Part shown: positions 1-64,000 of the stretch, piece after piece | Position numbering within the stretch: position 1 is the stretch's first letter | Layout: the number at the start of each line of letters is the position of its first letter | DNA from: Alicyclobacillus sp. | Lineage (GTDB): Bacteria > Bacillota > Bacilli > Alicyclobacillales > Alicyclobacillaceae | Length of the DNA stretch: 64,000 bases | Assembly (NCBI RefSeq): GCF_023511815.1 | Contig: NZ_JAIMAV010000001.1 | Coordinates: 1-64,000 of the forward strand | Direction: 5' to 3' | Translations under genes and position numbers: made by a program | Notes under the pieces: generated by a model | What the model was told of the DNA's origin: nothing | The model's database searches: none | Seen by the model: the letters and a program-made list of their open reading frames with translations, nothing else

Positions 1-534
1 AGGAGCAACACGCCGTACACGGAGCAGTGCAGCCGCGAGGCGGTCCGGATCATCTTCCAATCGCTCGTTCACGTCTATGAACACGGGGACGATCTCGACG
101 CCCGAGCCGACCTTCAGCGCGCCGCGTACCTGGCGGGGGTGGCCTTCACGCGGGCGTACGTGGGATACGTCCACGCGGTGGCGCACACGCTGGGCGGCTT
201 TTACCAGGTGCCGCACGGGTTGGCCAACGCTGTCATCCTCCCGTACGTCCTGGAGGACTACGGTGCAACGGTGCATCGGCGCTTGGCCGAGCTCGCGGAC
301 GTCGCCGGGATAGGAGGGTCCGGCGGATTGGCAGAGAAATCCGAGGCGTTCATCCAGGCCATCCGCACGATGAATCGGCAGATGGGAATTCCGGAGAAGA
401 TTGCGGGCATCCGGGACGAGGACATCCCGCTGATGATCCGGCGCGCGCTCGAGGAGGGCAACCCGCTCTACCCGGTGCCCAAGATCTTTACGCAGCGGGA
501 CATGGAGACGGTGTATCAGAGGATCCGGGGGTGA
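1..534 (+). CDS. Iron-containing alcohol dehydrogenase, C-terminal part (5' end outside window)
   Basis: The reading frame is open from the first base and ends at a TGA. It encodes the helical metal-binding half of a group III (iron-dependent) alcohol dehydrogenase: the stretch HAVAHTLGGFY followed by QVPHGLANAV carries the histidines that bind the divalent metal in this family. These enzymes interconvert alcohols and aldehydes with NAD(P)H in the cytoplasm. The stop overlaps the start of the following aldehyde dehydrogenase (GTGATGA), so the two are translationally coupled and probably form an alcohol-to-acid route. The N-terminal Rossmann part, and therefore the cofactor preference, cannot be seen. 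Confidence 0.93.
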   Translation, partial: RSNTPYTEQCSREAVRIIFQSLVHVYEHGDDLDARADLQRAAYLAGVAFTRAYVGYVHAVAHTLGGFYQVPHGLANAVILPYVLEDYGATVHRRLAELADVAGIGGSGGLAEKSEAFIQAIRTMNRQMGIPEKIAGIRDEDIPLMIRRALEEGNPLYPVPKIFTQRDMETVYQRIRG

Positions 535-1910
535 TGACGGTGGATGGTCCGCACGACATCGTGGAACAGCAAAGGGCGTACTTTCAATCCGGACAGACGC
601 TCGATCTCGCTTTTCGCCTTCAGGCCCTGCGCCGGTTATTGGAACAGATTGCGGCGCGGGAGGCGGACATCTCGCGGGCACTCCACGCGGATCTCCACAA
701 GTCGGCCTTCGAGGCGTACAGCACGGAGATTGGCTTTGTCCTGGCGGAGATCCGGTTCACCCTCCGGCACCTGCACCGCTGGGTCCGTCCGGAGCGGGTG
801 AGGACGCCGCTGACGCACCTGGGCGCGAAAAGCTTGGTCATCCCGCAACCGTACGGGGTGACGCTCATCATCGCGCCGTGGAATTATCCGTTTCAACTGG
901 CCATCGCGCCGCTCATCGGGGCAATTGCGGCAGGCAACTGTGCGGTCATCAAGCCTTCGGAGTGGGCCCCGAGGACAGCCATGGTCGTCCAGGAGATTGT
1001 GTCGTCGGTGTTTCCCAAGGAGCATGTGTGCGTCGTGCAGGGCGCGGTGGAAGAGACGCAGGCGCTGCTGGCGGAGCCGTTCGATTACATCTTTTTCACC
1101 GGCAGTACGGCCGTAGGGCGCGTGGTCATGGAGGCGGCGGCGAAACACCTCACTCCGGTCACCCTGGAACTTGGCGGAAAGAGCCCTGCGATTGTCCATC
1201 GGGACGCGCGGCTTGATCTGGCCGCTAAGCGGATTGCCTGGGGGAAGTTCACCAACGCCGGCCAGACCTGCATCGCGCCGGATTATGTGTATGTGCACCG
1301 AGCGGTGCGGGATGCTTTTCTCACATCGCTCCAACAGGCCATCGTGCATCTGTACGGGCCGCGTCCTCTGGAGAATCCCGCGTACACGCGGATCGTCAGT
1401 GAGCATCACTTCCATCGCCTCATGGCCTTCATCCAGCCACATCAGGTGTTCCTCGGCGGGCAGGGCAGACCCGATGAACGTGTCCTGGAGCCGACCGTGC
1501 TTGTGGACGTGACGTGGGAGGATCCGGTGATGCAAGAGGAGATCTTCGGCCCCATCCTGCCGGTGCTGGTGTATGAGGATCTCGGCGAAGTGATGGAGGC
1601 GTTGCAGAGCCGGCCCAAGCCGCTGGCGCTGTACCTGTTCACCCAGGACGCCGAGATCGAGCGGCGGGTGCTGGAGCGGGTGCCGTTTGGGGGAGGGTGC
1701 GTCAACGATACGTTGTATCACTTTGCCTCCCCGCACCTGCCATTCGGGGGCGTCGGCCACAGCGGGATGGGCGCGTATCACGGCCGAGCGAGTTTTGATA
1801 CATTTTCCCATCGCAAGAGCGTGCTCAAACAGACCGTGCGGTTTGACCTGCCGTTTCGGTATCCAAATCAGAAAGACGGCTTGAAGTGGGTGAAACGGTT
1901 TTTGCGGTAG
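531..1910 (+). CDS. Aldehyde dehydrogenase, class 3-like (459 aa)
   Basis: NAD(P)-dependent oxidation of aldehydes to acids. The catalytic pair is present: Glu213 in VTLELGGKSP and Cys247 in FTNAGQTCIAPDY; the cofactor-loop motif IIAPWNYPFQ is near residue 114 and FFTGSTAVGR near 189. The length of about 460 residues, without the longer N-terminus of class 1/2 enzymes, and the C-terminal PFGGVGHSGMG motif fit the class 3/YwdH-like group. Start is GTG at 531 or the ATG immediately after it; both overlap the stop of the alcohol dehydrogenase, implying one operon in which the dehydrogenase supplies aldehyde. The physiological substrate is not evident. Confidence 0.93.
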   Translation: MMTVDGPHDIVEQQRAYFQSGQTLDLAFRLQALRRLLEQIAAREADISRALHADLHKSAFEAYSTEIGFVLAEIRFTLRHLHRWVRPERVRTPLTHLGAKSLVIPQPYGVTLIIAPWNYPFQLAIAPLIGAIAAGNCAVIKPSEWAPRTAMVVQEIVSSVFPKEHVCVVQGAVEETQALLAEPFDYIFFTGSTAVGRVVMEAAAKHLTPVTLELGGKSPAIVHRDARLDLAAKRIAWGKFTNAGQTCIAPDYVYVHRAVRDAFLTSLQQAIVHLYGPRPLENPAYTRIVSEHHFHRLMAFIQPHQVFLGGQGRPDERVLEPTVLVDVTWEDPVMQEEIFGPILPVLVYEDLGEVMEALQSRPKPLALYLFTQDAEIERRVLERVPFGGGCVNDTLYHFASPHLPFGGVGHSGMGAYHGRASFDTFSHRKSVLKQTVRFDLPFRYPNQKDGLKWVKRFLR

Positions 1911-2291
1911 GGGGATGCCGCCATCACCGCAACGTGGTTCACCGCTGGGCGCTTGCCCGTAAATACTGGCCCGTGATGGAACGCTCCGCGTCGACGAACT
2001 CGATTCCTCTTGCGAACCAGGTGGCACCGGGCAAGGTGGTCATCCATGCATCGGCAGGTGCCCCTGCTTGGGGGGATTTCGCTGTTCCGGTACGCTTATC
2101 CGGTGTCGTTGCGCGGGACGGTGGCGACGCTCGAATTTTACGTCCCCAGTCCGCGGAACGGGTCAGGGCAAGACGCCATATGGCTCAAAGTCCGGTTGGA
2201 ATGAGCAGCAGGGGGGCGATACCGGCAGATTTGCGAAATTCGAGCCGGTCTCGCCCACTACCCGTCGATGGTCTATGGTGGTGCCGTGAGA
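1911..2291. other. Intergenic stretch without a recognisable gene
   Basis: About 380 bases between convergent genes. Short open frames exist on the plus strand but none resembles a family I know or has a convincing ribosome binding site. I see no hairpin with a T-run and no T-box, although one GGTGGCACC sequence near 2029 resembles a T-box core by chance. It may be decayed coding sequence. Confidence 0.4.
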
Positions 2292-2720
2292 TCACTTATG
2301 TTGTCCTTCGGTATGGATTTGCCATGTGATCCCAAACTTGTCTGTCAAGATGCCGTATGCAGGACTGAAAAATGTCTCCTGAAGAGGCATGCGCACCGTT
2401 CCATCTTGCTGCAAGGCTTCGAAGAACCGTTGCGACTGTTCTTTGTCGTGGGTCGAAAGACAGATGGCCATTTGGTTCCCCGGCTGAACCGATTGATCCG
2501 GCGACGTATCGGACAGCATCAGTGTGCTCTCACCGATTTGGATGCTCGCGTGCAGGATTCGATCCTTTGTCTCCGCCGGAAATGACAATCCTGCGTTTTC
2601 AGGCAGTTCACCAAACGTCTGCTTGAAGAGAACCTTCGCGTCCAGCGCCCTTTCATAAAATGCAATGGCCTCACTGGCGTTGCCGTTCATGACCAAGTAG
2701 GGCGTTAATTTGACTGCCAC
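2292..2720 (-). CDS. VOC-family protein, PhnB/glyoxalase-like (142 aa)
   Basis: A single vicinal-oxygen-chelate domain of the PhnB-like subgroup, recognised by the opening LTPYLVMNGNASEAIAFYE, the middle segment HASIQIGESTLMLSD and the closing GILTDKFGITWQIH. Such proteins are small dimeric cytoplasmic metalloproteins or metal-free relatives; the substrate cannot be deduced. The start is GTG at 2720 behind GGAGCGGGTG. It stands alone, convergent with the aldehyde dehydrogenase and separated by about 230 bases from the ABC operon read in the same direction, so it may also be reached by readthrough from that operon. Confidence 0.85.
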   Translation of the reverse strand: MAVKLTPYLVMNGNASEAIAFYERALDAKVLFKQTFGELPENAGLSFPAETKDRILHASIQIGESTLMLSDTSPDQSVQPGNQMAICLSTHDKEQSQRFFEALQQDGTVRMPLQETFFSPAYGILTDKFGITWQIHTEGQHK

Positions 2721-2953
2721 CGTTCACCCGCTCCTTGATTTCTTTTATTTCCTTTCGCCGTCGCCGTCTGGCATGGAGCGACCCGTCGCCTGAATTCTAG
2801 ACGAACGGGTGTGGGATTGCAATTCGTAGGTTTGAAAGGGGCGGCTGCAGCCTGCGCACAAGGGAGCACCTGCGCGATGAGGCGAATCCAGCGGGGCGGG
2901 ACGGTGGCGTTGACTCGCCCCCGCTGCCATGCAGGTCTGCATCGCTTGCGTCC

Positions 2954-3760
2954 TCACAACGCCATCTGCCGCCGTTGGAACGCGAGCACGCCAAAGGCGA
3001 ACAGCAGTACCGAAATGATGGCGAGTACGGGGCAGACCATCGCCAGGCTGGCTTCGCCGTGGGCGATGCCCTGCGGATTGAAGGCGGTGAACAGGGACAG
3101 GTACTTCAACCACGATACGTGGTCATTCAATGCGCTGACGGTCTTCGTCGCGAAAAAGACGACCGTGAGTGCGGCCGATGTGCCTGCAGCGGCGCGTTCG
3201 TCCGGGCACAGGCACGAGAGCGCGAAACCATAGCCTCCCACGGCGAGGAACAACAGTGCGGCGACGGCATTCATCTCTACGAACTGCCACACATGAAAGG
3301 GGGCGTCGGGCGCGAGCCAGTGCACCCCGAGGATGCCAGCGACCGTCGTCAAGGCCGCGATGAGGAAGATGCCCGAGACGAGCACGGCGGCTTGGGTGAG
3401 TGCGACCCGGACCCTGGAGACCGGCGTGGACAGAAGGCAGGACATCCAACCGCGATCGACAGGATGCGCGATGAGCCGGGTGGCGGTGGTCACCACGTAG
3501 ATGGACAGGATGACGATGTATATCAGCGTGTAAAATTCGCCTGCGAGGTAGTCGTTCATCTGCGACACGCCCGCTTGGTATCCAATCATCTGGAGCAACC
3601 CCTGCGGCAGGTCTTGCAGCAACTGGTTGAGAGCAGACGATTGAGCCACAAAGGGATACGCCCAGATGAACAGCCACAGGTATGCGGCGGTCCCCAGCGC
3701 GAAACTGAGCAGGGTCTTCATGTGCATTTTCATGGAGGTTCGAAACAAGGCGGTGCTCAT
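2954..3760 (-). CDS. ABC-2 type transporter permease (268 aa)
   Basis: Integral membrane subunit with about six hydrophobic segments, typical of ABC-2 efflux permeases of 250-280 residues; it begins with a short cytoplasmic N-terminus (FRTSMKMHMKTLL) before the first membrane span. Its start overlaps the stop of the ATPase gene by four bases (ATGA), so the two are coupled and should form one exporter complex. The cargo is unknown; such TetR-linked exporters often handle drugs, lipids or peptides. A 45-residue relative of its C-terminus survives as a fragment near 12.4-12.5 kb, so this family was once present at least twice in the region. Confidence 0.88.
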   Translation of the reverse strand: MSTALFRTSMKMHMKTLLSFALGTAAYLWLFIWAYPFVAQSSALNQLLQDLPQGLLQMIGYQAGVSQMNDYLAGEFYTLIYIVILSIYVVTTATRLIAHPVDRGWMSCLLSTPVSRVRVALTQAAVLVSGIFLIAALTTVAGILGVHWLAPDAPFHVWQFVEMNAVAALLFLAVGGYGFALSCLCPDERAAAGTSAALTVVFFATKTVSALNDHVSWLKYLSLFTAFNPQGIAHGEASLAMVCPVLAIISVLLFAFGVLAFQRRQMAL

Positions 3761-4650
3761 GAACGCACCTCCGTTCGAGTGTCCGTGTAAACGTGCAGGA
3801 AGACCTCTTCCAAATCCAGTTCCCGGGTAGACAGGCTCGCGACGTCGCAGTGGGCGAGCGTTCGCACGAAGGTGTTGTAGTCACCGCGTACCTCCACGTC
3901 AATCTCGTTGCCGCGCGTGTGCAAGATACGGAATCCCTCGTGTTCCAAACGGATGACCTCCCGCGGGTCGCTCAATCCCACCGTGAACACCCGGCGTTGG
4001 GCCTTGCGCAGCGCGGTGACGTCCTCGAGGGCCACCAGGCGGCCGTCTTTGAGGATGCCGACGCGGCTGCAGATCCGCTCCACTTCGGGAAACTGGTGGG
4101 AGGACATCAGGATAGTGGCCCCGCGTTGTTGCTCTTCCTCCAATAATTCAAGGAAGCGCTGTTGCATCAGCGGATCGAGCCCGGAGGTGGGTTCGTCCAG
4201 GATCAGCACCTCGGGCTTGTGCATGAAGGCGGCGACGATGGCCAGTTTTTGCTTCATGCCCTTGGACATCTTGCGGATGGGGATGCGGGGATTGAATTCG
4301 AACCGGTGGATCAATTCATCTCGGCGCGCCGTGCTGCGAAGGTGGCGCATCCCGGCGACCAGTTCCAAAAACTCAAGGCCGGTTTGTTCCTCTGGAAAGC
4401 TGATCTCCCCGGGCAGGTAGCCGGTGATGGCATGGATACGCGGGGCGTCTTTCCAGCAGTCGAGCCCATTGATGGTGGCGCGGCCGGCATCCGGTTGCAG
4501 AAATCCCATCAGGATGCGCAGGGTGGTGGACTTGCCGGCCCCGTTGGGGCCGAGGTATCCGAGGACTTCGCCCCGCCGGACCTCCAGGGTCAGGTTGCTC
4601 ACCCCGCGGCCGTTCGTAAATCGCTTGTTCACCTGATGCAGGTGAATCAT
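3757..4650 (-). CDS. ABC transporter ATP-binding protein (297 aa)
   Basis: Cytoplasmic ATPase of the CcmA/NatA type. The Walker A motif GPNGAGKST lies near residue 36, the signature is the divergent KMSKGMKQK near 135, followed by Walker B VLILDEPTSGLDP and the switch histidine in MSSHQFPE. The C-terminal 80 residues form the usual regulatory extension of this subgroup. It overlaps both the upstream TetR gene and the downstream permease gene by four bases, giving a tight regulator-ATPase-permease operon. The export substrate is not indicated by the sequence. Confidence 0.93.
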   Translation of the reverse strand: MIHLHQVNKRFTNGRGVSNLTLEVRRGEVLGYLGPNGAGKSTTLRILMGFLQPDAGRATINGLDCWKDAPRIHAITGYLPGEISFPEEQTGLEFLELVAGMRHLRSTARRDELIHRFEFNPRIPIRKMSKGMKQKLAIVAAFMHKPEVLILDEPTSGLDPLMQQRFLELLEEEQQRGATILMSSHQFPEVERICSRVGILKDGRLVALEDVTALRKAQRRVFTVGLSDPREVIRLEHEGFRILHTRGNEIDVEVRGDYNTFVRTLAHCDVASLSTRELDLEEVFLHVYTDTRTEVRS

Positions 4651-5291
4651 GGCCCTTCCTCCTTGTACACACCGCGCCGGATGATGTCCAAATAGAGATC
4701 GAGATCGGCGTGAATCTGCTCGAAGGCCGTCTCAAAGTCGTCGTCGACGGCCTCTGGCAGGCGGGTGACGTACTGATCTACCATCCCTTGCGCAATCCAG
4801 TTGACGAGCGCGAACACCTGCTGCCAGGTCAGCCCGTCCCGCAGACCGTCGTTGGGCAGCCATGCCGCGACTTGGGCGAGATACTGTTCTGATGTCTGTG
4901 CGATGCTTTCCATCGCCTTGGCGTACACCGGATGCGCGGGCTCCTTGGCGATCCGCATCAACAATTGGTAAGTCAGCGGACGCTCCTGGCTGAACCGGAT
5001 CTTGCGCAGCGTGATGTCCTTCATCCACGCAAACGGGCTGTCGTACGAGAGCACGTCCCGCGTGGGGAAGGCGGCGGTGTACGTTTGAAGCGCGCGCTCG
5101 ACGATATAAAGGAAGAAATTTTCTTTGTCCGCGAAATATTTGAACAGCACGCCTTTGGAAATTCCGGCTTCTTCGACGATCCGGTTGGTCGACGCCCCGT
5201 CATACCCGTACTGAGCGAACTCACGCAAACCAGCGTGTACAATCGTCTCTTGCTTTTCCGAGGACAGGTTGAAATATTGCCGCGACGGCAA
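4647..5291 (-). CDS. TetR-family repressor of the ABC operon (214 aa)
   Basis: The N-terminal helix-turn-helix is clear: TIVHAGLREFAQYGYDGAS, then TNRIVEEAGISKGVLFKYF; the remaining 140 residues are the variable ligand-binding domain. I place the start at a TTG at 5291 because GAAAGGGG lies seven bases before it and the protein then begins just ahead of the first helix. Upstream in-frame ATGs at 5321 and 5333 have no ribosome binding site and the latter lies inside the operator. It heads an overlapping operon with the ABC ATPase and permease, so it most likely represses its own exporter until an effector binds. Confidence 0.88.
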   Translation of the reverse strand: MPSRQYFNLSSEKQETIVHAGLREFAQYGYDGASTNRIVEEAGISKGVLFKYFADKENFFLYIVERALQTYTAAFPTRDVLSYDSPFAWMKDITLRKIRFSQERPLTYQLLMRIAKEPAHPVYAKAMESIAQTSEQYLAQVAAWLPNDGLRDGLTWQQVFALVNWIAQGMVDQYVTRLPEAVDDDFETAFEQIHADLDLYLDIIRRGVYKEEGP

Positions 5292-5325
5292 ACGGACGCC
5301 CCTTTCGATTCTTGTCTTCATGGTT

Positions 5326-5341
5326 GTGACCATCTGGTCAC
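5326..5341 (-). promoter_or_regulatory. Probable TetR operator at the transcription start
   Basis: A perfect inverted repeat, GTGACCA-TC-TGGTCAC (7-base arms, 2-base centre), sits where transcription of the TetR/ABC operon should begin, just downstream of the -10 element. Its position and symmetry fit autorepression by the TetR protein encoded immediately downstream; binding is inferred. Confidence 0.7.
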
Positions 5342-5347
5342 GATTGC

Positions 5348-5377
5348 ATTGTAGAGTGAGGTCTCGGTTGGTGTCAA
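5348..5377 (-). promoter_or_regulatory. Sigma-A promoter of the TetR/ABC operon
   Basis: On the minus strand a consensus -35 TTGACA (5377-5372) and a -10 TACAAT (5353-5348) are separated by 18 bases. The predicted start point coincides with the inverted-repeat operator, leaving a leader of about 50 bases before the TTG start of the repressor gene. Confidence 0.75.
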
Positions 5378-5572
5378 GGGTTTGCCAAACGGAGCGGGGC
5401 GGGTATCCCGTGGACTGAACCATGTGGATGGAATCATGTGGATGTGGTAGAATCAGACGGTGTATGCCAGAGGGATTCACTCCTTCTGTGCCGTGTGCGA
5501 CGGTCCCCAGTCTTTCACTCGGACGGGGGCCGACGTGTTTTGGGAAACCTTTGCACCGGGAGGGACGATGAG

Positions 5573-6502
5573 ATGAAAGCGGTCTATATTGAGGCGTACG
5601 GGGGCCGGGACCAGCTTCGCTACGGTGATCTGCCGGAACCGCAAGTGGGCCCGCACGACGTATTAATTGAGGTCCATGCGGCGGCCGTCAATCCCGCGGA
5701 TTGGAAGATCCGAAACGGATGGCTGCAACAGCGCGTACAATACGAATTCCCGCTCATCCTGGGATGGGATGTAGCCGGTGTCGTGGTGAAGACGGGCGCC
5801 CAGGTGACTCGCTTTACAATCGGGGACGAGGTGTTCTCCAGGCCGGACATCGCCCGCAACGGCGCCTACGCGGAATACATCGCCGTGGATGAGCGCCTCG
5901 TCGCGAAGAAACCGGCCGGCCTGTCGTTCGAGGAGGCGGCCGCGGTCCCCTTGGCGGCTCTGACGGCCTGGGAGGCTCTGGTGGAGGTCGCGCACGTGCA
6001 ACCGGGTCAGCGCGTCCTGATTCACGCGGGTGCGGGCGGCGTGGGCGTGTACGCCATCCAGTTGGCGAAACACTTCGGCGCGGAGGTGACCACCACCGTC
6101 AGCCAGAAAAATGTGGGACTGGTGCAGGAGCTCGGGGTGGACCGCGTGATCGACTACACGGCCGAGGATTTCACAAAGGACGGCCGGCTGTATGACATCG
6201 TGTTCGACACGGTGGGCGGGCCGGTGCAGGAGCAAAGCCTGGAGGTGGTGAAACCGGGCGGAATCCTTGTGTCGATTGTGTCTCCGCCCAAGTCGGAGGC
6301 CTGCGAGGAACGAGGCATTCGCGGCGCGTGGTTTTTCCTCGAGCCGGACGGTGAAAAGCTTGCGAAGATTGGACGCCTGATTGAGGAGGGCCGCGTAAAA
6401 CCCGTCGTAGGCGCGGTGTTCCCGCTGGCGGAGGCGGCGAAGGCGCATGAACTGAGCGAGTATCGCCATTTGCAGGGCAAGATTGTGCTGCGGGTCAAGT
6501 GA
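5573..6502 (+). CDS. NADP-dependent MDR oxidoreductase, quinone-reductase-like (309 aa)
   Basis: Medium-chain dehydrogenase/reductase without zinc ligands. The N-terminal catalytic fold has HAAAVNPADWKIRNG and the cofactor domain carries the VLIHAGAGGVGVYAIQLAK glycine-rich motif near residue 145, typical of the zeta-crystallin/quinone oxidoreductase branch that reduces quinones or enones with NADPH. The ATG at 5573 follows GGGAGG by nine bases; an ATG five bases earlier runs into a stop at once. The gene is divergent from the TetR/ABC operon, and its promoter region could fall under the same repressor, but no second operator is visible. Confidence 0.9.
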   Translation: MKAVYIEAYGGRDQLRYGDLPEPQVGPHDVLIEVHAAAVNPADWKIRNGWLQQRVQYEFPLILGWDVAGVVVKTGAQVTRFTIGDEVFSRPDIARNGAYAEYIAVDERLVAKKPAGLSFEEAAAVPLAALTAWEALVEVAHVQPGQRVLIHAGAGGVGVYAIQLAKHFGAEVTTTVSQKNVGLVQELGVDRVIDYTAEDFTKDGRLYDIVFDTVGGPVQEQSLEVVKPGGILVSIVSPPKSEACEERGIRGAWFFLEPDGEKLAKIGRLIEEGRVKPVVGAVFPLAEAAKAHELSEYRHLQGKIVLRVK

Positions 6503-6733
6503 ATCGGCGCGGCGACGCCTGGATGGTGCGTTGGAGACTCGCCTGACGGCGCGCTACATCCGGGGCCGCCGGGGCCAAATCTGGCCTTGCCTCCGGAGAT
6601 GGATTCCGGGCCGCGGTTGCCGAGGGCGGCGACTGTCGCAAGGTCCGTCGGGACGTACGCCGGCGGCATACGATAGGCGAAGGTGTACGCTGGTCCGCAT
6701 GCAGGTAAGACCCTGAGTCAGGGGGGAGGCCGA

Positions 6734-8127
6734 CTGAAACCGGGATTGTACGAACAGAGGTCAATGAAATCGTGAACGCACGCCTGGCGGGGTCACGGGA
6801 GGGCTTCGAGCCCAAGACGGAGCGTCTGGATGCGGCGGAATCGTCGCTGATGCTGGGCGATTACATCGGACAGCTGGTGCGCCGCGTGCTCGATACGGTC
6901 GATGGGGAGAATGCCGTCTCAGACCGCGTGGCGCTGTGCAATCGACTGATTGCGTGGCTGGCCGAGCAGGTGCATGACCCGGAGGTGATTGGTTGGCGGG
7001 TCTGCCCGGAAGCGGAAGTGCTCCTGGCGATATCCACATGTCCTATGACACGAGGCGCACGAGACTGCACGCGAAAGCTTATATTTTCCATCGCGATACC
7101 GGGTTCTCGAGCGCCTACATCGGTTCGTCCAATCTGTCGAGTGCGGCGCTGACCGCCGGACTCGAGTGGAAGAAGTTCGCCGGCCTGTTGGCGAGATCGA
7201 CCCGAGACTTCGAGAAACAGGTGCGCGAAGGCTTCCCCGACGTCCCCAGGGGGAGCTTCATCCAGCTCGAACGGCAGGCCATGGGGTGGGTGCTGGACAA
7301 CATCCGTGCTACCTCGCGCTATCCTGCGGCCTGGTTGCGGCGGCTTCGGGATTTCGAGGACGATGTGGGCGTGCCCTTGACGCTGGCCAACTTCGTGCGC
7401 CATGAGCAATTGTCTTTGCGGGCGTTTTACCGCCGCGGTCGCAGTTTCGCTCGCCTGTGTGCGGAAGCCGGGGTGCGAGCCGCATTCTCGGATCCAGATG
7501 AGCCCGTGCACACCAAGGCGCTGGTTCGGTTGGCTGGTGTGGATTCCAGGCGGTGGATTGATGTCGTGGTGACCCAGGAGGTGCTGGCGGTTCCCCAATA
7601 CAACCGGGATGGCATTGATTTTGTAGACGAACCGGTGGATCTCGGGTTTCCCTCTCCGCTTTATCTGCATTGCAGCTATACGCGCGATCAATTGTTGGCA
7701 GGGCTGGGCTTCTATACGGAGGACCGCATGCCCGGGATGCGGGAGGGGGTGCTGCATCTTGGGGATAAGAACCTGGACGGTCCTGCTCATCACCCTGAAC
7801 AAGGCGGACAAAGACTTTTCGCCGACCACCATGTATCAGGACTAGGCCATCAGCGACGTGCTCTTTCACTGGCAATCGCAGAGCACGACCTCTGCGGATT
7901 TGCCCACGGGGCAGCGCTACATCCATCACCGGGAGCAGGGCGGTCGCGTCGTGCTGTTTGTGCGGGAGTTCAAACAGGACGCGGCGGGGGCCCTGCCGTA
8001 CACGTACCTCGGGACGGCGGAGTATGTCCGCCACACGGGCTCCCGTCCCATGAGTGTGATCTGGCGGCTTCACCGTCCGCTTCCCGCTAAGCTGTGGCGG
8101 CAGACCAACAAATGGGTGGTGAGGTAA
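6734..8127 (+). pseudogene. Decayed, internally deleted copy of the PLD-DEAH helicase-DUF3427 gene
   Basis: This is a wrecked paralogue of the intact gene at 14413-17550. It begins at a CTG behind GGGGGGAGG, matching the intact TTG start, but is frameshifted within 15 codons. A first deletion at about 7029 removes roughly 320 bases and shifts frame. A second, at about 7171, joins the HKD nuclease region ([21 protein letters not shown]) directly to [13 protein letters not shown], removing some 420 codons that held the whole helicase core. A third, near 7565, removes about 57 codons. An extra G near 7780 shifts frame again and a TAG at 7843 replaces the TAC codon of the intact copy. The last 90 codons remain nearly identical. 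Confidence 0.9.
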
Positions 8128-8162
8128 ACGCGACCGAGATGAGCGTGCCGCAAGCAGCCGGC

Positions 8163-8537
8163 TCATCGTCCGGCGGGTGTTGAGCCGTTGCAACAGCCTT
8201 CTGGGGGAACGGCGCATTGGGCGACGGGAGAGAGGTAGGCGTTCAAGGTGTTCAGCAGTTCGTTCATCCCGTCGGGATTAGGAAAGTAACAGGTCCACGG
8301 CCCGCGGACCTCTTTGCGGACCAGGCCTGCTTTCTCCAACACCTTCAGGTGATGGGAGACGGTGGGTTGCGAAAGGCCGGTCGCGGTCACCACATCGGCG
8401 ACGCAACAACCTCTTTCGTATGCTTCAATCCGGTCACAGCACGTGGCGATGGAGCCGTTGGCAAGCATCTGCAACATGGTCAGGCGGCTTCTATCGGCGA
8501 GGGCCTGCAGGCGCACGAGCAGCGTCTCGGTGTCCAT
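8163..8537 (-). CDS. arsR: ArsR/SmtB-family metalloid-responsive repressor (124 aa)
   Basis: Winged-helix repressor of the ArsR family: LQALADRSRLTMLQMLANG opens the DNA-binding domain and LSQPTVSHHLKVLEKAGLV is the recognition helix. Two cysteine pairs flank a short helix (TCCDRIEAYERGCC) and another pair lies near the C-terminus, a plausible arsenite site. The ATG at 8537 follows GGTGGTG; an in-frame ATG four codons earlier is possible. It is the second gene after arsI on the minus strand and should repress the shared promoter, where two overlapping dyads are present. The exact metalloid is inferred from the neighbour. Confidence 0.88.
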   Translation of the reverse strand: MDTETLLVRLQALADRSRLTMLQMLANGSIATCCDRIEAYERGCCVADVVTATGLSQPTVSHHLKVLEKAGLVRKEVRGPWTCYFPNPDGMNELLNTLNAYLSPVAQCAVPPEGCCNGSTPAGR

Positions 8538-8641
8538 ATTCACCACCATCGATGTTCAAGGTCTGCGAGGATTGTATCCTTGTGTGCTCGGCGTGTCAAT
8601 GGAGGTCCTGAGCGTCACGCGTGGGCGAAACGGAGCGGGAG

Positions 8642-8663
8642 GGGCGAGCCACATGGCTCGCCC
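8642..8663 (-). terminator. Hairpin between arsI and arsR
   Basis: A 9-base perfect stem, GGGCGAGCC and GGCTCGCCC around ACAT, lies in the 127-base gap after arsI. It lacks a T-run on either strand, so it may set the relative level of the two genes by pausing or RNA stability rather than act as a true terminator. Confidence 0.35.
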
Positions 8664-8676
8664 TTTGCGTGGTCGC

Positions 8677-9162
8677 TCAGCATCCGCAGCTGGGTTGGCC
8701 GGTGCAACATGCCGACATGGCGGCGTTCGGCGTGGGATCAGAGGGGGCGCCGGTCGGTCCTGATTGCTCGGCGGTGCTCACTCGGTCGTCTTCCTGATTC
8801 AGCACGACGAATACTTCCCACCGATTTCCGTCCGGGTCGGTCACCCAGATCTTGTCTTGCAACGCATAGCAGCAGTTGGTGTGCATCTCGTCGAACGTGG
8901 CCAGGCCGGCGGCTTCAAGGCGCCGTTTGGCCGCGAGCACATCGTCGGTGGAGGAGACTTGGAGGCCGAGGTGGTTCAGCGCACCAAGCTGTTCGTACGG
9001 ACGTTCGTTCAGGGCGAAGTTGAGCGGGGGCGCGTCGACGTCGAACTTGGCGTAGCCGGGGCGGACGCGAACGGGATCGATCCCGAACAGGTTCCGGTAA
9101 AAGGCAAGCGACCGGTCCAGGTTGCGGACGTTGATGGCGACATGGGGCTTGAGTGCAGGCAC
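8677..9162 (-). CDS. arsI: ArsI/CadI-type dioxygenase, probable organoarsenical C-As lyase (161 aa)
   Basis: A VOC-fold protein matching ArsI: the metal ligands appear as His7 (PHVAINV), His64 (LNHLGLQV) and Glu116 (NRWEVFV), and the vicinal Cys97-Cys98 pair in MHTNCCYALQDK is the known trivalent-arsenic site of the family. ArsI uses iron and oxygen to cleave the carbon-arsenic bond of trivalent methyl- and aryl-arsenicals. The cysteine-rich tail SACCTGQPSCGC is an extra. GTG start behind AAGGAGGAG. It is the first gene of an arsI-arsR unit; no arsenite efflux pump is adjacent. The closely related cadmium-inducible CadI proteins are the alternative. Confidence 0.87.
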   Translation of the reverse strand: MPALKPHVAINVRNLDRSLAFYRNLFGIDPVRVRPGYAKFDVDAPPLNFALNERPYEQLGALNHLGLQVSSTDDVLAAKRRLEAAGLATFDEMHTNCCYALQDKIWVTDPDGNRWEVFVVLNQEDDRVSTAEQSGPTGAPSDPTPNAAMSACCTGQPSCGC

Positions 9163-9198
9163 GGATTGACTCCTCCTTGCGGGAATTCGGTTTTGTCA

Positions 9199-9232
9199 TC
9201 GATATTGACCAATGTCAATATCGACAGATGTC
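9199..9232 (-). promoter_or_regulatory. Overlapping ArsR-type operators
   Basis: A perfect inverted repeat with 11-base arms (TCGATATTGAC, centre CAAT, GTCAATATCGA; 9199-9224) overlaps a second, weaker dyad GACA-GA-TGTC at 9223-9232. Both lie just downstream of the arsI -10 element. Symmetry and position fit repression by the ArsR protein encoded in the same operon. Confidence 0.75.
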
Positions 9233-9235
9233 TAT

Positions 9236-9264
9236 ATCATAGGGTCGGCCGTGGAAGAAGTCAA
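9236..9264 (-). promoter_or_regulatory. Sigma-A promoter of arsI-arsR
   Basis: On the minus strand TTGACT (9264-9259) and TATGAT (9241-9236) are separated by exactly 17 bases. The operators begin immediately downstream, covering the expected start point. Confidence 0.75.
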
Positions 9265-9347
9265 TCCGGTTGGGTGAATTGGTGGAACTTGCGCACACCC
9301 CCAAACCGAATAGGGTAGGGAGAGGGGGGGGAATGGAAGATGATGAC

Positions 9348-9376
9348 TTGCACCCGCCTTCGCGAATCGGTATTAT
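9348..9376 (+). promoter_or_regulatory. Promoter of the cation antiporter gene
   Basis: TTGCAC at 9348-9353 and TATTAT at 9371-9376 with a 17-base spacer. The predicted start near 9383 gives a leader of roughly 87 bases that contains a terminator-like hairpin. Confidence 0.55.
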
Positions 9377-9418
9377 TCAGTACGCAGAGCATGAATTGAA
9401 TCGGTTGGTGTATTGAGG

Positions 9419-9446
9419 AGGAGCCTGTCACCCAGGTTCCTTTTTT
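9419..9446 (+). terminator. Terminator-like hairpin inside the antiporter leader
   Basis: AGGAGCCTG pairs with CAGGTTCCT (one G-T pair) around a five-base loop and is followed directly by TTTTTT. It lies between the promoter and the start codon, 24 bases before the latter, with no gene on the same strand for over 1 kb upstream except a pseudogene. This is the arrangement of an attenuator. Confidence 0.65.
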
Positions 9447-9469
9447 GTTTTGCGCGGGAGGGGATGAGC

Positions 9470-10705
9470 ATGCACACACAGGAGTTGGAATTGGCACAGT
9501 CGTTTTTGAGCACGTTGCTGATCATTTTCGTGTTTGGGACCCTGGGTGGAAAGGTCGCGGAACGGCTTCACATCCCGGACGTGGTGGTTTACGTGGTCGT
9601 CGGAATTTTGATTGGTCCACCGGTGTTTGAACTGATAGATATTGATCCGCGTTCCGTCCTTTACCAAGTGATCTTAATCTCGGGCGCTTCATTCATCCTG
9701 TTTCACGGTGGCATGGTGACACGGCTATCGACTCTGCGGCGCGTGTGGCGCACCATCGGTCTGTTATCGACTGTCGGTGTCGTCGTCACGGCAGTCGTGG
9801 TCGGTGTGGGTGCGAGTTGGGTCTTTCATGTACCGGTGGCCGTGGGACTGTTGCTCGGAGCCATCGTGGCGTCTACCGATCCGGCTGCGCTGGTGCCAAT
9901 CTTTCAAAAGGTCCCCGTGCGCGAAAAGGTGGCGCACACGGTGATCTCGGAGTCCGCGTTCACCGACGCGACCGGGGCCATCCTCACCACCGTGGTGCTA
10001 GGATTCCTGACGGCGGGACAGATGGGCTGGTTTGGTGTCGGGGCGGAGTTCCTGAGGTTGGCCGCGGGCGGATTGGTGATTGGCGGTGTCGTCGGCCTGA
10101 TGGCGGCGTTTTTAATCTCGGAAAATGATCATGGTCTGCTCCGGGAGTTCACGCCGATGGTGGCAGTCATCAGCGTTCTGGCCAGTTACCTCGTGGCGGA
10201 GCGGCTGCACGCCAGCGGCTTTATGAGTGTGTTCACGGCTGGCATTGTTCTCGGCAATGCGGATGCGTTTCGCCTGACCATCCTCGAGCGCCAGGCGCAC
10301 GCGGCCCACGACTTTATTGACGCGGTCGGCCTGAAGTTTCGAATGTTGATCTTCGTGTTGCTCGGCAGCCAGGTGGATTTTGGTACGCTGTCTGCATACG
10401 GCTGGCCGTCCTTGTTGGTGGCGTGCATTTTCATGGCAATCGCTCGGCCCATGACGGTGGTGGTCTCGTTGCTGCCGGATAGAAAGGCGGCGTGGCGGCG
10501 GGAAGAGATCCTATTCCTCTTCTGGACGCGGGAGACCGGGGTCGTGCCAGCGGCCTTGGTCGGTATGGTCGCGGGGGCCGTGCCGGAGTACGGTAAGCTG
10601 TTATTGGCTGCCGTGTTCGTGTTGGTGCTGGCCACGCTCGCGATTCAGGCCAGTTCCACGCCGTGGATGGCCAAGCGGCTGGGCCTTTTGACGCCAGAGG
10701 TATAG
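9470..10705 (+). CDS. CPA1-family monovalent cation/proton antiporter (411 aa)
   Basis: Polytopic membrane protein with about twelve hydrophobic segments. The family signature GAIVASTDPAALVPIF lies near residue 140, followed by VISESAFTDATGAIL, which carries the conserved acidic residue of the ion path. CPA1 antiporters exchange Na+ or K+ for protons across the cytoplasmic membrane. At 411 residues it ends after the membrane domain with no TrkA-type nucleotide-binding tail. The ATG at 9470 is preferred over 9464 because GGGAGGGG lies six bases before it. Expression is probably conditioned by the hairpin in its leader. Ion specificity cannot be read from the sequence. Confidence 0.9.
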   Translation: MHTQELELAQSFLSTLLIIFVFGTLGGKVAERLHIPDVVVYVVVGILIGPPVFELIDIDPRSVLYQVILISGASFILFHGGMVTRLSTLRRVWRTIGLLSTVGVVVTAVVVGVGASWVFHVPVAVGLLLGAIVASTDPAALVPIFQKVPVREKVAHTVISESAFTDATGAILTTVVLGFLTAGQMGWFGVGAEFLRLAAGGLVIGGVVGLMAAFLISENDHGLLREFTPMVAVISVLASYLVAERLHASGFMSVFTAGIVLGNADAFRLTILERQAHAAHDFIDAVGLKFRMLIFVLLGSQVDFGTLSAYGWPSLLVACIFMAIARPMTVVVSLLPDRKAAWRREEILFLFWTRETGVVPAALVGMVAGAVPEYGKLLLAAVFVLVLATLAIQASSTPWMAKRLGLLTPEV

Positions 10706-10827
10706 CGAATCGGCGGATGAAATATCGCGTCCCCTCTCCCTCATACGGAGTATGGTGTTGTAGAGGTTTTGGATTGGGAGCGGATTGTAAGAGGGCGCTA
10801 AGACATCGTGCGGAGAGGTGATGATGC

Positions 10828-11766
10828 GTGGATGTCCTTTCTCGAATTCGCGGCGGGTTGTGGGGACTGTTGGTGGCCGACGCGGTGGGGGTGCCGTACG
10901 AATTCCATGCCATGGACCATCTGCCGCCGCTGGGTCAGATTGACCTGGTGCCCCCGAGAGGATTTCAGCCGTGGCATGTCGGGGTTCCGCATGGCACTTG
11001 GTCCGACGATGGGGCGCAGGCGCTGTGTCTGGCGGATTCATTGCTGGCCAAAGGCAGGCTGGACCTCGAGGATTTCGCAAATCGTTTGATTGCCTGGCAC
11101 GATCACGGATTGTGGGCGGTTGACGGCAGGGTGTTCGATGTGGGCAACCAAACTCGAGATGCCATCTCGCGGCTGAGGGCGGGAGAATCACCGGAGCGGG
11201 CGGGATTCGTGCATCCGGAGGGGAAAGGAAACGGCGCCTTGATGCGCGTGCTGCCCTTGGCCCTCTGGCACAGGGGACTGGACGAGGAACTGATTGCGGA
11301 CGCCCACCGCCAATCGTTGGTGACGCACGGACACGTGACCAATCAGGTGTGTTGTGCATTGTACTGCCTCTGGGCTCGGCGCATGTTGGCGGGAATGGAC
11401 ACGGATGACGCCTATATGGAGGCGGTGCGTACCCTGCGTCGCCACTACGGGAGTGCGTCCGAGTATCGAACGGATCTCGAGAATACGGTGCGCCCGGACG
11501 ATGCACCGGTTGCCGATGGCAGCGGTTACGTGGTCGCCACGCTTCACGCGGCCCGACTGGCGTTGCGCGAGTCGAGCTATGAAATGGTGGTGAAGCGAGC
11601 CATTTCGTTCGGGATCGACACCGATACCAACGCCGCCGTGGCGGGCGGCCTTGCAGGCATTCGGCATGGCCTGGAGGGCATCCCTTTGCGCTGGCTGGAG
11701 GGGTTAAGAGGAAAGGAGATGGCGGAGCCGCTCGTGGAGCGCCTGGTCGGTTGGAGCGCGGGATGA
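10828..11766 (+). CDS. ADP-ribosylglycohydrolase family protein (312 aa)
   Basis: All-helical hydrolase of the ARH/DraG family. The two magnesium-binding motifs are present: GTWSDDGAQAL near residue 60 and GIDTDTNAAVAGGLAG near 262. Members remove ADP-ribose from proteins, nucleic acids or small molecules. The opening RGGLWGLLVADAVGVPYEF is also typical. The GTG start at 10828 follows GGAGAGG by nine bases. It is monocistronic between an antiporter and a convergent SRPBCC gene. No ADP-ribosyltransferase is visible in the window, so the target is unknown; housekeeping repair or a counter to a toxin are both possible. Confidence 0.9.
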   Translation: MDVLSRIRGGLWGLLVADAVGVPYEFHAMDHLPPLGQIDLVPPRGFQPWHVGVPHGTWSDDGAQALCLADSLLAKGRLDLEDFANRLIAWHDHGLWAVDGRVFDVGNQTRDAISRLRAGESPERAGFVHPEGKGNGALMRVLPLALWHRGLDEELIADAHRQSLVTHGHVTNQVCCALYCLWARRMLAGMDTDDAYMEAVRTLRRHYGSASEYRTDLENTVRPDDAPVADGSGYVVATLHAARLALRESSYEMVVKRAISFGIDTDTNAAVAGGLAGIRHGLEGIPLRWLEGLRGKEMAEPLVERLVGWSAG

Positions 11767-11835
11767 GGGGGGCGGCGCGCCATCCGGCGCGCCGGTGCGT
11801 TACATTTCCGCTGTGGCCAGTTGCAGGTCGGTCTA

Positions 11836-12279
11836 TTACTCGCCCGTCCTCTGTTGCACGTACGCGGGCAGTTTGTCGTGGATCAGCTTGTCCCAGCCGC
11901 CGTCCATGACCTTGCGCACGGCGGTGTGGGGCTGTCCGAACCGCGTGGACTTGGCGGCGTCCCAACCCCCGTGGATGAGGGTGAGTTCCGTCTCGCCCTC
12001 GGCGGTGGGCTGGAGTTCAAAGGTCAGGCGCCAATCCGTGTCCCATCGGAAAGAGAGGTGGTGGGGTGGACGGACCTCCAACACGCGGCATTCCGAGTCT
12101 CCCCACGGCCCGGCGTGCAGGACGAAGTCGCGTCCGGCCTCGGGAACAAGGGTGTTCGGCATCCACCAACCGGCCAGGCCTTCGGCGGTGGCCACGGCGT
12201 GCCACACCTGATCGATGGGGGCGTGAAGGTGGACACTGTGGCGGATGTCCGGCAGCGTGTGCGCGGGTGATTGGATCAT
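11836..12279 (-). CDS. SRPBCC (AHSA1/START-like) protein (147 aa)
   Basis: Single helix-grip domain: the N-terminal SVHLHAPIDQVWHAVATAEGLAGWWMPN and the C-terminal GGWDKLIHDKLPAYVQ are typical of the SRPBCC/AHSA1 group, cytoplasmic proteins that bind hydrophobic ligands. The ATG at 12279 follows GAGGAGG; a longer frame upstream has no ribosome binding site. No ligand or partner is indicated by the neighbours, which are a convergent ADP-ribosylglycohydrolase and, upstream, remains of an ABC permease. Confidence 0.88.
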   Translation of the reverse strand: MIQSPAHTLPDIRHSVHLHAPIDQVWHAVATAEGLAGWWMPNTLVPEAGRDFVLHAGPWGDSECRVLEVRPPHHLSFRWDTDWRLTFELQPTAEGETELTLIHGGWDAAKSTRFGQPHTAVRKVMDGGWDKLIHDKLPAYVQQRTGE

Positions 12280-12382
12280 GTGGATTCCTCCTCGTCCAGG
12301 AAAGTTGGGTTGCACCCCGTGGTCAGGCCCCGTCATCTCGAGGACGTTCGACTCAGAATCATACCATGTTCAAGTTCGGACC

Positions 12383-12520
12383 TCATAGGGCCAGTTGGCG
12401 GTACCGGAATGCGAATACACCCATCGCAAACAGGACCACCGCGGCGACGAGCAGAGCCGGGCAGACGAGGATGAGATTCGCGTGGCCACGCGCGATGCCC
12501 TGGGGATCACCCAGGATCAG
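12383..12520 (-). pseudogene. C-terminal fragment of an ABC-2 permease
   Basis: The minus-strand frame ends in GDPQGIARGHANLILVCPAL followed by a membrane segment and FAFRYRQLAL. This matches the last 45 residues of the intact permease at 2954-3760 (NPQGIAHGEASLAMVCPVL and LAFQRRQMAL). Everything upstream of it has been replaced by the end of the DAHP-synthase-like gene, which overlaps it by four bases. It is the leftover of a second exporter gene. Confidence 0.8.
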
Positions 12521-13689
12521 GAGGAGTGCACCACGACCCCCTCCTTCCGGCACGCCTCCTCGTGAATGAGTGCCCACAGCGACGAGGTGAACGGAGCGCT
12601 CATGCCGAGCGCGGCGCCCGTCAACCGGTAGTTCATCTGGACCTGCGCTGCCCGGGCGGATTGGCGCACGGACAGCCCGCACCGCCGCTTGAGCGCGGCA
12701 ATCTCCTCGGCAATCCGGAACCGTTTCGCCAGGTGGCCGAGGATCTGTTCGTCGAGGCGATCGATCTGCCGCCGCAGCCGCATCATCTCAAGGTTCCAGT
12801 CCACGCCCGTTTGGGCGCTCGAGCCACCCCCATCATGGGCGGTCGATCCCGCACGCGCAACCCCATCCGCATCGGTGCTCGCGGGCCCACCTGAGCCGGC
12901 GCCGGCCGATGGGATGGGGCGGGCGGCGCGCCACCCAGGGTCCGGGTTCCAAAGAATCCCGTCGGCCCCCGCGGCCAGGGCGGCCCCGGCTAGGGCGGGG
13001 ACGTGGCGATGGCTGGCGGCGCCGGACACGGGGTCCGCGACGACCGGAAGATGCGTGAGGTCCTTGAGGTGCGGGAGGGCGGCGAGATCGAGCGTTGGGT
13101 GGGCGGCATCGAACGTGCGGACGCCCCCGTCGCACAGCACCACGTTCGGATTTCCGTGGGCCACGATGTATTCGGCCGCGAGCAGCCACTCCTCCAGCGT
13201 GGCAGACGGGCCGCGCTGGAGCAGCACCGGTTTGTCGCATCGGCCCACGGCTTTGAGCAGAGGGTAGTTCTGCATCTGATGCCGGCCGATCTCGAGCATG
13301 TCGGCGTACCGGCACAGCTGTGCCACCTCCGAGGGGGAGACGGTCTCCAGCACCACCGGGATGGACGCCCGCCGCACGGCTTGCGCGGCATCAAGGACCA
13401 CGTCGGTGGGGGCGGTTCGGTCGTGCGGAGAGGGTGAGGGCGGTGTGCGGGGAATGCGGAGCAGGTGCGCGCCGAGGTCCCGGGCCATGCGGGCCGCCTC
13501 CATCCCCTCGTCCGCCGATGCAAGATGCGCGAAGGAGGCGATGATCACCGGATTTCCGCCTCCAATCGGGACGGGACCCACGCGGATCACGCTCGGGCTC
13601 GCCTGATGATGCCAGCTGACCAGGCGATAGGCCGGTGCCTTCGAAAGAGATGGGGTTTGCGATGCGACCTCATACTTGTCGCCGTTCAT
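12517..13689 (-). CDS. DAHP synthase/chorismate mutase-like fusion with degenerate active sites (390 aa)
   Basis: Residues about 45-250 follow a type I-beta DAHP synthase and residues 297-382 an AroQ-class chorismate mutase, joined by a Gly/Ala/Ser-rich linker; the usual Bacillus order is reversed. The synthase fold is readable (DMLEIGRHQMQN, KPVLLQRGPSATLEEWLLAA, LKDLTHLPVVADP), but key residues differ: GPCS is SFAH (52-55), GARN is GRHQ, LLKRG is LLQRG (Lys to Gln158), CERG is CDGG, DPSH is DPVS, and the acidic ligands near the end are missing. In the mutase half the Asp and Glu of the DPxRE motif are Gln343 and Ala347. It is probably non-catalytic, perhaps a sensor or subunit, or in early decay. 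ATG behind GGGAGAGG, downstream of T-box elements. Confidence 0.8.
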   Translation of the reverse strand: MNGDKYEVASQTPSLSKAPAYRLVSWHHQASPSVIRVGPVPIGGGNPVIIASFAHLASADEGMEAARMARDLGAHLLRIPRTPPSPSPHDRTAPTDVVLDAAQAVRRASIPVVLETVSPSEVAQLCRYADMLEIGRHQMQNYPLLKAVGRCDKPVLLQRGPSATLEEWLLAAEYIVAHGNPNVVLCDGGVRTFDAAHPTLDLAALPHLKDLTHLPVVADPVSGAASHRHVPALAGAALAAGADGILWNPDPGWRAARPIPSAGAGSGGPASTDADGVARAGSTAHDGGGSSAQTGVDWNLEMMRLRRQIDRLDEQILGHLAKRFRIAEEIAALKRRCGLSVRQSARAAQVQMNYRLTGAALGMSAPFTSSLWALIHEEACRKEGVVVHSS

Positions 13690-13766
13690 GGCGGACCTCT
13701 CCCTTCATTCCGTTTGGACTGTGGCCGGATGGGGGGTCGATCCCGCCGGCCGCTCACAACACAACA

Positions 13767-13813
13767 CAAAACGCTCGTCCTGACAGGGACGAGCGTTGCC
13801 CGCGGTACCACCC
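13767..13813 (-). promoter_or_regulatory. Second T-box expression platform (antiterminator plus terminator) without Stem I
   Basis: On the minus strand the T-box core GGGTGGTACCGCG (13813-13801) is followed by a 10-base stem, ACGCTCGTCC with GGACGAGCGT (13796-13771), and a T-rich run. The roughly 150 bases between it and the first terminator contain no AGTA/GAAG specifier loop or AGAGAG bulge, so it lacks its own codon-reading stem. It ends 75 bases before the start codon of the DAHP-synthase-like gene. Confidence 0.8.
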
Positions 13814-13967
13814 TTCTGAAAGGCACTCACCAACGCGTCCGCAGGGTCGGTGTCGACGATGGCCCCGGCGGCGGGACGGTTCGGGGGCGGGGGCCCCCGC
13901 ACCCGGATTGCCGGATGGAACATCGCCGCGGCGGGATCGTCCTGTGAGCGGGATCGTCCCGTGAAAT

Positions 13968-14309
13968 GAAAAAACCCGCCCCTGTAGGGACGAGTTGATC
14001 TCGCGGTACCACCCTGCTGGAAGGCGCATGCCTTTCGCTTCATTGGGATAACGGAAGAGGGATCTCTTCCGGCGCTGGCTACTGGCCGAGGGGGGTAAGC
14101 GCATGGCGCCGACGCCCAAGGCGCCAGCCGTACAGGATGCCGAATCGGCGAAGGCACCGTCTTCGGCTGCGCCATTCCCACCACGGGTTCACCAGGCGGC
14201 TCCGGAGTGAACTTCCATCCATGGTCCGGGCCAGTTCGCACCGACCACTGGCTCTCTGCACCGGCCGCCGGATGTACTCTCTCCTTCATCGCGTTGGCAA
14301 AGATGAATT
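13968..14309 (-). promoter_or_regulatory. T-box riboswitch, predicted Phe (UUC) specifier
   Basis: A full T-box leader on the minus strand. Stem I shows AGTA (14278-14275), the AGAGAG bulge (14257-14252) and the loop-E partner GAAG followed by TTC-A, then CTCCGGAGC. The TTC at 14211-14209 is therefore the specifier for tRNA-Phe. The antiterminator core GGGTGGTACCGCG is at 14014-14002 and a terminator hairpin with a six-T run ends near 13969. Uncharged tRNA-Phe should favour readthrough towards the aromatic-pathway gene at 12517-13689. Specifier assignment rests on my alignment to the consensus. Confidence 0.85.
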
Positions 14310-14345
14310 TGTGACGATTATAATCACGTCGGGGAAGTCTGTCAA
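14294..14345. promoter_or_regulatory. Divergent promoters sharing a palindromic -10
   Basis: On the minus strand TTGACA (14345-14340), a 17-base spacer and TATAAT (14322-14317) form a consensus promoter for the T-box leader. The -10 lies in the self-complementary GATTATAATC (14316-14325), which also presents TATAAT (14319-14324) to the plus strand, with TTGGCA at 14294-14299 and a long 19-base spacer, facing the helicase gene. The two promoters cannot be occupied simultaneously. Confidence 0.7.
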
Positions 14346-14412
14346 TTGCAGAGATGCTCGCGCTGGGCATTGGCACATCCGCGGGGGATGCCGAGATAAA
14401 GGGGAGAGACCA

Positions 14413-17400
14413 TTGAAATCCGGGTTGTACGAGCAATTGGTCAACGAGATGTTGCACAGGGAGTTGGCGGACGCACGGCCGGAGCAGGTCATCAAGGAAG
14501 CGTTGGATGCAGAGGAATCGACCCAGGTGCTGGCGGATTATGTGGCGCACGTGTTGCGGTGGGGGCTCGCCCGGATCGGCGGTGAGACGGCGTTGGCGAA
14601 ACGGATGGACGTGTGCAATCGCCTGATCGCTTGGCTCGCCCGGCAGGTGGATGACGAAACCATGCTCGACTGGGCCATCCGCCCGGAGGCGGAGATGCTC
14701 CTGGCGCTGCTGGACGAGCGAAACTGCCTGACGGGGGCGGGCATCCGCGGAAAGGACGTGATTCGTCCTCTGACGTCGCTGGCGCATGGAACCCTGTTCA
14801 CGGGCGCTGTCCATGAGCCCAACCTGGTCGGAGAATTGAAAAAGGAGATCCTGACCGCGGATCGGGTCGACATGCTGGTATCCTTCGTGAAGTGGAGCGG
14901 GCTTCGGCTGGTGATGGATGAGTTGCGCCAACTGACCCTGCGGGGAACGCTCAGGGTCATCACCACGTCGTACATGGGGGCCACGGACGCGCGGGCGGTC
15001 GAAGAACTGAGCGGCCTGCCCAACACCGAGGTCCGCATCTCATACGACACCCGGCGGACGCGACTGCATGCCAAGGCTTATATCTTCCACCGCGACACCG
15101 GATTTTCCACCGCCTACGTCGGATCGTCGAATCTCTCCAGCGCGGCGCTGACCACCGGCCTGGAGTGGAATGTGAAGGTGACCGCGCGCGAACAACCGGA
15201 CATCTTCGAGAAGGTGTCGGGGACCTTCGAGACGTACTGGCATGACCCCGAGTTCGTGCCGTACTCGGACGCGCAGCGGCCCGTGCTGATCCGGGCGCTG
15301 AAGGCGGAGCGCGGGCGACAGGAGGAGGGGCCCGACGCGTTCCTGTTTGACATTCACCCCTACGCGTATCAACGGGAGATTTTGGAGAAGCTGCAGGCGG
15401 AACGGGAGGTGGGCGGGCGGTACCGAAATCTCGTGGTGGCCGCCACCGGAACCGGAAAGACGGTGATCTCGGCGTTCGATTACCGACGGTTTCGGGAGGC
15501 GCATCCGAATCGTCCCAACCGGCTTATGTTCGTCGCGCACCGCGAGGAGATCCTGCGGCAGAGTCTGGCGTGTTTTCGCACCGTCCTGCGCGATCCCAAC
15601 TTCGGCGACCTGTTCGTCGGCGGATCGGAGCCCCGTCAGATGGATCACCTGTTCGTATCCATTCAGACATACAACGCGAGGAATTTCCCACAATTCACCG
15701 ACCCGGACTTCTACGATTTCGTCATTGTCGACGAGTTCCACCACGCCGCGGCCCCGAGCTATCGTCGGCTGCTCGAGCACGTCAGGCCGAAGGTCCTGCT
15801 CGGGCTGACCGCCACCCCGGAGCGACACGACAACCGCGACATTCTCTCGTATTTTGACAACCGGATTGCGGCTGAAATCCGGCTGCCGGAGGCGATTGAA
15901 CGGGGGTTGTTGGTCCCGTTTCACTATTTCGGAGTGTCGGATGACGTGGACCTGAGCCGGTTGCGTTGGTCCCGCGGGGGGTATGACACGGCGGAACTGG
16001 ATCGCCTATACACCGGGAATCGTCGCCGAGCCCAGCTCATTTTACAATCCGTGAAGCGCTACGTGACGGACCTTTCGTCCGTTGTCGGGCTGGGATTCTG
16101 TGTCTCGGTCGATCACGCGCGCTTCATGGCCGACTTCTTCTCTCGCAACGGGGTCCCCTCCATGGCGGTGCACGCCGATACCCCGTCCGAGACGCGGCGG
16201 GACGTGCAGCGGCAATTGATCGAAGGCGCGCTGCGGTTCGTGTTCGTGGTGGACCTGTACAACGAGGGTGTGGACATTCCCGAGGTGAACACGATCCTGT
16301 TTCTCCGGCCGACGGAGAGTTTGACCGTGTTCCTGCAGCAATTGGGCCGAGGGCTCCGGCTGTGCGAGGGCAAGGCGTGTCTGACGGTGCTGGACTTCAT
16401 CGGTCAAGCGCATCGAAGCTACCGGTTTCAGGAGAAGTTCGCCGGGTTGTTGGCGGGATCGACCCGGGATTTCGAGCGGCAGATCCGCGAAGGGTTTCCC
16501 GATGTGCCGCGGGGCAGCTTCATTCAATTGGAACGGCAGGCGATGGAGTGGGTGCTCGCCAATGTCCGCTCCGCGCAGCGCCATCGTTCGGCCTGGGTGC
16601 GGTCCATCCAATCGTTTGAAGAGGAGACGGGTAAACCGCTGACCCTGGCGAACTTCCTCCATCACGTGGGGCTGTCGCCGCGAGCGTTCTATCGTCACAG
16701 GAACAGCTTCGCCCGACTGTGCGCGGAGGCGGGGCGGCGGGATGCGTTCGTGGAACCGGACGAGGCGGTGCTCACCAAGGCGCTGGTGCGGCTGGCGGGT
16801 ATCGACTCCCGTCGATGGATTGACTTTCTGATCAGGTGCCTGTGCGAAGAGGGGTGGACGGATGAGGCGTTGTCCGAGGAGGAGGGCGCCATGCTGCGCA
16901 TGTTTCACTACACGGTGTGGCAGAAGCCGCTGGAGCATCACGGATTCCGATCCTTGGCGGACAGCGTCGCCCGGGTGAGGCGGAATCCCGTGCTGGCACG
17001 GGAGATGGTGGAGCTGCTGCGGCATCGGCGGGACGGAATTGACTTTGTGGATGAACCGGTTCACTTGGGGTTTCCGTGTCCCCTCGATCTTCACTGCAGT
17101 TACACCCGAGACCAGGCATTGGCGGGGTTGGGCTTTTACACGGAAGCGCGCATGCCCGCAATGCGGGAGGGGGTGGTGCATCTGCCGGATCGAAACCTGG
17201 ACGTCCTGTTCATCACGCTCAACAAGGCCGACAAGGATTTCTCGCCGAGCACGATGTACCAGGACTACGCCATCAGCGACGTGTTGTTTCACTGGCAATC
17301 GCAGAACGCGACGTCGCCGGATTCGCAGACGGGTCGGCGGTATATCCACCACCGGGAGCAAGGCGGCCGGGTGGTGCTCTTTGTGCGTGAGTTCAAACAC

Positions 17401-17550
17401 GATGCGGCGGGATCCCTGCCGTACACGTACCTCGGGACGGCGGAGTACGTTCGCCACTCGGGCTCGCGCCCCATGAACATCGTCTGGCGGCTGCACCGTC
17501 CGCTTCCCGCGAAGCTGTGGCGGGAGACGAACAAGTGGGTGGTGGGGTGA
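14413..17550 (+). CDS. PLD nuclease-DEAH helicase-DUF3427 protein (1045 aa)
   Basis: Multidomain protein: an N-terminal helical region (1-130), a phospholipase-D-type nuclease module with one visible HKD motif (His219, Lys221, then GSSN near 237), an SF2 helicase core with Walker A ATGTGKT at 344-350, DEFH at 440-443, LTATPERHD near 462 and motif VI QQLGRGLR at 642-649, and a C-terminal DUF3427-type region whose end ([16 protein letters not shown]) is characteristic. TTG start at 14413 behind AAAGGGGAGAG; the long in-frame extension upstream overlaps the divergent promoter and T-box and is not coding. An Mrr nuclease gene follows after 83 bases, suggesting a role in DNA restriction or antiphage defence (inference). 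A deleted paralogue lies at 6734-8127. Confidence 0.93.
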   Translation: MKSGLYEQLVNEMLHRELADARPEQVIKEALDAEESTQVLADYVAHVLRWGLARIGGETALAKRMDVCNRLIAWLARQVDDETMLDWAIRPEAEMLLALLDERNCLTGAGIRGKDVIRPLTSLAHGTLFTGAVHEPNLVGELKKEILTADRVDMLVSFVKWSGLRLVMDELRQLTLRGTLRVITTSYMGATDARAVEELSGLPNTEVRISYDTRRTRLHAKAYIFHRDTGFSTAYVGSSNLSSAALTTGLEWNVKVTAREQPDIFEKVSGTFETYWHDPEFVPYSDAQRPVLIRALKAERGRQEEGPDAFLFDIHPYAYQREILEKLQAEREVGGRYRNLVVAATGTGKTVISAFDYRRFREAHPNRPNRLMFVAHREEILRQSLACFRTVLRDPNFGDLFVGGSEPRQMDHLFVSIQTYNARNFPQFTDPDFYDFVIVDEFHHAAAPSYRRLLEHVRPKVLLGLTATPERHDNRDILSYFDNRIAAEIRLPEAIERGLLVPFHYFGVSDDVDLSRLRWSRGGYDTAELDRLYTGNRRRAQLILQSVKRYVTDLSSVVGLGFCVSVDHARFMADFFSRNGVPSMAVHADTPSETRRDVQRQLIEGALRFVFVVDLYNEGVDIPEVNTILFLRPTESLTVFLQQLGRGLRLCEGKACLTVLDFIGQAHRSYRFQEKFAGLLAGSTRDFERQIREGFPDVPRGSFIQLERQAMEWVLANVRSAQRHRSAWVRSIQSFEEETGKPLTLANFLHHVGLSPRAFYRHRNSFARLCAEAGRRDAFVEPDEAVLTKALVRLAGIDSRRWIDFLIRCLCEEGWTDEALSEEEGAMLRMFHYTVWQKPLEHHGFRSLADSVARVRRNPVLAREMVELLRHRRDGIDFVDEPVHLGFPCPLDLHCSYTRDQALAGLGFYTEARMPAMREGVVHLPDRNLDVLFITLNKADKDFSPSTMYQDYAISDVLFHWQSQNATSPDSQTGRRYIHHREQGGRVVLFVREFKHDAAGSLPYTYLGTAEYVRHSGSRPMNIVWRLHRPLPAKLWRETNKWVVG

Positions 17551-17633
17551 TGGCTTGACAAAATATCTCGAGGAAACCAGGATGATTTTTAATGGATCAA
17601 TCCACGATGTCTTCAATCTGAGGGAGAGGTTCA

Positions 17634-18545
17634 ATGGCCATCCCAGATTACCAGAGTTTGATGCTGCCCTTGATGCGCCTTGCCGCCGATGAGGACGAGC
17701 ACCGATTGAGTGAGGCGGTCGAGACCTTGGCCGCTCAATTGGGGTTGACCTTGGAAGAGCGTAATGAACGCCTTCCCAGTGGCGTTCAGCCGAAATTTGA
17801 CAATCGGGTGGGCTGGGCTCGCACCTACCTCACGAAGGCAGGCCTGCTTGAGAGCACGGGACGCGGCAAGTTTCGCATCACCATGCGAGGGAAGCAGGTG
17901 CTTCGCGGCGAACCTGCGGTTATTGATGTGCAGTTTCTCAAACAGTTCCCGGAGTTTCTCGGTTTCATTGGAAAATCACAGGACCTGGGCGAGCACCGGG
18001 GGTCCGAGAGCGATCCCGAGGTAACGAGCACACCGGAGGAGGTTCTCGCCTCCAGCTACCTAGAGTTACGGCGGTCGTTGGCGCACGACCTGTTGCAGAG
18101 GGTCAAGCAGTGCTCACCGAAGTTCTTTGAGCGACTTGTTGTCGAGCTGGTCGTTGCGATGGGATACGGTGGATCTATTGAGGACGCTGGACGCGCCATT
18201 GGTCGGTCCGGAGATGGCGGAGTGGACGGGATTATCAAGGAAGACCGATTGGGACTGGATGTGGTGTATCTTCAGGCCAAACGGTGGGAGGGCACTGTCG
18301 GACGACCGGTGGTACAGGCTTTCGCGGGGAGTTTGGAAGGACACCGTGCCAGAAAGGGTATCCTCATCACCACTTCCCAGTTCTCGTCCGATGCTCAAGA
18401 ATACGTGACACGCATCGAAAAGAAGATTGTGTTGATTGACGGCGAACATTTGGCCAATCTGATGATAGACTTCAACGTGGGTGTGACCGAGGCCGCACGG
18501 TACGTTGTCAAGCGGATTGACAACGACTATTTCGACGAAGCATGA
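17634..18545 (+). CDS. mrr: Mrr-family type IV restriction endonuclease (303 aa)
   Basis: Full-length Mrr architecture. Residues 1-90 form the N-terminal winged-helix Mrr_N domain (PDYQSLMLPLMRLAADEDEH, then a LLESTGRGKFRITMRGK wing). The C-terminal PD-(D/E)xK nuclease has LLQRVKQCSPKFFERLVVEL, Asp198 in GDGGVDGII and Gln214-Ala-Lys216 in YLQAKRWE, the catalytic triad of the family. Mrr enzymes cut DNA with methylated or otherwise modified bases. The ATG follows GAGGGAGAGG. It is read in the same direction 83 bases after the PLD-helicase gene, a pairing that suggests joint action against foreign DNA, but each could work alone. Confidence 0.95.
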   Translation: MAIPDYQSLMLPLMRLAADEDEHRLSEAVETLAAQLGLTLEERNERLPSGVQPKFDNRVGWARTYLTKAGLLESTGRGKFRITMRGKQVLRGEPAVIDVQFLKQFPEFLGFIGKSQDLGEHRGSESDPEVTSTPEEVLASSYLELRRSLAHDLLQRVKQCSPKFFERLVVELVVAMGYGGSIEDAGRAIGRSGDGGVDGIIKEDRLGLDVVYLQAKRWEGTVGRPVVQAFAGSLEGHRARKGILITTSQFSSDAQEYVTRIEKKIVLIDGEHLANLMIDFNVGVTEAARYVVKRIDNDYFDEA

Positions 18546-18698
18546 AGATCTTACCCGGCGAATGATACGAACCACGTAGAGACGTTGCACCGCCCCAAGC
18601 TGCCGGACTGAGCGTGCGCGGGAATAAGGCCGGTCTGGGCGGGCTACCCTATGGCCGGTGTTGAAACGATATGGGAAATAAAGGAAGGTGCTGGAGCG

Positions 18699-19595
18699 GT
18701 GAATTTTCGCCATGTGACCGTCGCGGGTGGCGGGGTGTTGGGCAGTCAAATTGCGTACCAGACGGCGTTCAAAGGGTTTGATGTGCACGTGTACGACGTG
18801 AGCGTCGACGCCGTGGACAAGGCGAAGCAGCGGATTGAGCGATTGAAGCCGAACTACGTGCGCGATCTCCAGGCAACGCGGGATCAGGTGGACGCGGCGG
18901 AGGCGCGGATCCGGTATTTCACGGACCTGGCGGAGGCGGTGGCGGACGCGGACTTGGTCATCGAGGCCATCCCGGAGGTCGTCGACATCAAGATGGATTT
19001 CTACAAAAAGCTGGGTCAGGTGGCGCCGCCAAAGACCATCTTCGCGACCAATTCATCGACGCTTCTGCCGAGCCAATTCGCCGACGCGACCGGCCGGCCG
19101 GAGAAGTTTTTGGCGCTGCACTTCGCCAACCAGATCTGGCTCCACAACACGGCGGAGATTATGAAGCATCCGCGAACGGACGAGGCCGTGTTCCAAGCCG
19201 TGATCGATTTCGCGAGAGCCATCGGCATGGTGCCGCTGCCCCTGCACAAGGAACAACCGGGATACATTCTCAATTCACTGCTGGTGCCGTTCCTGGAGGC
19301 CGCGCAGATGCTGTGGGTGAACGACATCGCGGATCCTCAGACCATTGACAAGACGTGGATGATCGCGACCGGTGCCCCGGAAGGTCCGTTCGCCATCCTC
19401 GACACCGTGGGAATCCGCACCGCCTATCATATCGCACATGCGAAGGGACAGGCGGGCAACCCCGAATTTGAGAAGCTCGCGGCCCGGCTCAAGTCGGATC
19501 TGATTGATCAGGGCAAGCTGGGGAAAGAGTCGGGAGAGGGATTCTACCGGTATCCGAATCCAGCCTACACGCAACCGGATTTTCTGCGGTCGTAG
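18699..19595 (+). CDS. 3-hydroxyacyl-CoA dehydrogenase (298 aa)
   Basis: NAD-dependent oxidation of 3-hydroxyacyl-CoA in beta-oxidation or butyrate-type metabolism. The Rossmann motif VAGGGVLGSQIAYQTA starts near residue 8; the catalytic-region segments LALHFANQIW and QPGYILNSLLVPFLEAAQML are typical of the single-domain HbdH/short HAD type of about 290 residues. I choose the GTG at 18699 because GGAAGG and GGAG lie just upstream and the protein then begins directly at the Rossmann fold; an ATG at 18651 is possible but adds a nonconserved leader. It lies between two nuclease genes without an obvious link to either. Confidence 0.9.
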   Translation: MNFRHVTVAGGGVLGSQIAYQTAFKGFDVHVYDVSVDAVDKAKQRIERLKPNYVRDLQATRDQVDAAEARIRYFTDLAEAVADADLVIEAIPEVVDIKMDFYKKLGQVAPPKTIFATNSSTLLPSQFADATGRPEKFLALHFANQIWLHNTAEIMKHPRTDEAVFQAVIDFARAIGMVPLPLHKEQPGYILNSLLVPFLEAAQMLWVNDIADPQTIDKTWMIATGAPEGPFAILDTVGIRTAYHIAHAKGQAGNPEFEKLAARLKSDLIDQGKLGKESGEGFYRYPNPAYTQPDFLRS

Positions 19596-19694
19596 GAGGG
19601 GAGGGCCCGCAAACCGGTGCACCGGGACCGAAACAGGCCTCGGGCACCACGCAAGCGAGGATGACAGGTGAACCCCCGACCGTTGGCCATGCGT

Positions 19695-20609
19695 TCACGC
19701 CAAGAACACATGCTCGTTGTGCCATCGAAGGTAGTCGAGGGAGGGCCGGTCGCTCGTCTCAGACGGCAGTATGGTCAGCGGCCGGCCGTGCATGGCGTAA
19801 TACTCGCGACCATTCCCATAATCCTCTTTGATCCGGTGGCTGACCTCTATCCGGTAGTCTTCATTGATGGTCAGGTAACCTCGATCGAACAGCACATGCA
19901 GGTCCTTTCTCAACAGGATGCCGTTGCTGACCAAATGCGGCCCGTCCTCTGCGAAGGGCCGAATGTGGGCCGCGTCGAGCACCGGGAGTGTCTTTTCTCC
20001 GGTGATGGCACACCTCCGCTGATACGCCTCCGTCACAAGAATGCGAAATCCCCCCTGGCCGAGACGCGGACGGACAATCTGTTCCTTCCCATAGCGCTGT
20101 TCGGTCGGATCCCGCACCACGGGTGCTTGCGAAATCCGCTCCAAAACCGCTCCGTACAGCCGGCGCCCCTGCGCGTCGTCCGTGTCGTACGTCTTACCCT
20201 GAACAATGTTGGCCTTCCAATCGTCCGGAACAGGTATCCACGCTTCCCTGGGCCAAAAGAATGGCGATGCGAGAATGATACACCCAATCACGGGATCAGG
20301 TTCCCGGTGACGGTCGCTCTTGCGGTATCGGAGGATCGCGCCGAGGAACGTGTGGTGGTCTTCCATTCCGTTCTTTTGTTGGAAGGCCTCCCACGCCAGC
20401 GAGGTGGGCAGGAGCGCGTGGCGGACAAAGTACCCACCACCGGCAATGAAGTCCACCGGGGCGTGCAGTTTGAAAAGAAAGAGTTCGCCCGGTCGGATTG
20501 CGCGAAAGGCGCGGCTGCCCCCCGGTTGCCAGAAGTTCACCTCATCCGGTCTCATACTGGACAGATAGGTGTACCAGTGATTGTCGGTTACGCCGACGTA
20601 GATTCTCAT
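19695..20609 (-). CDS. HNH endonuclease with putative EVE/PUA-like N-terminal domain (304 aa)
   Basis: The C-terminal third is an HNH nuclease: FRILVTEAYQRRCAITGEKT, then DAAHIRPFAEDGPHLVSNG and LLRKDLHVLFDRGYLTI carry the His-Asn-His metal-binding core. The N-terminal 150 residues (VGVTDNHWYTYL, PVDFIAGGGYFVRH, PREAWIPVPDDW) look like the EVE/PUA-like modified-base readers found in type IV restriction enzymes; that part is a fold guess. Start is ATG at 20609, or GTG at 20618, both close to GGTGAGG. Together with Mrr and the PLD-helicase it makes a small cluster of restriction-type genes. It is convergent with the hydroxyacyl-CoA dehydrogenase. Confidence 0.88.
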   Translation of the reverse strand: MRIYVGVTDNHWYTYLSSMRPDEVNFWQPGGSRAFRAIRPGELFLFKLHAPVDFIAGGGYFVRHALLPTSLAWEAFQQKNGMEDHHTFLGAILRYRKSDRHREPDPVIGCIILASPFFWPREAWIPVPDDWKANIVQGKTYDTDDAQGRRLYGAVLERISQAPVVRDPTEQRYGKEQIVRPRLGQGGFRILVTEAYQRRCAITGEKTLPVLDAAHIRPFAEDGPHLVSNGILLRKDLHVLFDRGYLTINEDYRIEVSHRIKEDYGNGREYYAMHGRPLTILPSETSDRPSLDYLRWHNEHVFLA

Positions 20610-20709
20610 CAACCTCACCCGGCAGCGCGAAGGAAGATGAAGTGCTTGTCCTATTTATACCATGCGAGTGGGCTCACTGCCATAGCGTGACGCGGGGGCG
20701 GAGTGTTTT

Positions 20710-20850
20710 GGGGGTTGTCCCAATCGAACCGAGGATCTGGCGGGTCTCATGATCGTCGTCGTGATCGCCATCAGCGCGGTCGTTTCAGGGTACGCGTCCG
20801 TGGAGCACCTCGTGCATCGGACCAATCCGGCCAATTGGGCGCCAAGTATC
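20710..20850 (+). pseudogene. Fragment of a cation diffusion facilitator (CDF) transporter
   Basis: The frame reads NRTEDLAGL, then a hydrophobic stretch and SGYASVEHLVHR, which matches the conserved middle of CDF efflux proteins (HERAEDLAGL and GYESI-LLHP). Nothing of the rest of a CDF gene is present on either side and the frame degenerates before a stop near 20920. It is a truncated remnant, left between the HNH gene and the HD-GYP gene. Confidence 0.7.
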
Positions 20851-20965
20851 ACAGCCAACGGCACGTCGGATGAAGGCAACCGATTGCAGGAACTTCCTAT
20901 CCGAGTATCGAAAGATTGACGGCGAATACGGTCGATCTGCGCACGGGTGGAAGGTGGCTTTCGTC

Positions 20966-22399
20966 ATGCCTCGTTCGGTGTCCGCGTTGTGGAAGACCCT
21001 CGGCGGGTTGCTGTCGATTTCCCTGGTGCTGTACGGCTTCGCGGAGATGCCCGGTGTCCGCGGTTTCATGCTGTCCGCACCGGGGTTTCATTTTTATGTG
21101 ATCTCGACGGTCTTCGTCGTGGCGGTGGCCGCCTCGGTGATTGTCGCCTGGGGCGGCATCCGCGCCCGCGATGTCAACGTCATGATGGTGTTCGTCGCGC
21201 TGCTGTCGCTGGCGGGGGCGTTTCTCATCCACGGCCTGGCGACCCCGGGGTTTTTGCTCACCCGGGCGTATCGGGTCCCCTTTGTCGCGGCGCAGCTGGG
21301 GCTGACCCTTTGTGCGCTGTGGATGTGGCTGTCGGCCTGGCCGACGGATCGACCCGCCATCCGGCGGCTCACAAGGCGGCGAAGACGTTTTGTTCCGGTC
21401 GCCATCACCATCGTCGGGGTGGCCGATCTGCTGTTTCTGTTCGATCCCCCCGTCTCCACCGCCATTCCGCTCTCCAATAGGCCGGTGGAGTCCGCGGTCG
21501 CGGGCCTCACCATGGCGCTTTACATATGGACCGCCGCCCGCCACTATCGCCCGTTTGCCGCGGCGCGCCTCCCGGTGCACGCCGGTGTGATCCTGGGGAC
21601 GTCGCTGCTGTGCCTCACGCAATTGGTCATGATGACCTCGGCCATGTGGACCGCCGCCTGGTGGCTGTACCACGTGCTCTTGGTCACCGCCATGTGCGTC
21701 ATCCTGTACGGCATCATCCTTCAGTACCGCGCCAACACGACGCTCAAGCAGACCTTCGAATCGAGTCTGTTCGGGTCCGTGATGAAGCGCATGGGGGTCG
21801 GTGTCTCGGAGAGCGTGTACGACCTGATCCTCGCCACGGAGCGCAAGGACCCGTACACGGCGGGCCACAATCTGCGCGTCACGCTGTACGCCCTGCAGCT
21901 GGCGCGGTCCATGGGCGTGGCGAAGGACGGGCTGCGGGCGCTCGCCCGCGGCGGCGTTGTCCACGATGTCGGGAAGCTGCACGTGCCCGACGAGATCCTG
22001 AACAAACCGGGGCCCCTCACCCCCGAGGAACGGTCGGTGATTGAACAGCACCCGATCACCGGATACGAGCTGTGCCGGTACATCGGTTTCATGCCGGACG
22101 AACTGGCGGTCATCCGCCACCATCACGAGCGGTGGGATGGCACCGGCTATCCAGACGGACTGCGCGGTGAAGAGATTCCTCTTTTGGCGCGAATTCTGGC
22201 CGTGGCCGACGTGTACGACGCCCTGACCTCCTCCCGCGCCTACCGAGCGGCGTGGCCGCGGGAGCGAGCGTTGGAGGTGATTCGGGAAGGCGCCGGATCG
22301 CAGTTCGATCCCGCCTGCGCCCACGCCTGGCTCGTCCTCTGCGGGGAGGGCTCGCTGGCACAGGGAGAGGCGGCCGCGACCGGCCCAGGGGGGTTGTAG
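20966..22399 (+). CDS. Membrane-anchored HD-GYP cyclic-di-GMP phosphodiesterase (477 aa)
   Basis: About 240 residues of hydrophobic helices (seven or so segments, MASE-like) are followed by an HD-GYP domain. The domain shows AGHNLRVTLYALQLA, the HD pair in GGVVHDVGKLHVPDEIL, the HHH-containing RHHHERWDGTGYPDGLRGEEIP (GYP triad intact) and VADVYDALTSSRAYR. Such proteins hydrolyse cyclic-di-GMP in response to an unknown membrane signal. ATG at 20966 with AAGGTGG nine bases before it; the longer upstream frame overlaps CDF remains. It ends before a strong terminator and is probably monocistronic. Confidence 0.92.
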   Translation: MPRSVSALWKTLGGLLSISLVLYGFAEMPGVRGFMLSAPGFHFYVISTVFVVAVAASVIVAWGGIRARDVNVMMVFVALLSLAGAFLIHGLATPGFLLTRAYRVPFVAAQLGLTLCALWMWLSAWPTDRPAIRRLTRRRRRFVPVAITIVGVADLLFLFDPPVSTAIPLSNRPVESAVAGLTMALYIWTAARHYRPFAAARLPVHAGVILGTSLLCLTQLVMMTSAMWTAAWWLYHVLLVTAMCVILYGIILQYRANTTLKQTFESSLFGSVMKRMGVGVSESVYDLILATERKDPYTAGHNLRVTLYALQLARSMGVAKDGLRALARGGVVHDVGKLHVPDEILNKPGPLTPEERSVIEQHPITGYELCRYIGFMPDELAVIRHHHERWDGTGYPDGLRGEEIPLLARILAVADVYDALTSSRAYRAAWPRERALEVIREGAGSQFDPACAHAWLVLCGEGSLAQGEAAATGPGGL

Positions 22400-22487
22400 G
22401 CGAGCCGAGCCGTCCTTCGACGAGCCGTCCTTCGACAAGATGCATTCCGCACCATCGCCTCCCGCGTTTTTAATCGCATGGAAAGAG

Positions 22488-22512
22488 CGGCGCCCAATCG
22501 GGCGCCGTTTTC
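22488..22512 (+). terminator. Rho-independent terminator after the HD-GYP gene
   Basis: CGGCGCCC pairs with GGGCGCCG around AATC and is followed by TTTTC. It separates the phosphodiesterase gene from the sulfate operon promoter about 30 bases downstream. Just upstream, near 22403-22435, a 15-base sequence GAGCCGTCCTTCGAC occurs twice in tandem. Confidence 0.8.
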
Positions 22513-22542
22513 GTATCTTTTCGGGATTGACGACAGGCGCCG

Positions 22543-22596
22543 TGGACAGTACAATCTGAGCTAATATAATATGTCTAATAAATTTAATCGGAATAA
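22543..22596 (+). promoter_or_regulatory. Sulfate operon promoter with possible CymR-like site
   Basis: TGGACA (22543-22548) and TATAAT (22565-22570) are spaced by 16 bases. The AT-rich stretch directly downstream (22577-22596) contains TAAATTTAATCGGAATAA, whose TNGGAAT half resembles the CymR box of cysteine-controlled Bacillus operons. Only the promoter is well supported; the operator is a guess from position and one half-site. Confidence 0.5.
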
Positions 22597-22608
22597 TGGG
22601 GTGTTGGC

Positions 22609-23307
22609 GTGAAGGCATTGGCGATTGCGAAGGAGGAGCTTCAGACGTTGGCGGAACGCCATCGGGCGGCCCGTCCGCAGGAGATCCTCCAGGTGGCGTT
22701 GGAGCGGGTGCCGAACATCGCGCTGGCGTGCAGCTTTGGGGCGGAGGACATGGTGTTGCTCGACATGCTGATGAAGATTCATCCGGACGCGCAGGTGTTC
22801 TATCTGGATACGGATCTGCTGTTCGCGGAGACGTATTCGTTGATAGAACAGGCAAAGGCGCGCTATGGGATTCCGAATCTCCGGGCGGTTCACTCGGAGT
22901 TGACGGTGGAGGCCCAGGCGGCGCAGTACGGGGATCGGCTCTGGGCCCGTGACCCGAATCTGTGCTGTGATCTGCGCAAGGTGCGTCCGCTCACCCGCGT
23001 GCTCGACGGACTGGACGGCTGGATCACCGGCATCCGTCGGGATCAAGCCCCGACCCGCGCGAACGCGCAGGTGTTCGAGGTCGATGCCAAGTTCGGGTTG
23101 GTCAAGGTCAATCCCTTGGCGTTCTGGACGTGGGAGCAGGTTTGGTCCTACATCCGGGAGAACGACGTGCCGTACAACCCCCTGCATGACCAGGGGTACC
23201 CGAGCATCGGATGCATCCACTGCACGCGGCCGGTGCGGCCGGGGGAGGATCTGCGGGCCGGTCGGTGGTCCGGGTTTGACAAGACGGAGTGCGGGCTCCA
23301 TCGCTGA
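22609..23307 (+). CDS. cysH: APS reductase, thioredoxin-dependent (232 aa)
   Basis: Reduces adenylyl sulfate to sulfite and AMP. The PP-loop region begins with LACSFGAEDMVLLDML; the iron-sulfur cysteines are Cys119-Cys120 (LCCDLRK) and Cys202/Cys205 (GCIHCTR), which in this family bind a [4Fe-4S] cluster and mark enzymes that use APS rather than PAPS. The C-terminal catalytic cysteine is in KTECGLH. Consistently, no APS kinase gene is present in the operon. GTG start at 22609. It is the first gene of a six-gene sulfate assimilation operon, 57 bases ahead of a TauE-type permease. Confidence 0.95.
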   Translation: MKALAIAKEELQTLAERHRAARPQEILQVALERVPNIALACSFGAEDMVLLDMLMKIHPDAQVFYLDTDLLFAETYSLIEQAKARYGIPNLRAVHSELTVEAQAAQYGDRLWARDPNLCCDLRKVRPLTRVLDGLDGWITGIRRDQAPTRANAQVFEVDAKFGLVKVNPLAFWTWEQVWSYIRENDVPYNPLHDQGYPSIGCIHCTRPVRPGEDLRAGRWSGFDKTECGLHR

Positions 23308-23364
23308 GCCATCCGCCTGCGCCGCCCACGACGCGGGCGCGGGGCGGGCGCACCACAGGGAGGG

Positions 23365-24156
23365 ATGGAGCCGATGGATTGGAGGGTCGCGGCCGGCGGA
23401 TGGCTGGTCGGCGTCCTGATTGGACTGACCGGCATGGGCGGCGGGTCCGTCATGACGCCGATGATGATCTTTCTCTTTCACATGCACCCCGGCCTCGCGG
23501 TGGGAACGGACCTCGTCTACTCATGCATCACCAAGCTGGTGGGGGCCGCGGCGCACATGCGTCAGCGGACGATCGACTTTCGGACCCTCGGCTGGTTGTC
23601 GTTGGGGTCCGTCCCGGGGGCGCTGATGGGATCCTTGGCGGTGCAGTACCTGCAACGCCACTGGACGATGGAGGCGTCCGATCACGTCATCGCCCAACTC
23701 CTCGGCGGGATGTACATCCTCATCGTGCTGGCCATGGCCTGGCGTTGGTGGGCGGGGCGGAGGGCCGACAGGAAGGCGGCCGCCGCGCCGGTCGCGGGCC
23801 AGCGGGTCCCGCGGACGTCCCTCGCCCTGTTGGGCCTTGTTGGAGGAGGTTTGGTCGGCATGACGTCGGTGGGCTCCGGGGCCCTGTTCGTGTCGGTGAT
23901 GGCGCTCATCACGGCGCTGCCGGCCACAAGGCTGGTCGGCACCGACATCGCGGTGGGGGTGTTGGTGACGGGGACCGCAGGACTGGCCCATCTGGCGTTT
24001 GGAAATGTCGATCTGCCGATGGTCGCCAGCCTGCTCGCGGGATCCATTCCCGGCATCCTCATGGGCAGCCGCCTCATCGTCCGGGTTCCCGAGTCCGTGG
24101 TCCGAGTCGGTTTGATGACGCTGTTGTGCTGGTCGAGTTACAACCTGTTGAAGTGA
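23365..24156 (+). CDS. TauE/SafE-family membrane transporter, probable sulfur oxyanion permease (263 aa)
   Basis: Eight or nine hydrophobic segments with the duplicated glycine-rich motif of the TauE/SafE (COG0730) family: LIGLTGMGGGSVMTPMMI near residue 18 and GLVGMTSVGSGALFVSVMAL in the second half. The family moves sulfite, sulfoacetate or sulfate-type anions across the membrane. Its position between APS reductase and ATP sulfurylase suggests it is the sulfate importer of the pathway, replacing CysP or an ABC system, but sulfite export is the classical role of relatives and direction cannot be told. Confidence 0.88.
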   Translation: MEPMDWRVAAGGWLVGVLIGLTGMGGGSVMTPMMIFLFHMHPGLAVGTDLVYSCITKLVGAAAHMRQRTIDFRTLGWLSLGSVPGALMGSLAVQYLQRHWTMEASDHVIAQLLGGMYILIVLAMAWRWWAGRRADRKAAAAPVAGQRVPRTSLALLGLVGGGLVGMTSVGSGALFVSVMALITALPATRLVGTDIAVGVLVTGTAGLAHLAFGNVDLPMVASLLAGSIPGILMGSRLIVRVPESVVRVGLMTLLCWSSYNLLK

Positions 24157-24189
24157 CGAGGGCGAAACGCGCAAAAGGAGGCGTTGCGC

Positions 24190-25368
24190 ATGGCGGAGAC
24201 GATTGCGGCGCACGGTGGAGTGTTGGTCAATCGCGTGGTGACGGGGGAAGCGCGCCGGGATCTTCTGGCACAGAGCCGGGAGTGGCCGCGCATTCCGCTC
24301 TCCGGCTGGTCCCTGTCGGACCTCGAGCTGATTGGCATCGGGGCCTTCTCCCCCTTGATTGGCTTCATGGGCCCGGAAGACTATGACGCGGTGCTCGAGA
24401 CGATGCATCTGGCCAGCGGTCCGGTGTGGTCCATCCCCATCACCCTGCCGGTGGATCATGACGTGGCCAGCAGGCTTCGGCCGGGCCAACGGGCGGCGCT
24501 CGTCGGCGCGGACGACGATGAGGTCTACGGGATCATCGAGGTGACCGATGTCTTCACGTACGAGAAACGGCGCGAGGCGGAGTTGGTGTACCGCACCACG
24601 GACGAGGCGCATCCGGGAGTGCGAAAGCTGTACCAGCGGCCGGAGTTTTACGTCGCCGGGCCGGTGTGGGTCCTCCGCCGCAGGCCGCCGGAGCGGTTCG
24701 CCGAGTTCCACCTCGATCCCGCCGCCACCCGCCGCGCCTTCCAAGAACGGGGCTGGCGGACGGTCGTGGGGTTCCAGACGCGAAACCCGGTGCACCGCGC
24801 GCACGAGTTCATCCAGAAGAGCGCCCTCGAGATTGTCGACGGGCTGTTCCTCAATCCCCTCGTGGGGGAGACCAAGGCGGATGACATTCCCGCGGACGTC
24901 CGGATGAAGAGCTATCAGGTCCTGTTGAAGCACTACTACCCGGCGGACAGAGTGCTGCTCGCGGTGTATCCCGCCGCCATGCGCTACGCCGGGCCCCGCG
25001 AGGCCGTGATGCACGCTCTGGTGCGCAAAAACTACGGATGCACGCATTTCATCGTCGGGCGCGACCACGCCGGGGTCGGCAGCTACTACGGCACCTACGA
25101 TTCCCAGAAGATCTTCTCCAATTTCCGGCCCGAGGAGATTGGGATCACACCGCTGTTCTTCGAGAACAGCTTCTACTGCGAGAAGTGCGACGGCATGGCG
25201 TCCGAGAAGACTTGCCCGCACGACGCGTCCTACCGGTACATTCTTTCGGGAACCAAGGTTCGTCAGATTCTGCGCAGCGGCCAGCGGCCCTCGCCCAAGT
25301 TCACGCGGCCCGAGGTGGCGGATGTGCTCATCGCCGGGCTGGCGGAAGGCGTGGGTGCGCGTGGCTGA
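24190..25368 (+). CDS. sat: Sulfate adenylyltransferase, ATP sulfurylase (392 aa)
   Basis: Forms APS from ATP and sulfate, the activation step of sulfate assimilation. The monomeric Sat type is shown by [16 protein letters not shown] (the QxRN and HxxH motifs near residue 198), [16 protein letters not shown], and the C-terminal zinc-site cysteines [17 protein letters not shown]. Length is normal for the bacterial single-domain enzyme and there is no fused APS kinase. The ATG at 24190 has AAAAGGAGG eight bases upstream. Its end overlaps the likely start of the sulfite reductase gene, so the two are translationally coupled. Confidence 0.96.
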
Positions 25369-27094
25369 GCCGCACAACGGGGTGAGCGGAGTGAGCACAG
25401 AGCGCACAGAGGAGAGGCACGAGTCGAAGGTCGAGGTCATCAAGCGGGAGAGCCGGTATCTGCGCGGGACGCTGAAGGAGGCGCTGGTGGACGGCCAACC
25501 GAAGTTCTCGGAGGAGAACGTGCAGGTGCTGAAGTTCCACGGCGTCTATCAACAGGACGACCGGGATCTGCGGGCGCAGTTGAAAAAGGAGGGCAAGGAC
25601 CGCCACTGGATCATGATGGTGCGCGCCCGCATTCCGGGCGGGGTGCTGACGGCCGACCAGTACCTGGCGTTTGACGATATCGCCAGCCGGCTGTCCGAAT
25701 ACGGGAGCCTGCGCATCACCACCCGGCAGACGATTCAGCTCCACGGAATTGTCAAGGACCGATTGAAGGAGACCATCCGCGAGATCAACGACGCGCTCGT
25801 GACCACGCTCGGCGGATGCGGAGACCAGGTGCGCAACATCATCTGCTGCCCGGCGCCCGGAGATGAACCGTTCCGGCGGGAGATGCGGGAGGACCTGCTC
25901 GCGCTGGTGGCTCGTCTGGGTGCGAAGACCGGCGCCTATCACGAGATTTGGTTGGATGGCGAACCGGTGGAGCTGGCCCCCGGTGAATCGGAGGAGCCCC
26001 TGTACGGCGATGTGTACCTCCCGCGCAAGTTCAAGGTGGCCATCGCCCCGGAGGGAGACAACTGCATCGACGTGTACGACAACGACGTCGGGTTGGTCGC
26101 GCATCTGGAGGAAGGGCGGATTGTCGGTTACACGGTCCTCGTCGGCGGGAGCATGGGCCGCACGGCGTCCGACCCCAACACCTACCCCCGTCTGGCGAGC
26201 CCGTTGGCGTACATCCCGCGCCACGAGGTGGTGGAGGTTGTCACGGCCATCGTGACCGTGCAGCGGGACTTCGGGGATCGGGCGAACCGGCGTTTCGCCC
26301 GGCTCAAGTACACGATTGACCGCAGGGGCCTCGACTGGATGCGGTCCGAGGTCGAGGCGCGGCTGGGCCGTCCCCTGGCGCCGCCGCGGACCCTGGTGTG
26401 GACGAACGCGGACGATCACCTGGGCTGGCACCGCGAGGCGGTGGGGCGGAGTTACCTCGGGCTGTTCGTGCCCCAGGGCCGCGTGGTGGACACGGAGGCG
26501 GTGCGGCTCAAGTCGGGCCTCAGGCAGGTGGTGGAGCGGTTTCGGCCGACGGTGCGGCTGACCCCGCAGCAGAACGTCCTTCTCAGCGGCATCCCCGATG
26601 AGGCCCGGCAGGAGGTCGAGGCGTGCTTGCGGGAATTCGGCGTGAGGCTCGCCGACGAGTGGTCCCTGACGCGCAGGCGGGCGATGGCGTGCGTCGCACT
26701 GCCGACCTGCGGTCTGGCGGTCGCGGAGTCGGAGCGGGTGCTGCCCGCGGTCGTGGCCCAGTTCGAGCCGATGTTCGAGGCGCTGGGCCTGGCCGACGAG
26801 GGGATCACCATCCGGGTGACCGGGTGCCCGAACGGATGCGCCCGCCCGTACAACGCGAACATCGCCCTGGTGGGGCGGACGATGGGCAAATACGACGTGT
26901 TTCTCGGCGGCAGCGAGGTCGGCACGGCGCTCAACGAGCGGTTCCGCGAGGTGGTGCCGCTGGCGGAGGTGGCCGAGGCGGTGCGTCCGGTGCTGGAGGC
27001 GTTCGCGGCGGAGCGGGAGCCGGGGGAGGCGTTCGGCGATTTCGTGCGCCGCGTGGGCCTCGAACGCTTCCGCGCGGAGCCGGTCCGCGCATGA
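25361..27094 (+). CDS. cysI: Assimilatory sulfite reductase, siroheme/[4Fe-4S] subunit (577 aa)
   Basis: Six-electron reduction of sulfite to sulfide. Two ferrodoxin-like half domains are visible ([15 protein letters not shown] and [16 protein letters not shown] near the start), and the siroheme-Fe4S4 ligands are Cys444, Cys450, Cys489 and Cys493 in the CxxxxxC and CPNGC motifs. The sulfur context and overall order identify sulfite rather than nitrite reductase. No flavoprotein CysJ gene is adjacent, so electrons may come from ferredoxin or a distant subunit. The start is uncertain: GTG at 25361 overlaps the sat stop; GTGs at 25355, 25382 and 25391 are alternatives. It overlaps the next gene by four bases. 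Confidence 0.92.
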
Positions 27095-28731
27095 GCGGGG
27101 CGGGTTTGGGTCAGCGCCGCGTCGGGCGGGTGTTCCTGGTCGGGGCGGGGCCGGGCGACGCCGGGCTTTTGACGCTCTCCGGCCGCCGGGCGCTGGCGCA
27201 GGCCGACGCGGTGGTGCTGGATCACCTGGCCCCGGCCAGACTCCTGCGCTACGCTCCACCGCACGCGCAGGTCTACGACGTCGGCAAGGAGGCGGGACAC
27301 CACCGTGTGCCCCAACGCGAGATTGAGGCGCTGCTCATCCGCCTGGCGCGGGCGGGCATGACGGTGGTCCGCCTGAAGGGGGGCGATCCGTTCGTCCTCG
27401 GCCGCGGCGCGGAGGAGGCGCAGGCGCTCGAGGCGGCGGGTGTGCCGTGGCAGGTGGTGCCGGGCGTCACGTCCGCGGTGGCGGTGCCGGCGTACGCGGG
27501 CATCCCGGTGACCTGGCGCGGGCGGGCCACGGGATTCACCGTCGTGACCGGGCACTCGTGCGAGGTGTCGAGCGGGGTGGACTGGGACGCGTTGGCGCGC
27601 ACGGGCGGCACGCTGATCATCCTGATGGGGATGTCGGCTCTGTCCGGCATCGTCGAGCGGTTGCTCGTCGCGGGCCGGGCGCCCGAAACGCCGGCGGCGG
27701 CGATCCGGTGGGGGACGCGGGCCGACCAGCGCACGGTCCGCGCCCGGCTCGCCGAACTGCCGGACGCGGTGCGCCGGGCTGGATTGACGAATCCGGCGGT
27801 CGTCGTGATCGGCGAGGCGGCGGAGGGGCCCGCGCTGGACTGGTTTGTGCGTCTGCCGCTGTTCGGGCGGCGGGTGGCGGTGATCGGCGAGACGGAAGAT
27901 GCCGCCATCGCCGCGGCGGAGGCGCTGGAGGCGGAGGGGGCGGAGGCGGTGGCCCTGTCCCTCGAGTGGGACGCGCGACCGCTCACGGATGAGGCGGCCG
28001 CCTGGGTGGCCGACGCGGCCGGCATCACGGCGGGATCGGGCCCCTCCGATGCGGGAGAACCGGTGGTGTGGTGGTTTCGCACGGCGCTCGGAGTGCGGGC
28101 GGTGTGGCAAGCGCTGGATGCCGCCGGGCTGGACGCCCGGGCCCTGGCCCGCGTGCGGCTTGTGGCCCAGGGCCGGGCGGCGGCGGACGCGTTGGCCCGG
28201 TGCGGAATGCGGCCGGACGTGGTCGTGGGCGATCCCGGCCTTCGCGTCGGGACCTGTGCCGACGAAGGCGAGGCGATGTTGGCATCTCTCGGCGGGGAGG
28301 CGCGGGCCATCTGGATGGAAGCGTTCGACGCCTGCCCGCAGCCACCTTTCGGACGCGCGGGGCGTGAGCGTGAGTCCGAGGGGGCTGGCGCGCCGGGCAC
28401 CGGCATCCGGCGAACGCCTCTGTGGCGTGCGGACGCGGCCGCCCTGCGCCTGCGCTTCGAGCGCATGGCGGAAGGCCGCGGCGTCGACCTGGTGTGGGCC
28501 ATGACGCCGGCGGCGACCGCGGTGGGGCGGGAGGCAGCCTCCACGTGGATGGACGCAAAGACGGTGCCGGTCTGGGTTGGGGATGCGCCGCCCTGGGGCG
28601 CGGACGGGATCCCCGGAGACATGGCGGAGGTATCCGGATACCGGAGCCAGCCGGTCGGGGTCCGGCATGCATCGCCCGAGCGCGTGGAACGGGCGCCTCG
28701 GCTCGACGTGGCGGTGGAGGCGGTGCGATGA
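27091..28731 (+). CDS. Uroporphyrinogen-III C-methyltransferase fused to uroporphyrinogen-III synthase-like domain (546 aa)
   Basis: Residues 10-250 are a SUMT: FLVGAGPGDAGLLTLSGRRA at the start, VVRLKGGDPFVLGRGAEEA and GVTSAVAVPAYAGIPVTWRG are the SAM-binding and methyltransferase motifs that convert uroporphyrinogen III to precorrin-2 for siroheme. Residues 270-546 resemble a HemD fold (VVWWFRTALGVRAVWQAL, then VRLVAQGRAAADALARCG) with a low-complexity insertion near 435; its activity is uncertain since HemD is poorly conserved. ATG overlaps the sulfite reductase stop, and the gene overlaps the chelatase, so cofactor supply is coupled to the reductase that needs it. Confidence 0.9.
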   Translation: MSGAGLGQRRVGRVFLVGAGPGDAGLLTLSGRRALAQADAVVLDHLAPARLLRYAPPHAQVYDVGKEAGHHRVPQREIEALLIRLARAGMTVVRLKGGDPFVLGRGAEEAQALEAAGVPWQVVPGVTSAVAVPAYAGIPVTWRGRATGFTVVTGHSCEVSSGVDWDALARTGGTLIILMGMSALSGIVERLLVAGRAPETPAAAIRWGTRADQRTVRARLAELPDAVRRAGLTNPAVVVIGEAAEGPALDWFVRLPLFGRRVAVIGETEDAAIAAAEALEAEGAEAVALSLEWDARPLTDEAAAWVADAAGITAGSGPSDAGEPVVWWFRTALGVRAVWQALDAAGLDARALARVRLVAQGRAAADALARCGMRPDVVVGDPGLRVGTCADEGEAMLASLGGEARAIWMEAFDACPQPPFGRAGRERESEGAGAPGTGIRRTPLWRADAAALRLRFERMAEGRGVDLVWAMTPAATAVGREAASTWMDAKTVPVWVGDAPPWGADGIPGDMAEVSGYRSQPVGVRHASPERVERAPRLDVAVEAVR

Positions 28732-29675
28732 CCGGCGAGAAGACGCAGAGCGGCGGGATGCGCGGCGACCGGATGCCGGACGACAGAATGCGGAGCGGCC
28801 AGATGATGGGCGGCCGGAGTGCGGCGGGATCGATCCCCTTGTGCGAGGCGGGGCCGGATGCGGCAGGAGCGGTCCCCGCGCGCGAGGCGGGGCCGGATGC
28901 GGCGGTCGTCTTCGTGGGACACGGCACGCGCAGCGAGGCGGGATGCCGGATGTTCCTCGAGACCGTGCGCCTGGCTCGCGAGATGGGGACCGGGTGGCCG
29001 CCCGTGGTGGAGACGGCGTACCTGGAGCTCAGGGAACCCGGGGTGCCGGCGGTGTTGGCGTCCCTGCATGCACGAGGGGTGCGGCGGGTGGACCTGGTGC
29101 CGGTGCTTCTGTTCGCGGCGGGCCACCACAAGATGGACCTCCCGGCGCAGGTGCGGTCGGTGACTCAGGGGCATCCGGACCTGGTGGTGCGCATCGGACC
29201 GGTCCTCGGGGCGGACCCGCGTCTGGCCGCCCTCGCGGCACGGCGGGCGCAGGAGGCCGCCGGTTCCCTGCGTCCGGAGGACGCCCTGCTGGTGGTCGGG
29301 CGTGGAAACCGGGATGCCTGCGCCCGGCGAACGTTTCTCGATGTGGCGGAGGCCATCCGGCGGCGCTGCGGGGTGGCGCGGGAGTCGTTTGCAACGGGCG
29401 TCTTGGCGGGCGACGGCGATCCGCTGGAGGAAGCCGCGGTGCGTCTGCTGCAGCGGCGTCCGCAGCGGGTGGTGGTGGTTCCCTATCTTTTGTTCGACGG
29501 GTACCTCACGCGCACGTTGCCGGAGCGTCTGCGCTCGGTCGACGCCGCGGTCCCCTGGGTGGTGGCCGGACCGCTCGGGGCGGACCCGGTGGTCGCGCGG
29601 GTGCTGGCCGAACGGGCGGGGGTTGCGATGGGATATGGCGGACGCCCCATCCCGTCCGGGCGATCCGCGGTCTGA
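28728..29675 (+). CDS. sirB: Sirohydrochlorin chelatase, CbiX/SirB type, with unusual N-terminal extension (315 aa)
   Basis: Inserts iron into sirohydrochlorin to give siroheme. Two CbiX half-domains are seen: VVFVGHGTRSEAGCRMF with VDLVPVLLFAAGHHKMDLP (catalytic histidines), and LLVVGRGNRDACARRTF with VVVVPYLLFDGYLTRTLPE. The first 65 residues are not part of the family and consist of repeated Met/Arg/Gly/Asp-rich and EAGPDAA units, so the true start might lie later, though the ATG at 28728 overlaps the SUMT stop by four bases. The precorrin-2 dehydrogenase that should act between this enzyme and SUMT is not in the window. Confidence 0.9.
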   Translation: MTGEKTQSGGMRGDRMPDDRMRSGQMMGGRSAAGSIPLCEAGPDAAGAVPAREAGPDAAVVFVGHGTRSEAGCRMFLETVRLAREMGTGWPPVVETAYLELREPGVPAVLASLHARGVRRVDLVPVLLFAAGHHKMDLPAQVRSVTQGHPDLVVRIGPVLGADPRLAALAARRAQEAAGSLRPEDALLVVGRGNRDACARRTFLDVAEAIRRRCGVARESFATGVLAGDGDPLEEAAVRLLQRRPQRVVVVPYLLFDGYLTRTLPERLRSVDAAVPWVVAGPLGADPVVARVLAERAGVAMGYGGRPIPSGRSAV

Positions 29676-29688
29676 AGGAACGGCGGAA

Positions 29689-29720
29689 ACGGGGACACCT
29701 CAGTTGCGTGCCCCGTTTTC
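29689..29720 (+). terminator. Terminator of the sulfate operon
   Basis: ACGGGG and CCCCGT, extended inside by CAC with GTG across a bulged A, enclose a nine-base loop and are followed by TTTTC. It lies 15 bases after the chelatase stop. Confidence 0.6.
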
Positions 29721-29733
29721 TTATGCTATGTTT

Positions 29734-29753
29734 TATATCGAACGTTCGTTATA
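29734..29753 (+). promoter_or_regulatory. Palindromic operator before the TetR/acyl-CoA operon
   Basis: The sequence TATAT-CGAACGTTCG-TTATA contains a perfect 10-base palindrome (29739-29748) with symmetric AT flanks. It lies about 75 bases upstream of the TetR gene, where the operon promoter should be, and fits autoregulation by that repressor. Confidence 0.65.
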
Positions 29754-29824
29754 AATCCAACTCGGGTTGGGGATGCGGTTCATTGGAATGGAAGCGAGCC
29801 GCGTCCGTGGGAAGGGGGCGTTTC

Positions 29825-30418
29825 ATGCCGAAGACGGGCATGCAGGAGGTTCGCCGGGAACAGGTGATTGCGGCCACCGTCCGGTGCATCATGAACAAGG
29901 GCCTGTCCAACCTCTCCATGAAGGACATCGCCCGCGAGGCGGGGGTCAGCACCGGGGTGATCTATCACTACTTTGAGAACAAATCGGATCTCCTTCTGCA
30001 GGTGCTCAAGACGACCTTTCAGCGATCGCGCGAGGACGCGGTCGGTGCCATCGCGGCCGTCGCGGATCCGATTGAAAAACTGGATCGACACGTGCGCGCC
30101 ATCCTCCGCACGCCGCGCGACAACCCGCAGTTTTTCTCGGTGTTCCTCTGCTTTCTCGGGGAATCGGTGCACGATCCCGCGGTGCGCGACATCATGAACC
30201 GGTTTTTGGGGAACCTCAAGGCGTACATGGCTTCCTATCTTGCCCAGTTGCCGGCGGAGGACGCGGACGCCGCCCGGCGGGACACGCTGCCCACCCTCGT
30301 GTACGCCCTCGGGATGGGGCTTGGCGTGATGTGGACCTTGCAGCCCGGGGTGTACGCGGCGGACACCCTGGAAGAGACGGTCGCCGCGCTGTGGACGGAT
30401 TATTTGAAGAAGGATTAG
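29825..30418 (+). CDS. TetR-family regulator of fatty acid metabolism type (197 aa)
   Basis: N-terminal helix-turn-helix: REQVIAATVRCIMNKGLSNL, then MKDIAREAGVSTGVIYHYFENKSDLL. The 140-residue C-terminal domain (RAILRTPRDNPQFFSVFLCF, MGLGVMWTLQPGVY) belongs to the BetI/FadR-like group. ATG at 29825 after GGGAAGGGGG. It is the first gene of a co-directional run with an enoyl-CoA hydratase, an acyl-CoA ligase, a VOC protein and a small protein; an acyl-CoA is therefore the likely inducer, acting at the palindrome upstream. Confidence 0.9.
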   Translation: MPKTGMQEVRREQVIAATVRCIMNKGLSNLSMKDIAREAGVSTGVIYHYFENKSDLLLQVLKTTFQRSREDAVGAIAAVADPIEKLDRHVRAILRTPRDNPQFFSVFLCFLGESVHDPAVRDIMNRFLGNLKAYMASYLAQLPAEDADAARRDTLPTLVYALGMGLGVMWTLQPGVYAADTLEETVAALWTDYLKKD

Positions 30419-30451
30419 AGAGACGAGGTTCGTGCAGGGGAGCGGTCGGTT

Positions 30452-31246
30452 TTGAACGTGGAAATGGAGAGAAAGGGGCGGGTGTGCACCGTCATCCTGA
30501 ACCGGCCCGAGGTGAGAAACGCGATCGATCGCGACACCGCCCGCGCCCTCGCCGACGCCTTCCGGGCCTTCGAGGCGGACGATGCGTTGGACGTGGCGGT
30601 GCTGTGGGGGGCGGGCGGCCACTTCTGCGCAGGGGCGGATCTCAAGGCGCTGGCCGCGGGGAGGGGCAACGACCTGAACGTGGACATGACCCGGGACGGA
30701 CCGCTCGGACCGACGCGGATGGCGCTGTCCAAGCCGGTCATTGCCGCGGTGTCGGGGTACGCGGTGGCGGGCGGGTTGGAGCTGGCGCTCTGGTGTGATC
30801 TGCGCGTGGTGGAGCGCACCGCGGTGTTCGGGGTGTTCTGTCGCCGCTTCGGGGTGCCCCTGATTGACGGAGGCACCCAGCGTCTGCCTCGCCTCATCGG
30901 GATGAGCCGTGCGATGGACCTGATTCTCACGGGCCGGCCGGTGGGCGCGAAGGAGGCGTACGACATCGGGCTGGCCAACCGGCTGGTGGAGCCGGGGCAA
31001 GCGAGGATGGAGGCGGAGCGGTTGGCGGAGGCGCTCGCGGCGTTCCCGCAGGGGTGTCTTCGGAGTGATCGCCTGGCGGTGTACGCAGGATTGGGCCAGG
31101 ACCTGGCGGAAGGGATGCGTCGGGAGTTTCAATTCGGGGCTCGGGTGCTCGCCGGCGAGGACGCGCTGGCGGGGGCCGCGCGATTCTGTGACGGCGAGGG
31201 ACGCCATGGACAGGGCATGGCTGGGACGGGAGGCGGACGGACATGA
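30452..31246 (+). CDS. Enoyl-CoA hydratase/isomerase family protein (264 aa)
   Basis: Crotonase fold: VILNRPEVRNAIDRDTARAL, the oxyanion-hole segment GGHFCAGADLKALA and VIAAVSGYAVAGGLELALWC. The second catalytic glutamate of true hydratases, expected near residue 140, is replaced by the segment FCRRFGVPLIDGGTQRLPRL, so a distinct crotonase activity (isomerase, hydrolase or similar) is possible. TTG start at 30452, 33 bases after the TetR gene. Its stop overlaps the start of the acyl-CoA ligase by four bases, so both should be made together. Confidence 0.88.
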   Translation: MNVEMERKGRVCTVILNRPEVRNAIDRDTARALADAFRAFEADDALDVAVLWGAGGHFCAGADLKALAAGRGNDLNVDMTRDGPLGPTRMALSKPVIAAVSGYAVAGGLELALWCDLRVVERTAVFGVFCRRFGVPLIDGGTQRLPRLIGMSRAMDLILTGRPVGAKEAYDIGLANRLVEPGQARMEAERLAEALAAFPQGCLRSDRLAVYAGLGQDLAEGMRREFQFGARVLAGEDALAGAARFCDGEGRHGQGMAGTGGGRT

Positions 31247-32811
31247 TGGCGGCGGAGCTCATCCGGCGCGGTGCATTGCACTTTCCGAAGCACACGGCGG
31301 TTCATTTCAACGGGCTCACGCGGACGTTTGAGGAGGTGTATCAAAGCAGCCGTCGATTGGCCAACGGGCTGATGCGGCTGGGCCTGCGAAAGGGAGATAG
31401 GGTGGCCATCCTGTTGGCCAACTCCCTGGAGAGTGTGGAGATTGACTTCGCGCTCTTGCTCTCGGGATTGGTGCGTGTGCCGCTGAACACCCGTCTGTCG
31501 GTGGCGGAGCAGCGGCACATGATTCGGGAGACGGAGGCGTCGGCCATCCTGTACTCGGCGCCGTTTTTGGCGCGTGTCGAGGCGTTGCGCGCGCAGGTGC
31601 CGGGGGTGCGGGTGTTTGGCCAGTTCGGCGGCGAGGCGCCGGATTGGGCGGTCCATCTCGATACATACCTCAAGACCGTCCCCGACGACGAACCGGGTGT
31701 GCGGGTCGGGGCGTCGGATCTGGCGACCATCCAGTACACCTCGGGCACCACGGGGACCCTGAAGGCGGCCGTTCACACCCAGGAGACGTGGGCGGCCATC
31801 TGCAACAACATCCTTCTGTCCCTCGACATCCGGGAGGGGGATGTGATGCTGCACGCGGCGCCGTTGACGCACGCGTCGGGCACCCTGGTCCTGCCGCACT
31901 GGGTGCGGGGCGCTGCCAACGCGGTGCTCCCGGGTTTTGTCCCCTCGGCGTACCTGGAGGCGGTGGAGGCACTCCGGCCCACGACGCTCAATCTTGTCCC
32001 CACCATGATTGTGATGTTGCTCAACACCCCCGGCGTCGAGCGGTACCGTTTCGAATCGGTCCGGAACCTTCTGTACGGCGCCTCGCCCATGCCGCGCCAG
32101 GCGTTGGCGCGCGGGCTCGAGCTGTGGGGGCCGAAGTTCATTCAGTACTACGGGCAGACGGAGGCGCCCCTCATCCTCACGGTCTTGTCGCAGGCGGAGC
32201 ACGTGGCGGATACGGAAACGGGTCAAAGGCGGCTCCTGTCGTGCGGCCGGCCGGCGGCTCACGCCGAGATCCGGATCGTCGGCGAGGACGGCCAGGAACT
32301 CAAAACCGGTGAGATTGGCGAAATTGTGGTGCGCACCAACCAGACGATGACCGGCTACTGGAAGGCGCCGGAGCTGACGGCCCAGACCCTGCGCGACGGG
32401 TGGATCCACACCCGTGACATGGGGTATTTTGATCCGGACGGCTATCTGTACCTCGTGGACCGCCGGTCCGACATGATCATCACGGGCGGCTTCAACGTGT
32501 ACCCGCGCGAGGTGGAGGACGTATTGTACCAGCACGAGGCGGTGGCGGAGGCGGCCGTGGTCGGGGTGCCGGACGAAAAGTGGGTGGAGACCATCCGCGC
32601 GTTCGTGGTCCTGCGGCCGGGCCGCACGGCGACAGAGGCGGAGCTGGTGGAGTTCTGCAAACAGCGATTGGCCTCGTACAAGAAGCCGACGTCGGTGGTG
32701 TTCGTCGACGACCTGCCGAAAAGCGCCGTCGGGAAGGTGGTACGCCGCCTTCTGCGCGAGGGTTGGGGTCAGGTGTCCACCGAATCCGCACAGATGGAGG
32801 AGAGACGATGA
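31243..32811 (+). CDS. AMP-forming acyl-CoA synthetase (522 aa)
   Basis: Activates a carboxylic acid to its CoA ester through an acyl-adenylate. The P-loop-like motif TIQYTSGTTGTLKA is near residue 165, IQYYGQTEAP near 300, the adenine-site GWIHTRDMGYFDPDGYLYLVD near 386 and the catalytic lysine in PKSAVGKVVRRLL at the end. The Asp-Met in TRDMG replaces the usual TGD, an uncommon detail. Coupled to the crotonase upstream and to the VOC protein downstream by four-base overlaps. Chain length of the substrate is not deducible; medium- or long-chain fatty acids or aryl acids are likely. Confidence 0.93.
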   Translation: MMAAELIRRGALHFPKHTAVHFNGLTRTFEEVYQSSRRLANGLMRLGLRKGDRVAILLANSLESVEIDFALLLSGLVRVPLNTRLSVAEQRHMIRETEASAILYSAPFLARVEALRAQVPGVRVFGQFGGEAPDWAVHLDTYLKTVPDDEPGVRVGASDLATIQYTSGTTGTLKAAVHTQETWAAICNNILLSLDIREGDVMLHAAPLTHASGTLVLPHWVRGAANAVLPGFVPSAYLEAVEALRPTTLNLVPTMIVMLLNTPGVERYRFESVRNLLYGASPMPRQALARGLELWGPKFIQYYGQTEAPLILTVLSQAEHVADTETGQRRLLSCGRPAAHAEIRIVGEDGQELKTGEIGEIVVRTNQTMTGYWKAPELTAQTLRDGWIHTRDMGYFDPDGYLYLVDRRSDMIITGGFNVYPREVEDVLYQHEAVAEAAVVGVPDEKWVETIRAFVVLRPGRTATEAELVEFCKQRLASYKKPTSVVFVDDLPKSAVGKVVRRLLREGWGQVSTESAQMEERR

Positions 32812-33191
32812 TTCGCGTTCGTTTTGTGAGCATTCCGGTCTCGGATCAGGACCGGGCCCTCGGTTTCTACCGGGACAAGCTGGGGTTCGAGGTGGTGACG
32901 GATCAGGCGTTTGGCCCCGGACAGCGATGGATTGAGCTGAAACCTCCGGGTTCGGACACGCTGGTGGTGTTGTTCACCCCGCCGGGGATGGAGGATCGAA
33001 TCGGGGGATTTCAAAACGTCGCGTTCACCTGCGACGATGTGGAGGCGGCGTATCGCGAGCTGAGCGCACGCGGGGTGGAGTTCGTCCAGCCGGCTAAACG
33101 GTCCTCGTGGGGCGGGGTCGAGGCCATCTTCAAAGACCCGGATGGGAACACCTTCGTGTTGGCGGCGCCGGTCAACGAACACCGCGGCTGA
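32808..33191 (+). CDS. VOC-family (glyoxalase-like) protein (127 aa)
   Basis: One vicinal-oxygen-chelate unit: VRFVSIPVSDQDRALGFYRD at the N-terminus and GGVEAIFKDPDGNTFVL at the C-terminus, the glyoxalase/bleomycin-resistance pattern. Overlaps the acyl-CoA ligase by four bases (ATGA), so it is part of the acyl-CoA operon. Methylmalonyl-CoA epimerases share the fold, but the sequence is closer to generic VOC dioxygenase-like proteins, so no reaction is assigned. Confidence 0.85.
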   Translation: MIRVRFVSIPVSDQDRALGFYRDKLGFEVVTDQAFGPGQRWIELKPPGSDTLVVLFTPPGMEDRIGGFQNVAFTCDDVEAAYRELSARGVEFVQPAKRSSWGGVEAIFKDPDGNTFVLAAPVNEHRG

Positions 33192-33222
33192 CGTCCGAAC
33201 ACCGAGCAAGGGGGGAAGGTCG

Positions 33223-33543
33223 ATGCGCATTGCGGCGGCCCGGCTGCGGGAGGCCCAGGAGGTGCTGTTGCGGCACGGGTTTTCCAAACAACACGAGCGG
33301 ATTTTCTCCATGGATGTCGTCGAGCGGGACCGCGGCGTCCAGTGCATGGTGGGGCTGGATCAGTCGGAGGATCCGCTTCGGTTCGAGGTTCAGGTGCGCT
33401 GTCTCGAACGGCCCGTGACACCGGGGAAGAAGGGGACCGACATCGCGCGGGTTCGGGTGATTGACCTGAACGCGGCCCCGGCCTCCATTCGGGCGGCGGC
33501 GGAAGCTGCTCTGGCGGAACTGGCTGCGCTGGAGGCGCGCTGA
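33223..33543 (+). CDS. Small hypothetical protein, last gene of the acyl-CoA operon (106 aa)
   Basis: Alpha/beta-looking soluble protein without cysteines, signal peptide or membrane segment; the opening MRIAAARLREAQEVLLRHGF and the alanine-rich C-terminal helix (IRAAAEAALAELAALEAR) are its only features. ATG at 33223 with GGGGGGAAGG upstream. I do not recognise the family. It follows the VOC gene by 31 bases and probably shares its transcript. Confidence 0.65.
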   Translation: MRIAAARLREAQEVLLRHGFSKQHERIFSMDVVERDRGVQCMVGLDQSEDPLRFEVQVRCLERPVTPGKKGTDIARVRVIDLNAAPASIRAAAEAALAELAALEAR

Positions 33544-33630
33544 CAGTATGCGTTCCGTGCACCGGGGCTCTCGCGACCCGGTGCACGGAAGGCGTCCCGG
33601 AAGGTGCGTGGACGGTGGACGTCGCCGGGG

Positions 33631-33711
33631 GCCCGCCGTGTGGCGGGGGAGGGCCCGCGGCTCGCCGGTCCCCGTTGGGGAGACGCTGGCGGCCCGCCGT
33701 ACGGCGGGGGA
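33631..33711. repeat. Repeated GC-rich hairpin (two 20-base copies)
   Basis: GCCCGCCGT-GT-GGCGGGGGA at 33631-33650 recurs as GCCCGCCGT-AC-GGCGGGGGA at 33692-33711, differing in two central bases; the second is an exact palindrome over 33693-33708. Both could fold as hairpins between two convergent operons and may act as bidirectional terminators, although neither has a T-run. Confidence 0.6.
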
Positions 33712-33927
33712 TTACGGTTCCGACACCCAACCCCCGATGCGATCCGGGAATTCACCCGTGTACACGCCGTTTTGCGGTCCGCTGTAGGTCGACTGTCCCA
33801 TCCGGACACGCTCGATGTACGCGCGCACCTGTCGGCGCTGCTGTTCGTTCAGACCCATGAGCAATTTCCGCAGCTCGTCCACCTCGTCCTGGTCCGAGCG
33901 AGACTCGTTCGTTCCATTCCGCTGCAC
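33712..33927 (-). CDS. Small hydrophilic protein after terC (71 aa)
   Basis: Soluble, highly charged protein whose middle, DEVDELRKLLMGLNEQQRRQ, is predicted to be helical, with a Gly/Ser/Tyr-rich tail. The GTG at 33927 has GGAGAGGGAGG six to seven bases before it, within the last codons of terC's downstream spacer, so it is read from the same manganese-riboswitch transcript (gap 19 bases). No family recognised; the helix superficially recalls small sporulation regulators but lacks their signature. Confidence 0.6.
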   Translation of the reverse strand: MQRNGTNESRSDQDEVDELRKLLMGLNEQQRRQVRAYIERVRMGQSTYSGPQNGVYTGEFPDRIGGWVSEP

Positions 33928-33946
33928 CGCTCTGCCTCCCTCTCCT

Positions 33947-34678
33947 TCACTGGATACCATTAGGTTGCGCCTCGGCGTGCCGGTTATCCAGCGGTGCGGA
34001 CAGCCGCCCCCGGCGCCGAAAGATTTGGATCATCCCGATGGCGGTGAGGACGAACGCGGCGAGGAATCCACCGGGCAGCACCCAATGCGACCACTCAGGC
34101 AGGGAGAGCGTGTGGACGATGGGATCGTCCGCCACCATTCTGCCGGCAATCCAGGTGATGTACGCCGCGGCCAGGTAGAGGATCCACGGCATCCGGTCAA
34201 ACACCCGGGAGATGAACCGGCTGCCGAAGATGAGAAACGGGATGGTGAACAAAAACCCCGCCAACAGCACGCTGAGCCGCCCGCCGGCCGCGCCCAGCAT
34301 GGCCATGGCGTTGTCGAGTTCCATGCCGAGGTCGGCGACGACGATGGCCGAGATGGCCTTGCCGAGCTGGTTGCCGGGGATGGACAGGGTCGGCGCCTCC
34401 TCGGTCTGCGGCCGGATGTGCTCCAGCACCAACCGCACGGCGATCCACCACAGGAGCACGCCGGCGATGGTCCTGAGCACCGGCAGGCGAATGATGAACG
34501 TGCCGACGGCGGTGAACAGGATCAACAGCAGGATGGCGATGGTGCTGCCGAAGGTGATGGCGCGCTTGCGCATGTCTTCCGGCAGCCGGTTCGCCGCCAT
34601 GGAGATGGCCAGCGCGTTGTCTCCCGACAGGATGATGTTGACCAGTGCGACGTTGAGGACGAGCCAAAACCAATCCAA
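33947..34678 (-). CDS. TerC-family membrane protein, likely manganese efflux or metalation factor (243 aa)
   Basis: Seven-helix integral membrane protein with the TerC signatures VNIILSGDNALAISMAA (near residue 12) and VVADLGMELDNAMAMLGAA, both with the conserved Asp-Asn pairs that bind metal. I start it at the TTG at 34678, which has GGGAGG eight bases upstream. Relatives YkoY/YceF/YjbE in B. subtilis are controlled by manganese and help load or export Mn2+. Here a yybP-ykoY riboswitch directly precedes the gene, so high Mn2+ should switch it on. A small gene follows in the same transcript. Confidence 0.92.
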   Translation of the reverse strand: MDWFWLVLNVALVNIILSGDNALAISMAANRLPEDMRKRAITFGSTIAILLLILFTAVGTFIIRLPVLRTIAGVLLWWIAVRLVLEHIRPQTEEAPTLSIPGNQLGKAISAIVVADLGMELDNAMAMLGAAGGRLSVLLAGFLFTIPFLIFGSRFISRVFDRMPWILYLAAAYITWIAGRMVADDPIVHTLSLPEWSHWVLPGGFLAAFVLTAIGMIQIFRRRGRLSAPLDNRHAEAQPNGIQ

Positions 34679-34699
34679 TGAGGACACCTCCCGATTATC

Positions 34700-34875
34700 A
34701 AAAACAAAACGAGCGAGACCCGAGCCCGCCCGGGGTCGACGAATGTCGCCGGGGGGCTGCGAGTCTCGCTCATGGATTAGACAAACCCATGGAAGGCGCC
34801 GGGTCCGGACGTGGCCGAACCGTACTGACGGCGCGCTTCGCCGCACTCCTGCGGCAGCTACTCCCTCACAGCGTG
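34700..34875 (-). promoter_or_regulatory. yybP-ykoY manganese riboswitch with terminator
   Basis: On the minus strand GGGAGTAGCTGCCGC begins the aptamer (about 34866), followed by a cross-strand CCGTCAGTACGG element and, near 34750, the second conserved segment GCAGCCCCCCGGCG, as expected for the yybP-ykoY class. A long stem of GAGCGAGACtCG with CGGGTCTCGCTC and a T-rich run (34710-34701) is the terminator. Mn2+ binding should prevent termination and raise terC expression. Confidence 0.85.
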
Positions 34876-34925
34876 CTTGGCACGATGTGGTAAACCTTCC
34901 GATGCTCTCGCGTTGTCCCGTATGC

Positions 34926-34954
34926 AAGATAGACGTTTGGACGGGGTTTGTCAA
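34926..34954 (-). promoter_or_regulatory. Promoter of the terC riboswitch transcript
   Basis: Minus-strand TTGACA (34954-34949) and TATCTT (34931-34926) with a 17-base spacer, about 50 bases upstream of the aptamer. Confidence 0.65.
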
Positions 34955-35039
34955 GCCCTGGGGGATTGCGCGCATGGAGGCGAGCGATTAGGATCAGGAT
35001 CCAAACACCCGGTGGAAGCGATTGCAGGGAGGGATCCAG

Positions 35040-36098
35040 GTGCGGGTCGTGCGGTTTCCCGAAAATCCTCTTTTGACGCCGAAGGATGTGCCGCCATCGC
35101 GGCCGGACATGCGGGTCATCGGCGCCTTCAACGCGGGGGTCGCCCGGTACGGGGATGAGGTCATTCTGCTCCTGCGCGTCGCGGAACAGGCCGTGGCGAC
35201 CCCCGAGACGGTCGGTGTACCCATGTATGACCCGGAAGCCGGCGAGACCAAAGTTCGGCAGGTGGCCCGCGGGGACGCGGCGTACGATTTCAGCGATCCG
35301 CGGGCGGTCCGGCGCGCCGACACACTGGAGACGGTGTGGCTGACGTCCATGTCCCACCTTCGCGTCGCTCGCAGCCGCGACGGACATCATTTCACCGTCG
35401 ACGAGCGGCCGCTGGTGCAGCCGGAGACGCCCTATGAGGCGTTTGGGGTCGAGGACCCGCGCGTGGCGCAGATCGGGGACGCGTACTACATCACCTACAC
35501 CGCCGTGTCGGCGTACGGGGTGGCCGTGGGGTTGGCGGTGACGCGGGATTTTCGGCACGTGGAACGGATGGGGCTCATCTTTCCGCCGGAGAACAAGGAC
35601 GTGGTGCTGTTCCCGGAGGCCGTCGGGGGAAAATATTACGCGCTGCACCGTCCGGCGCCACGCGGGATGGGGGCGCTCGACATCTGGATGGCCGAGTCGC
35701 CCGATCTGCGGCACTGGGGCAATCACCGGTACCTGTTCGGCCGCCGGCCGGGAAGGTGGGACGGAGCGCGCATCGGGGGCGGCGCCGTACCCATTCGGAC
35801 GGAGGCGGGTTGGCTCGTGCTCTACCATGGCGCGGATGAGCAGAACCGGTACGCGATGGGGGCCGCGTTGCTCGATCTCGCCGATCCCTACCGCGTCATC
35901 GCCCGCTCGGAGGAGCCGATTCTCGCCCCGGAGGCGGCGTACGAGCGGGAGGGATTCTTCGGCGGGGTGGTCTTCTCCTGCGGCGCGCTGGTGGAGGGAG
36001 ACCTCATCCGCATGTACTACGGGGTCGCCGACGAGGCCATCGCCGCGGCCGAGTTTTCGGTGGCCGAGGTGCTTGACTCGCTCACCCGGCGAGGATGA
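35040..36098 (+). CDS. GH130-family glycoside phosphorylase/hydrolase (352 aa)
   Basis: Five-bladed beta-propeller of family GH130. The opening RFPENPLLTPKDVPPSRPD and GAFNAGVARYGDEVILLLRV, the acid-base region YEAFGVEDPRVAQIGDAYY (catalytic Asp) and GARIGGGAVPIRTEAGWLVLYHG are family hallmarks. Members phosphorolyse beta-mannosides (for example mannosyl-glucose or mannobiose). GTG at 35040 follows AGGGAGGG; no signal peptide, so it acts in the cytoplasm. No sugar transporter is nearby. Its 3' end overlaps a convergent membrane protein gene by 17 bases. Confidence 0.9.
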   Translation: MRVVRFPENPLLTPKDVPPSRPDMRVIGAFNAGVARYGDEVILLLRVAEQAVATPETVGVPMYDPEAGETKVRQVARGDAAYDFSDPRAVRRADTLETVWLTSMSHLRVARSRDGHHFTVDERPLVQPETPYEAFGVEDPRVAQIGDAYYITYTAVSAYGVAVGLAVTRDFRHVERMGLIFPPENKDVVLFPEAVGGKYYALHRPAPRGMGALDIWMAESPDLRHWGNHRYLFGRRPGRWDGARIGGGAVPIRTEAGWLVLYHGADEQNRYAMGAALLDLADPYRVIARSEEPILAPEAAYEREGFFGGVVFSCGALVEGDLIRMYYGVADEAIAAAEFSVAEVLDSLTRRG

Positions 36099-36627
36099 GC
36101 GCGTCGGCGAGCCACGCGAGACAAAGGATCAAGGCGCCGGAGGGGATCGGCGTGGTCCGCGGCGCCTGTGGGCCTCCCGTCCGGTGGACGAAGTTGCGTC
36201 CATGGATGGTGCCGCTGACCCAGACAAACGCCTGTCCGGCCTGCGCGGGCCACAGCCGCCTCAACAGCGCCGCGAGCCAGCGCAGGACCGAAATGGCCCA
36301 CAGCAGGCCGGCGAGCAGCCACCAGACCACCTGGCCGAGGGTAATGCCACCGAGTGCGCCGAGAACGGGCCCCCGCGGCCAGACGGCGGTGGTTAGGCCA
36401 AGGGAGCGCGAGATGGCCAGCACCGCCTGAAGGACCCAGTTGAGCCCTTCCAGCGCCCAGAGGATGGCCAGCAGCACCGCGAGGACGAGATAGACCCAAT
36501 CGAGGGCGCGGAGGCGGTCCAGTACGTAGGTGAAGGCCCGGTCCATGGCGTACCCGGCCGGAGTGAACGACTTCCAAAAGGTGTACAGTTCCCACAGCCG
36601 CCACAGCTTTCCGATGCGACGAAACAC
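36082..36627 (-). CDS. Hypothetical membrane protein (181 aa)
   Basis: Unrecognised protein with about three or four hydrophobic segments (WVYLVLAVLLAILWALEGL, VLGALGGITLGQVVWWLLAG, ILCLAWLADALILAG) after a basic, tryptophan-rich N-terminus (IGKLWRLWELYTFWKSF). The segment FVWVSGTIHGRNFVHRTGG is the only strongly polar stretch. The GTG at 36627 is chosen because AAGGAGG lies six bases upstream. It is divergent from rarD and overlaps the end of the GH130 gene. A signal peptidase fold has been considered because of the isolated polar loop but there is no supporting motif. Confidence 0.75.
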   Translation of the reverse strand: MFRRIGKLWRLWELYTFWKSFTPAGYAMDRAFTYVLDRLRALDWVYLVLAVLLAILWALEGLNWVLQAVLAISRSLGLTTAVWPRGPVLGALGGITLGQVVWWLLAGLLWAISVLRWLAALLRRLWPAQAGQAFVWVSGTIHGRNFVHRTGGPQAPRTTPIPSGALILCLAWLADALILAG

Positions 36628-36714
36628 GGTACGCCTCCTTGCGAACGTTCTGTCGGCATCATCCCAGAACCGGTGTGGAAAATGCAACCCGCGGCAATGA
36701 ACCGCTTCCAGAGG

Positions 36715-36743
36715 TTTGCATTCTTCGCCGCCGGGGGTAAGAT
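36715..36743 (+). promoter_or_regulatory. Promoter of rarD
   Basis: TTTGCA (36715-36720) and TAAGAT (36738-36743) with a 17-base spacer, about 100 bases before the start codon. Confidence 0.5.
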
Positions 36744-36845
36744 GAGTACGTCAACGAGCGTGGGGAGAATGGATGGAAGACGCCCGGAGCGCGGGATCTC
36801 TCGCATCTCTCCGAAACACGCCGCGAGACGGGGGAGGGTGTGCTG

Positions 36846-37742
36846 TTGAATCGACGAGGCATCGTGTACGCAGTGCTGGCCTACGGCGGGTGGGGCCTGT
36901 TGCCGATGTATTGGAAGTTGTTCGCCAGCCTGTCGGCCACCGAGGTGTTGGCGCACCGCATCGTGTGGTCGGCGCTGTTCGTCTGGGCGATGCTCGCCGC
37001 GACCGGCCGACTGAAGGCCGGCCTGCGGGTTGCTCAGGATCGCCGCCACCTTCTTTGGATGGGCATCGGGGCCGGACTCATCACCATCAATTGGCTGACC
37101 TACATTTACGCGGTCAATTCGGGGCACATCGTGGAGGCCAGTCTCGGGTACTACATCAACCCGCTGGTGAGCGTGCTGCTCGGGATTGTATTTTTGCACG
37201 AACGGCTCAACGGCTGGCAGTGGGGGGCCCTGGCGGTGGCGGCCGCCGGTGTGGCGATCTCGGTCTGGGCCTACGGTCGCTTCCCGTGGCTCGCCATCTC
37301 GCTGGCGCTGTCGTTCGGCCTGTACGGTCTGGCTAAGAAGAAGGTCTCCGTCGAGGCCATGGAGAGTCTGACATGGGAGACCACCCTTGTGTTGCCACTG
37401 GCCTTGCTCTATCTCGCCGGGTTGCACCTGGCGGGGGTGGACGGGGGATGGCACCTGCCGGCCCTGCGCCTGGTCCTGCTCCTGTTGTCCGGCGTCGCCA
37501 CGGCCCTGCCGCTTTTGTGGTTTGGCATGGCCGCCAAGGCGTTGAACCTGACGACCCTCGGTTTTGTCCAGTACCTGTCGCCGACCATCTCGCTGTTGCT
37601 CGGCGTGTTCGTGTACCGGGAGAGCTTCACGGCCCTGGATCTGCTCGCGTTTGCCTGCATCTGGATGGCGCTGGTCCTCTACAGCGTCTCGTCGTTGCGC
37701 CACGCGATGCGCCGCGTCGGGGGGATGAGCGCCGCGCAGTGA
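36846..37742 (+). CDS. rarD: RarD/EamA-family transporter (298 aa)
   Basis: Ten-helix drug/metabolite transporter. The RarD subgroup is recognisable from AVLAYGGWGLLPMYWKLF at the N-terminus, EVLAHRIVWSALFVW, the ASLGYYINPLVSVLLGIVFL helix end of the first EamA repeat and LGFVQYLSPTISLLLGVFVY of the second. It is an inner-membrane permease of unknown substrate, named from chloramphenicol sensitivity. The TTG at 36846 is favoured over the GTG at 36840 because GGGGGAGG lies eight bases before it. Confidence 0.92.
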   Translation: MNRRGIVYAVLAYGGWGLLPMYWKLFASLSATEVLAHRIVWSALFVWAMLAATGRLKAGLRVAQDRRHLLWMGIGAGLITINWLTYIYAVNSGHIVEASLGYYINPLVSVLLGIVFLHERLNGWQWGALAVAAAGVAISVWAYGRFPWLAISLALSFGLYGLAKKKVSVEAMESLTWETTLVLPLALLYLAGLHLAGVDGGWHLPALRLVLLLLSGVATALPLLWFGMAAKALNLTTLGFVQYLSPTISLLLGVFVYRESFTALDLLAFACIWMALVLYSVSSLRHAMRRVGGMSAAQ

Positions 37743-37928
37743 ACAGGTTTCCGTGCCCCGAAACGCCGCGGCACCACATCTTCGCGGCGGCCGACGGCGA
37801 TGGCGGAGGAGAGGCGTGGCGCCCGGCCGCCGGGTTTCGCCCCGCGCCCCGGGGGGCCCTGTGATAGAATGAGATCGATAGGGTTGAATGGAAAAGGCAT
37901 ACCGATGCATCCGCAGGAGCGTGGGCGC

Positions 37929-38333
37929 ATGTTCATCACGCGGATCCGGCCGCGGGTCTCGGAGACCGACGGGGTGGGGCACATCAACAACACCACCATC
38001 CCCGTCTGGTTCGAGGCCGGACGGCACGAGATCTTTCAATTGTTCATGCCGGATCTTTCGTTCAAAGATTGGAATCTTGTGATTGTCCATATGTCCGTGG
38101 ATTTCGTGAAAGAGACGTTTTACGGGCGCGACGTGGAGATCCGCACCTGGATCCGCCGGATTGGAAACAGCAGTCTGGAGATAGGAGAAGCGCTGTATCA
38201 GGATGGGGAGGTGCGGGCGCGGGGCCGGTCGACCTACGTGTACTTCTCCCAGCGAGAGCGGCGGGCGCAGCCCATTCCGCCCGACATCCGGCGGGCGCTG
38301 GCGCCGCACGTTCAGGCGGACCCGGATGGATGA
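37929..38333 (+). CDS. Acyl-CoA thioesterase, 4HBT hot-dog family (134 aa)
   Basis: Single hot-dog domain of the 4-hydroxybenzoyl-CoA thioesterase type: TRIRPRVSETDGVGHINNT carries the catalytic Asp (usual pattern RYxDxDxxGHVNN), followed by YGRDVEIRTWIRRIGNSSL and the closing GRSTYVYFSQRERR. Hydrolyses an acyl-CoA in the cytoplasm. ATG at 37929 with AGGAG eight bases upstream; an in-frame ATG at 37905 lacks a site. Probably monocistronic, between rarD and a dehydrogenase gene. Confidence 0.88.
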   Translation: MFITRIRPRVSETDGVGHINNTTIPVWFEAGRHEIFQLFMPDLSFKDWNLVIVHMSVDFVKETFYGRDVEIRTWIRRIGNSSLEIGEALYQDGEVRARGRSTYVYFSQRERRAQPIPPDIRRALAPHVQADPDG

Positions 38334-38464
38334 GGGTCCCCTCCGGCGCCGCGGGGCCCCGCTTCATCGTCCCGCACCGCGGCGGGACGGGTTGAGTTGC
38401 CCGTCGGCGCGGACGACCGACGGAGGCCAGGCATCCTGGCCGAGCAAGAAGGAGGAGGATATGT

Positions 38465-39592
38465 ATGCAGACGCGCGCGGCGGTGTTGACCGCCATGGGG
38501 AAACCGGCTCCCTACGCGCAGAGCCGGCCTTTGGAGATCCGAACGGTTTCACTAGACGAGCCCCGGTTCGGGGAGGTGTTGATCCGGATTCGGGCGGCCG
38601 GATTGTGCCATTCGGACCTGTCGGTGATCAACGGAAGCCGGCCGCGGCCCGTGCCGATGGTGCTCGGGCACGAGGCGGCGGGCGAGGTGGTCGCCGTCGG
38701 CCCGGGAGTCGTCCAGCTTCAGCCTGGGGATCGCGTCGTGTGCTCGTTTGTCCCCAGCTGCGGGCACTGCGGCCCGTGCCGGGAGGGCCGGCCCAATCTG
38801 TGTGAAACGGGCGCGGCGGCCAACACGGCGGGGACCCTCCTGTCGGGAGCGCGTCGGCTGCACGGGGAAGATGGCGGCGAGATCCACCATCACCTCGGCG
38901 TGTCCGCCTTCGCGGAGTACGCGGTCGTCTCGGAGCATTCGCTGGTGAAGGTGGACGCAGACCTGCCCTTCGAGGAGCTGGCGGTGTTCGGATGCGCGGT
39001 GATGACCGGGGTCGGCGCCGTGATCAACACCGCCCGGGTGCCGGCGGGCAGCTCGGTGGCGGTCATCGGGCTCGGCGGCGTCGGGCTCGCCGCCCTCTTG
39101 GGGGCGGTGGCGTCGGGCGCGCGGCGAATCGTCGCGGTGGATGTCAATCCCCAGAAGCTGCGCCAGGCTGAGGAACTCGGTGCGACGGACACGTTTGACG
39201 CCCGCGACCCGGAGGTGGCCGAGCGGGTGCGCGCGGCCACCGAAGGGGGGGTGGAGTTCGCGATTGAAACGGCGGGCGCGGTCCCGGCGCTGGAGACGGC
39301 TTTCCGGGTGACCCGCCGGGGCGGGACGACGGTGACCACGGGCCTGCCGCATCCGGATCACCGGCTGTCGCTGCCGCCGGTGATCCTGACGGCGGAGGAG
39401 CGGACGCTGAAGGGCTCGTACGTGGGCAGCTGCGTGCCCTCTCGGGACATCCCGCGCTTCGTCGAGATGTACCGGCGGGGCCGGCTGCCGGTCGACCGGC
39501 TCCTCTCTGGGCGGATTGGGCTCGACGAGGTCAACGAGGGCTTCGATCGCCTCGCTCGCGGGGAGGTCAACCGCCTGATCCTCGTCCCCTGA
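38465..39592 (+). CDS. Zinc-dependent alcohol dehydrogenase, class III-like (375 aa)
   Basis: Medium-chain zinc alcohol dehydrogenase. The catalytic zinc ligands are Cys in AAGLCHSDLSVING, His in LGHEAAGEVVAVG and the second Cys in VFGCAVMTGVGAV; the structural zinc cysteines are in PSCGHCGPCREGRPNLC. The Rossmann motif VIGLGGVGLAALLGAV is near residue 200. The 20-residue insertion before the second catalytic ligand is typical of class III/glutathione-dependent and aryl alcohol types. ATG behind GAAGGAGG. The substrate is not indicated; the neighbour is a convergent CoA-transferase. Confidence 0.92.
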   Translation: MQTRAAVLTAMGKPAPYAQSRPLEIRTVSLDEPRFGEVLIRIRAAGLCHSDLSVINGSRPRPVPMVLGHEAAGEVVAVGPGVVQLQPGDRVVCSFVPSCGHCGPCREGRPNLCETGAAANTAGTLLSGARRLHGEDGGEIHHHLGVSAFAEYAVVSEHSLVKVDADLPFEELAVFGCAVMTGVGAVINTARVPAGSSVAVIGLGGVGLAALLGAVASGARRIVAVDVNPQKLRQAEELGATDTFDARDPEVAERVRAATEGGVEFAIETAGAVPALETAFRVTRRGGTTVTTGLPHPDHRLSLPPVILTAEERTLKGSYVGSCVPSRDIPRFVEMYRRGRLPVDRLLSGRIGLDEVNEGFDRLARGEVNRLILVP

Positions 39593-39663
39593 ATCCGTGG
39601 CCGCGGCCGAATGGATGGTCGAGGCCGGATTGCATCCTCGGTCAGAGCGGATTGCAGCCGCGC

Positions 39664-41160
39664 TCACGGGCGCATGGACCCGGTGTCCCGCAGACGGACG
39701 TGCCAGGACAGGGCCTTCTCGAGGTCATGCGGCGTGTGACCTCCGAAACGCAGGGCGGTTTCAAGGTACTCAAACAGCGCGTCGCGATAGTCCGGATGCG
39801 CGCAGTGTTCGATGATGAGTCTCGCGCGCTCCCTCGGCGCCAACCCCCGCAGGTCCGCGAGCCCCTGTTCGGTGATCAACACCTGCACGTCGTGTTCGGT
39901 GTGGTCCACATGGGAGACCATCGGGACGATGCTGGAGATGCGCCCGTCTTTCGCGGTGGACTTCGTGACGAAGATGGACAGGTAGGCGTTGCGGGCGAAG
40001 TCGCCGGAACCGCCGATGCCGTTCATCATGTGCGTACCCAGCACGTGGGTCGAATTGACGTTGCCGTATATGTCCGCCTCCAGCGCCGTGTTCATGGCGA
40101 TGACACCGAGCCGCCGGATGATGCCGGGATGGTTCGAGATCTCCTGTGGGCGCAGGATCAGTCGATCCCGATAGGATCCGAGCCGCCCCAGCACGTCCTG
40201 CGCCCGTCCGGGCGACAGGGTGACGGCGCAACCGGATGCAAAGCGAAGGCGCCCTTCATCGAGGAGATCGAATGCGGCGTCCTGCAACACCTCGGAGTAC
40301 ATCTGCAGATGGTGAAACGGTGTGCCGAGCAGACCGTGAAGCACGGCGTTGGAGACCGCACCGACGCCCGATTGCAGTGGACGCAGCTCGTTCGTGAGGC
40401 GGCCCATCCGCACCTCATGTTCAAGGAAATCAACCAGATGCCCCGCGATGCGCGCCGTCTCCTCATCGGGCGGCGCCAGCGGCGCAAAGTGGTCATCCCG
40501 GTCGGTGATCACGATGCCCACGATCTTATCCGGATGGATGGGGATACCGGGCGTTCCAATCCGGTCGCTGACCTCCACCAGGGGAATGGGCTCCCGGTGA
40601 GGACGGGGGCCGGGCACATAGATGTCGTGCATGCCCTCCAGCTCCAGGGGCTGGTGTGTGTTCAGTTCCACGATGACCTTGTCGGCCATCATGGCGTACG
40701 TCGGCGAGTTCCCGACGGACGTGCTCGGGATGATGGACCCGTCCTCCGCGATGGCGATCGCCTCGAGGATGGCCACATCCAGCGGACCCAACTGACCCTC
40801 TCGAATCATTTCCACGGTCAGGCTGAGATGCTGGTCCACGTACATCACGTCACCCCGATTGATGGCGTCCCGCATGCGTCTATCGGATTGAAACGGCATG
40901 CGCCGGGCCACGAGTCCTGCCTCCACGAGCGTCCGGTCCACCTCTTCCGCGACGGATGCGCCAGTCCACAGGTTGATGCGCATCGGTTCGCCGGTCCGCC
41001 GAACTCGCTCGACGAGTGCGGCGGGAACCACCTTGGCGTCCCCCGCCCGGGTGAATCCACTGATGCCGATGGTCATACCGTCCCGAATGTGCCGGGCGGC
41101 CTCGTCCGCGGAGAGGATTCGTTCCCGCAACCGCGCATTTCGAATTCGTTCATCCCACAT
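39664..41160 (-). CDS. Acetyl-CoA hydrolase/succinyl-CoA:acetate CoA-transferase (498 aa)
   Basis: Class I CoA-transferase of the Ach1/AarC family. The catalytic Glu is in LEADIYGNVNSTHVLGTHMM and the glycine loop GIGGSGDFARNAYLSIF follows; the N-terminal half has GMTIGISGFTRAGDAK and the oxyanion segment SVGNSPTYAMMADKVI. It either transfers CoA between succinate and acetate or hydrolyses acetyl-CoA, helping to manage acetate. ATG at 41160 follows GAGGAGG. It is divergent from an alpha-hydroxy-acid oxidase gene and appears monocistronic. Confidence 0.94.
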   Translation of the reverse strand: MWDERIRNARLRERILSADEAARHIRDGMTIGISGFTRAGDAKVVPAALVERVRRTGEPMRINLWTGASVAEEVDRTLVEAGLVARRMPFQSDRRMRDAINRGDVMYVDQHLSLTVEMIREGQLGPLDVAILEAIAIAEDGSIIPSTSVGNSPTYAMMADKVIVELNTHQPLELEGMHDIYVPGPRPHREPIPLVEVSDRIGTPGIPIHPDKIVGIVITDRDDHFAPLAPPDEETARIAGHLVDFLEHEVRMGRLTNELRPLQSGVGAVSNAVLHGLLGTPFHHLQMYSEVLQDAAFDLLDEGRLRFASGCAVTLSPGRAQDVLGRLGSYRDRLILRPQEISNHPGIIRRLGVIAMNTALEADIYGNVNSTHVLGTHMMNGIGGSGDFARNAYLSIFVTKSTAKDGRISSIVPMVSHVDHTEHDVQVLITEQGLADLRGLAPRERARLIIEHCAHPDYRDALFEYLETALRFGGHTPHDLEKALSWHVRLRDTGSMRP

Positions 41161-41323
41161 GTCAAAACCTCCTCTGCACACCGTTACTGTACAACGGCGG
41201 CCCCTTGGCATACATGACTCGGATGTCGCATTCCCGGCGGTTCAAACGGAGGATATCCCGTCTCTCAACCGACCGTTTGAATGGTATGATGGATCTGACA
41301 GACTTGGGAGAGGGGGGCGTGGA

Positions 41324-42496
41324 GTGACCAAGCACGGATTGGATGTGCAGTTGGAAATCTACGCGAGAGGGATGGCGCTCGATCACGGGACGTACGAATG
41401 GCCCATCACGGCCGACGAGTGGGCGGCACGGGCGCGGGAGCGCCTGCCGGACGGACCGTGGTGGTACCTGGAGGGGGGCGCCGGGCTGGAGTCGACCATG
41501 CGCGCCAATCGAGAGGCGTTTGACCGTTGGCGCATCCGCACCAGGCTCCTGCGCGATGTGGAGAATCGGGACCTCGGCGTGACGCTGTTCGGAAGGGCTT
41601 TGCCGGCGCCATTTCTGCTCGGGCCGGTCGGCGTGCAATCCATCCTTCATCCCGACGCGGAACTGGCGTCGGCCCGGGCCGCCGCAGCCTTTGGGGTGCC
41701 CTTTGTCCTCAGCACCGTCTCATCCGTTCCCTTGGAGCAGGTGGCCATCGCCATGGGCGAGGCGCCGCGCTGGTTCCAACTGTATCCGGGCCGGGATCCG
41801 GAAATCATCACCAGCCTGATCCAGCGGGCGGAACGAGCCGGCTACGGCGCTCTGGTGGTGACGGTCGACACCACCATGCTGGGCTGGCGGGCGCACGACC
41901 TGAAGAACGCCTATCTCCCGTTCCTTCAGGGCCAGGGACTCGCCAACTACCTCACCGATCCGGTCTTTCGAAGCCGGCTGTCCAGGGCGCCGGAGGAGGA
42001 CATGGCCGCCGCCATTCAGCACTTTTTGGCGGTGTACGTCAACCCGGGCTTCACGTGGGAGGACCTCGAGCGCATCCGGGCCCAGACACGCCTGCCGCTT
42101 CTCGTCAAGGGCATCACGCATCCGGAGGACGTGCGGCATGCCTTCCACCTCGGCGCAGACGCGGTGATTGTGTCCAATCACGGCGGCCGGCAGGTCGACG
42201 GCGGCGTGGCGGCGCTGGATGCGCTGGTGGAAGTCCGGGAGGCGCTCGGCCCCGATGTCACACTCCTGATGGACAGCGGGGTGCGGTGCGCCGCCGACGT
42301 GGTCAAAGCGCTCGCCCTAGGGGCGAGGGCGGTGTTGTTCGGTCGGCCCTACGTGTACGCCCTGGCGGTCGGCGGCGAGCAGGGCGTCCGCCGATTTATC
42401 CAGCACAGCCTGGCCGAGCTGGATCTCCAGATGGCTTTGGCGGGGCTTCGGTGTGTCGGCGAGATCGACCGGTCCTGCGTGATGGCGGCCAGGTGA
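41324..42496 (+). CDS. FMN-dependent alpha-hydroxy acid oxidase, lactate 2-monooxygenase-like (390 aa)
   Basis: TIM-barrel flavoenzyme oxidising alpha-hydroxy acids. The FMN/substrate signature SNHGGRQVDGGVAALDAL contains the catalytic His and Arg near residue 286; ALVVTVDTTMLGWRAHDLKN and LLMDSGVRCAADVVKALALGA are the phosphate-binding region. The N-terminal PWWYLEGGAGLESTMRANRE and the long loop resemble lactate 2-monooxygenase more than glycolate oxidase. GTG at 41324 has GGAGAGGGGGG upstream. Its position next to an acetate CoA-transferase fits lactate-to-acetate use, which is only an inference. Confidence 0.92.
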   Translation: MTKHGLDVQLEIYARGMALDHGTYEWPITADEWAARARERLPDGPWWYLEGGAGLESTMRANREAFDRWRIRTRLLRDVENRDLGVTLFGRALPAPFLLGPVGVQSILHPDAELASARAAAAFGVPFVLSTVSSVPLEQVAIAMGEAPRWFQLYPGRDPEIITSLIQRAERAGYGALVVTVDTTMLGWRAHDLKNAYLPFLQGQGLANYLTDPVFRSRLSRAPEEDMAAAIQHFLAVYVNPGFTWEDLERIRAQTRLPLLVKGITHPEDVRHAFHLGADAVIVSNHGGRQVDGGVAALDALVEVREALGPDVTLLMDSGVRCAADVVKALALGARAVLFGRPYVYALAVGGEQGVRRFIQHSLAELDLQMALAGLRCVGEIDRSCVMAAR

Positions 42497-42581
42497 GCCT
42501 CTTGAAATTTACAAGAGACGAGGAAGTTGTTAGGATATAGGGGGCGGCATCGCCCAAGTTGGCTTTCGGGAGGGAAGTTCG

Positions 42582-43133
42582 GTGGCCAAAAAGGTCCTGT
42601 TGATTGCGGGAGACGCGGTCGAGGCGTTGGAGATCTACTACCCGTATTATCGCCTGCTCGAAGAGGGCGTTGAGGTGGACATCGCTGCGCCGTCGGCGAA
42701 GAAGCTGAACACGGTCGTGCACGATTTCACCGGGTGGGACACGTACACGGAGAAGCCGGGATACCTGATTGAGGCCAACCTGGCGTTCGCGGACGTGAAG
42801 CCAGAGGCGTACGACGGATTGATCATCCCGGGCGGGAGGGCCCCGGAGTACATCCGGCTGGACGAGAACGTCCCGCGGATTGTGCGTCACTTTTTCGAGG
42901 CGGGCAAGCCGGTGGGGGCCATCTGCCACGCCGCGCAGGTGCTGGAGGTCGTGCGCGATGTCCTGGTGGGCCGGGAGATGACGGCCTACATCGCATGCCG
43001 GCCCTCGGTCGAGGGGATGGGCGCCAAGTACATCACCCAGACGCTGCATGTCGACGGGAACCTGGTGTCGGGGCACGCCTGGCCGGATTTGCCCGGGTTC
43101 ATGCGCGAGTTTCTCAAACTGCTCAACCGGTGA
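42582..43133 (+). CDS. DJ-1/PfpI-family protein (183 aa)
   Basis: Class I glutamine amidotransferase-like fold of the PfpI/YraA group: KKVLLIAGDAVEALEIYYPYY, the acidic residue in YDGLIIPGGRAPEYIR, and the nucleophile elbow PVGAICHAAQVLEVV with Cys and His adjacent. Relatives are stress-induced deglycases or proteases. GTG at 42582 with GGGAGGGAAG upstream. It follows the hydroxy acid oxidase by 85 bases and could share its transcript. Confidence 0.92.
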   Translation: MAKKVLLIAGDAVEALEIYYPYYRLLEEGVEVDIAAPSAKKLNTVVHDFTGWDTYTEKPGYLIEANLAFADVKPEAYDGLIIPGGRAPEYIRLDENVPRIVRHFFEAGKPVGAICHAAQVLEVVRDVLVGREMTAYIACRPSVEGMGAKYITQTLHVDGNLVSGHAWPDLPGFMREFLKLLNR

Positions 43134-43147
43134 CCTCTGGTCACACC

Positions 43148-43180
43148 GAAAAAGACGCCCGCCCTCCCTGGGGCGGGCGT
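43148..43180 (-). terminator. Terminator of the YbjN-like gene
   Basis: ACGCCCGCCC with GGGCGGGCGT around a short loop; on the minus strand the stem is followed by CTTTTTC. It lies 54 bases after the stop of the gene at 43234-43698 and close to the stop of the opposing PfpI gene, which it may also serve as a barrier. Confidence 0.75.
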
Positions 43181-43233
43181 TCGGCGTCGCGGGGTGCGGC
43201 GGTCCAGTGGGCCGCCGCGTTTGTCTTTCGCGG

Positions 43234-43698
43234 TCAATTTTGAGAAGGTGCCTGCGTCTTGGCGAAGGCCTCCTCGGGGCTCATGTTGTTGAAGACGACG
43301 TTGACCAGCGCCGGGATGTTCATGTCCAGGATGCGGAAGCTGGCCATGATCAGGTTGCTGATGAATGGCGGGCTCACCTCGATGAACTCCACGTCCACGC
43401 TGGTGCGCGTGTAGATGGCGCCGTCGCGCGGGTCCATCTCCAGGTTTCCGATGAGAAGCGCGTAGTTGATGCGATTGAGCAATTCGGCGACGGCCGCCTG
43501 TTTGTCGGGCGGCGCACTCACCGGCGCCTTGGCCGCGCACACGAGGAACTTGCGGTCCTCGTACACGGTGACCACGCCCTCCATCACGCCGCGCTCCGTT
43601 TGCAGGCCGAGCCGTACGCCCCGGCCGCCGTCGAGTTCGACATAGGGCCAGTCGGACGCTTTCAGTGCCGCGGTGAGCTGATTCAACAGGGTTGACAT
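43234..43698 (-). CDS. YbjN-like protein (154 aa)
   Basis: Soluble alpha/beta protein resembling the YbjN/type III chaperone-like fold: LTAALKASDWPYVELDGGRG, KQAAVAELLNRINYALLIGN and the segment EMDPRDGAIYTRTSVDVEF, ending with an APSQN tail. Function unknown; in other bacteria YbjN affects stress responses. ATG at 43698 preceded by GGAGG; an upstream extension in the same frame is rejected because of that site. Confidence 0.75.
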   Translation of the reverse strand: MSTLLNQLTAALKASDWPYVELDGGRGVRLGLQTERGVMEGVVTVYEDRKFLVCAAKAPVSAPPDKQAAVAELLNRINYALLIGNLEMDPRDGAIYTRTSVDVEFIEVSPPFISNLIMASFRILDMNIPALVNVVFNNMSPEEAFAKTQAPSQN

Positions 43699-43913
43699 GG
43701 GGTCATCGCCTCCAGGCCGTGCATTCGGAAATTCAGAATCCGTCACGGCGGCACCGGGCCGGGACATGGCGGGATTCCACTTCACTATACCATGGAATCC
43801 GGTTGCCGGGCGCAGGGAAAGCCCCACGCATACGAAATCTCACACGATTTGAGGGGGGTTGCACGGGGCAGGCCCTGCCCGCGCCCGGCCGCCGGCTCCG
43901 GCGCGGGGCGGCC

Positions 43914-45746
43914 TCATCCGCGATCGCGTTTGGCCAACTTCTCCCGCCCGGATTTGGTCAGCTCGCGTTTGCGCAGTCGAATGTGGTGCGGGGTCACCTC
44001 GCAGAGTTCGTCGTCCTCGATATAGGTGATGGCCTCTTCGAGGGTGAGGATGCGCGGCGCCTTCAGGCGCACCGTCTCCTCCTTCGTGGACGAACGGACA
44101 TTGGTGACGTGTTTCGCCTTGACGATGTTGACCGTCAGGTCGTTCTCCCGGTTGTGTTCACCGACAATCATGCCCTCGTACACCTCGGTGCCGGGCGTGA
44201 CGAAGAGGACCCCCCGGTCCTCCAGGTTCTGAATGGCGTACGCCGTCGCCGTCCCGGTCTCGCTGGCGATGAGCACGCCCTGTCGGCGGGTCACCACGTC
44301 GCCGCGCCACGGGCCGTAGTGGTGGAATCGGTGGTGCATCGTCCCGTAGCCGCGCGTCATGGTGAGAAAATCGCCGCGAAATCCGATGAGGCCGCGGGAG
44401 GGGACCAAAAACTCGAGCCGGGTCGTCTCTCCCGAGGCGCTCGGTTCCAACTTCAGCATCTCGCCCTTGCGCAGGCCGAGGGCCTCAATCACCGCGCCCA
44501 TGGTGTCGGACGGGACGTCCATCACCAGGTGTTCCACCGGTTCCTCGAGATCGCCCTCGTCGTTTCGGCGGACGATCACGCGGGGTTTTGACACCTGCAG
44601 TTCATACCCCTCGCGGCGCATCGTCTCAATCAGGATGGACAGGTGCAACTCGCCGCGGCTGGAGACCAGCCAGGCGTCGGCGTCGTCCGTGTCCTCGACG
44701 CGCAGGGACACATCCGACTCCAGCTCGGCGAGCAGTCGTTCGTGGAGCTTGCGCGAGGTGACGAATTGGCCGTCGCGCCCCGCGAACGGGCTGTCGTTGA
44801 CCATGAAGGTCATCTGCAGCGTCGGTTCGTCGATGGAAAGCAGCGGCAACGGGTCAATCTGATCCGGATCGCACACCGTCTCGCCGACGGTGATCCCTTC
44901 GACGCCCGCCACCGCGATGATGTCGCCGGCGTTCGCCGAATCCACCTCCACCCGCTTGAGTCCGGAGAACGCGAACAATTTCGCGGCCCGGGTGCGCTGG
45001 ACGCCGCCATCGCGTTTGACGACCGCGATGGGCTGACCGGCCCGGATTCGTCCGCGCGCAATCCGGCCGATGCCGATGCGCCCGAGAAATTCGTTGTAGT
45101 CGAGCATGGTCACCTGCAGCTGCAGCGGCCCTTCCGGGTCCCCGGCGGGTGCGGGGATGTGCGAGAGGATGGCCTCGAACAGGGGCCGCATATCCCGACC
45201 GGGATCGGCCGGATCCGTCGATGCCGTGCCGCGCAGGGCGGAGGTGTAGATCACCGGAAAGTCGCACTGGGCCTCCGTGGCGCCGAGATCGATGAACAAA
45301 TCCAGGACCTCGTCGACCACCTCGGCCGGGCGGGCGTTCTCCCGGTCCATCTTGTTGATCACGACGAGCGGCGTGAGCCCGGCCTCCAACGCTTTGGCGA
45401 GGACGAACCGGGTCTGCGGCATCACGCCCTCGAACGCATCGACCACCAGGAGGACCCCGTCGACCATCTTGACAATCCGTTCCACCTCGCCCGAGAAATC
45501 GGCGTGTCCAGGTGTATCGACGATGTTAATTCGGTTGGATCCGTACGGGATGGACGTGGTCTTGGCGAGGATGGTGATCCCGCGCTCCCGCTCGATGTCG
45601 TTGTAATCCAGCGCACGCTCCTCGACGCGCTCGTTGCTCCGGAAAAGCCCGGACTGGCGGAGCAGTTGGTCGACCAGGCTGGTCTTGCCGTGATCGACGT
45701 GCGCGACGATGGCGACGTTGCGCAGGGACTTCTGTGGTGCGTCCAT
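43914..45746 (-). CDS. typA: Translational GTPase TypA/BipA (610 aa)
   Basis: Ribosome-binding GTPase needed for 50S assembly and growth under stress or cold. G1 is [10 protein letters not shown], the switch region has [10 protein letters not shown]3 [11 protein letters not shown] and G4 NKMDREN. The domain order (GTPase, beta-barrel, two alpha/beta domains, unique C-terminal domain ending in [15 protein letters not shown]) and the length of about 610 residues match TypA exactly. ATG at 45746 follows GAGGAGG; the longer frame upstream is not supported. Single gene upstream of nothing on this strand except the DUF1292 gene 106 bases before it. Confidence 0.97.
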
Positions 45747-45852
45747 GACGGCCTCCTCGTGGTTCCCTCTGAGATGTCGCGGTGTGACGGGCCTGGAAAC
45801 ACAAAAACAGGCCAACCTTTACGGTCGGCCCGGGAACGCACGCGGTGTGCGC

Positions 45853-46167
45853 TCAGTCCTCTTCATCCTCGTCGTCCAGGTCGTCCATGTACTCGTTGTA
45901 GGCGTCGACCACCTTCTGCCATTCCTCATCGGACTCGATGTCTTCCAGCACCATGTCCTCGCCGTCTTCACCGGCGATGCGGAAGATGACGCCCTCCTCG
46001 AGGTCGTCGTCGATGGGCAGCAGGATGGCGTAGTCCTGTTCGTCGACGGTGATCACGTCGCCAAGGATGAAGCGGTGTTCCTGGCCATCCTCGTCTTCGA
46101 GCACAATCACTTCATCTTCCAATTCGTGCTCATGTTCATGCTCGTGGTTGTGATCATGATCTGCCAT
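45853..46167 (-). CDS. DUF1292 protein, YrzB-like, with His/Glu-rich N-terminus (104 aa)
   Basis: Very acidic small protein of the DUF1292 family found in most spore formers: EVIVLEDEDGQEHRFILGD, DYAILLPIDDDLEEGVIFRI and EEWQKVVDAYNEYMDDL. The first 18 residues alternate His and Glu/Asp (DHDHNHEHEHEHE), a likely metal-binding patch. ATG at 46167. Function unknown; B. subtilis yrzB sits beside the yrrK gene cluster. A second protein with a related ending lies at 47320-47787. Confidence 0.9.
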   Translation of the reverse strand: MADHDHNHEHEHEHELEDEVIVLEDEDGQEHRFILGDVITVDEQDYAILLPIDDDLEEGVIFRIAGEDGEDMVLEDIESDEEWQKVVDAYNEYMDDLDDEDEED

Positions 46168-46301
46168 AGCCGAACCTTCTTTCCCCCATCTCGGGAAGCA
46201 TACCCACCGAACATACCATGTGCGCGGCAATCATGTCAAATGCTGCTGGGCCCGTCTCATCCGTCCCGTTCGGCATCCCCGATGCCGGTGCAGGCGGACC
46301 C

Positions 46302-46676
46302 TCACCCGCCCTCCTGCACGTCGGCGACGCGCTCGAGCACCGCGCGGGCCAACCGCTGGGTGAGCGCCTGCAGGAGGTCGTTGACCGCCTGCTGCGCGCG
46401 TTGGAACTCCGCCACTTCCGGTATCTTCTCCAACCGCTCGAGCAGGGATTCGGTCTCACGCAGCAGATGCACATAGTGCATGGGGGGCACCTGACGCGCC
46501 TGGAACTCGGCCACCTGTTCCTGCAGATCCTTGAGTTCGCGGATCATCCGCGAGGCCTCCGGGTGCGCCTTCATTCGGGCCTCGGCCTCTTGGTACTGAG
46601 CGATTTCGGGCGCCTGCATGATCAGGTCGGCGAGTTCCTCGGTCTGCGCCCACAGTTCATTGCGATCCAGCATCAC
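46302..46676 (-). CDS. YlbF/YmcA (RicF/RicA) family protein (124 aa)
   Basis: All-helical protein of the Com_YlbF family: ELADLIMQAPEIAQYQEAEA and RMIRELKDLQEQVAEFQARQ are the characteristic first helices, with a second pair near residue 75. In B. subtilis YlbF, YmcA and YaaT form the RNase Y specificity (Y) complex that matures mRNAs and affects sporulation and competence. This member has no cysteine that could bind an iron-sulfur cluster, so whether it corresponds to YlbF, YmcA or the YheA-like third group is open. It overlaps the upstream small membrane protein gene by four bases. Confidence 0.85.
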   Translation of the reverse strand: MMLDRNELWAQTEELADLIMQAPEIAQYQEAEARMKAHPEASRMIRELKDLQEQVAEFQARQVPPMHYVHLLRETESLLERLEKIPEVAEFQRAQQAVNDLLQALTQRLARAVLERVADVQEGG

Positions 46677-46897
46677 GATCTCCCGGAGCCGTGATGCAGG
46701 TGGTGATGGTGTTCGTTGAGGTGCTTGTACGGTTCGGACGGCTGATTTTCAATGCGATCCCCGATGATGGCGAGCGCGATGGCGACGATGGCCAAAATCG
46801 CCAACAGGGTGTACGAGTGCAGCAAAAGCCCGACGAGGACCAGGAGAAAGGCCAGGGTGAACAACAGATATCGCACGTTGCGGGTACGATTGATCAT
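46673..46897 (-). CDS. Small two-helix membrane protein with His-rich tail (74 aa)
   Basis: Two adjacent hydrophobic segments (RYLLFTLAFLLVLVGLLLHS and TLLAILAIVAIALAIIG) separated by a tight turn, followed by a polar tail ending EHHHHLHHGSGRS. The His cluster could bind metal. ATG at 46897; the gene overlaps the YlbF-family gene by four bases and they form an operon. Family not recognised; similar small membrane proteins are frequent beside sporulation genes in bacilli. Confidence 0.75.
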   Translation of the reverse strand: MINRTRNVRYLLFTLAFLLVLVGLLLHSYTLLAILAIVAIALAIIGDRIENQPSEPYKHLNEHHHHLHHGSGRS

Positions 46898-47088
46898 CGG
46901 TGCAACTCCTTTTCGCGAACAGGGTCCAGATGCCTCCGAGCACCCACTCGGCGGATGGGATGGATATCCCGTTGCCATTATATCACACGATTCGCCGGTT
47001 TCGGCCGGACACCCGATTTCGCTTGACCGTACGCTGAATGAATTTTAAGCTAAAGAGGGAGTCGAGACGGCGAAGGGGGGCGCGGAGG

Positions 47089-47217
47089 GTGCACGGGTTG
47101 CTCGGAATGGCCGTGGCGGCCGTGGGGGTCATCTGGATGTTGATGACGTGCGCGTCCGAGACGAAGGAGAATTTCGATCGGGCCCTGGCGAAGGAATCGG
47201 AACAGGCGGACGCATGA
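47089..47217 (+). CDS. Small membrane or lipoprotein-like protein (42 aa)
   Basis: A 42-residue protein: MHGLLGMAVAAVGVIWMLM, then TCASETKENFDRALAKE. One N-terminal hydrophobic helix and a charged helix; the Cys right after the helix is reminiscent of a lipobox but lacks the usual LxGC pattern. GTG at 47089 with GAAGGGGGG upstream. It is divergent from the YlbF pair and 103 bases before the next gene. Predicted from composition and the ribosome site only. Confidence 0.55.
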   Translation: MHGLLGMAVAAVGVIWMLMTCASETKENFDRALAKESEQADA

Positions 47218-47319
47218 CGTGGGCAGCAGGGGCAACCCTGCTGTTTGTCCGTTTTTGGCCACGAGGGTCGTCCATGTGTGGGAGCCGGCCGGGATGCCGG
47301 CCGGGAGGAGGCGTTCGCT

Positions 47320-47787
47320 GTGCGTTGGCAAGATCCGCGTTACGCCTTTCCAAAGGCGAAACAGTACGCGTTTTTATATGAGAACGCGCATCTGATCCTG
47401 TTCTGCTGGGATCGGGACGATGCCCGGTTTTTGTTTCTGATCAAGGAACAGCGGGAGGACGGCCTCATCCTCGACTATCCGGGCGAGACGTTCACACAGC
47501 GTGTGCTCGATGCGGTGCAGCCAATATTTTTTGTTCAGGTGCAGGAGGAGGGGCGGGAGGCCCGGCCCTATGTGCTCGGCAGTTATTTCATGGTCGGCAA
47601 GCGGGCGTTCGGGGCCTATTACCCGCAGGACGATGCCGGCGACACCGATGTGGTGCTGTTTCGCATCGACGGCGAGGTGCCCGACCTGCATCTCGAGGTG
47701 CCGGAGCCGGAGGAGTATCAGGAGGCGGTGCGCGCCTTCACGGAACAGCATCGGGACTTTGTGGAGGTGCTGGGCGCGAACCGCTGA
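47320..47787 (+). CDS. Hypothetical soluble protein distantly like DUF1292 (155 aa)
   Basis: Soluble protein rich in aromatic and acidic residues. Its C-terminus (DTDVVLFRIDGEVPDLHLEV, then EPEEYQEAVRAFTEQH) and the core LILFCWDRDDARFLFLIKEQ resemble the strand pattern of DUF1292 proteins, of which a typical member lies at 45853-46167. GTG at 47320 behind GGGAGGAGG. No catalytic motif. Convergent with the following small gene. Confidence 0.65.
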   Translation: MRWQDPRYAFPKAKQYAFLYENAHLILFCWDRDDARFLFLIKEQREDGLILDYPGETFTQRVLDAVQPIFFVQVQEEGREARPYVLGSYFMVGKRAFGAYYPQDDAGDTDVVLFRIDGEVPDLHLEVPEPEEYQEAVRAFTEQHRDFVEVLGANR

Positions 47788-47815
47788 GCGGTGCGCGCCC
47801 CGGGTCACTCCCGGT

Positions 47816-48085
47816 TCACAGGTTCGCCAGGAGCAGTTCGGAGAACTCGGCGGCCTCGTCCTCGTTCCGGATGTCGAAGGCCTGCATCAGGTAGGGGACG
47901 TTGGCCGCGTCCTCATCATTCAAAATGGCGGTGCGTCCATTTTGAATCGAGACCACCAGGCGCTTTCCGTAAAAGTGAGCCGTGCTGATGATGGCGACGT
48001 CGTACCGGCCGTGTTCACCGGCGTACCCCAGGTACCGGGTGCTGGTCTGCTCTGTCTCGTCGTACAGGAAAAATCCTTCCGCCAT
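47816..48085 (-). CDS. DUF3055-like small protein (89 aa)
   Basis: Matches the DUF3055 family of bacilli: FFLYDETEQTSTRYLGYAGE, RYDVAIISTAHFYGKRLVVS, then a nucleotide-like strand QNGRTAILNDEDA. Soluble, no cysteine, function unknown. ATG at 48085 behind GAAGGAG. It follows the IDEAL-domain gene on the minus strand by 39 bases and is probably co-transcribed with it. Confidence 0.75.
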   Translation of the reverse strand: MAEGFFLYDETEQTSTRYLGYAGEHGRYDVAIISTAHFYGKRLVVSIQNGRTAILNDEDAANVPYLMQAFDIRNEDEAAEFSELLLANL

Positions 48086-48124
48086 GCGTTTGACTCCTTC
48101 CGTGCGCCGCCTCTACAACCGCGG

Positions 48125-48607
48125 TCAAAAGATGCCGCGATGGCGCGGACTGGGGGAGTCGCACGACTCCGCCAACAGGGCGTTCAACTCCTGACTGGCC
48201 CTGTAGAACAGTTCGCGATCACGCTTCTCCAAAGCCTCGTCGATGGTGCGGCGCAATTCGACCTTGCGGGCGTCCCGCTGGATGACCTCTTCCAGAACCT
48301 GCGTCACCTCGCGCGGGAGCGGGAGGTCGGGCAGATTGATGAACAGGTACAGCGTCTCCTGCTTGTTCATGTACTGTCTGAGCTGCTCCAGAATTTCATT
48401 GGGTTGGCTGATCTTGAGCATGGTGCCGCCCGACGGGATCCGGGCGATCATGCCGTGCCGCCCGATGATGAGCAGCGGGACATTCTCCAGCACGATGTGC
48501 GTCATTTCAATCTGTTGATGGCGCGACGCCAGAAAATCCACGATGGCGTCCGCCCCGGCAGGGAGGATTTTGGTTTTCAGCAGCAACAGCTCTTCTCGTG
48601 CAACCAT
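48125..48607 (-). CDS. IDEAL-domain protein (160 aa)
   Basis: The C-terminal segment ELRRTIDEALEKRDRELFYR contains the IDEAL motif found in YpiB and related Bacillus proteins. The N-terminal 110 residues form a separate small domain (LPAGADAIVDFLASRHQQIE, VLENVPLLIIGRHGMIARI) that resembles the structural part of YpiB/UPF0302-type proteins only weakly. ATG at 48607 because AGGAGGG lies six bases upstream; an ATG at 48613 is too close to it. In B. subtilis YpiB acts in the biofilm and motility switch; this relation is not established here. A DUF3055 gene follows. Confidence 0.75.
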   Translation of the reverse strand: MVAREELLLLKTKILPAGADAIVDFLASRHQQIEMTHIVLENVPLLIIGRHGMIARIPSGGTMLKISQPNEILEQLRQYMNKQETLYLFINLPDLPLPREVTQVLEEVIQRDARKVELRRTIDEALEKRDRELFYRASQELNALLAESCDSPSPRHRGIF

Positions 48608-48981
48608 GTCCATCCCTCCTCATGAGCCATGGCGCCCTGGCGACCGTGATGCCGCTGACGGGATTGTTTCACTGTATGCAGCGCGCGCCGAACGCGGCGC
48701 GGCCGATCAACGCCCGCGTGGTCATCGTATTGTTCTTATATTTTATCAGAAGTTGCCGGTGGGGAGAAGATGTCGGCTTCAAGACGGCGCGTGCCCTCCC
48801 TTCGGGCGGGCGTACGGGTTGGACGCGGGGCACGGTCTGCCAGTCACCGCCACTGTCAGTCGCCACGACTGTCCGTCGCCGCCTATGATAAAATTGCGAC
48901 ACGTGGCCTTGTCCGGCTTCACCGGCAACCGGTGACGTGATACGATGGTGCGGAGAAGCGATGTGGAAGGGTGTGAGCTGT
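48608..48981. other. Intergenic region of about 370 bases between divergent genes
   Basis: No gene recognised. An AT-rich core near 48727-48750 is a plausible promoter region for the minus-strand IDEAL gene. At 48850-48880 the unit ACTGTCAGTCGCC recurs as ACTGTCCGTCGCC in a short tandem array, immediately before TATGAT (48884-48889), a possible -10 for the plus-strand isochorismatase-like gene, whose -35 is poor. Confidence 0.45.
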
Positions 48982-49449
48982 GTGCCGAAAGGTCTGATTG
49001 TCCTGGACGTTCAGGAGGATTTCCTGCGCAACACACTGGATTACATAGCCCCCTTGTGCCAACGGTACATCAACCAGCACGCGGACGAGTACGCCGCCAT
49101 CGTCCTCACGCGCTGGGTGTACGACGAACTCGAGGGGCGCAACACGCTTTTGCTGTCGCACCCACAGGCGCACGTCGTCGAAAAGCGGTCCTACTCCGGC
49201 TACACGGAGGATGTGAGAAAGATCCTCGAAGAGGCGGGTGTCGACGAGGTGCACATCGCCGGGGTGGACTCGGAGGGCGCCGTGCTCGCCACCATGTTTT
49301 CCCTGGTGGACGCGGGGTATCATGTCAAGATCTTGGAGCGGCTGGTGACGGGATACCACGGGCGCAACTGGGAAGCGATGATGATCGCCCGCCACATTCT
49401 TGGCAGCGAGAATGTCCTGAACATCGGGGGCGACCGGGTCTGGGTTTGA
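48982..49449 (+). CDS. Isochorismatase-fold protein lacking the catalytic cysteine (155 aa)
   Basis: Cysteine-hydrolase (isochorismatase/nicotinamidase) fold: KGLIVLDVQEDFLRNTLDYI supplies the catalytic Asp, VVEKRSYSGYTEDVRKIL the Lys, and HIAGVDSEGAVLATMFSLVD the loop where the nucleophilic Cys should be. In the usual GVxTDxCV motif this protein has GVDSEGAV, an Ala in place of Cys, so hydrolysis by the standard mechanism is unlikely; true isochorismatases do lack the Cys, but those keep other residues not obvious here. GTG at 48982 behind GGAAGGG. Single gene. Confidence 0.8.
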   Translation: MPKGLIVLDVQEDFLRNTLDYIAPLCQRYINQHADEYAAIVLTRWVYDELEGRNTLLLSHPQAHVVEKRSYSGYTEDVRKILEEAGVDEVHIAGVDSEGAVLATMFSLVDAGYHVKILERLVTGYHGRNWEAMMIARHILGSENVLNIGGDRVWV

Positions 49450-49618
49450 TTCGGATCTGAACCCGAATTTCTTGGGCGGCATCCCGAGGAGATGGGACTG
49501 GACGTCTCCAGGGGCGGATGCCCGTGGGTGGGACCGGTTCCGGTTGCCGCGCGGCCCAACGATTGCTGGCGGGACGCCGCCTCTCCGGCGCGCATACTAC
49601 GCGTGGGGAGGCGGTGCC

Positions 49619-49798
49619 ATGGAGGACTGGGTGTACTTCGCCGGGTTGTACGATTCCAAGTTCGAGGCATACTGTGCCGTCATGTGGATCGAGGCCGACG
49701 AGCGCATCCGCGGGGCCGTGACACCGGGTGAGGTGCAGGTGTACCAGACGCGCCGCGGAAAGTACGGTGTGCGATTTCGGCGCGCCCGGGTCGTTTGA
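49619..49798 (+). CDS. Small hypothetical protein (59 aa)
   Basis: MEDWVYFAGLYDSKFEAYCA followed by a basic C-terminus (TRRGKYGVRFRRARVV). Compact alpha/beta-like small soluble protein, unrecognised. ATG at 49619 with GGGGAGG seven bases upstream, which makes translation likely; an in-frame upstream extension has no site. Confidence 0.6.
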   Translation: MEDWVYFAGLYDSKFEAYCAVMWIEADERIRGAVTPGEVQVYQTRRGKYGVRFRRARVV

Positions 49799-49867
49799 GG
49801 TTCGCGCGAGGGCGGAGAAAAGGGGTTCGGCCGTGTGCCGGACCCCATTTCGCGTGTGCCCTGTCCC

Positions 49868-50374
49868 TCATTGATACACTTCGTTGATGCCCTCCTGCAC
49901 CTTGGCATCTTCCTTCGAACTGTGCCGCGCCTCGTCCGCCTTCCATTCGGCGCTTTCCTCCTCGGACGGACCCGCATCGTGCCGCTCACCGGATCGCGCG
50001 TCGCGGGAACGCGCGGTGTGGTGCTCGTCCGATCCCCCCTTGGCATGGTGGACCTCCTCGGAGTCGCGATGGGGCCTCCGGGATCCCTCCCGACGTCGGC
50101 CCATCTCCTCCAGCTTCATGGGGGAGCGCGCCTTCGTCTCTCGGGGTGTTTCCTTGGCCTCGTCTCCCTGGATGGCCTCCGCCGTCGCCTGTGCCAGCTG
50201 GACCAACGGACACCAGCCGGTGACGGCCTCTGCAACTTTCATCGCACCGATGCCGGCCAGGGCGTACCGGGACAGAGACCGTTTGCGTCCGCCGGCGGCG
50301 CTCGCCAACAGGATCAGGCCGCCCGTGAGGCGAATGTATCGATCGAGCAGGGTGAGGTTCGGTTTGATCTGCAC
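49868..50374 (-). CDS. DUF2892-type membrane protein with long charged tail (168 aa)
   Basis: The N-terminal 70 residues have the YgaP/DUF2892 pattern (LTLLDRYIRLTGGLILLASA and VAEAVTGWCPLVQLAQATAE), two short membrane helices around a GWCPL motif. The remaining 100 residues are a His/Glu/Arg/Ser-rich, probably disordered tail, ending in GINEVYQ. GTG at 50374 with AAGGAGG eight bases upstream. It is divergent from clpP; the CtsR-type operator of clpP lies about 60 bases upstream of this gene and might touch its promoter as well. Confidence 0.75.
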   Translation of the reverse strand: MQIKPNLTLLDRYIRLTGGLILLASAAGGRKRSLSRYALAGIGAMKVAEAVTGWCPLVQLAQATAEAIQGDEAKETPRETKARSPMKLEEMGRRREGSRRPHRDSEEVHHAKGGSDEHHTARSRDARSGERHDAGPSEEESAEWKADEARHSSKEDAKVQEGINEVYQ

Positions 50375-50434
50375 CTGGACTTGCCTCCTTGTCCGAAACT
50401 GCCCTGTATTGTTCCCACGCACCGGGGGAGTATG

Positions 50435-50457
50435 TTTGACCTTGACTATCCTTGACC
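50435..50457 (-). promoter_or_regulatory. CtsR-type operator
   Basis: Read on the minus strand, GGTCAAG-GAT-AGTCAAG (50457-50441) is the direct heptad repeat recognised by CtsR (consensus GGTCAAA-nan-RGTCAAA), and a third heptad GGTCAAA (50441-50435) follows directly. It covers the -35 of clpP, so heat-shock derepression of clpP is expected. Confidence 0.85.
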
Positions 50458-50480
50458 TTTGTCACGGTTTGCGCCATACT
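50452..50480 (+). promoter_or_regulatory. Promoter of clpP
   Basis: TTGACC (50452-50457) and CATACT (50475-50480) separated by 17 bases. The -35 lies inside the CtsR-type operator. Confidence 0.65.
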
Positions 50481-50542
50481 GAAGGAGGACATTCTGTGGA
50501 AGGACACCTCGGAACACCGAGGGAACAGGGGGGTTCAGCACC

Positions 50543-51127
50543 GTGAGTCTGGTACCGGTTGTCATCGAACAGACGAGCCGCGGGGAGCGGGCGTACGACA
50601 TCTATTCGCGGCTGTTGAAAGACCGCATCATCTTTCTCGGCAGTCCGATTGATTCGGACGTGGCCAACGCGGTGGTCGCGCAGCTTTTGTTTCTCGCCGC
50701 GGAGGACCCGGAGAAAGACATTCAGATGTACATCAACAGCCCCGGGGGCTCCGTGTCGGCGGGGCTGGCCATCTACGACACGATGCAACACATCAAACCG
50801 GACGTGTCGACCATCTGCGTCGGATTGGCCGCCAGCATGGGCGCCGTGCTCCTCGCCGCCGGGGCGAAGGGCAAGCGCTACGCCCTGCCCAACTCCGAGG
50901 TCATGATCCACCAGCCGCTCGGCGGGGCGCGCGGGCAGGCCACGGACATCGCCATCCACGCGGAGCACATCATCAAGACGCGCCAACGGCTCAACCGGAT
51001 CCTCTCCGAGCGCACCGGGCAGCCGCTCGAGCGGGTGGAGCGCGACACGGACCGCGACTTCTTCATGTCCGCCGAAGAGGCGAAGGAGTACGGACTGATT
51101 GACCAGGTCATCACACCACGCGCCTGA
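50543..51127 (+). CDS. clpP: ATP-dependent Clp protease proteolytic subunit (194 aa)
   Basis: Serine peptidase that forms tetradecamers with ClpC/ClpX. The catalytic triad is in the canonical positions: Ser98 ([11 protein letters not shown]), His123 (VMIHQPLGG) and Asp172 ([13 protein letters not shown]). The hydrophobic loop [20 protein letters not shown] precedes Ser98. GTG start at 50543 with AGGGGGG upstream, 60 bases downstream of the predicted promoter. Control by CtsR is indicated by the heptad repeat over the -35. Confidence 0.97.
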
Positions 51128-51137
51128 CGAACCGTCG

Positions 51138-52184
51138 GTGTGCCGGTTGCTCAGACGGGGCGCGGTGCTCTCCTTCGGCGCGTACATGGCGATGGCGCTG
51201 TATGGAGAGGGCGGGTACTACACGCAATCCGTCCGCATCGCGGGTGCGGACGGGGACTTTTACACCGCGTCCCGGTTTTCGCTGTTCGCCCGGACGATGG
51301 CCAGGGTGGCGCTGCGCGTCTGGTCGGATTTCGGCCGGCCCGCCGACTGGCAGGTGGTCGAGTGGGGGCCGGGCCAGGGAGAGCTCGCCCGGGGCATCGC
51401 GAAGGCGCTGGACGAAACGCTTCCCCCGGGCGTCCGGGTCCGGTACGTGCTGATGGAGGTCTCGCCGCGATTGGCGGATCAACAGCGGATGACCCTCGGT
51501 GACAGCGTCGGCCGGGTCTCGTTTCACTGGGGCCATCCCGATCCGGCGCTGCCGAGCTTCGTCATCGGAAACGAGGTGCTCGACGCGCTTCCGGTGGAAC
51601 GGGTCCGTCGGACGAGGGGCGGCTGGGAGCAGGCCGTGGTCCGCTGGGGCGAGGCCGGCCCGGTGCTCGAGTGGCGTGCGGCCGAGCCGGACATCGCGTC
51701 TCTGGCGGACCGCTTCCTGCCACTTTCTCCTGGCGCCGCGGGCGAGGTGTGCCCCGGTATGGACGATTTTTTCAAACAGGTGGCCGCCAGCGGCCGTCCG
51801 CTGCGCGGGGTGTTCGTGGATTACGGGATCCGCGCCAGGGACCTGGCGGAAGGGCTGCGCCCGGAGGGGACGGTGCGCGGCTACCGCGCGCATCGCGTGG
51901 TCGATCCGCTGGGCGCACCCGGCCGCTGCGACATCACGGCCGATGTGCACTGGGATGCCGCGATGCGTGCGGCGGAGGCGGCGGGCCTGTCGGTCGTCCG
52001 CCTGACCGACCAGGGGGCGTTTTTGCTCGAGCAGGGCATTCTCGAGGTCCTGCAGGCCGAGACGCCGGCGGTGGACGAGCCGGGCCGCCAACGCCTCGTC
52101 GGCCAATTCAAACAGCTGGTCCTGCCGGGCGGGATGGGTGAACGGTTCCAGGTCCTCGAGGTGCAATCGGCATCGGAAAAGTGA
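51138..52184 (+). CDS. SAM-dependent methyltransferase, MidA/NDUFAF7-like (348 aa)
   Basis: DUF185/COG1565 family: FGAYMAMALYGEGGYYTQS with GADGDFYTASRFSLFARTMA at the N-terminus, the SAM-binding motif WQVVEWGPGQGELARGIAKAL near residue 72, and IGNEVLDALPVERV, the post-I motif. The eukaryotic relatives arginine-methylate a complex I subunit; bacterial targets are unknown. The GTG at 51138 is chosen because the protein then starts just ahead of the conserved region; the 10-base spacing after clpP suggests one transcript. The ribosome site is poor. Confidence 0.88.
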   Translation: MCRLLRRGAVLSFGAYMAMALYGEGGYYTQSVRIAGADGDFYTASRFSLFARTMARVALRVWSDFGRPADWQVVEWGPGQGELARGIAKALDETLPPGVRVRYVLMEVSPRLADQQRMTLGDSVGRVSFHWGHPDPALPSFVIGNEVLDALPVERVRRTRGGWEQAVVRWGEAGPVLEWRAAEPDIASLADRFLPLSPGAAGEVCPGMDDFFKQVAASGRPLRGVFVDYGIRARDLAEGLRPEGTVRGYRAHRVVDPLGAPGRCDITADVHWDAAMRAAEAAGLSVVRLTDQGAFLLEQGILEVLQAETPAVDEPGRQRLVGQFKQLVLPGGMGERFQVLEVQSASEK

Positions 52185-52199
52185 GGCGATGGCGCGGTG

Positions 52200-52289
52200 T
52201 TGAGGCGGTTGGCCATCGGATGTCTGGTGGCCGGGCTCATCTTTCTGGCCCTTGGCATCTGGTATGTCTACGGTGGCGCGCGCGGCTGA
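52200..52289 (+). CDS. Possible single-span microprotein (29 aa)
   Basis: A TTG-started frame encoding MRRLAIGCLVAGLIFLALG then IWYVYGGARG, a single hydrophobic helix with a basic N-terminus. It starts 15 bases after the methyltransferase stop. There is no strong ribosome binding site, so this is a tentative gene; positive-inside charge and helix length favour a real membrane microprotein. Confidence 0.35.
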   Translation: MRRLAIGCLVAGLIFLALGIWYVYGGARG

Positions 52290-52521
52290 GGATGTTCACC
52301 GGAATGGGCGGACGGCGGGGAGGGGATGCGCGCCCGGGCCGGCTGACGAACGCCTCGGGAAGGACTCGCGCGACGCTTGAGGTCAATTGTGACATACTAA
52401 TTTCATGGATAGCGGCGGTTGAGTATAGAACATATCCCGTTCTTTGTGTATGATATGGAGCAAGGAAAGCGTTTCGATTCTCCTCACTCCATGGACTCAC
52501 AGAGAAGGGGCGTTGCGCGGT

Positions 52522-53571
52522 ATGGCGATTCGAATGGCCATCAACGGCTTCGGCCGCATCGGGAGAATGGTGTACCGGCGGGCGGTGGAGACCGGCGGGA
52601 TCAACATCGTGGCGGTCAACGGAACGGCCGACGCCGAGACGTTGGCGCATCTGCTGAAATATGACTCGGTTCACGGGCGCTGGGACCGGACGGTGGAGGT
52701 GACGCCGGACGGGTGGCGCGTGGACGGCATGGAGACGCGGGTCTTCTCGACGCGCGACCCGTCCGGGTTGCCGTGGGGAGAGCTCGGGATTGACGTGGTC
52801 ATCGAGGCCACCGGCAAGTTCCGGACGCGGGAGACGGCGGGGGTGCACCTGGCGCGGGGCGCGCGCAAGGTGATCATCACGGCGCCGGCGAAGTCGGCGG
52901 CGGACGCGGATGCCACCATCGTGATGGGGGTCAATCACGAGATGTACGATCCCCGCCGCCACCACATCCTCTCGGGAGCGTCGTGCACCACCAACTGCCT
53001 CGGTCCGGTGGTCAAGGTGTTGCACGAGGCGTTCGGCATCCGGCACGGCCTGGTGACGACGGTGCACAGCTACACCAACGACCAGAAGAACCTGGACAAT
53101 CCGCACAAGGATCTGCGGCGGGCGCGCGCCTGCGGACAGTCCATCATCCCGACCAGCACCGGGGCCGCGAAAGCCATCGGCCTGGTGTTGCCCGAGCTGG
53201 CCGGGAAGCTCAACGGGATCGCGCTGCGCGTGCCGACTCCGAATGTGTCCATCGTCGATCTCGTGGCCGAACTGGGACGTCCGGTGACGGCGGAGGAGGT
53301 CAACCAGACGCTTGCGTTCGCGGCCGCCACCGAGCTGGCGCCCTTCCTCGGCTACACGGAGGAACCGCTGGTGTCGGTGGATTTCAACGGGGATTCCCGC
53401 TCCGCGATTGTCGACGGCGCCTCGACGATGGTCGTCGAGGGGACGACGGTCAAGGTGTTGGCGTGGTACGACAACGAGTGGGGCTATTCCTGCCGCATGG
53501 TCGATCTCGCCCGGCTGGCCGCGGGCGCCCTCGCGGTGCCGGAGCCGGATTCGGTCCTCACGCATCGCTGA
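52522..53571 (+). CDS. gapB: Glyceraldehyde-3-phosphate dehydrogenase, probable GapB type (349 aa)
   Basis: Rossmann motif AINGFGRIGRMVYRRAV, catalytic Cys155 in SGASCTTNCLGPV and His182 in TVHSYTNDQKNLDNPHKDLR. In NAD-specific glycolytic enzymes VAVND contributes an Asp that excludes NADP; here the strand ends VAVNG, as in NADP-accepting, gluconeogenic GapB. The insert ADAETLAHLLKYDSVHG also matches GapB. ATG at 52522 behind AGAAGGGG. A TATGATAT-like sequence at 52449-52459 resembles the CcpN box of B. subtilis gapB, a weak match. Monocistronic, ending before a terminator. Confidence 0.9.
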   Translation: MAIRMAINGFGRIGRMVYRRAVETGGINIVAVNGTADAETLAHLLKYDSVHGRWDRTVEVTPDGWRVDGMETRVFSTRDPSGLPWGELGIDVVIEATGKFRTRETAGVHLARGARKVIITAPAKSAADADATIVMGVNHEMYDPRRHHILSGASCTTNCLGPVVKVLHEAFGIRHGLVTTVHSYTNDQKNLDNPHKDLRRARACGQSIIPTSTGAAKAIGLVLPELAGKLNGIALRVPTPNVSIVDLVAELGRPVTAEEVNQTLAFAAATELAPFLGYTEEPLVSVDFNGDSRSAIVDGASTMVVEGTTVKVLAWYDNEWGYSCRMVDLARLAAGALAVPEPDSVLTHR

Positions 53572-53662
53572 AAGCACGCGGGCCCGCGCGCCCGGCCGCC
53601 GAAGGATCTTTGCTCGGCGCCGGGGCATCCATCGCACCTGAAGCGGTGGGAGGGCGCCCTCG

Positions 53663-53725
53663 GCTGCCCCCGACGCGTGGGGGCAGCCTCAACAGTTCAG
53701 CCCGTGCATGGCACGGGCTTTTTTG
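53663..53725 (+). terminator. Terminator cluster after the GAPDH gene
   Basis: Two hairpins in series: GCTGCCCCC with GGGGGCAGC (53663-53688) and AGCCCGTGC with GCACGGGCT (53699-53719), the second followed by a six-T run. The second is a textbook Rho-independent terminator and separates the dehydrogenase from the cysteine desulfurase operon. Confidence 0.85.
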
Positions 53726-53811
53726 TCTTCCGCAGCCCTTCTGCTACTCTATACGATGAAGTGGGCGCCCGGTCGGAGGGACCGGGCTCGCCAAGGGAGG
53801 AGGTGGCCGCG

Positions 53812-54972
53812 GTGGAGGTGTATCTCGACAACGCGGCGACGACGCCGCTTTTGCCGGAGGCCGAAGCGGCCATTCGGGAGATGATCCCGCTGTACGGCAA
53901 CCCTTCGTCATTGCATCGCAAGGGCGTCGAAGCGGAGCGCCGGCTGGAGACGGCCCGCCGGCAGGTGCTCGGCGCCCTCGGCGTGCGCGAGGGGCGCATC
54001 GTGTTCACCGGCGGAGGGACGGAGGCGAACAACCTCGCCATTTTCGGGACCCTGAAACGGCACGGTGGGCGCGGACGCCACATCGTGACGACGCGGATTG
54101 AGCATCCGTCGGTGCTGGAGCCGTTTCGCGCGTTGGAGCGCGCGGGGTGGCGGGTGACGTATGTGGCGCCCGACCGTGACGGGTGGGTGCCGGCCGAACG
54201 CGTCCTGGAAGCGGTCGCGGACGACACGGTGCTCGTCAGCGTCATGCATGTCAACAACGAGACCGGGGCCATTCTGCCGGTGCAGGAGATTGGACGGCAT
54301 CTGCGCCAACGTCCGAAGGTGATCTTTCACGTGGACGGCATCCAGGCGTTCGGCAAGATCCCCGACTGCCTGCGGCAGGCCGGCGCGGACCTGTACACGG
54401 TCTCGGGCCATAAGATCGGCGCGCCCAAAGGGGTGGGGGCGCTGTACATCCGCCCCGGCCTGGAGATTGAACCGGTTCTTCACGGCGGAGGCCAAGAGGG
54501 CGGACTGCGGTCGGGTACGGAGAACACCATCGGGATTGCCGCGCTGGGTGCGGCCGCCGAGCACGCCGCCGCGCGCGCGAAAGAACGCTATGAGCGGGTG
54601 TCGGCCTGGTGCGAGCAATTCATCGCGCGACTCGGTCAGATCCCGGGGTGCCAGGTGCACCGCCCGCGGGAGGCATCGCCATACATCGTCAGCGCGTCTT
54701 TCCCCGGGCTGCGGGGCGAGGTGTTGGTGCACGCGCTCGAGTCGGAAGGGGTGTTTGTGTCCACCGGATCGGCCTGTTCGAGCCGGGGCGGGCACGCCAA
54801 AGCGTCCCACGTGCTCGAGGCGATGGGCCTGACCCCGGCGGAGGTGACCGGGGCGCTGCGCTTTTCGTTCGGGTGGCACACGGAGGAGGCGGCGGTGGAG
54901 CGCGCCGCCCAGGTCATCGAGCAGCAGGTGAAATGGCTGTACGACGCGGTCGGGACGGGGGGGCGACGCTGA
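53812..54972 (+). CDS. Cysteine desulfurase, NifS/IscS-like (386 aa)
   Basis: PLP enzyme supplying sulfur from cysteine. The opening VYLDNAATTPLLPEAEAAI, GGGTEANNLAIFG, the PLP lysine in VSGHKIGAPKGVGALYI and the sulfur-accepting Cys in VSTGSACSSRGGHAKASHV are all conserved. GTG at 53812 with GGGAGGAGG eight bases upstream. It overlaps thiI by one base, the NifZ-ThiI arrangement of Bacillus in which this desulfurase feeds 4-thiouridine synthesis rather than general iron-sulfur assembly. Confidence 0.94.
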   Translation: MEVYLDNAATTPLLPEAEAAIREMIPLYGNPSSLHRKGVEAERRLETARRQVLGALGVREGRIVFTGGGTEANNLAIFGTLKRHGGRGRHIVTTRIEHPSVLEPFRALERAGWRVTYVAPDRDGWVPAERVLEAVADDTVLVSVMHVNNETGAILPVQEIGRHLRQRPKVIFHVDGIQAFGKIPDCLRQAGADLYTVSGHKIGAPKGVGALYIRPGLEIEPVLHGGGQEGGLRSGTENTIGIAALGAAAEHAAARAKERYERVSAWCEQFIARLGQIPGCQVHRPREASPYIVSASFPGLRGEVLVHALESEGVFVSTGSACSSRGGHAKASHVLEAMGLTPAEVTGALRFSFGWHTEEAAVERAAQVIEQQVKWLYDAVGTGGRR

Positions 54973-56162
54973 TGCAACACGTGGTCGTGCGCTATGGTGA
55001 GATGAGCCTCAAGGGAAAGAACCGGGCGGAGTTCGAGCGGTTGCTTTTGAAAAACATCCGGGCGGCGCTGCGGCCGTGGCCGGGGGCTCGCGCGGAGCGC
55101 GTCCCGGGGCGGGTGATGGTCACCCTGGAGGACGAGCCCTTGGAGATGGTGCTCGACAGGTTGCGGAAGGTCTTCGGCATCGTCTCCCTGAGCCCGGTCG
55201 AGGTGGTTCCGCTCCAGCTCGACGCGTTTCAATCGGCCGCCGTCCGCATCCTGGAGGCGGCGGCGACGCCGGCCGGGCGAGCGCCGACCTTCAAAGTCGA
55301 GGTCAAGCGGACGAACAAGCGGTTTCCGCTCAACTCTCCCCAGGTGGCCGACGAGGTGGGCGGGGCCTGCCTGCGCGCCCTGCCGCGGTGGCGGGTGGAT
55401 GTTCACCATCCGGATGTGACGGTGTGGATCCACATCCGCGACGAGGAGGCGCACGTGTACGGGCACATCGTGCCCGGGGTCGGCGGGATGCCGGCGCACT
55501 CCGCGGGCCGGGCGGGGTTGCTGTTGTCCGGCGGGATCGACAGTCCGGTGGCGGGGTGGCTCGGTATGAAGCGCGGCGTCACCCTGGAGGCCATCCACTT
55601 TCACAGCTTTCCGTTCACCAGTGAACGGGCATTGGAGAAGGTGGAGACGCTCGCCCAGATCCTGGCCGGATGGGGCGGCCGGGTGACGCTGCACACGGTG
55701 CACTTCACGGATGTGCAGACGGCGATTCGAAAACACTGTCCGGCGCCACTGTACATCACCATCATGCGGCGGATGATGCTGCGCATCGCCGAGCGAATTG
55801 CCGAGCAACGGGGATTGCTGGCCCTGTTGACGGGGGAGAGCCTGGGTCAGGTGGCCAGCCAGACCCTGGAGAGCATGCGGACCATCAACGCGGTGACGAA
55901 TCTGCCCATCCTGCGGCCGCTCGTGGGAATGGACAAGGTGGAGATCATCCGGATGGCCCGCGAGATCGGCACGTACGAGACGTCCATCCTACCGTACGAG
56001 GATTGCTGCACCCTGTTTGTGCCGCCCAATCCCCGGACGAAACCGCGGCTGGACGAGGCGGAGGCGGCCGAAGCACAACTGGATGTGAAACGGCTGGTGG
56101 ACGAGGCGGTCGCCCGGACGACGATGAAGACCTTTCACGCGGAGGACGGCATTGCCGATTGA
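54972..56162 (+). CDS. thiI: tRNA 4-thiouridine synthase ThiI (396 aa)
   Basis: Adenylates U8 of tRNA and inserts sulfur received from the upstream desulfurase. The ferredoxin-like and THUMP part (VVVRYGEMSLKGKNRAEFE) is followed by the PP-loop GLLLSGGIDSPVAGWLGMKR near residue 178 and the disulfide-forming Cys in LPYEDCCTLFVPPNP. The C-terminal rhodanese domain of the E. coli enzyme is absent, as usual in bacilli. ATG shares one base with the desulfurase stop. Confidence 0.96.
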   Translation: MQHVVVRYGEMSLKGKNRAEFERLLLKNIRAALRPWPGARAERVPGRVMVTLEDEPLEMVLDRLRKVFGIVSLSPVEVVPLQLDAFQSAAVRILEAAATPAGRAPTFKVEVKRTNKRFPLNSPQVADEVGGACLRALPRWRVDVHHPDVTVWIHIRDEEAHVYGHIVPGVGGMPAHSAGRAGLLLSGGIDSPVAGWLGMKRGVTLEAIHFHSFPFTSERALEKVETLAQILAGWGGRVTLHTVHFTDVQTAIRKHCPAPLYITIMRRMMLRIAERIAEQRGLLALLTGESLGQVASQTLESMRTINAVTNLPILRPLVGMDKVEIIRMAREIGTYETSILPYEDCCTLFVPPNPRTKPRLDEAEAAEAQLDVKRLVDEAVARTTMKTFHAEDGIAD

Positions 56163-56226
56163 GCGCGCCCTTCGTCGCGCAAGCTACTCCTGCGCGCGGA
56201 ATGTCCGCTGGCAAGGAGGGGTCTGG

Positions 56227-56475
56227 ATGGGGGGACTGCGCGCCGCGTACAGGACCGTCAAGTGGATGCTCACGCTGTACGGCCTGTGGCAGGCGGTGCT
56301 GCGGAGCCGATGGCTGACGTTGACGCTGGCGCTCTGGCGCCTGCTCGGCGGGCGGCCGCGCCGGGCGGCGGATCGCGTGGCGGTGATCACCTTCGCGGAT
56401 GGGGGGGAGCCGGCCGTCTACCGCCGCCAGGGCCTGCGCGCCATCCGTTCACGTTGGCGATCCGGTGCCCGTTGA
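56227..56475 (+). CDS. Small basic protein after thiI (82 aa)
   Basis: N-terminal half has one amphipathic or weakly hydrophobic region (TVKWMLTLYGLWQAVLRSRW, then LTLTLALWRLLGG) and the rest is arginine-rich (RPRRAADRV, RRQGLRAIRSRWRSGAR). ATG at 56227 with AAGGAGGGG upstream, 64 bases after thiI and just before a terminator, so it ends that operon. Not recognised. Confidence 0.6.
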   Translation: MGGLRAAYRTVKWMLTLYGLWQAVLRSRWLTLTLALWRLLGGRPRRAADRVAVITFADGGEPAVYRRQGLRAIRSRWRSGAR

Positions 56476-56478
56476 CCA

Positions 56479-56507
56479 AACCCGCTCTCTCGGAGAGCGG
56501 GTTTTTT
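56479..56507 (+). terminator. Terminator of the desulfurase-thiI operon
   Basis: AACCCGCTCTC and GAGAGCGGGTT form an 11-base stem around TCG, followed by a T-run. It begins directly after the stop of the 82-residue gene. Confidence 0.9.
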
Positions 56508-56510
56508 CTG

Positions 56511-56586
56511 TTTCATGGGCGTCCCGGCCGGCCGCGTGCATGGGCGTGTTTCATGGGCGTCCCGGCCAGCCCCCGGTATGGGCGTG
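56511..56586 (+). repeat. Tandem duplication of a 38-base unit
   Basis: Two consecutive 38-base copies, 56511-56548 and 56549-56586, each beginning TTTCATGGGCGTCCCGGCC and ending ATGGGCGTG, with differences only in the middle ten bases. It lies between a terminator and the leader of rsfA and is probably not translated. Confidence 0.85.
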
Positions 56587-56714
56587 TCCGGCGGTGCGCG
56601 CCGGCGTGCGGGTTTTTTGCGCCAGAATGTATATCCCCTCTCTTCAGGGGGAAAAACTAGAGTTAGTTTCCGCAACCCAAAGGTCAACGGGCGCAATGGC
56701 AGGAGGACAGCGAC

Positions 56715-57359
56715 ATGAAGCAGACAGTGCGGACGATGAGACAGGACGCCTGGACGTCTGAAGACGATGCCATTCTGGCGGAGGTTGTGCTCAAGCACAT
56801 CCGCGAGGGCAGCACCCAGCTGGCCGGGTTCAACGAGGCCAGCCGAAAGCTCGGACGCACCGCGGCGGCGTGCGGGTTCCGCTGGAACGCGTGCGTGCGC
56901 AAACAATACCGGGGCCAGATTGAACTGGCCAAACAGGATCGAAAGGAACGCAAATCGGCGAAGATCCAGGCGCAGCTGGAGGGCGGGGATTACGACCATC
57001 CGACGGCGACCCTGATGAGCTGGGCCCAGGTGCTCCGGTTCCTGCGCCAGGAGAAGAACACGGCGCAACACTGGGCGTCCCGGTGGCGGGCGGCGCAACG
57101 CGAGTGCAATGAGTGGAAGAAGAAATACGAGACGCTCGAGCGCACCCACCGCGACGTCGTGAACGAGTTGGAGCGGCTGCGCCGGGATCACCAGGTGGTC
57201 GTGGAGGATTACCGGGCCTTGGTCGAGATTTTCGAGCGGGCCCGAAAGGCGGCGTTTCTCGACGGTGAGGACGTCAGCGGCGGGTTCGTCTACCGGATTG
57301 ATGAATACGGCAACCTGGAACGCGTCGCTTCCGAGACGCCGGTGGAGCGGGCGGAGTAG
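56715..57359 (+). CDS. rsfA: RsfA-family prespore transcription factor (214 aa)
   Basis: Two-part protein: a Myb/SANT-like DNA-binding domain ([20 protein letters not shown], then [20 protein letters not shown]) and a long coiled coil (residues about 110-185, rich in Glu/Arg/Lys heptads). This is the architecture of RsfA, which modulates sigma-F genes in the B. subtilis forespore. ATG at 56715 with AGGAGG upstream. It is monocistronic and marks the organism as an endospore former. Confidence 0.9.
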
Positions 57360-57540
57360 GCGGCGCGGAACTTTTGTGCGGCGGCCGGCGGGGCAACGCT
57401 TCAGGCACCCGGTCCCGGTAAGGTGTGGAGCACTGGGCCGGGCACGCTCTGCGGGGCGGTTATGCTCTGGGTTATGCCCTGCGGGCCGGCCGTACTCTGT
57501 GGGCCGGGACACCCGGCCGTGGCGGATGCCGGAGGCGTCA

Positions 57541-57996
57541 TCAGGCCTCCGGCAACCAGATGTACGGGTTTTGCCCGTGATCCCGCTCGGGATTGTACTT
57601 GACCGGCCGGAATCCGAGCTTCGTGAAAAATTCATGCGCCCCGCACCGCACGTTGGTCTTGATGGGCAGGCCGAACGACTGGGCGTGTTGCACCAGCGCA
57701 CGCCCGTATCCCTTTCCCTTGTATCCGGGTAGGACCTCGAGTTTCCACAATTCCAGGTGATCGCGCGGCGGGTTGAAATACCGGTCAAAGCGGGCGCGGA
57801 TGGGATACAGGCTCATGCGCGCCACCAGCCGGCCATCCTCGTACACCCCGTAGAACGGAGAATCGGCGTCATTCTCAATCATGTTGGCCTGCAGGTCCTC
57901 GTACATGGACAGCTCCTCCAGGCCGTACTCGCGAAAGCGGCGGAATTCCTCCAGGGTCTTGAAGTTGATCTTCAGGCGTTCCACCACGGTGTCCAT
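57541..57996 (-). CDS. GNAT-family N-acetyltransferase (151 aa)
   Basis: Acetyl-CoA-binding fold: ADSPFYGVYEDGRLVARMSL, then LWKLEVLPGYKGKGYGRALV with the Q/RxxGxG/A pyrophosphate loop, and KTNVRCGAHEFFTKLGFRPV at the C-terminus. The KINFKTLEEFRRFREYGLEE leader resembles the YlbP/PaiA-like GNATs of bacilli. ATG at 57996 is preferred to the one at 58002 because of spacing to GAGAGGAGGGG. Substrate unknown. Confidence 0.88.
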   Translation of the reverse strand: MDTVVERLKINFKTLEEFRRFREYGLEELSMYEDLQANMIENDADSPFYGVYEDGRLVARMSLYPIRARFDRYFNPPRDHLELWKLEVLPGYKGKGYGRALVQHAQSFGLPIKTNVRCGAHEFFTKLGFRPVKYNPERDHGQNPYIWLPEA

Positions 57997-58152
57997 CCCC
58001 ATCCCTCCTCTCCCCCGGATCGACAGTCGAAACGGGCCTGGGCCAACTCCCGGCGGTCCGTACGGTTTGGCGTGTCCGCCCCTTCATGGTACCACAATTC
58101 TGACTTGTATGGCCGCGGGGGTTCCGTGTCAATCTATGCGGGGTGACGCAGG

Positions 58153-59505
58153 ATGGAGAAACGGAAGGCTCCGGCGCGCTGGCGCACCCTGGCGGCGGCA
58201 TCCCTGGCTGTGTGCGGGTTGACCAGCGGCTGTTACGACCGCCAGGAACTCGAGCAACAGGCTTTCGTGACCACGCTCGGGATTGACAAGGCGCCGGACG
58301 GACTGATTGACTGCACATTTCGCATCGCGCTGCCCGAGAACCCGGCGTCGGGGGGCGGCAAGGGGGGAGACACCCCGCTGGCCGGAACGGGGCCGGTGAC
58401 GTTTCGCGCGCACAACATCGTCGAGGCCTTAACCATCGCCAATTCGAGCGTCGAGCGGACCATCTCCCTGACCCACCTGGGGCAGGTGATCTTCGGGGAG
58501 GATCTGGCCCGCGAGGGATTGTCGGACGAGTTGCAGGCGATGACGCGGTTTCGCGAGTTTCGGCCCAGCCTGTACCTGGGGGTGGCGCGAGGGAAGGCGC
58601 ACGACATCATCGCCGCGGACAAGCCGGTGCTCGAACACTCCCCGACGCGCATGCCCGACAGCATCGCGGACGTGGGGGAGCGCACGGGTCTGTTTCCGGT
58701 GGTGTCCCTACACGATTTCATCACCGTCTCCTCGGAGCACCACATGGCCTCGATGATGCCGACGCTCTCGGTCAATGACAGTGTGAAACCGAACACCCAA
58801 GGGCAGCAGGGCGGCCAGGGACAGGGCGGGGGCGGCGGAGGGGCCAATTCGGGCGCGGGATCGGATGCGGGGGACAAACCGCTCTCGTTCACCTCAGGCC
58901 AGGTGGCCCGCAGCGGAGGAAACCCGGTGGAGTGGATGGGGGCGGCCCTGTTCAAAGAGGGCAGGTTGGTCGGTACCATCGACGGCCGGCAGTCGATGCT
59001 CCTGTCCGTCCTGCAGGGACACATCAAACGGACGCAGATGACGGTTCCGGATCCCCTGACCAAGGGACAGTACCTGAGCCTCGCGCTCAAGACCGAGCGG
59101 ACCCCGGTGTACACCGTCCGCCTGGGGGAGCCGATGCAGATCGGCGTGCTGGTGCCGATTGAGGCGGACGTGGTGTCGATGAAGGGGTCGGCGAACTATT
59201 CCCTGCCACAGACGCGGCTGAAGGTCGAGCAGACGCTCAACCGGGAGCTGTCGGAACAGTTCACGTCCGTGCTCTCACTGTTGCTCAACCGCTACCAGTG
59301 CGACGTGGTGCCGGTGGCGCTGCACGCCCGGCACCTGTTCCCCACGCACGAGGCCTACGTCAATTATCCGTGGGAGGACCGGCTCAAGGATGCCCAGGTC
59401 CACGTGTCGGTGCAGCTCCACGTCCGCCGTTTCGGGGTTCAGCTCGCCCCCGCCGGCGACCAGGATCAGAACCAGTCCCAGTCCCAATCGACGGGCAGGG
59501 TCTGA
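58153..59505 (+). CDS. GerC-type spore germination lipoprotein, Ger(x)C family (450 aa)
   Basis: Signal peptide with lipobox VCGLTSGCYDRQELEQQ, then AFVTTLGIDKAPDG and a three-domain Ger(x)C body (VEWMGAALFKEGRLVGTIDG, LKVEQTLNRELSEQF near the C-terminus). The protein would sit on the outer face of the inner spore membrane as the C subunit of a nutrient germinant receptor. A Gly/Gln-rich low-complexity loop interrupts residues 215-240. No GerA or GerB partner lies in the window, so it is an orphan receptor subunit. Its 3' end overlaps the opposite-strand gene by 40 bases. Confidence 0.93.
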   Translation: MEKRKAPARWRTLAAASLAVCGLTSGCYDRQELEQQAFVTTLGIDKAPDGLIDCTFRIALPENPASGGGKGGDTPLAGTGPVTFRAHNIVEALTIANSSVERTISLTHLGQVIFGEDLAREGLSDELQAMTRFREFRPSLYLGVARGKAHDIIAADKPVLEHSPTRMPDSIADVGERTGLFPVVSLHDFITVSSEHHMASMMPTLSVNDSVKPNTQGQQGGQGQGGGGGGANSGAGSDAGDKPLSFTSGQVARSGGNPVEWMGAALFKEGRLVGTIDGRQSMLLSVLQGHIKRTQMTVPDPLTKGQYLSLALKTERTPVYTVRLGEPMQIGVLVPIEADVVSMKGSANYSLPQTRLKVEQTLNRELSEQFTSVLSLLLNRYQCDVVPVALHARHLFPTHEAYVNYPWEDRLKDAQVHVSVQLHVRRFGVQLAPAGDQDQNQSQSQSTGRV

Positions 59506-60098
59506 CCGCCCTCCGGCGCCGCAGGCAAGTTGGGCCCGCCCGGGACAGGGGTTCCTGCATTGGAGTTCGGCTGCGGCGCATCCGGGACAGGGATTCCTCG
59601 ATTCCATTTCGGTTCCGGTGCGCCCGCCGCGTCGCTTCGCGCCGGCGTCCGCCCATCCTTCACGGGGGAGGACGTGTCCGGTTCGGGCGGGTCGGCGTTC
59701 TTTCGCTCGGACCCCATGGCGCGCAGGAGCGCGTCGAGCCCGCTCGACTGCAGGGTTTTGATCAGGGACGGGACAACGGCGCCGAGAAAGGCCGAGAACC
59801 ACGGACTGTCGATCCCCTTGATCCAATCCTCCCCTCCGAAGACACCCTCGGCCGGCAACAGGGTTCGAATCTGTTTCGAGACGGCGATGGCGCTGCGCAG
59901 GAACGCCTCCGGCGAAAGACCGAATTGGCGCGCCTCCCGTTCGACGGCGCGGCGCACCTCGGGGGTCCACCAACGATGGCGTCCGCCCGTGCCGGAACCC
60001 CTGCGGCGGCTGCGGAGCGATCCGTCGCGCGTTTGCCGCAGCGACGGTGAACGCCGCCTTCGGGCGGAGGTTGTGGTGCGGTTGCGGGTGGCGGTCAC
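59466..60098 (-). CDS. Hypothetical protein with basic N-terminus and Pro/Asn-rich tail (210 aa)
   Basis: The N-terminal 50 residues are very Arg/Ser-rich, the central part (GGRHRWWTPEVRRAVEREAR and FGLSPEAFLRSAIAVSKQIR) is helical, and the last 70 residues repeat PVPDAPQP/PVPGGPNL-type Pro/Gly segments ending in VDWDWDWF. No signal peptide or known domain. GTG at 60098 with GGAGAGGAGG upstream. The tail overlaps the 3' end of the germination lipoprotein gene on the other strand, which is unusual; a spore-associated role is suggested only by position and composition. Confidence 0.65.
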   Translation of the reverse strand: MTATRNRTTTSARRRRSPSLRQTRDGSLRSRRRGSGTGGRHRWWTPEVRRAVEREARQFGLSPEAFLRSAIAVSKQIRTLLPAEGVFGGEDWIKGIDSPWFSAFLGAVVPSLIKTLQSSGLDALLRAMGSERKNADPPEPDTSSPVKDGRTPARSDAAGAPEPKWNRGIPVPDAPQPNSNAGTPVPGGPNLPAAPEGGQTLPVDWDWDWF

Positions 60099-60357
60099 AG
60101 GGGCGCCTCCTCTCCGGGACACCTCGGCGCGCATCTCGCGGACGGCCGGCGCCTCATCGGCGGACGGCGAACGCGGCGGGCCGGCGGCGGGGCGCGTCCG
60201 CCGCCGGCCCTGGAGGTGGATGCCGGTGCTCTCCATGCATCGGATGACGGATTGGCGGGATTCGGGCGGGCGTTCACCCGCCTTACGGCGGATTGGGCGC
60301 GAGGAGATGGAAAACCGCCCAGGCCCTTGCCGCGGATTTGCGGCGCGGGGGGCCGGA

Positions 60358-61128
60358 TCAGGTGATCAGGCCGCCGTTGGGGCTGATCACCTGGCCGGTC
60401 ATGTAGGAGGCGCTCGGCGAGGCGAGAAACAGGACGGCGTGCGCGACGTCCTCCGGGCGGCCCAGCCGCCCGACGGGGGTTTCCTCGGCGAGGGCGCGCC
60501 GCTCGTCCGGGTTCAGATGACCGAGCATGTCGGTTTCGATGGCGCCGGGCGCCACGGCGTTGACGGTGACGCCGGAGGCGGCCACCTCTTTGGCCAACGC
60601 CTTGGTGAAGGCGAGAATCCCGCCTTTGGTGGCGGAATAGGCGACCTCGCAGGACCCTCCCGCAATCCCCCAGATGGACGAGATGTTGATGATGCGGCCG
60701 TAGCCCGCCGAGAGCATGTGCGGGAGGACCGCCTTGGTGCACAGGAACGGCGCGGTCAGGTTGCTCGCCACCAGCTCGTTCCACTCTTCCAACGTGGTGT
60801 CGAGCAACAGATTCGCCCGGGCGATCCCGGCGTTGTTGACCAGGATCCGCGGGATGCCGAAGTGCAGGGCGGACTCGACGAGTTGCAGGACCTGCTTCGG
60901 CTCCCGCACGTCCGCCTGCACGGGATACGCCCGGCTCCCCATCGCGCGGATCTCCGCCGCCACCGCTTCGGCGGCGTCCCGCGAGTGCCGGTAATTGATC
61001 ACCACGTGGGCGCCCGCGCGCGCCAGGGCGAGGGCGATGGACCGCCCGATGCCCCGTGACGCTCCGGTGACAATCGCCAGTTGGCCGAACAGCGGGCGGG
61101 TGGTGGAGTGTGGGAACGGATCGGACAC
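60358..61128 (-). CDS. 3-oxoacyl-[ACP] reductase-type SDR (256 aa)
   Basis: Classical short-chain dehydrogenase: NADP-binding QLAIVTGASRGIGRSIALAL, the NNAG motif in ILVNNAGIARANLL, catalytic Ser in NISSIWGIAGGSCEVAYSAT with the YxxxK pair, and VNAVAPGAIETDM. FabG-like enzymes reduce 3-oxoacyl-ACP or -CoA. GTG at 61128 (or 61137, both near AAGGCAGGTGAG). Divergent from the branched-chain catabolic operon. Confidence 0.9.
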   Translation of the reverse strand: MSDPFPHSTTRPLFGQLAIVTGASRGIGRSIALALARAGAHVVINYRHSRDAAEAVAAEIRAMGSRAYPVQADVREPKQVLQLVESALHFGIPRILVNNAGIARANLLLDTTLEEWNELVASNLTAPFLCTKAVLPHMLSAGYGRIINISSIWGIAGGSCEVAYSATKGGILAFTKALAKEVAASGVTVNAVAPGAIETDMLGHLNPDERRALAEETPVGRLGRPEDVAHAVLFLASPSASYMTGQVISPNGGLIT

Positions 61129-61330
61129 CGTGCTCACCTGCCTTCTCAGGGCGCCTGGCGCAGGGCGCCCGAGGCGCATGGGGTGCGCCGCGACGGCGCC
61201 CCCTGGATACAGAGCATGATTGTAACACAAGCCCGGATGGCCACCAACGGGCGCCGAACAAACCGATTTTTGCAAACCCTCTCGGTTCTTGATACGCTAA
61301 ATGAGAGTCCAGCGAGAGGAGGCGGGCGGG

Positions 61331-62701
61331 GTGATTCGGAAGCTGTTGATCGCGAACCGCGGCGAGATTGCGCGGCGCATCGCGCGGACCTGCCGTCGGC
61401 TCGGGGTGCGGACGGTCGCGGTGTATTCGGACGCGGACGCCGGGGCGCCCCACGTGCGGGAAGCGGATGAGGCGGTTCGCATCGGTCCGGCCCCGGTGGC
61501 GCAGAGTTATCTGAACATCGAGGCCATCCTCGAGGCGGCCCGGCAAACCGGGGCGGACGCCGTCCATCCCGGATACGGGTTTCTCAGTGAGCATGCGGGA
61601 TTCGCCCGCGCCTGCCAGGACGCCGGCCTGATCTTCGTCGGACCATCCCCCGACGCCATCCATGCGATGGGCAGCAAGATTGAGGCGAGGCGGCGGATGG
61701 TGTCGGCCGGGGTGCCAGTGGTCCCGGGCACGGAGGCGGGGCTTCGGGACGTGGAGGAGGCGCTTTCGGCGGCGGAGCGGATTGGGTATCCGGTGATGGT
61801 CAAGGCGTCGGCCGGCGGCGGGGGGATCGGCATGCAGGTGGTGGATGGACCGGAGGCGTTGCGGCAGGCGTTTGCGGCCAACGCCAAACGAGCGGCCTCC
61901 TACTTCGGCGACGGGACGCTCTTTCTGGAAAAGCGCGTCTTCCCCGCCCGGCACATCGAGATCCAGGTGCTGTTCGACGGACACGGCCACGGCGTGTACC
62001 TGTGGGAGCGCGAGTGTTCCATTCAACGCCGGCACCAGAAGGTGGTGGAGGAGGCGCCGTCACCGTTCGCGGACGACGATCTCCGCAGGCGGATGGGAGA
62101 GGCGGCGCTGGCGGCGGCGAGCGCCATCGGGTACGTGAACGCGGGCACGGTCGAATTTCTGGTCGATGAGGCGCGCCGGTTTTACTTTCTCGAGATGAAC
62201 ACCAGGCTTCAGGTGGAGCATCCGGTGACCGAGATGATCACCGGACTGGACCTGGTCGAATGGCAGCTTCGCATCGCCGGCGGGGAAGCGCTTTCGTTCG
62301 GCCAGGCGGACGTGCGCCGGGACGGGCACGCCATCGAGTGCCGGGTGTACGCGGAGGATCCGGTGCGGATGCTGCCCTCGCCGGGGACCATCACGCGCCT
62401 GGAGTTGCCTTCCGGGGACGGCGTGCGCAATGATGTCGGCGTGGCGGCGGGATCCACCGTCAGCCCCTATTACGACGCGATGATCGGCAAACTCATCGTG
62501 CACGGCGCGGATCGCGGGGAGGCCATCGCGCGGTTGCGCGCAGCGTTGGACGCGTATGTGGTGGAGGGAATCCGGACAAACGTGCCCTTGTTGCGACGCA
62601 TCGCCGCTGCGCAAGCGTTTTCAGAGGGGCGGACGACGACCGATTTCATCGACCGTCTGCTGCAGGAAGACACACAGCGAGAAAAACGACAGGAAGGATG
62701 A
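61331..62701 (+). CDS. Biotin carboxylase subunit, probable methylcrotonyl-CoA carboxylase alpha part (456 aa)
   Basis: ATP-grasp biotin carboxylase: KLLIANRGEIARRIARTCR, the glycine-rich loop MVKASAGGGGIGMQVVDG near residue 160, ERECSIQRRHQKVVEEAPS and YFLEMNTRLQVEHPVTE with the catalytic residues, and the C-terminal lid domain. It carboxylates biotin on the small carrier encoded next. GTG at 61331 behind GGAGGCGGG. First of a four-gene run (carboxylase, carrier, HMG-CoA lyase, enoyl-CoA hydratase), the set used for leucine breakdown, so methylcrotonyl-CoA is the likely final acceptor rather than acetyl-CoA. Confidence 0.93.
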   Translation: MIRKLLIANRGEIARRIARTCRRLGVRTVAVYSDADAGAPHVREADEAVRIGPAPVAQSYLNIEAILEAARQTGADAVHPGYGFLSEHAGFARACQDAGLIFVGPSPDAIHAMGSKIEARRRMVSAGVPVVPGTEAGLRDVEEALSAAERIGYPVMVKASAGGGGIGMQVVDGPEALRQAFAANAKRAASYFGDGTLFLEKRVFPARHIEIQVLFDGHGHGVYLWERECSIQRRHQKVVEEAPSPFADDDLRRRMGEAALAAASAIGYVNAGTVEFLVDEARRFYFLEMNTRLQVEHPVTEMITGLDLVEWQLRIAGGEALSFGQADVRRDGHAIECRVYAEDPVRMLPSPGTITRLELPSGDGVRNDVGVAAGSTVSPYYDAMIGKLIVHGADRGEAIARLRAALDAYVVEGIRTNVPLLRRIAAAQAFSEGRTTTDFIDRLLQEDTQREKRQEG

Positions 62702-62922
62702 GCGGGATGGCGGAGATCCGTTCGGCGATGGCGGGGGTCGTGATGCAGGTGTTGGTCAGCCCGGGAGACCGGGTGGATGCGGGACAGGATGTGGTGATTC
62801 TTGAGTCCATGAAGATGCAGATCCCCGTCTCGGCGGAGGAGGCCGGCACCGTGTCGCGCGTGGCGGTTCAGGAGGGCCAGTTCGTGGACGAAGGCGAACT
62901 CTTGGTCGAGATGGACGGCTGA
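62698..62922 (+). CDS. Small biotin carboxyl carrier protein, YngHB-like (74 aa)
   Basis: Minimal biotinyl/lipoyl domain: AEIRSAMAGVVMQVLVSPG, then the biotinylation site VILESMKMQIPVSAEE with the modified Lys, and the closing EGQFVDEGELLVEM. At 74 residues it lacks the N-terminal half of AccB and matches YngHB of B. subtilis. ATG overlaps the biotin carboxylase stop by four bases. Confidence 0.93.
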   Translation: MSGMAEIRSAMAGVVMQVLVSPGDRVDAGQDVVILESMKMQIPVSAEEAGTVSRVAVQEGQFVDEGELLVEMDG

Positions 62923-62942
62923 CGGCGAAGGGGGAGACGAAG

Positions 62943-63890
62943 ATGATTCTGCCGGACGCGGTCGTGTTGTGCGAGGTGGGGCCTCGGGACGGGTTGCAGA
63001 ACGAGGCGCGGGCGGTGCCGACCCAGGTGAAGGTGGAGCTGATCAATCGTCTCTCGCAGGCGGGATTTCGGTCCATCGAGGTGACCAGTTTTGTGCACCC
63101 GCGGTGGATCCCGCAGTTGGCGGACGCGGACGAGGTGATGCGCCGCATCGAACGGCGCCCGGGGGTGGTGTACAGCGCCCTGGTGCCCAACGAGCGGGGA
63201 TTGGAGCGCGCCCTGAGGGCCGGAGCGGGGGGCGTGAACGTCTTTCTCTCGGCGAGCGAGACGCACAACCGCAAGAACATCAACAAGTCCATCTCCGAGA
63301 CGTACCCGGTCCTGGAGCCCGTCGTGCGCACGGCGAAGGCGGAGGGACTGCCGGTGCGCGGGTACGTCTCCACCGCCTTCGGATGCCCCTACGAGGGCAG
63401 AGTGCCGGTGGAACAGGTCGTCCAGGTGGCCCGGCGTCTGGTGGAGATGGGCGTGGACGAGGTGTCCATCGGCGACACCATCGGCGTCGCGGTGCCGATG
63501 GAGGTCACCGCTCTCGTGGAGGCGCTGGCGGCGGTGGTGCCGCTGGAGCGGATCGCGCTGCATTTTCACGACACCCGCGGGACCGCCGTGGCCAACATCG
63601 CCGCGGGCCTGCGGGCGGGGGTGCGCCGCTTCGACGCCTCCATCGGCGGGCTCGGCGGGTGCCCGTATGCGCCAGGGGCCACGGGCAACGTGGCGACGGA
63701 GGACGTTCTGTATCTCCTGCACAGGTCCGGGGTGGACACCGGGATCGACGAAGAGCGCGTCGGCGAGACGGCCGACTGGTTGGAGCGGGCGTTGGGCCGG
63801 CCGCTTTCCAGCCACGCGAGCGCCATCCGGCGCGGCCGGTGCGGGGATGGCGCGGCGGGTGCGGAGAATGAGGGGGGCGAAGGCCGGTGA
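62943..63890 (+). CDS. Hydroxymethylglutaryl-CoA lyase (315 aa)
   Basis: TIM-barrel lyase cleaving HMG-CoA to acetyl-CoA and acetoacetate, the last step of leucine degradation. VVLCEVGPRDGLQNEARAVP supplies the divalent-metal Asp, EVTSFVHPRWIPQLADADEV and SIGDTIGVAVPMEVTALVEA are barrel signatures, and the signature loop GGLGGCPYAPGATGNVATED carries the catalytic Cys. ATG behind GAAGGGGGAG; overlaps the following crotonase gene by four bases. Confidence 0.95.
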   Translation: MILPDAVVLCEVGPRDGLQNEARAVPTQVKVELINRLSQAGFRSIEVTSFVHPRWIPQLADADEVMRRIERRPGVVYSALVPNERGLERALRAGAGGVNVFLSASETHNRKNINKSISETYPVLEPVVRTAKAEGLPVRGYVSTAFGCPYEGRVPVEQVVQVARRLVEMGVDEVSIGDTIGVAVPMEVTALVEALAAVVPLERIALHFHDTRGTAVANIAAGLRAGVRRFDASIGGLGGCPYAPGATGNVATEDVLYLLHRSGVDTGIDEERVGETADWLERALGRPLSSHASAIRRGRCGDGAAGAENEGGEGR

Positions 63891-64000
63891 GCGAACCGGT
63901 GTTGTTGCGGGAGGAAGATGGGGGCGTCGTCACGCTGACGCTGAACCGGCCGGAGGCGGCGAACGCATTGTCCTGTGCCCTGGTGGCGGCCTTGGACGAT
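63887..64000 (+). CDS. Enoyl-CoA hydratase/isomerase family protein, N-terminal part (continues beyond window)
   Basis: The visible 38 codons read LREEDGGVVTLTLNRPEAAN then ALSCALVAALDD, the N-terminal strand and helix of the crotonase family. GTG at 63887 overlaps the HMG-CoA lyase stop and follows AGGGGGG. In the branched-acyl-CoA operon it would be the 3-methylglutaconyl-CoA hydratase (YngF-like); this rests on position because the active-site region lies outside the window. Confidence 0.85.
   Translation, partial: MSEPVLLREEDGGVVTLTLNRPEAANALSCALVAALDD

Follow-up and report, generated by a model that had tools for sequence, protein, structure and literature searches.

A DAHPS–CM fusion gene behind a T-box leader

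The window, by which we mean the whole 64,000-nucleotide stretch of Alicyclobacillus DNA analysed here, carries on its reverse strand a gene in which a DAHP synthase (DAHPS) domain and a chorismate mutase (CM) domain are joined in a single open reading frame (Table 1). The protein matches Pfam DAHP_synth_1 (PF00793; 98 bits, residues 39–246) and CM_2 (PF01817; 54 bits against a cut-off of 27, residues 305–383), and the linker between the two domains, about 40 residues long, has a second-position GC content of 80%. The reading frame contains neither a stop nor a frameshift and starts at an ATG behind the ribosome-binding site GGGAGAGG. The fusion protein is known from one genome.

Table 1. Features of the fusion gene and its leader in the window
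Feature	Position	Strand	Evidence
Fusion gene, almost certainly non-catalytic DAHPS + CM, 390 aa	12517..13689	-	ORF and Pfam
Barrel of type I-beta DAHPS (aa 21-252), lacking active site and last helix	12934..13629	-	motif alignment, AlphaFold, Foldseek
Gly/Ser/Ala/Pro-rich linker (aa 256-294), low-confidence, presumably disordered	12808..12924	-	pLDDT <50
AroQ-type CM domain (aa 298-390), three helices	12520..12798	-	Pfam CM_2, pLDDT, clade-invariant residues
Sigma-70 promoter TTGACA-17-TATAAT, 12/12 consensus	14317..14345	-	pattern match
Complete T-box leader, RF00230	13983..14298	-	99.7 bits vs gathering score 93
Specifier codon UUC (Phe) in GAAG-UUC-A	14209..14211	-	T-box alignment position
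First intrinsic terminator, competing with the T-box antiterminator	13973..13996	-	terminator scan
Second T-box sequence AGGGTGGTACCGCG and terminator, without recognisable Stem I	13770..13814	-	sequence and terminator scan
Ribosome-binding site GGGAGAGG ahead of ATG	13696..13703	-	read from sequence

The promoter is the sole exact match to its pattern within the 64-kb window, where 0.01 would be expected by chance. The T-box match that follows is full-length (model positions 1–219), with Stem I and its specifier, the T-box sequence, the antiterminator and the terminator all found, and its score bears out the T-box control proposed in the earlier note. The specifier position was set by the T-boxes of six other genes of the same genome, whose codons share one offset (pheS UUC, tyrS UAC, valS GUC, proB CCG, cysS UGC and ileS AUC). 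Judged by its sequence, the leader has an anatomy that would permit read-through from the consensus promoter when uncharged tRNA-Phe builds up.

Divergent from the T-box gene, a PLD-helicase-DUF3427 protein and then an Mrr-type nuclease are encoded on the forward strand (14413-18545), both being strong matches to PADLOC type IV methyl-directed restriction models. On the reverse strand, positions 8677-9162 encode a protein of glyoxalase fold whose tail, CCTGQPSCGC, is Cys-rich; it is reminiscent of organoarsenical lyases.

The family operon and the distribution of the fusion

Elsewhere in the Alicyclobacillaceae, the DAHPS and CM genes are separate, adjacent or overlapping, and are preceded by one or two full T-boxes, whose specifiers are UUC or UAC. 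These pairs (L057-L066, L102-L106) match the fusion in both domains and in their order, and share with it the Phe/Tyr T-box, the Stem I-less antiterminator/terminator and the CM residue signature. They differ in consisting of two genes with an intact DAHPS, whereas the window has one fused gene with a dead DAHPS. Several relatives have two complete T-boxes; the window copy, like some others, retains one full unit together with the extra Stem I-less one.

This Stem I-less T-box sequence and terminator closes the leaders of 10/10 relatives and likewise that of the window (11/11 DAHPS/CM leaders examined). Its mode of action in these leaders (L057-L066 and window 13770-13814) is puzzling in view of the report that an antiterminator has hardly any affinity for tRNA when Stem III is missing (PMC7583486). 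In one relative (L065, genome G010), a further match to the Stem I pattern, which may be due to chance, lies about 640 bases upstream of the Phe Stem I in the same orientation as the DAHPS gene and has TGC where the specifier would be.

No orthologue of the fusion gene was found in 41 family genomes and no close homologue in a scan of genome contigs; two congeners of the window species lack the gene altogether. This distribution may reflect loss elsewhere or horizontal gain. The window's own genome has a second, intact DAHPS adjoining trpA and an AroH mutase nearby. The pathway is therefore not dependent on the fusion copy, and, with AroH present, the genome has another CM besides the CM half.

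The DAHPS half has lost its active site

The barrel is clearly homologous to type I-beta DAHPS, with PDB relatives down to 3e-49 in addition to the PF00793 match. Its catalytic motifs are replaced (GPCS by SFAH, the GGAFKPR region by IPRTPPS, GARN by GRHQ, LLKRG by LLQRG, CERG by CDGG and DPSH by DPVS), including every one that the earlier note had named as lost, while 28 family homologues retain them with minor variants only, e.g. one GARN to GSRN. All four metal ligands are gone: Cys has become Ala, His has become Ser, the late Glu has become Asn, and the segment bearing the last Asp is missing, so that the late acidic ligands are lacking as had been claimed. The PEP/E4P motifs KPR, GARN, LLKRG and CERG are altered in 4/4 cases; the Arg preceding the GGA motif is retained. 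Together with the last ligand segment the last helix is absent, and the linker stands in its place.

Among the 86 columns invariant in the 28 homologues, 51 are kept in the window protein and 35 are lost, all ligand motifs among the latter; as a control, when each homologue was compared in turn with the columns invariant in the rest, at least 95% of them were kept. The DAHPS half scores 187 bits with TIGR01361, below the curated NCBIfam enzyme cut-off of 268. With these residues replaced, it is almost certainly non-catalytic. A frameshift or assembly artefact was ruled out, because the other reading frames hold none of the missing DAHPS motifs.

The CM half follows the pattern of its clade

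Gln343 and Ala347, the counterparts of Asp48 and Glu52 in the E. coli CM alignment, had been taken in the earlier note as losses of the CM half. Our scan of named genomes yielded 11 loci, all from Alicyclobacillaceae, with Gln in 11/11 and Ala in 10/11; relatives with an intact DAHPS have Gln in all cases and Ala in most. The absence of the Asp48/Glu52 pair is thus a feature of nearly the whole clade, and loss of both active sites was rejected. Across AroQ proteins, Asp48 and Glu52 are common, not universal (57% and 81%; PMC12329711), and in the characterised CMs listed in that study a glutamate fills the Glu52 role.

The remainder of the pocket is conserved. Its cationic residues Arg11, Arg28, Lys39 and Arg51 are kept as R306, R323, K334 and R346, and 16/17 clade-invariant positions are maintained. 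The active-site set R,R,K,Q,R,A,(A),E is that of the clade bar one position: Ala379 replaces the Ser or Thr (Ser/Thr84) that relatives carry, and is the sole active-site change peculiar to the window CM. The predicted structure has the three-helix fold (helices 298-336, 344-360 and 365-389), with block pLDDT values of 84-96 from residue 301. The CM half looks like a still-selected chorismate mutase. That it would be catalytic we infer from genome content; the lack of Glu52 in the CMs of this clade counts against it.

The genome content in question is that of the nearest relative (G003; 98% complete), where prephenate dehydratase is present and the AroH family is absent: the aroB-trpD gap, in which the window's genus has AroH, is contiguous and holds no AroH ORF (L098 5087-5446). 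No CM other than the fusion-type subtype was found in this genome. Because this subtype occurs there alongside prephenate dehydratase, its residue pattern is compatible with catalysis, and G003 appears to have no other chorismate mutase to rely on, a case that is good but short of proof. In another genome (G018, L100), which is only 82% complete, neither AroH nor CM_2 was found; together the two genomes point to a genus of Alicyclobacillaceae without AroH chorismate mutase.

The barrel appears folded and has changed mostly on its catalytic face

The AlphaFold model of the fusion protein has a mean pLDDT of 83 with all eight barrel strands present, and its barrel matches 1vs1 in Foldseek (TMt 0.80), although the underlying alignment was made up of relatives with intact sequences and may make the fold look better than it is. 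Using the strands and loops of the model, we separated the catalytic face from the rest of the barrel: 27/45 invariant residues are lost on the face versus 7/40 elsewhere (p=7e-5), and the seven changes in the scaffold are mostly conservative. The same contrast in nine operon sequences gave p=1.6e-4, and 0/222 slid masks matched it. Since the DAHPS losses are centred on the catalytic face, a folded barrel is favoured, and the barrel seems to stay folded.

Rates of change were compared in DAHPS and CM trees built from the same nine genomes. The branch of the window DAHPS half takes up 1.265 of a total length of 2.55 (other branches average 0.11), and that of the CM half 0.757 of 5.90 (other branches average 0.43). 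The CM half evolves at a normal rate; scaled by CM, the DAHPS half alone is suggested to be accelerated roughly tenfold. The earlier note had held that intact orthologues and relaxation of this copy would mean simple decay, a combination that we found in the DAHPS half only and not in the CM half.

Two arguments for selection on the DAHPS half were dropped. An open frame is explained by the downstream CM alone, and the excess of conservative substitutions, measured with an extant relative as reference, vanishes if about 20% of sites had diverged before the loss, in which case the changes look neutral. No orthologue with the same DAHPS losses was found, and selection is therefore not measurable by dN/dS.

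A starvation-induced chorismate mutase and its alternatives

We favour, with a probability of about 0.6, descent by fusion from the T-box-controlled DAHPS and CM operon of the family, which would have given rise to a CM induced by phenylalanine starvation and carrying a non-catalytic DAHPS barrel. Its source would have been the two-gene operon, DAHPS then CM, which Alicyclobacillaceae maintain under a Phe- or Tyr-specific T-box. Uncharged tRNA-Phe would lead to read-through of the leader and raise the level of the fusion protein; its CM half would draw chorismate towards prephenate, and the genome's other, intact DAHPS would perform the first step of the pathway. By analogy with Mycobacterium and Porphyromonas, the barrel may have been kept folded as a CM scaffold that supports dimerisation or substrate affinity. 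The earlier note's pseudoenzyme under tRNA-sensing control thus survives for the DAHPS half and the intact T-box, but not for the CM half with its clade-normal residues.

The DAHPS of Mycobacterium tuberculosis is a type II enzyme. Its complex with a small CM, which lacks conserved residues of AroQ and acts in concert with DAHPS (PMC7762937, PMC4281200), is non-covalent with an active DAHPS, whereas the window has a covalent fusion with a dead barrel. The Porphyromonas and Prevotella DAH7PS-CM proteins (PMC12202928) share with the window fusion the order of N-terminal barrel, linker and C-terminal CM, but both of their halves are active, and the Porphyromonas linker has 11 residues versus about 40. 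Bifunctional AroA of Listeria and Geobacillus (3nvt, 5j6f) likewise combines a type I-beta DAHPS with an AroQ CM; there, however, the CM is N-terminal and the DAHPS residues are intact.

Interdependence of DAHPS and CM has been published for such systems (PMC12202928, PMC7762937, PMC4281200). The barrel may support the CM because the CM Km rises about tenfold when the Porphyromonas fusion is split (PMC12202928) and the Mycobacterium CM requires DAHPS for full activity (PMC7762937). That the fused CM strictly requires the folded pseudo-DAHP synthase as a scaffold or as an allosteric activator we propose only tentatively, and regard as on balance doubtful; an allosteric partner role of the fusion protein is possible. 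We found no paper on a non-catalytic DAHPS in the open literature searched, whose coverage is incomplete, and none in the open literature on a T-box DAHPS/CM operon in Alicyclobacillaceae.

The CM-like domain of Bacillus subtilis DAHPS is regulatory. The presence of such a domain in that enzyme (PMC5526877), a clade CM without the Asp48/Glu52 pair and the retained scaffold residues would all suit a protein that is non-catalytic as a whole, its dead barrel pairing with the intact DAHPS and its CM-like half sensing chorismate or prephenate. Such a regulator is nevertheless unlikely, given that in G003, where prephenate dehydratase is present, no CM but the same subtype was found. We also consider it rather improbable that the DAHPS half is simply decaying and persists only through its in-frame fusion upstream of a selected CM. 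Its roughly tenfold acceleration, the neutral look of its changes under the 20% assumption and the missing last helix agree with a passenger of this kind, but the losses are not uniform, with 33/40 scaffold invariants kept.

Early decay of the whole gene, without function, had also been suggested in the earlier note. Two other species of the genus do without the gene and its DAHPS half is dead; yet a perfect promoter, a T-box above the gathering score, a good ribosome-binding site, a frame free of stops and frameshifts and a conserved CM half evolving at a normal rate fit poorly with decay, as does the clustering of DAHPS losses on the catalytic face. We regard it as very unlikely. A barrel remodelled to catalyse another reaction would likewise have its fold retained and its pocket replaced, but the barrel showed no recognisable pattern of a metal or phosphate site from another family and matched other families of the superfamily only weakly, making a new enzymatic function hardly credible.

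In DAHPS–CM complexes, the contribution of the barrel to the CM is hard to separate from the barrel's own chemistry. A natural dead barrel joined to a conserved CM would part both roles without mutagenesis. Along this route from operon to fusion, the enzymatic function of one partner is lost, whereas its regulation and the other partner persist. If the reading of the pseudo-DAHPS as a scaffold is true, the starvation RNA switch would have lost its control of pathway entry and would act on the branch-point enzyme alone.

What the first reader, a model, noticed from the sequence alone, without database searches (positions are those of the whole stretch)
14413..18545. PLD-DEAH helicase-DUF3427 gene paired with an Mrr nuclease: candidate defence cassette
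Seen: a 1045-residue protein with HKD nuclease motif, complete SF2 helicase motifs and DUF3427-type C-terminus, followed after 83 bases by a full-length Mrr (Asp198, Gln214-Ala-Lys216) on the same strand; an HNH nuclease lies 1.1 kb further. Known: Mrr is a type IV restriction enzyme, and PLD-helicase combinations occur in several antiphage systems. Inferred: the two act together on modified or foreign DNA.
Basis: partly seen in the sequence, partly recalled or inferred. Interest (0 to 1): 0.6.

Follow-up and report, generated by a model that had tools for sequence, protein, structure and literature searches.

The report
SauUSI-like and Mrr type IV restriction genes
Two bacterial genes that are predicted to cut foreign DNA carrying chemical marks sit side by side here largely by chance, whereas relatives of the larger gene are usually paired with a small nucleotide-cleaning enzyme, a partnership that deserves testing.

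Summary
14413-17550 encodes a 1045-aa PLD nuclease / SF2 ATPase / DUF3427 protein and 17634-18545 a full-length Mrr. The first belongs to a described family, the ATP-dependent type IV enzymes typified by SauUSI (PADLOC mREase_IV E=1e-246; PDB 7clg E=1.7e-92 and best fold match); DUF3427 is SauUSI's SRA-fold 5-methylcytosine reader. So two known kinds of modification-dependent nuclease lie side by side. The pairing is not conserved: a convincing Mrr neighbours 2 of 106 loci of the window's subfamily and 0 of 56 further DUF3427 loci. The HNH gene may be a third such nuclease, but a congener has it without the pair. A decayed second SauUSI-like copy lies at 6736-8121. The adjacency test exposed another partner: a NudG/MutT-type NUDIX hydrolase within 1 kb of 32 of 106 window-subfamily loci and 47 of 56 others. 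E. coli NudG is a 5-methyl-dCTP pyrophosphatase, so the NUDIX may keep modified cytosine out of host DNA. The window's clade lacks it.

The parts
14413..17550 (+). [quoted passage not shown]
   Evidence: PDLC03659 1.4e-246, PDLC03658 7.8e-91; PDB 7clg 1.7e-92; Foldseek best hit 7clg over 931 columns
14908..15240 (+). PLD-family nuclease domain (aa 166-276); HxK at 15067-15075, GSSN at aa 237-240
   Evidence: PF13091 4.6e-9; motifs
15352..16362 (+). SF2 helicase-like ATPase (ResIII aa 314-471 and Helicase_C aa 562-650), the presumed translocation motor
   Evidence: PF04851 8.8e-33, PF00271 1.8e-11
17080..17526 (+). DUF3427 = SRA-fold target recognition domain; Asp951 and Trp961 match SauUSI pocket residues Asp858 and Trp868
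   Evidence: PF11907 4.4e-24; alignment; pocket residues from PMC7913695
17634..18545 (+). Mrr: winged-helix N-terminal domain plus PD-QxK nuclease, 303 aa
   Evidence: PF14338 6.4e-31, PF04471 2.5e-37; PDLC03657 4e-93; residues
19695..20618 (-). HNH endonuclease with an EVE/ASCH-like (PUA superfamily) N-terminal domain; probably a third modification-dependent nuclease but not part of the pair
   Evidence: PF13391 6.6e-13; 6yex VcaM4I 2.9e-8; fold search; syntenic beside the HD-GYP gene in congener G001
6736..8121 (+). Decayed second copy of the SauUSI-like gene: helicase region deleted, second deletion, frame change and a TAG stop

Best explanation
[quoted passage not shown] The 1045-aa protein most likely works like SauUSI. 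Its DUF3427/SRA domain flips out 5-methylcytosine (or 5-hydroxymethylcytosine) in foreign DNA, this switches on the SF2 ATPase, the dimer translocates, and the paired PLD domains shred the DNA between sites. Mrr separately binds methylated DNA (m6A or m5C contexts) through its winged helix and cuts with its PD-QxK domain. The host carries no detectable C5-cytosine or HsdM-type N6-adenine methyltransferase, so its own DNA should be safe from the first enzyme. The adjacency is a sporadic juxtaposition of two defence genes, possibly co-transcribed, rather than a conserved two-part machine. Shown: families, domains, key residues, missing methyltransferase families, non-conservation of the pairing. 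Inferred: substrate, mechanism and expression.
For: PADLOC type IV models match both genes at 1e-246 and 4e-93. SauUSI crystal structure 7clg is the top sequence hit and the top fold hit. SauUSI pocket residues Asp858, Trp868, Phe841 and Ile842 correspond to Asp951, Trp961, Phe933 and Ile934, with Asp951 and Trp961 invariant in an alignment of 14. SauUSI mechanism from PMC7913695 (abstract and passages seen). The own genome (99.3% complete) has 0 PF00145 and 0 PF02384 matches, while the same searches ring in 10 and 13 of 14 control genomes. Non-conservation: Mrr at 2 of 106 and 0 of 56 loci, 2 of 398 phylum genomes, and no SauUSI-like gene in any of 17 loci fetched around Mrr genes elsewhere in the phylum. 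GC is 0.627 for the SauUSI-like gene, 0.566 for Mrr and 0.649 for the window.
Against: The same gene order and strand recur in G320, which chance alone would rarely give, although defence islands make such meetings commoner. The scan found no terminator-like site in the 83-base gap and Mrr has a good ribosome-binding site, so co-transcription is possible. The acid of the PLD motif (SauUSI Glu126) is His226 here, so catalysis is not guaranteed. The structure model has a modest pTM of 0.42. Lack of a C5 methyltransferase is not significantly tied to carrying the gene: 7 of 11 carriers lack one against 25 of 50 non-carriers, p=0.51.
Confidence: 0.85

Rival explanations
1. A true two-gene defence cassette: the SauUSI-like motor and Mrr are co-expressed and cooperate, for example one cuts or remodels modified DNA and the other finishes it.
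For: Same strand, 83-base gap with no terminator-like site between them. The same order and strand recur in G320.
Against: 2 of 106 and 0 of 56 loci. In G320 the SauUSI-like gene is split by about 3 kb of other ORFs. Neither G320 gene is the nearest relative of the window's: Mrr scores 349 bits against 444 for G173, and the SauUSI-like protein sits in another clade. GC contents differ. A single SauUSI polypeptide suffices in vitro and in vivo (PMC3874153, passages).
Confidence: 0.1
2. A decaying defence region: the pair is one surviving stage of repeated gain and loss of SauUSI-like genes at this place, with no selection for the pairing.
For: A decayed second copy, 67-82% identical in DNA, lies about 6 kb upstream. 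Congeners G001 and G002 show no DNA match to the intact SauUSI-like gene or Mrr (40 of 134 and 40 of 140 candidates scored) and no DUF3427 domain. The order of neighbouring genes differs between window and congeners. G025 also has a broken extra copy.
Against: The 1045-aa and Mrr frames are intact, with motor, reader and nuclease motifs in place.
Confidence: 0.3
3. A three-gene modification-dependent island (SauUSI-like, Mrr, HNH) acting as one barrier.
For: All three look like modification-dependent nucleases. In G240 a SauUSI-like gene is followed about 0.9 kb on by a relative of the HNH.
Against: The HNH gene lies beside the HD-GYP gene in congener G001, where neither partner is found. It is on the opposite strand behind a metabolic gene. 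The ten loci fetched around other HNH relatives (L287-L296) show no Mrr and no close SauUSI-like gene; L291 has one distant helicase match at 25% identity.
Confidence: 0.05

Closest known systems
SauUSI (PDB 7clg; Xu 2011, Tumuluri 2021)
   Same: Domain order PLD nuclease, SF2 ATPase, helical coupler, DUF3427/SRA; HxK and GSSN; Asp and Trp of the m5C pocket; best sequence and fold match
   Different: Belongs to a separate subfamily (PDLC03659 819 bits against 303 for PDLC03658); an extra N-terminal stretch of about 100 aa; His226 in place of Glu126; no NUDIX neighbour
Mrr (EcoKMrr family, PDLC03657)
   Same: Mrr_N winged helix plus Mrr_cat with Asp198 and QAK
   Different: No functional difference seen; sequence specificity unknown
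VcaM4I, an EVE-HNH modification-dependent nuclease (PDB 6yex)
   Same: HNH domain matches by sequence; the N-terminal domain of the window's HNH protein matches ASCH and EVE folds
   Different: N-terminal similarity rests on a model of mean pLDDT 58.5; no sequence match there
E. coli immigration control region (mrr, mcrBC, hsd)
   Same: A place where type IV enzymes of different kinds lie together (PMC12707154, passages)
   Different: No sign of a conserved hotspot here
PADLOC candidate PDC-S07 (PDLC04899), the NUDIX partner found in related loci
   Same: All 13 NUDIX partners of alignment A3 match it, and 3 of 3 further ones
   Different: Absent from the window; PADLOC states no function, and my library searches found none

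Membership tests
SauUSI-type type IV restriction enzyme | N-terminal PLD nuclease with HxK and GSxN | tested here: met
   H219, K221, G237-S-S-N240; PF13091
SauUSI-type type IV restriction enzyme | Glu of the HxK(x4)E motif | tested here: not met
   His226 stands there and the position varies in the alignment of 14. Whether this acid is essential was not tested here, so the filing rests on the other features
SauUSI-type type IV restriction enzyme | SF2 helicase-like ATPase in the middle | tested here: met
   PF04851 and PF00271, motifs
SauUSI-type type IV restriction enzyme | C-terminal DUF3427/SRA reader with the m5C pocket | tested here: met
   PF11907 over cut-off; Asp951, Trp961, Phe933, Ile934 align with the pocket. 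Tyr831 and Met829 lie outside the alignment and were not tested
SauUSI-type type IV restriction enzyme | Whole-protein homology to SauUSI | tested here: met
   7clg 1.7e-92; best fold hit
SauUSI-type type IV restriction enzyme | Cuts m5C/hm5C DNA with ATP; dimer; translocates | not testable with these tools
   Needs biochemistry
Mrr | Mrr_N plus Mrr_cat with D...QxK | tested here: met
Mrr | Restricts methylated DNA in vivo | not testable with these tools
   Needs strains
Conserved SauUSI-like/Mrr cassette | Recurrent adjacency across genomes | tested here: not met
   2 of 106 and 0 of 56 loci; 2 of 398 genomes
EVE-HNH endonuclease (for 19695-20618) | PUA-superfamily reader plus HNH nuclease | tested here: inconclusive
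   HNH met; reader fold suggested by Foldseek with ASCH and VcaM4I, TM-score by target about 0.5 for ASCH, low-confidence model

The most novel reading that the evidence does not exclude
SauUSI-family, 5-methylcytosine-dependent restriction enzymes are normally one half of a two-gene unit whose other half is a NudG-type NUDIX hydrolase. [quoted passage not shown] The window's enzyme belongs to a clade that lacks this partner; in its host no NudG-type NUDIX and no C5 methyltransferase was detected.
Probability: 0.35. Interest if true: 0.75.

Novelty: new member of a known kind. Interest (0 to 1): 0.42.

Why it matters
The window itself adds a member to a known barrier against foreign DNA and shows the Mrr neighbour to be incidental. 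The larger gain is by-product evidence that SauUSI relatives travel with a nucleotide-pool enzyme. If that enzyme removes 5-methyl-dCTP, it answers a question seldom asked: how a cell with a modification-dependent nuclease keeps salvaged or phage-made modified nucleotides out of its own DNA. It can be tested in harmless laboratory bacteria.

Tried and rejected
Rejected: (1) an SauUSI-like/Mrr cassette (2 of 106 and 0 of 56 loci). (2) The HNH gene as a third member (in G001 without the pair). (3) Mutual exclusion of C5 methyltransferases and SauUSI-like genes among relatives (7 of 11 against 25 of 50 lack one, p=0.51). (4) A mobile-element carrier: no match in viral contigs from the single protein; from the alignment, only 2 of the 80 listed viral loci match nearly the full length. 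No plasmid record reaches 60% identity for either protein. (5) The second PLD-helicase as a general partner: it occurs beside 5 of the 8 relatives that form the window's clade (L041, L042, L043, L045, L046), in 7 of the 80 genome-contig loci at high score (three of these are the same records as L041, L045 and L046), and not beside the window's gene.

Limits: the genome-contig scan returned the best 80 of at least 580, so it leans to close relatives. Six duplicate loci were dropped, 112 to 106. The 106 hold genes over 700 bits (L041-L098 and the window) or over 1200 bits (L099-L178); weaker ones were left out. The 56 further loci are 16 full-length DUF3427 places of the phylum sample and 40 that I picked, one per genus as far as I could, from the class sample; two of them (L357, L358) belong to the window's subfamily by score. 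In one locus (L341) one search took the wrong gene as the main one; considers all candidates and changes 46 to 47. The tree is a FastTree run with many open forks. The HNH profile was built from two sequences, so its misses mean little.
Full report
WHAT IS THERE. The window lies on contig C1 of a 3.01-Mb, 165-contig draft genome, 99.3% complete. Named records holding the closest relatives of the large protein are Alicyclobacillus species. At 14413-17550 is a 1045-aa frame that starts at TTG behind GGGGAGA, and 83 bases further, on the same strand, a 303-aa Mrr. Pfam gives PLDc_2, ResIII, Helicase_C and DUF3427 for the first and Mrr_N plus Mrr_cat for the second. The region also holds an intact 3-hydroxyacyl-CoA dehydrogenase gene and, on the other strand, the HNH gene.

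WHAT THE LARGE PROTEIN IS. PADLOC assigns it to type IV methyl-directed restriction enzymes (PDLC03659, E 1.4e-246) and more weakly to a second such model of 953 positions, SauUSI's own length (PDLC03658, 7.8e-91). Its best PDB sequence match is SauUSI (7clg, 1.7e-92). An AlphaFold2 model from an alignment of 14 (mean pLDDT 68.9, pTM 0.42) has 7clg as best Foldseek hit, E 2.5e-36 over 931 columns, well ahead of RadD; the global TM-scores are low (0.23 and 0.27), as the relative placing of domains in the model is unsure. In SauUSI the C-terminal domain, Pfam DUF3427, has an SRA fold that reads 5-methylcytosine; Asp858 is placed to contact the flipped base and Trp868 to stack on it (PMC7913695, abstract and passages; PMC3874153, passages). 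The alignment places Asp951 and Trp961 of the window protein at these positions, and both are invariant in the alignment of 14. An extra N-terminal stretch precedes the PLD domain and is shared by the relatives. The mechanism is therefore most likely that of SauUSI: recognition of modified cytosine, ATP-driven translocation, shredding by paired PLD domains. This step is inferred.

MRR. Full-length, with Asp198 and Gln214-Ala-Lys216; PDLC03657 E 4e-93. Its relatives on plasmids reach 57% identity. Mrr enzymes act on methylated adenine or cytosine in vivo (PMC3874153, passages; PMC12707154, passages).

HOST METHYLATION. The own genome has no match to PF00145 (C5-cytosine methyltransferases) and none to PF02384 (HsdM-type N6-adenine methyltransferases); the same searches ring in 10 and 13 of 14 control genomes. 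This fits a host that tolerates an m5C-dependent nuclease. It is not proof: among 61 genomes, 7 of 11 carriers of a full-length orthologue lack PF00145 against 25 of 50 non-carriers, Fisher p 0.51. Other methyltransferase families were not searched.

IS THE PAIRING CONSERVED? Not detectably. (a) In 398 genomes of the phylum, 47 have DUF3427 over the cut-off and 36 have Mrr_N over the cut-off; only the window and G320 have both within about 1 kb (distances read from the two tables). (b) Among 106 distinct loci with an intact or nearly intact gene of the window's subfamily, a profile of Mrr finds a convincing neighbour in two, the window and G320, and a weak one (42 bits, inside an 868-aa frame) in L106. 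(c) Among 56 further loci, 0. (d) None of 17 loci fetched around Mrr genes elsewhere in the phylum holds a SauUSI-like gene; two show frames that score 60-78 bits against the second PLD-helicase only. In G320 the SauUSI-like gene is split by about 3 kb of other frames, its Mrr (349 bits) is not the closest to the window's (G173, 444 bits), and its SauUSI-like protein sits in a distant clade. GC content differs between the two window genes, 0.627 and 0.566. I read this as two independent meetings of defence genes. Such clusters are described, for example the E. coli immigration control region (PMC12707154, passages).

THE HNH GENE. Its C-terminal half matches HNH_2 and the EVE-HNH nuclease VcaM4I, PDB 6yex, E 2.9e-8. 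The N-terminal half gave no Pfam match over cut-off. A model from an alignment of 11 (mean pLDDT 58.5, better in the N-terminal half) finds VcaM4I, ZmASCH and other PUA-superfamily entries as best PDB folds. So it too is probably a modification-dependent nuclease. In the congener G001 a 70%-identical relative stands beside the same HD-GYP gene in the same orientation, while DNA of the SauUSI-like gene and Mrr is not found in G001 or G002 and neither has DUF3427. The HNH gene is thus probably older at this place than the pair.

A DECAYED SECOND COPY. Between 6736 and 8121 lie pieces matching about aa 2-99, 201-253, 674-807, 860-930 and 915-1044 of the intact protein, 67-82% identical in DNA. 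The ATPase region (about aa 254-674) is missing, a second stretch is missing, the frame changes and a TAG interrupts the DUF3427 part. G025 also carries a broken extra copy. Repeated gain and loss of this gene seems usual.

THE PARTNER THAT IS CONSERVED. Clustering all neighbours within 5 kb of the 106 loci, the commonest is a NUDIX hydrolase of about 134 aa: 34 of 106, always on the same strand, median distance 10 bases. By six-frame profile search, 28 NUDIX hits fall in 62,039 bases of flank nearer than 300 bases and 2 in 964,843 bases between 3 and 10 kb, a density ratio of about 218. Within 1 kb the count is 32 of 106, or 30 of 86 loci with at least 1 kb on both sides. None occurs in 278 kb around Mrr genes or 186 kb around HNH genes. 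The label needs 20 changes on a tree of the 106 proteins (18 forced by starred branches; shuffled mean 27.6), so the link has been made or broken many times. In 56 further DUF3427 loci, chosen mostly one per genus and mostly outside the window's subfamily, the NUDIX lies within 1 kb in 47 and within 3 kb in 50. It lies upstream, downstream on the same strand, or convergent, usually within 40 bases. One of these enzymes (L331) scores 1279 bits against PDLC03658 and has the NUDIX directly upstream. Distances among 79 NUDIX/SauUSI pairs correlate, r 0.31, 0 of 500 permutations as high, though shared species history is not removed.

WHAT THE NUDIX MIGHT DO. All 13 members of alignment A3 match PADLOC's candidate PDC-S07 and nothing else there. 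Against the PDB, the profile scores 153 bits for 5x1x (named MutT), 126 for 2rrk and 101 for E. coli MutT. 2rrk is E. coli Orf135/NudG, listed as a 5-methyl-dCTP pyrophosphatase (PMC5389931, passages; PMC10742078, passages). A Pro-Ala-Asp near the C-terminus is shared with 2rrk and stands in 32 of 34 and 45 of 46 partners; a MutT-named structure has Asn there (4v14). That this residue discriminates cytosine from oxidised guanine is recalled, not tested, and 3r03 and 5x1x also have Asp, so it is a lead only. The hypothesis: the NUDIX removes modified dCTP from the pool so that the host does not mark its own DNA for the m5C-dependent nuclease. An alternative is that it depletes phage hydroxymethyl-dCTP; another is plain 8-oxo-dGTP sanitation. 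A MazG-like pyrophosphatase is within 5 kb of 15 of the 106 loci. I found no paper joining NUDIX with type IV or modification-dependent restriction in this sense (two searches gave nothing more, but one search listed only 5 of 411). This covers open-licence PMC only, no preprints, and the 2011 SauUSI paper is not held.

HOW THIS BEARS ON THE WINDOW. The window's protein sits in a starred clade of 9 rows, none with a NUDIX within 1 kb. The own genome holds only weak NUDIX matches to A3, best 31.8 bits. Five of the eight relatives have instead a second PLD-helicase beside the gene, which in the members scanned carries an HNH_repeat domain. The window has neither, and has Mrr.

VERDICT. Observation confirmed. 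The gene pair is two known kinds of enzyme; the proposed joint action is not supported. The locus is a new member of a known kind. The interest lies in the NUDIX link that the adjacency test brought out.

Noticed in passing
L049, L077, L117, L145 and others; L303-L358: A NudG/MutT-type NUDIX hydrolase (PADLOC PDC-S07) abuts SauUSI-family genes: 32 of 106 window-subfamily loci and 47 of 56 further DUF3427 loci within 1 kb. Function unproven; 5-methyl-dCTP removal proposed.
   Followed up: yes
L042:11584-14058, L043:5717-8200, L045:6263-8854, L046:14837-17284: A second PLD-helicase of about 820 aa with HNH_repeat instead of DUF3427 lies beside the SauUSI-like gene in several relatives of the window, often divergent.
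   Followed up: partly
window 6736-8121: Decayed second copy of the SauUSI-like gene with the ATPase region deleted.
   Followed up: yes
window 13768-14298, minus strand: A T-box leader (Rfam RF00230, 99.7 bits, 13983-14298) upstream of the gene at 12517-13689 (DAHP synthase/chorismate mutase-like by eye, not searched); a 72%-alike 57-base repeat of its 3' part at 13768-13824 suggests tandem T-boxes.
   Followed up: partly
L043:8204-8527, L049:13000-13326, L152, L157 and others: A MazG-like pyrophosphatase of about 108 aa recurs near SauUSI-like or second-helicase genes.
   Followed up: partly
window 10828-11766: ADP-ribosylglycohydrolase gene (PF03747, 2.5e-68) among metabolic genes; no link to the pair seen.
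   Followed up: no
L077:7650-13066: In G240 a NUDIX, a SauUSI-like gene, a 283-aa protein and a relative of the window's HNH protein lie in one row on one strand.
   Followed up: partly
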